A stretch of DNA of 10,484 nt. It comes from an uncultured Lachnospiraceae bacterium. Lineage in GTDB: Bacteria > Bacillota > Clostridia > Lachnospirales > Lachnospiraceae. How positions within the stretch are numbered: position 1 is the stretch's first letter; each line of letters opens with the position of its first letter. Positions 1 through 10,484 of the stretch are shown here, piece after piece. A program made the position numbers and the translations under genes. Location: the NCBI GenBank assembly GCA_947653315.1, contig CANTGP010000077.1, forward strand, positions 1 through 10,484, written 5' to 3'. The notes beneath the pieces were generated by a model. It did not search any database. It was given only the letters and a program-made list of their open reading frames with translations, and was not told where the DNA came from.

Positions 1-24
1 TTCCTAAGGAAATCCTTGTATTTC

Positions 25-32
25 TTGTCGAA
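25..32 (+). promoter_or_regulatory. Candidate Spo0A box upstream of dgt
   Basis: TTGTCGAA is an exact match to the 0A-box consensus bound by phosphorylated Spo0A in spore-forming Firmicutes. It lies about 80 bases before the dgt start, in the gap between dgt and whatever precedes the window. No convincing sigma-A -35/-10 pair is visible in this leader. A short hairpin (AAGCC/GGCTT, 62-75) lies between the box and the ribosome binding site. An 8-base match can occur by chance in 10 kb, so only its position and the sporulation context give it weight. Confidence 0.35.
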
Positions 33-111
33 ACGTAGTAAAGTCTTAATAGTCGGGTAGAAAGCCATGCGGCTTAAGCGGACGAGTGGATGAAAACGGA
101 GAGGATGCGGT

Positions 112-1548
112 ATGGAGTGGCGTCAGCTTTTGTGCGGGGACAGAATCAGGAATTATAAGGGACGCGGAAGTACGGGGGACCTGCGGACGGAGTTTGAAAA
201 AGATTACCACCGGATCATCGGGAGCGCATCGTTCCGGCGGCTGCAGGATAAGACGCAGGTGTTTCCGTTGGAACGCAGCGACTTTGTGCGGACGAGGCTG
301 ACCCATTCGCTGGAAGTGTCTTCCCTTGCAAAATCGCTGGGACAGAATATCGGCAGGATTATCCTGCAGGAAATCCGGGACGACGGTTTTTTGGAGTCCT
401 ATCAGGCGGATATCTGCGATATCCTGCAGTGTGCGGGACTTTTGCATGATATCGGGAATCCCCCCTTCGGGCATTTCGGGGAAACGGTGATACGGGAATG
501 GTTTTTGGAACATTTGGGGGAGTATTCCTTTCAGGGGTATGCGCTGGATAAGCTGCTGCTTCCGCAGATGAAGGCGGATTTGTATCATTTTGAGGGGAAT
601 ACGCAGGCTTTGCGGCTGGTGACGAAGCTGCATTACCTGGTGGACGAGCACGGAATGAACCTGACGAAAGCTCTGCTTGGGACGATTATTAAATATCCGG
701 TCTCCTCTTTGGAAATCAATAAGGGGAGCGGGAATATTAAGGATAAAAAAATGGGCTATTTTTATGCGGAGCGGGATATTTTCGCCGATTTGCAGGAAAG
801 CCTTGGGACGGACGGGGCGCGCCATCCGTTAGCTTATGTGCTGGAAGCGGCGGACGATATCGCTTATCTGACGGCGGACATTGAGGATGCCTTTAAAAAA
901 GGATGTATTACGTTCGGACAGTTGGTACAGGAACTAAAGGAGTTCGGAAGGAAACTGGAAGTGGACGGCGGGACGGACGCGGAAAGCAGGAAGGAATATA
1001 ACGGCATGGTGGACGCCCTGGAGGAACGGCTGCGTAAGGCGCTGGACCGGGGGGTTGCCCAGCCGGAGAACCATGCGGTGCAGAACTGGGTGGTGCGGAT
1101 ACAGGGCCGGTTGATTGCCTGTGCCACCCAAGGGTTTGCCGCAAATTACGGGAAAATCATGGAGGGAAGCTACGGAAAGACGCTTTTGGACGGTACCTGC
1201 GGGAAACCGATGGCAGATGCGCTGGGGGACATTGCGTACCGGTATGCTTTTGTTTCAAAGCCAATCCTGAAATTAGAGCTGGCGGCGGGGACGATGATGG
1301 ATTTTCTGCTGGACAGGCTGGTTGGCGCAGCGGTTTACTATGATACGGACCGGAAGTTAAACGAAGTGCAGGAAAAGCTGATGGCGCTGGTTTCGGATAA
1401 TTATAAGGCGATTTACCGGATTTATTCCAAGAATAAGGATGAGGTGGAAAAACTTTACCTGCGTCTTCTGCTGGTGACGGATTCCATCTGCGGCATGACG
1501 GACAGTTATGCCAAGTCGCTGTACCAAGAGCTGAACGGTATGACATAG
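112..1548 (+). CDS. dgt: Deoxyguanosinetriphosphate triphosphohydrolase (dGTPase)
   Basis: This protein is predicted to hydrolyse dGTP to deoxyguanosine and triphosphate in the cytoplasm, controlling dNTP balance. Seen in sequence: 478 residues, close to the roughly 500 of E. coli Dgt. The N-terminal region includes FRRLQDKTQVFPLE (about 41-54), typical of dGTPases. The metal-binding HD signature is complete: H65 in RLTHSLEV, the H112-D113 pair in LLHDIGNPPFGHFGE, and the later aspartate in EAADDIAY (D248/D249). The ATG at 112 follows GGAGAGGA (98-105) at good spacing. The next gene, another HD protein, begins 86 bases downstream with no terminator between, so the two may be co-transcribed with the exonuclease. 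Family assignment is firm. Substrate preference for dGTP over other dNTPs is inferred from the family. A Spo0A-box match lies upstream. Confidence 0.92.
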   Translation: MEWRQLLCGDRIRNYKGRGSTGDLRTEFEKDYHRIIGSASFRRLQDKTQVFPLERSDFVRTRLTHSLEVSSLAKSLGQNIGRIILQEIRDDGFLESYQADICDILQCAGLLHDIGNPPFGHFGETVIREWFLEHLGEYSFQGYALDKLLLPQMKADLYHFEGNTQALRLVTKLHYLVDEHGMNLTKALLGTIIKYPVSSLEINKGSGNIKDKKMGYFYAERDIFADLQESLGTDGARHPLAYVLEAADDIAYLTADIEDAFKKGCITFGQLVQELKEFGRKLEVDGGTDAESRKEYNGMVDALEERLRKALDRGVAQPENHAVQNWVVRIQGRLIACATQGFAANYGKIMEGSYGKTLLDGTCGKPMADALGDIAYRYAFVSKPILKLELAAGTMMDFLLDRLVGAAVYYDTDRKLNEVQEKLMALVSDNYKAIYRIYSKNKDEVEKLYLRLLLVTDSICGMTDSYAKSLYQELNGMT

Positions 1549-1617
1549 GCGGGACCGGGGCAGAGGAACGGAAGGAAACGGACTGCGGGCGGCAGGGGCA
1601 GCGCCGGACAGGATGAC

Positions 1618-1628
1618 GGGGAGGAAGG
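1618..1628 (+). promoter_or_regulatory. Ribosome binding site supporting a GTG start
   Basis: GGGGAGGAAGG ends six bases before the GTG at 1635 and fixes that codon as the start of the HD-domain gene. Confidence 0.7.
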
Positions 1629-1634
1629 AAAACC

Positions 1635-2447
1635 GTGAAAATAGACAGGGAACGGGCGCTTGGGGCGTTCCGGGAATACGTGGACGGTTATCATACGGAG
1701 ACGGAAAAGGTACGGCTGAAGATAGAACATACATACCGGGTGGCGGAGCTTAGTGAGAAAATCGCTTTGTCTTTGGGACTTTCCAAAGAGGATGTGGATT
1801 TGGCGTGGCTGGTGGGACTTTTGCATGATATCGGGCGGTTTGAACAGTTGAAAAATTACGGGACGTTTTTGGATGCCGATTCCATTGACCATGCGCGGTA
1901 CGGGGCGGAGATTTTGTTCGGGCAGGGAAAAATCAGGGATTTTACGGAGGATGGGGAAGAAGACGGCCTGATCCGGACGGCGGTGGCATCACACAACGCT
2001 TACCGTATTCCCGACGGACTGGAGGAGAGGACGGAGCGGTTCTGCCATATGATAAGGGATGCGGACAAAATTGATATTTTAAGGGTAAATGTGGAATTTC
2101 CGCTGGAGGAAATCTATAACGTGGACAGCGCCAGCCTGCGGGGCAGTCAGGTGACGGAGGAAGTCATGGAGAGTTTCCGTGGGGAACATGCGGTGCTGCG
2201 GAGTCTGAAAAAGACGGCGGGGGACCATGTGGTCGGGCATATTTCCCTTGTATACGAACTGGTTTACCCCGCCAGTCTGAAGCTGGTGGAGGAACAGGGA
2301 TATTTGGATAAGCTGATGCGCTTCCGTTCGGAAAATCCGGTTACGGAAGGACAGTTCGCGGAAATCCGTCATAAAATGGGGCAATACATGGAAGACAGGA
2401 AAAGAATGCCGCAGGGTTTATATGACCTGCGGACGGTAAACGGATAA
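1635..2447 (+). CDS. HD-domain phosphohydrolase of unknown substrate
   Basis: A 270-residue cytoplasmic protein with a full HD-superfamily metal site: H32 in EHTYRV, the H64-D65 pair in LLHDIGRFEQ, H86 in DHARYG, H120 in AVASHNAYRIP and the DADKID motif at 142-147. These are the residues expected to bind metal and cleave a phosphoester or phosphoanhydride. I do not recognise a characterised subfamily. About 100 residues after the HD core have no motif I can name. The start is GTG, supported by a strong purine-rich ribosome binding site. It sits 86 bases after dgt and 29 bases before the exonuclease gene, so a role in nucleotide or nucleic-acid turnover is plausible but inferred only from context. 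The substrate could equally be a signalling nucleotide or another phosphomonoester. Confidence 0.85.
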   Translation: MKIDRERALGAFREYVDGYHTETEKVRLKIEHTYRVAELSEKIALSLGLSKEDVDLAWLVGLLHDIGRFEQLKNYGTFLDADSIDHARYGAEILFGQGKIRDFTEDGEEDGLIRTAVASHNAYRIPDGLEERTERFCHMIRDADKIDILRVNVEFPLEEIYNVDSASLRGSQVTEEVMESFRGEHAVLRSLKKTAGDHVVGHISLVYELVYPASLKLVEEQGYLDKLMRFRSENPVTEGQFAEIRHKMGQYMEDRKRMPQGLYDLRTVNG

Positions 2448-2476
2448 AAAGGCAGACGGAAACGGAGAGAGAAGAT

Positions 2477-3178
2477 TTGGCGGTAAGGAACAAAGGAAAG
2501 CGGTTGAACAAATATGTGCCGGATTATGTGGTGTTCGATTTGGAAACGACGGGCATTAACCAAGGGCGGGATGCCATCATAGAAATTTCGGCGTTAAAAG
2601 TCCTTGGCGGGGAAATCGTGGAGGAATATTCCACGTTGGTGAACCCGAAACGGCATATTCCGGCAGGTGCGACGGCAGTGAACGGAATTACGGATCGCAT
2701 GGTGGCGGATGCGCCGGAAATCGGGGATGCCATCCGGGGATTTCTGGAATTTACCGGTGAGCGTATCCTGGTGGGGCATAATATTCATACATTTGACATG
2801 AATTTTGCATATGATGCGGCATGGAACGCGTTGGGGAAGGAACTTTCCAACGATTATATCGATACGCTGTATATGGCAAGGACCTGCCTGCCCCAGTTGT
2901 CCCACCACAAACTGACGGATGTGTCGGCATATTTTCATATTGACACGCAGGGTGCCCACCGTGCACTGAACGATTGTGTGATGAACCAAAAGTGTTTTGA
3001 GGAGCTCGGAAAGCTGTGGACGGAGAGAATGAAAAAAGCGGGAAAGGCGGAAACTGCAGCGGAAGATGCGCTCGTGTGCCCTTCCTGCGGCGGTGAATTG
3101 TGCCTGCGCAAAGGGCGGTACGGAATGTTCTACGGGTGCGGGAATTTTCCCTCCTGCCGTTTTACAAAAAAGGCGTAA
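2477..3178 (+). CDS. DEDDh 3'-5' exonuclease with C-terminal topoisomerase-type zinc finger
   Basis: The N-terminal 180 residues are a DnaQ/DNA polymerase III epsilon-type exonuclease. D21 and E23 lie in VVFDLETTG, D107 in GHNIHTFDMNF, and H161 with D166 in HRALNDCV, giving a complete DEDDh set. After a linker comes a C4 zinc finger of the kind found at the end of type I topoisomerases: C201-x2-C204 and C221-x5-C227, with GRYGMFYGCGNFPSC between and around them. The finger probably binds single-stranded DNA or RNA and tethers the nuclease. The start is TTG at 2477, seven bases after GGAGAGAG. No in-frame ATG occurs before the catalytic D21, so a non-ATG start is required; a TTG at 2504 is the main alternative. 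The gene closely follows the HD gene, suggesting one transcript. Its biological substrate (repair, replication or RNA) is not shown by the sequence. Confidence 0.87.
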   Translation: MAVRNKGKRLNKYVPDYVVFDLETTGINQGRDAIIEISALKVLGGEIVEEYSTLVNPKRHIPAGATAVNGITDRMVADAPEIGDAIRGFLEFTGERILVGHNIHTFDMNFAYDAAWNALGKELSNDYIDTLYMARTCLPQLSHHKLTDVSAYFHIDTQGAHRALNDCVMNQKCFEELGKLWTERMKKAGKAETAAEDALVCPSCGGELCLRKGRYGMFYGCGNFPSCRFTKKA

Positions 3179-3183
3179 CAGGG

Positions 3184-3214
3184 AAATATTATCATACAAA
3201 TGTTATCATACAAT
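3184..3214 (+). promoter_or_regulatory. Possible sigma-E-type promoter for the acylation operon
   Basis: CATACAAT (3207-3214) matches the sporulation sigma-E -10 consensus, and CATACAATA also fits the sigma-K pattern CATAnnnTA. The best -35-like element is AAATATT (3184-3190), but its 16-base spacing is longer than the usual 13-15. No sigma-A promoter stands out in this 70-base gap. The -10 match is good and the -35 is weak. Confidence 0.33.
3189..3213 (+). repeat. Two 11-base direct repeats in the SGNH leader
   Basis: TTATCATACAA occurs exactly at 3189-3199 and 3203-3213, a 14-base period. The second copy contributes to the CATACAAT element. The pair could be a duplicated -10 region or an operator, or a simple tandem duplication. 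Confidence 0.6.
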
Positions 3215-3248
3215 ATGAGGAAGCGTTAAGAAAGAGGATGGACGGATT

Positions 3249-4109
3249 ATGATAAGGGAAAAAGGAACAAAGGGAAAAGCGGTATTGCTGTGGACGGCTG
3301 CGCTCATGACGATAGGGTGCGTGGCGGGAATGCGGGACGGAATGACGGTTTACGCTTCCCAGCGCAGGCTGCCGGAGCCGTTGGTGGAAAGGGAGGCGCA
3401 GGCTGCCGGTACGGAAACGGAAAGCGGTGAGGAAGGCGCGGAGGCGCCGCTTACGCCGGAGGAACAGGAGCGGGAGCGGAAAATCGACGAATATTTTGAC
3501 GGTACCGTTTTCGTCGGCGATTCGATTATGCTCGGTTTCCGGAATTATGCCATGAAACGGCAGGATACTTTTTTGAGCAGGATGCAGTTTTTGGCGGCGG
3601 GGAGTTATTCCGCCAACAATGCGCTTTGGGATTTGGGGAATGCGGAGAGCGTGCATCCCGTTTACCAGGGGCAGCCGAGGTATGTGTGGGATTCCATTGC
3701 CATGACGGGGAGTAAAAAGGTGTTCATCATGCTCGGCATGAATGACCTGAATGTCACCGGATTGGAAGGAACGCTGGAAAAATACAGGGAATTGATTGGA
3801 AAAATAAAGGAAAGTTCCCCCGATGCCGAAATCCATATCATGAGTATGACTTATATCCTGAAAGGAAAAGAAGTGGGAAAGCTGGAAAATGATACGATTC
3901 GGGAGTATAATAAACTGTTGGGGGAAATGGCGGAGGAAAACGGCTGGGGTTTTGTCAATGTGGCGGATGCCATTGCCGATGAAAACGGGGACCTTGCGGC
4001 GGAATACTGCAGCGATGAATTTGCCCACCAGAATCCGGCGGCTTATGACATCTGGGTATCGGTACTGAGGGATTATGCAAAGGAGCAGTTGGGTCTTGCG
4101 GCGGAATGA
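3249..4109 (+). CDS. Exported SGNH/GDSL-family hydrolase or acyltransferase
   Basis: A 286-residue protein likely to remove or transfer an ester-linked acyl group outside the membrane. The N-terminus has basic residues, then a hydrophobic stretch (about 11-28) ending near VYAS, consistent with a signal peptide cleaved about residue 36 or with an uncleaved anchor. An acidic, Glu/Gly-rich linker (about 45-80) follows. The SGNH blocks come in the usual order: VGDSIMLGF with nucleophile S92, MLGMNDL with N165, and SDEFAHQ with candidate D256 and H260. The ATG at 3249 follows AGAGGA. It is the first gene of an apparent operon with a lipoprotein, an MBOAT acyltransferase and a DHHW protein, which points to polymer O-acylation. 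Whether it acts as an esterase or transferase, and on what polymer, cannot be read from the sequence. Confidence 0.85.
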   Translation: MIREKGTKGKAVLLWTAALMTIGCVAGMRDGMTVYASQRRLPEPLVEREAQAAGTETESGEEGAEAPLTPEEQERERKIDEYFDGTVFVGDSIMLGFRNYAMKRQDTFLSRMQFLAAGSYSANNALWDLGNAESVHPVYQGQPRYVWDSIAMTGSKKVFIMLGMNDLNVTGLEGTLEKYRELIGKIKESSPDAEIHIMSMTYILKGKEVGKLENDTIREYNKLLGEMAEENGWGFVNVADAIADENGDLAAEYCSDEFAHQNPAAYDIWVSVLRDYAKEQLGLAAE

Positions 4110-4221
4110 GCGGGATACGGGAACGGCGGAAGAAACAGGCGGGACAGTCGGTACGGCAGGGAAAAGCGGCGGAAGTGAACGGGTAATCGGAGTAAACGGA
4201 AAAAGGAAGGAGATACCTACG

Positions 4222-4839
4222 ATGAGGAGAACAAACGGAATAAACGGAAAACGCGGAAGCGGAATAAGAATAAAAGGAGCGGTGGCATTAACGGCCATGG
4301 CCGCGCTCCTTATGGCAGGATGCGGGCAGGGGGAAGGCGGCGAAGCGGCTGCCGTGCAGAGCGAGAGCGTTGTGGCAGGCACGGGGGCGAATGGGGCGGA
4401 AGACGCTGCAGGCAATGAGGAAAATACCCGCGCTGCGGAAGGGGAAAATGCAGGTGGAAAATCCGTGGAAGAAATTTACCAGGAGATTACGCAGGGCGTG
4501 GAGCTGATTTCGCCGGTACGGATGGGGGATGATTTTATCACGAATTATTACGGGATTGCCCCTGAAAAACTGGACGGATACGTATTTGCCATGTCCGAGG
4601 ATGCCACGAGTGCGGAAACGGTGGCTATCATGAAAGTAAAAGACGCGGGCGATGTGGAGGCAATGGTCAGTGCATTACAGGTGGTTGTGGACGAAAAGCG
4701 GTCGGAGATGCAGGATTATCTCCCGGAGCAGTTTGAAATCGTGGATAAAAGTTCCGTGAAATCCAAGGGAAATTACGTTTACCTTGTGATTTCCGAAAAT
4801 GCGGACGCCATCCTGCAGATTGTGGAAAAGGGTTTATAG
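4222..4839 (+). CDS. DUF4358-family lipoprotein
   Basis: A 205-residue lipoprotein. The reading frame is open further upstream to about 4075, but the ATG at 4222 is chosen because GGAAGGAGA (4205-4213) lies eight bases before it and the protein then begins with a proper lipoprotein signal: a basic N-terminus, hydrophobic AVALTAMAALL, and a lipobox ending MAGC with C34 as the lipidated residue. A Gly/Glu/Ala-rich linker (about 35-85) leads to a folded domain (about 86-205) that I assign to DUF4358. Its recognisable features are VEEIYQEI, YYGI near LDGYVF, and the closing ISENADAIL. The family has no established function that I know of. Its stop codon overlaps the ribosome binding site of the MBOAT gene 15 bases on, so the two are very probably co-transcribed and perhaps translationally coupled. 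An accessory role in acylation, like AlgF in alginate acetylation, is only inferred. Confidence 0.82.
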   Translation: MRRTNGINGKRGSGIRIKGAVALTAMAALLMAGCGQGEGGEAAAVQSESVVAGTGANGAEDAAGNEENTRAAEGENAGGKSVEEIYQEITQGVELISPVRMGDDFITNYYGIAPEKLDGYVFAMSEDATSAETVAIMKVKDAGDVEAMVSALQVVVDEKRSEMQDYLPEQFEIVDKSSVKSKGNYVYLVISENADAILQIVEKGL

Positions 4840-4854
4840 GAGGGCGGAAAAAGC

Positions 4855-6306
4855 ATGGTTTTCAGTAGCATTCCATTCTTGTTTTTCTTTCTTCCGTTAT
4901 GCTTTCTTTTGTATTATGCGGTCCCTTACGGGAAGCGGGAGGCGAACCGGTGGAAAAACGGGGTTTTGCTTGTGTTCAGTCTGATTTTCTACGCATGGGG
5001 GGAACCGGTATACCTGCTGCTGATGCTGTTTGCCACACTGGTGGATTATACCGGAGGCAGGCTGATGACGAGGTTTGGAACATCGGCGGGCAGGCGGAAG
5101 GCATGTCTTGTCTGCGCCCTCGCCATCAATCTTTCCATGCTGGCTTTTTTTAAGTATGCGGATTTCTTCATCGGGACGGTGAACGGGGTGTTTGGCGCTT
5201 CCATCCGGCCTTTGGGGCTGGGACTCCCGGTGGGAATCAGCTTTTTTACGTTTCAGACAATGAGTTACAGTATTGATTTGTATAAAGGGGAGGTGCCGGA
5301 GGAAAAGAATTACCTGACTTACCTGACTTACGTATCCATGTTCCCGCAGTTGGTGGCGGGTCCCATCGTCCGTTATTCCAAAGTAAACGAGGAACTGCAC
5401 GGCAGAAGAATTGTATGGGAAGAAGTGCAGGAAGGCGTCCTGCGGTTTATGCAGGGGTTGTTCAAAAAGGTGCTGATTGCCAACCAAATCGGTGCGCTTT
5501 GGGAGGAAATACGGTTGCTGGAGGCAGGACAGGCATCGGTGGCGACGGCATGGCTGGGGGCGGCGGCGTTTACGCTGCAACTGTATTTTGATTTCAGCGC
5601 GTACAGTGACATGGCAATCGGGATGGGATGGATGCTTGGTTTTCATTTTCTGGAGAATTTTAATTACCCGCTGTATGCGGTTTCGGTGACGGATTTTTGG
5701 AGGCGGTGGCACATATCCCTGTCCACATGGTTCCGCGATTATATTTACATTCCGCTTGGCGGCAACCGTGCCGGCGTGCCGAAACATTTGCGGAACATGT
5801 TTGTCGTATGGTTCCTGACCGGGCTTTGGCACGGGGCGTCATGGAACTTTGTGCTGTGGGGATTATATTACGGCGTTCTGCTGACATTGGAAAAATATGT
5901 GTGGGGGAAGGCATTGGAATCCCTGCCGAAGCCGGTGCGGCATTTTTATTCGGTGGTCATTGTGGTTGTGGGATTTGTGGTGTTTGTGTTTGACGATATG
6001 GGGGCGTTGGGGCTCTACCTGAAGTCCATGGTGAAGGGGACGGGCAATGCGCTGTGGGGCTGGGAATGCCTTTGGTACCTGAAGAATTACGGTGTGGTAC
6101 TTGCTGCCGGAGCCGTGCTCGCTTTTCCGGTGTATCCGTGGGTGAAGGAGCGGCTGGCAAAAGCCGGCAGGGGAAGCCGTTTCGGTCCGCCGTTCCGGCT
6201 TACCGTTTCCTGTGTGGCGCTCGCGGGATATGTGGCGCTGTTTTTTGTGGCGACGGCTTTTCTTGTGAACGACACTTATAATCCGTTTTTGTATTTCCGG
6301 TTTTAG
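4855..6306 (+). CDS. MBOAT-family O-acyltransferase (AlgI/PatA-like)
   Basis: A 483-residue polytopic membrane protein, the length expected for AlgI-type MBOAT proteins. It opens with the family's usual hydrophobic start (FSSIPFLFFFLPLCFLLYY), followed by NGVLLVFSLIFYAWGEP. Hallmarks follow in order: GLPVGISFFTFQTMSY, YVSMFPQLVAGPIVR, FDFSAYSDMAIG, then FWRRWHISLSTWFRDYIYIP with R283-R284-W285-H286, and LTGLWHGASWNF with the presumed catalytic H326. Known members accept an acyl group (usually acetyl) from a cytoplasmic donor and pass it across the membrane to an extracellular transferase. The ATG at 4855 follows AGGAGGG, which overlaps the preceding stop codon. The partner transferase is probably the DHHW protein downstream. 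The acyl group and the acceptor polymer are unknown. Confidence 0.93.
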   Translation: MVFSSIPFLFFFLPLCFLLYYAVPYGKREANRWKNGVLLVFSLIFYAWGEPVYLLLMLFATLVDYTGGRLMTRFGTSAGRRKACLVCALAINLSMLAFFKYADFFIGTVNGVFGASIRPLGLGLPVGISFFTFQTMSYSIDLYKGEVPEEKNYLTYLTYVSMFPQLVAGPIVRYSKVNEELHGRRIVWEEVQEGVLRFMQGLFKKVLIANQIGALWEEIRLLEAGQASVATAWLGAAAFTLQLYFDFSAYSDMAIGMGWMLGFHFLENFNYPLYAVSVTDFWRRWHISLSTWFRDYIYIPLGGNRAGVPKHLRNMFVVWFLTGLWHGASWNFVLWGLYYGVLLTLEKYVWGKALESLPKPVRHFYSVVIVVVGFVVFVFDDMGALGLYLKSMVKGTGNALWGWECLWYLKNYGVVLAAGAVLAFPVYPWVKERLAKAGRGSRFGPPFRLTVSCVALAGYVALFFVATAFLVNDTYNPFLYFRF

Positions 6307-6346
6307 CGCGTGACGGTGTCGGATGGCCGGACAGGAGGGATTGGAA

Positions 6347-6446
6347 GGAACGGAATGTAAAGGAATGGAAGGTAAGGAATGGAATGTGAAGGAACGGAAG
6401 GTAAGGAATGGAATGTAAAGAAACGGAATGTGAAGGAACGGAATGT
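6347..6446 (+). repeat. Purine-rich 14-15 base tandem repeat between MBOAT and DHHW genes
   Basis: Seven copies of a 12-base core, consensus GGAAYGGAAKGT, begin at 6347, 6362, 6376, 6391, 6405, 6420 and 6435, spaced by 14 or 15 bases. The copies at 6376-6404 and 6405-6434 form a near-identical 29-30 base higher-order unit. The + strand of the array has almost no C. No terminator or promoter is evident in the 172-base gap, so the operon may read through it. Confidence 0.9.
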
Positions 6447-6462
6447 GACCGGGAGATGCCTC

Positions 6463-6470
6463 AGGGAGGA
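6463..6470 (+). promoter_or_regulatory. Ribosome binding site supporting a TTG start
   Basis: AGGGAGGA ends eight bases before the TTG at 6479 and 17 bases before the in-frame ATG at 6488. The spacing favours TTG as the start of the DHHW gene. Confidence 0.7.
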
Positions 6471-6478
6471 TGGTTTAG

Positions 6479-7645
6479 TTGGGAAGAATGGGATTTACTG
6501 CGGAAATTTGGCTAAGACGGCTGACCGCAGGGCTGTTAATGGGGATGGTTTTATTTTTTTCCGTATTATTTTTTATAATGGGGAAGAAGGATTTTTCGGA
6601 GAATGAAAACCGTTATTTGGCGGATTTCCCTAAATTCGGCTGGCGGCAGGTGCGGGAAGGGGCTTACATGGACGGGCTGACCGACTATGTTTCGGATCAT
6701 TTTCCGTTCCGGGATTTTTGGGTCGGTTTGAAGACGAAGACGGAACTTGTCTGCGGGAAACGGAAGATTAACGGTATTTTCGTGGCGGAAGACGGGTATC
6801 TCGTGGAAGAATATGCCAAGCCGGAAAACACGGAGCGGATTGCAGGCACTTTAAGGAAATTTGCGGATACCGTGGAGGAACTGGCGGCCGGACAGGGCAG
6901 GCAGGTTCAAATGCACCTTATGCTGGTACCCACGGCGGTCAGCGTATACGGGGATAAACTGCCAAACCATGCGCCCGTGAATGACCAAATGCAGACGGCA
7001 GCTTACCTGTATGCGGAGACGGGGATTCCCCCGGTGGACTGCCGGATGGCATTGCGGGAAAACAGGAACGGGGAAAACCTGTATTACCGGACAGACCATC
7101 ACTGGACGACGTTCGGGGCTTATGTCGGTTACCGGGTGTTTTGCAGGGAAATGGGTTTTGCGCCGGTTTCTTTGGGGGAAATGGAGGCGCAGACGGTTAC
7201 GGAGGAGTTTAAGGGAACGCTGTATTCCAAGTCGGGGGATTACGGGCATGACGGGGATGCCATTGTTATTTATACCAATCCGTCCGACCGCCTGACGGTG
7301 GAATACAAGGATACCGGGGAAGTGTCGGACAGCCTGTACAATCTGGAATATGCGGAAAAGAAGGATAAATATTCCCTTTTCCTGAATAACCTGCACCCGC
7401 TTGTGGAGATTACGAACGAAACGGCGGAAACGGACAGGGAACTGGTACTGGTAAAGGACAGTTATGCCAATTCCATCGTGCCGTTTTTGGTACACCATTA
7501 TAAAAAGGTGTATGTGTTTGATACCAGATACTATAAGGAAGGACCGTCGGCGTTTATCGCGGAGCATGGGGGAGTCACGGATGTGCTGCTGCTTTACAAC
7601 ATGAATACGTTGGACGGAGACTCCGGGATCCGCGGGGTGTATTGA
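6479..7645 (+). CDS. DHHW-family membrane-anchored acyltransferase-like protein
   Basis: A 388-residue protein assigned to the DHHW family, which is related to the AlgJ/AlgX/PatB transferases. One N-terminal membrane segment (about 14-34) is followed by the family's ENRYLADFP and DHFPFRDFW motifs. The name-giving motif YYRTDHHWT has D206, H207, H208 and W209; VLVKDSYANS supplies a candidate nucleophile S328. The D-x-H pair precedes the Ser, the permuted order seen in AlgX-type SGNH enzymes. By analogy it would take acyl groups from the MBOAT protein and attach them to an extracellular polymer. The start is TTG at 6479, chosen from the ribosome binding site; the ATG at 6488 would remove only three residues. 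A candidate terminator begins directly after the stop codon, so this is probably the last gene of the operon. The acceptor polymer is unknown. Confidence 0.87.
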   Translation: MGRMGFTAEIWLRRLTAGLLMGMVLFFSVLFFIMGKKDFSENENRYLADFPKFGWRQVREGAYMDGLTDYVSDHFPFRDFWVGLKTKTELVCGKRKINGIFVAEDGYLVEEYAKPENTERIAGTLRKFADTVEELAAGQGRQVQMHLMLVPTAVSVYGDKLPNHAPVNDQMQTAAYLYAETGIPPVDCRMALRENRNGENLYYRTDHHWTTFGAYVGYRVFCREMGFAPVSLGEMEAQTVTEEFKGTLYSKSGDYGHDGDAIVIYTNPSDRLTVEYKDTGEVSDSLYNLEYAEKKDKYSLFLNNLHPLVEITNETAETDRELVLVKDSYANSIVPFLVHHYKKVYVFDTRYYKEGPSAFIAEHGGVTDVLLLYNMNTLDGDSGIRGVY

Positions 7646-7679
7646 CGGACGGAAATGTGAAAATCCGTGTCCGGTTTTT
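7646..7679 (+). terminator. Candidate intrinsic terminator after the DHHW gene
   Basis: CGG+ACGGA (7646-7653) pairs with TCCGT (7664-7668) and CCG (7671-7673), giving an 8-bp stem with a two-base bulge and a 10-base A-rich loop. A run of five T (7675-7679) follows. It starts immediately after the stop codon and would close the acylation operon. Confidence 0.55.
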
Positions 7680-7716
7680 GGGGATATGCCGTTAAGGCGG
7701 CGCACGGGGCGCGCGG

Positions 7717-7815
7717 CGAGTAGGGAAGATACCTCCCCTGCTCGATTGCACACGGCTCCCAAAGGAAAAGTGTCAGCAAAGCTGACGGGACCCGGCACGG
7801 CGACCTACTCGATTG
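7717..7815 (+). other. Foldable leader segment with mutually exclusive helices
   Basis: CGAGTAGG (7717-7724) is the exact complement of CCTACTCG (7804-7811), which would close a domain. Inside, 7753-7760 pairs with 7787-7794 (one C/C mismatch) and encloses a hairpin GTCAGC/GCTGAC (7772-7777, 7781-7786). The same 5' strand, CGAGTAGGG (7717-7725), can instead pair with CCCTGCTCG (7736-7744, one G-T pair). The two partners belong to a degenerate direct repeat CCTRCTCGATTG (7737-7748 and 7804-7815). It could be a cis-acting leader of the zinc-ribbon gene, a small RNA, or a chance GC-rich fold. I match it to no known riboswitch class and see no clear promoter before it. Confidence 0.4.
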
Positions 7816-7855
7816 GGACGACGGGGACAGAATAGGAAAGGAAGGGAAGGACATT

Positions 7856-8437
7856 ATGGCGGATAAATTTTGCAGGCAGTGCGGCGCTCCGCTGGCAGAG
7901 GGAGCCAGGTTTTGCAAGTATTGCATGACACCGGCGGGAGCGGAAAGTAAGGAATCCGGGAGCGGTACAATGGAAAGCGGGGCGGAACCGGGAGGAACGG
8001 TCACGGGAAAAGTGGACCTTAGGAAAGCGGGGCATGGAAGCAGCGCCGGTTTTGGCGCCGGAAACGCTGTCCGGGGGAATGCGGCGGACGGTATGGGAGG
8101 AAGCGGCGGAACCGCCGGTATGCAGCGGAATCCTTATAAAATATACGGGGTGCTGGCATACTTCAGCATAGGGGTGCTGGTGCCGATTCTTTTTAAGATG
8201 GACGTGCGGTTTGTGCGGTTCCATGTGAATCAGGGGTTGGTGCTGTTCCTTGCGGAAGCGCTGCTGTCTTTGGTATACGGGTTTGTGGGAGGCATACCGA
8301 TTTTGGCGATGGTGGTTTCAATTTCCAGATTGTTTTGTGTCGCCTTTATGGTGCTTGGGATGGTGTCGGCGGTACGTGGGTCGGAAAAGCCGCTGCCGCT
8401 TGTCGGGAAGATTCATTTGGTAAGGGAAAGTTCATAA
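7856..8437 (+). CDS. Zinc-ribbon membrane protein (DUF4870/Tic20-like)
   Basis: A 193-residue protein. The N-terminal zinc ribbon has C6-x2-C9-x10-C20-x2-C23 (FCRQCG, FCKYC). Residues about 30-90 form a Gly/Ser/Ala-rich, probably disordered linker. The C-terminal half has about three membrane segments (roughly 97-113, 126-145, 149-173). The stretch RFVRFHVNQGLVLF resembles the FHxxQ motif of DUF4870/Tic20-like small membrane proteins, and PLPLVGKIHLV is the common tail of that group. The ATG at 7856 follows GGGAAGG. The function is unknown; the cytoplasmic ribbon suggests protein or metal binding at the membrane. The gene lies between a terminator upstream and a strong hairpin terminator downstream, so it is probably a single-gene unit. 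Confidence 0.78.
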   Translation: MADKFCRQCGAPLAEGARFCKYCMTPAGAESKESGSGTMESGAEPGGTVTGKVDLRKAGHGSSAGFGAGNAVRGNAADGMGGSGGTAGMQRNPYKIYGVLAYFSIGVLVPILFKMDVRFVRFHVNQGLVLFLAEALLSLVYGFVGGIPILAMVVSISRLFCVAFMVLGMVSAVRGSEKPLPLVGKIHLVRESS

Positions 8438-8448
8438 GGGAAAGTTAG

Positions 8449-8477
8449 TCATAACCCTTCAGGGTACTTCATACAAT
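8449..8477 (+). promoter_or_regulatory. Sigma-E-type promoter of spoIIID
   Basis: TCATAAC (8449-8455, five of seven to the sigma-E -35 TCATATT), then a 14-base spacer, then CATACAAT (8470-8477), an exact -10 match. Transcription would begin around 8484. This agrees with the known sigma-E control of spoIIID in Bacillus subtilis. Confidence 0.75.
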
Positions 8478-8507
8478 GTAAAAAAGTATTCTGAGGGGTT
8501 TTCTTTT
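8453..8507 (+). terminator. 17-bp hairpin terminator of the zinc-ribbon gene, overlapping the spoIIID promoter
   Basis: AACCCTTCAGGGTACTT (8453-8469) pairs along its whole length with AAGTATTCTGAGGGGTT (8484-8500), 14 Watson-Crick and three G-T pairs, around a 14-base loop. A T-rich tract (TTCTTTT, 8501-8507) follows. The loop contains the sigma-E -10 element, and the 3' arm contains the spoIIID ribosome binding site. Confidence 0.85.
8493..8498 (+). promoter_or_regulatory. spoIIID ribosome binding site within the hairpin 3' arm
   Basis: GAGGGG lies seven bases before the TTG start at 8506. It would be base-paired in any RNA that also contains 8453-8469. Confidence 0.75.
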
Positions 8508-8769
8508 GAAGGACTACATCGAAGAAAGAGCAATTGATATTGCCAATTATATCATTGAGAATAATGCCACGGTAAGGCAAACGGCGAAGCAGTTCGGGAT
8601 TTCGAAGTCCACGGTACATAAGGATGTGACGGACAGACTGATGCAGATTAATCCGGCATTGGCAAAGGAAGCGAGGAAGGTTCTGGACGTAAATAAATCC
8701 GAACGGCATATCAGGGGCGGGCTCGCCACGAGGGAAAAATATTTACACCAGCATGAAACGGGTATGTAG
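8506..8769 (+). CDS. spoIIID: Stage III sporulation transcriptional regulator SpoIIID
   Basis: SpoIIID is the mother-cell DNA-binding protein that both represses and activates sigma-E-dependent genes and leads to sigma-K production. The 87-residue product has the family length. It begins KDYIEERAIDIANYI, has a helix-turn-helix at about 23-45 with the near-invariant GISKSTVHKD, then INPALA, and a basic C-terminal DNA contact region KSERHIRGGLATREKY. I recall close similarity to the B. subtilis protein over the whole length. The start is TTG at 8506, the only position that gives the full conserved N-terminus with a ribosome binding site (GAGGGG). A sigma-E-type promoter lies directly upstream, inside the terminator hairpin of the preceding gene. 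No T-tract terminator follows the stop codon; several stem-loops do. guaA, next downstream, has its own promoter. Confidence 0.97.
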   Translation: MKDYIEERAIDIANYIIENNATVRQTAKQFGISKSTVHKDVTDRLMQINPALAKEARKVLDVNKSERHIRGGLATREKYLHQHETGM

Positions 8770-8781
8770 GGGTATGGGTAA

Positions 8782-8881
8782 CCCGTGAGCCGTGCTGCAA
8801 CCATCGGGATTTCCGCACAGGTCTGTGCGGAAACGCCTCGCGGCGGGAAACCGTCGAAAGAACCGGCAGATTCCTGTGCGG
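8782..8881 (+). other. Run of four possible stem-loops after spoIIID
   Basis: Four hairpins follow one another: CCCGTG/CATCGGG (8782-8808, one bulged T); TTTCCGCACAG/CTGTGCGGAAA (8810-8833, perfect 11-base inverted repeat); CGGCGG-GAAA-CCGTCG (8841-8856, GNRA-type tetraloop); and CCGgCAG/CTGtgCGG (8863-8881). The last contains a second copy of CTGTGCGG (8874-8881) that could compete for CCGCACAG (8813-8820). None is followed by a T-run, so they are not standard terminators. The segment lies upstream of the guaA promoter, so it would be a spoIIID 3' region or an independent RNA. Alternatively it is a dispersed repeat. The rest of the 210-base gap is A-rich up to the guaA promoter. Confidence 0.45.
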
Positions 8882-8902
8882 GCATAAAAGTAAAAGAATA
8901 TT

Positions 8903-8931
8903 TTGACAAGGGATAAAGGAGCCGATATAAT
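8903..8931 (+). promoter_or_regulatory. Consensus sigma-A promoter of guaA
   Basis: TTGACA (8903-8908), a 17-base spacer and TATAAT (8926-8931) match the vegetative consensus exactly. The start would be near 8938, giving a leader of about 40 bases, too short for a purine riboswitch; none is seen. Confidence 0.93.
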
Positions 8932-8979
8932 GTAGGGTACATGGTACTGTAAAGCGCATTGGAAAACGCGGAGGATGAA

Positions 8980-10484
8980 ATGGACAAAGAAATGATTGTG
9001 GTATTGGATTTCGGAGGGCAGTATAACCAGTTGATTGCCCGGCGTGTAAGGGAGTGCAATGTGTATTGTGAGGTGCATCCTTACAATATGGAATTGGACA
9101 GGCTGAAGGAGATGAAGCCGAAAGGGATTATTTTCACGGGCGGTCCAAACAGTGTCTATGCGGAGGGTTCGCCGGTCTGCAAAAAAGAGGTATTTGAACT
9201 GGGCGTTCCGGTGCTGGGCATTTGTTACGGTTCACAAATCATGGCGTATCTTTTAGGTGGAAAAGTTGCCACGGCCCCGGTCAGCGAGTATGGAAGGACG
9301 GAAGTGGATGTGGAAAACAACTCCGCCATGTTCAAGGGTGTTTCCCCTAAAACAGTCTGCTGGATGAGCCATACGGATTATATCGAGCAGGCGCCGGAGG
9401 ATTTTACGGTGACGGCACATACGCCGGTCTGTCCCGTGGCGGGAATGGAAAATGCGGAAAAGGGACTTTACGCGGTGCAGTTCCATCCGGAGGTGATGCA
9501 TACGCAGGAAGGGATGAAGATGCTGCATAATTTTGTTATCGGCATCTGCGGCTGCAAGGGCGACTGGAGGATGGATTCCTTTGTGGAAACGAGTATCCGG
9601 ACAATCCGTGAAAAAGTCGGTAACGGAAGGGTTTTGTGTGCGCTTTCGGGCGGCGTGGATTCCTCGGTGGCGGCGGTACTGCTTGCCAAGGCAATCGGTA
9701 AGCAGTTGACCTGTGTGTTTGTGGATCACGGTCTGCTTAGGAAAAACGAAGGGGATGAGGTGGAGGAAGTATTCGGTCCGAACGGTCCTTACGACCTGAA
9801 TTTCATCCGTGTAAACGCGCAGGAGCGTTTTTACGGCAAACTTGCCGGTGTGGAGGAGCCGGAACCGAAACGGAAAATTATCGGAGAAGAATTCATCCGC
9901 GTGTTTGAGGAGGAAGCAAAAAAAATCGGAGCCGTGGACTATTTGGTGCAGGGGACGATTTACCCGGATGTGATAGAGAGCGGTCTTGGCAAAAGCGCGG
10001 TAATAAAATCCCACCACAATGTGGGAGGACTGCCGGACTGTGTGGAATTTAAGGAGATTATTGAGCCTTTGCGGCTGCTGTTCAAGGATGAGGTGCGAAA
10101 GGCCGGTTTGGAACTTGGAATTCCGGAAAAACTGGTTTACCGCCAGCCATTCCCCGGTCCTGGTTTGGGAATCCGGATTATCGGGGAAGTGACGGCGGAA
10201 AAGGTACGGATTGTACAGGATGCGGATGCGATATACCGTGAGGAGATTGCAAAAGCCGGACTCGATAAGGATTTAGGCCAGTATTTTGCGGCGCTGACAA
10301 ATATGCGTTCCGTGGGTGTCATGGGCGATGAGAGGACGTATGATTATGCCGTGGCACTGCGGGCGGTGAATACTTCCGACTTTATGACCGCCGAGTCGGC
10401 ACGGATTCCCTGGGATGTTTTGGGAACGGTGACGAGCAGGATTGTGAATGAGGTGAAGGGGGTTAATAGGGTACTGTTTGACTG
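8980..10484 (+). CDS. guaA: GMP synthase (glutamine-hydrolysing), 3' end cut off
   Basis: GuaA converts XMP to GMP using ATP and the ammonia released from glutamine, the last step of de novo GMP synthesis. Seen: the class I glutamine amidotransferase domain (about 1-195) with C82 in GICYGSQ and H169 and E171 in QFHPEV; the ATP-pyrophosphatase domain with the P-loop SGGVDSS (223-229) and VDHGLLR; and the C-terminal dimerisation domain with [12 protein letters not shown]. About 501 codons are present. The reading frame is open at the window edge after GVNRVLFD, so roughly a dozen residues of the expected 510-515 are missing. The ATG at 8980 follows GGAGG (8970-8974). An ATG at 8975 is in another frame and closes after six codons. 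The gene has its own strong sigma-A promoter and is independent of spoIIID. Confidence 0.97.

Follow-up and report, generated by a model that had tools for sequence, protein, structure and literature searches.

A hairpin enclosing the spoIIID promoter in Lachnospiraceae as a probable guard against translation of read-through RNA

Sporulation needs mother-cell regulators that remain silent until sigma-E becomes active, and in the forespore as well, and leaky read-through is a constant threat in genomes whose neighbouring genes change. The window analyzed here (10,484 nucleotides of contig CANTGP010000077.1, from an uncultured Lachnospiraceae bacterium) raises this issue directly, as spoIIID lies close behind a zinc-ribbon gene called co-oriented with it, 68 nt ahead of the spoIIID start. 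What could keep SpoIIID from being made on RNA that runs on from that neighbour? The features needed to address the question are the following.

7856–8437, + strand: upstream co-oriented gene, an ORF with a zinc-ribbon match (PF13240, 27.1 bits)
8449–8455, + strand: presumed sigma-E −35, TCATAAC, weak, 14 nt before the −10
8453–8469, + strand: 5′ arm (anti-ribosome-site arm), from the fold, pair counts, and swap and shuffle tests
8470–8477, + strand: sigma-E-type −10, CATACAAT, from the sequence
8484, + strand: predicted transcription start, inside the hairpin, placed 7 nt after the −10
8484–8500, + strand: 3′ arm, also leader of the presumed native mRNA, from the fold
8493–8498, + strand: Shine-Dalgarno GAGGGG of spoIIID, pairing with the 5′ arm in read-through RNA, from the sequence and opening costs
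8499–8507, + strand: T-run TTTTCTTTT, from the stem end into the TTG start, a possible terminator tail, from the sequence
8506–8769, + strand: spoIIID coding sequence with a TTG start (TIGR02844, 134.3 bits for a cut-off of 111.5; PF12116, 145.6 bits)

The hairpin and the promoter before spoIIID

Folding of 8440–8515 paired 8453–8469 with 8484–8500 in a stem of 17 bp, including three G-U pairs, with a minimum free energy of −24.5 kcal/mol; shuffles averaged −13.2 (z −3.9), and 1 in 200 was as good. The loop of 14 nt contains CATACAAT and the GAGGGG in the 3′ arm stands 7 nt from the TTG start, so that the hairpin described in the first-pass annotation, with the −10 in its loop and the ribosome binding site in its 3′ arm, is seen both in the letters and in the fold. 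No Rfam family reached the gathering score within the window. The predicted cost of opening the Shine-Dalgarno core is 12.3 kcal/mol if the RNA reads through and 1.6 kcal/mol if it begins at the predicted start, a difference of 10.8 kcal/mol, and the window's own arm closed the ribosome site better than 40 of 40 dinucleotide shuffles and 40 of 40 arms swapped in from other loci.

The promoter was named by reference to what we take to be the sigma-E consensus. The −10 is of the CATACAAT type, this octamer being the commonest −10 among the loci compared below (49 of 177), and it is preceded at the proper spacing by a weak −35; we infer the start site and the sigma-E dependence of spoIIID from the −10 sequence alone. 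The annotation had the −35 overlapping the 5′ arm, and the overlap indeed covers the first three bases of the arm, but the match to the consensus is weak. Its ATA is invariant or almost so in 36 aligned loci. A perfect TTGACA-17-TATAAT promoter was also observed at 8903–8931 of the window, ahead of guaA.

In the mechanism that we propose, RNA reading through from the upstream gene would contain both arms and fold into the 17-bp hairpin, so that SpoIIID would be poorly translated from it; such RNA may also terminate at the hairpin and T-run. A sigma-E transcript begun at about 8484 would lack the 5′ arm, leaving GAGGGG open and SpoIIID translated. We infer both the existence of the read-through RNA and the translational block at spoIIID.

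Arm and ribosome binding site across spoIIID loci

SpoIIID was present in 14 of the 16 genomes of the genus, in 215 of 294 sampled from the order and in 187 of 219 sampled from the phylum; 80 relatives, mostly Lachnospiraceae, were kept out of 585 confirmed stretches. The gene was located in 186 of 187 loci, eight of which were left out (L003, a duplicate; L015 and L016, 3′ halves; L025, L027, L055 and L128, too short; L097, without a start), as was L156, without a −10, and the remaining 177 loci formed 129 non-redundant clusters. For each of the 177 loci we computed what it costs to open the Shine-Dalgarno core, both in read-through RNA and in a transcript starting 7 nt beyond the −10. The median over the 129 clusters was 8.4 kcal/mol for the former and 3.2 kcal/mol for the latter, predicted native RNA; the read-through RNA was more than 3 kcal/mol costlier to open in 77 clusters, and the other 52 had no difference above this value.

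For the 129 clusters, we either shuffled the 45 nt ahead of the −10 or exchanged them between loci. Mean opening cost was 9.3 kcal/mol with the own arm, 6.2 with swapped arms, 5.6 with shuffled arms and 3.3 with none; 2000 random assignments of swapped arms had a standard deviation of 0.24 and a highest value of 6.97 kcal/mol. Cluster by cluster, the own arm beat at least 95% of shuffles in 63 of the 129 and at least 95% of swaps in 45. As the own arm closes the site better than a swapped, a shuffled or no arm, arm and ribosome site appear to be matched locus by locus. The pairs were also counted in 36 of 53 distinct sequences, in a comparison that leans towards structure because hairpins in another register and those judged unlike the window's layout were left out by judgement: 81.5% of cells were paired (shuffle mean 79.1; 36–59% with a slid partner), and 20 cells had changed on both sides, a number above that of every slid register and above a shuffle mean of 11.4, with none of 500 shuffles as high. 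Compensatory changes in the two arms are what the first-pass annotation proposed to look for by alignment. It had also counted loss of pairing in close relatives against its reading, and here the evidence points both ways: pairs at the ribosome site are lost in L005, from the same genus, in L041 and in L068, and are kept in many more. In L005 three central and two outer pairs are gone, though its neighbour is called co-oriented, and many relatives are without the hairpin. In all 56 hairpin clusters the Shine-Dalgarno pairs with a partner located upstream of the −10. This count gives no support, since the clusters were picked by what the sequence ahead of the −10 contributes, which makes the result largely one of construction.

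A CATACAATGTAAAAA-like block is conserved upstream of spoIIID, chiefly in the window's family, and the arm stands just before it in many loci, its letters varying and its match to the ribosome site being kept. Two layouts were distinguished by eye: in one the −10 lies inside the loop, as in the window, and in the other (e.g. L046, L100 and L118) the arm ends ...CCCTG right at CATACATT, the −10 being part of the stem. In L121 the arm is placed still further upstream. Five loci (L075, L085, L092, L094 and L099) have, by eye, a second small hairpin between a GGGGG ribosome site and ATG, for example GCGTTC...GAACGC, with letters that differ among loci. It is as if this second hairpin would bring a distant ribosome site beside the start codon, much as in T4 genes 38 and 25 (PMC3014915).

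Some further observations concern the gene and its start. TTG is the usual spoIIID start (137 of 177 loci, the others being 27 ATG and 13 GTG), perhaps because it continues the T-run or holds translation low. The sequence TGTAAAAACAAGT, which we take to resemble the SpoIIID binding box, occurs at the presumed transcription start, just after the −10, in L074, L081 and L120, where it is a possible site of self-repression by SpoIIID; the window itself is without it. In two genomes spoIIID is in two pieces, 4.8 kb apart in G014 (contig 88, 5521–5646 and 10452–10598; loci L019 and L016) and 3.8 kb apart in G015 (contig 7, 67933–68046 and 71850–71987; L017 and L015). The 3′ piece directly follows the end of an ORF encoding a serine recombinase (about 500 aa; Resolvase, Recombinase and zinc-ribbon Pfam domains), so these genomes probably carry a skin-like element within spoIIID. 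The promoter hairpin is present in both split-gene loci (L017 and L019). Among the 215 genomes of the order with a SpoIIID match, the best E-value was weaker than 1e-21 in 39, of which 30 had two or more matches, suggesting from the two cases examined that split spoIIID genes may be widespread.

Upstream neighbours and other sporulation genes

The upstream ORFs of 172 loci fell into 137 similarity groups under a crude longest-ORF rule, which mis-called the window's own neighbour. The ORFs next to spoIIID in the window's own genus are similar, in one genome or another, to the DHHW, dGTPase or exonuclease gene of the window. Since neighbours change between genomes while the hairpin persists in many, the hairpin appears to go with spoIIID. 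Orientation was called by a codon-usage classifier (cross-validated accuracy 0.95) and compared over the 109 of 129 clusters with a confident neighbour, a clear hairpin being defined by an excess of more than 3 kcal/mol over shuffled arms. Of the 78 co-oriented clusters 47 had a clear hairpin, as did 8 of the 31 divergent ones (Fisher p 0.0014); the other 31 co-oriented clusters were without a clear excess. Permutation within SpoIIID clades gave p 0.0006–0.037 over five cuts, and the co-oriented member exceeded the divergent one in 20 of 31 pairs (Wilcoxon p 0.008), but in only 7 of the 13 closest pairs, those whose coding DNA is at least 78% identical. The bias, with more hairpins where the upstream gene runs towards spoIIID, fits insulation against read-through, and a terminator would predict it too. 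Outside the class, confident neighbour calls comprised 44 co-oriented and 2 divergent.

The layout is not peculiar to spoIIID. Taking as strong any arm with an excess above 4 kcal/mol over shuffled arms, we found strong arms before spoIIID in 44 of 76 clusters, mostly of the window's family with some from the order (clusters among L001–L127, minus five loci with an inserted second hairpin). Within the family they precede spoIVA in 23 of 31 cases, yabP in 11 of 30, spoIID in 8 of 20 and spoIIR in 9 of 22, and they are rare before spoIIIAA (3 of 30) and generic genes (8 of 144), all these counts for other genes being approximate because a rule decided the start codon of each control gene. The spoIVA and yabP loci were found by tblastn, yabP locus L336 was skipped and 20 of 30 spoIID loci were used; the generic controls were genes with their own upstream space from the same loci, 160 being sampled from 348 and 16 removed (15 of them spoIIID). 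Where the arm stands with respect to a start site was, in the control genes, assessed by eye on individual examples. Of the genes compared, spoIIIAA is sigma-E dependent and spoIIR is a sigma-F gene.

Upstream of spoIVA in Lachnospiraceae (L188–L217 and L306), promoter-enclosing hairpins are often stronger still and are followed by a T-rich stretch; L202, L203, L204 and L210 are striking cases in which a CATATA-type −10 is enclosed. At the forespore gene spoIIR, the 5′ arm is overlapped in L280, L282 and L292 by GGNAATACT, which we take to be a sigma-F-like −10. Among spoIIID loci from outside the class, 19 of 60 have the excess, L393 and L357 clearly so. This recurrence, at other sporulation genes and outside the class, suggests that the layout is either old or repeatedly invented. 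Scanning 10 whole genomes for the pattern CCCC...CATANNNT...AGGGG returned 77 matches against 48 for the backward control, and a CCTCC/GGAGG pattern 50 against 37; such scans are poor detectors, and strong cases must be few in any one genome. In genome G012, the seven matches to the first pattern include spoIIID, spoIVA and a yabP-like gene.

Competing explanations and known systems

Could the hairpin simply be the intrinsic terminator of the upstream gene, with promoter and ribosome site overlapping it for lack of space and any block of translation not being its purpose? Intrinsic terminators that overlap a downstream promoter are known, and they likewise have a stem and a T-run between two genes; unlike them, the stem here holds a ribosome site and the loop a −10. 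A 17-bp stem running into TTTTCTTTT, with the upstream stop just 15 nt before it, is what a terminator would look like, the spoIVA hairpins also end T-rich (mean of 4.96 T in 8 nt against 2.12 for generic genes), and the association with orientation would be expected. On the other hand, the 10 nt before the spoIIID start hold on average 5.73 T in clusters with the hairpin and 5.08 in those without it (3.27 for generic genes), hairpins with an excess of 8.7 and 4.0 in L109 and L126 have, by eye, no clean T-run, and the hairpin persists beside many different upstream genes. The terminator scanner did not list the window's hairpin, its maximum loop being 8 nt and the loop here 14 nt. With the stretch nearly as T-rich in loci lacking the hairpin, termination is only plausible: of the earlier claim that hairpin and T-tract end the zinc-ribbon transcript, the stem and the T-run stand, but T-richness does not track the hairpin. 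That the structure is only a terminator is therefore possible, though we doubt it.

Readings in which the repeat acts as DNA, or does not act at all, fit these data poorly. Inverted repeats around a promoter are typical of operators, and SpoIIID autoregulates in Bacillus subtilis, so a dimeric regulator or SpoIIID itself could bind the arms and control the promoter. A palindromic operator would have symmetric half-sites conserved in sequence; instead the arm letters change among relatives with complementarity kept, and G-U pairs are common, the stems of the 56 hairpin clusters holding 76 of them against 6 A-C mismatches, in a folding program that favours G-U. The + strand also folds slightly better (median −17.2 against −15.5, p 0.001), in only 73 of the 129 clusters. 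We hold an operator to be highly improbable. Chance complementarity deserves attention because C-rich sigma-E promoter spacers face G-rich clostridial ribosome sites, and part of the closing is indeed non-specific, swapped arms by themselves bringing the mean cost of opening up to 6.2 kcal/mol, compared with 3.3 when there is no arm. Yet own arms add another 3.1 kcal/mol, about 13 standard deviations over random assignment, the two-sided changes exceed those of the shuffles, and spoIIIAA, although sigma-E dependent, rarely has a strong arm, which makes chance a very unlikely explanation. With pairing kept despite changes of letters and own arms outperforming swapped ones, both readings were set aside. 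The usd–spoIIID coupling, of which Decatur 1997 is said to be the original source, suggests another possibility, namely that the hairpin adjusts how well native spoIIID mRNA is translated, or stands in for a usd-dependent control. According to PMC4474612, translation of B. subtilis spoIIID requires usd, a small upstream ORF, and a small hairpin at the sigG ribosome binding site cuts translation 2–4-fold according to PMC5942855. The coupling described for usd shares with the present case the gene and the translational level, but it needs an upstream ORF, whereas the window's predicted 22-nt leader (8484–8505) holds no ATG, GTG or TTG, which argues against a usd-like ORF if the predicted start is right. 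On the same condition native RNA would not include the sealing arm, and its Shine-Dalgarno would open at the low cost given above, and tuning of the native mRNA appears unlikely.

The reading that we prefer is that 8449–8508 is an insulated sporulation promoter, SpoIIID being made only when the mother-cell promoter fires. We consider this probable, as the earlier proposal that read-through RNA hides the ribosome site and promoter RNA frees it gains support from the locus-by-locus match of arm and site, the predicted opening costs and the orientation bias.

The hairpin principle itself is already known. At sigG of B. subtilis, the proposal for a hairpin of 20 or more pairs is that it keeps RNA reading through from the spoIIG operon from being translated, and the hairpin is described as unable to form in RNA from sigG's own sporulation promoter (PMC5942855). 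The spoIIID hairpin is likewise large, would block translation of read-through RNA and would be absent from own-promoter RNA; it differs from that account in gene, promoter and lineage (sigma-F/G promoter and Bacillus there; spoIIID, a sigma-E-type promoter and Lachnospiraceae here), in its loop-borne −10 and in its possible terminator tail. In phage T4, the ribosome site or start of gene e, soc, 49 and I-TevI is sequestered in a helix; for gene e, translation of the long early RNA is inhibited about 100-fold, and RNA from a nearby late promoter, without the 5′ strand, is translated well (PMC3014915). As in sigG and gene e, the long RNA of spoIIID has its ribosome site paired to an arm further upstream, here in a predicted fold backed by swap and shuffle controls, and the absence of the 5′ strand from own-promoter RNA is predicted from fold and start. 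The T4 case as described there is a phage timing switch without a terminator-like tail, unlike the bacterial developmental gene considered here. Our search of the open-access literature found no paper joining spoIIID or spoIVA with such a ribosome-site hairpin. It looks new that the principle serves genes presumed to depend on sigma-E, that the −10 is carried in the loop, and that the layout recurs at different genes and through the order, to some extent also outside it.

A broader generalization is offered tentatively, and we would put it at somewhat less than an even chance: promoter-gated translation may be widely used by compartment-specific sporulation genes of Bacillota, with a −10 of the sporulation sigma factor lying in a hairpin that closes the ribosome site of the same gene. 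Translation would then be licensed by the start site used as well as by promoter activity, and key regulators would be kept from the wrong cell, at spoIIID, spoIVA, yabP and some spoIID genes (sigma-E) and at spoIIR (sigma-F), and the hairpin would decay once the neighbour points elsewhere. If the insulated promoter is real, a module of about 60 bases, recognizable from sequence, would let a sporulation gene stand safely after almost any neighbour. It would also suggest a way for relatives lacking a usd-like ORF to hold SpoIIID in check, and would provide a simple insulated-promoter design for anaerobes.
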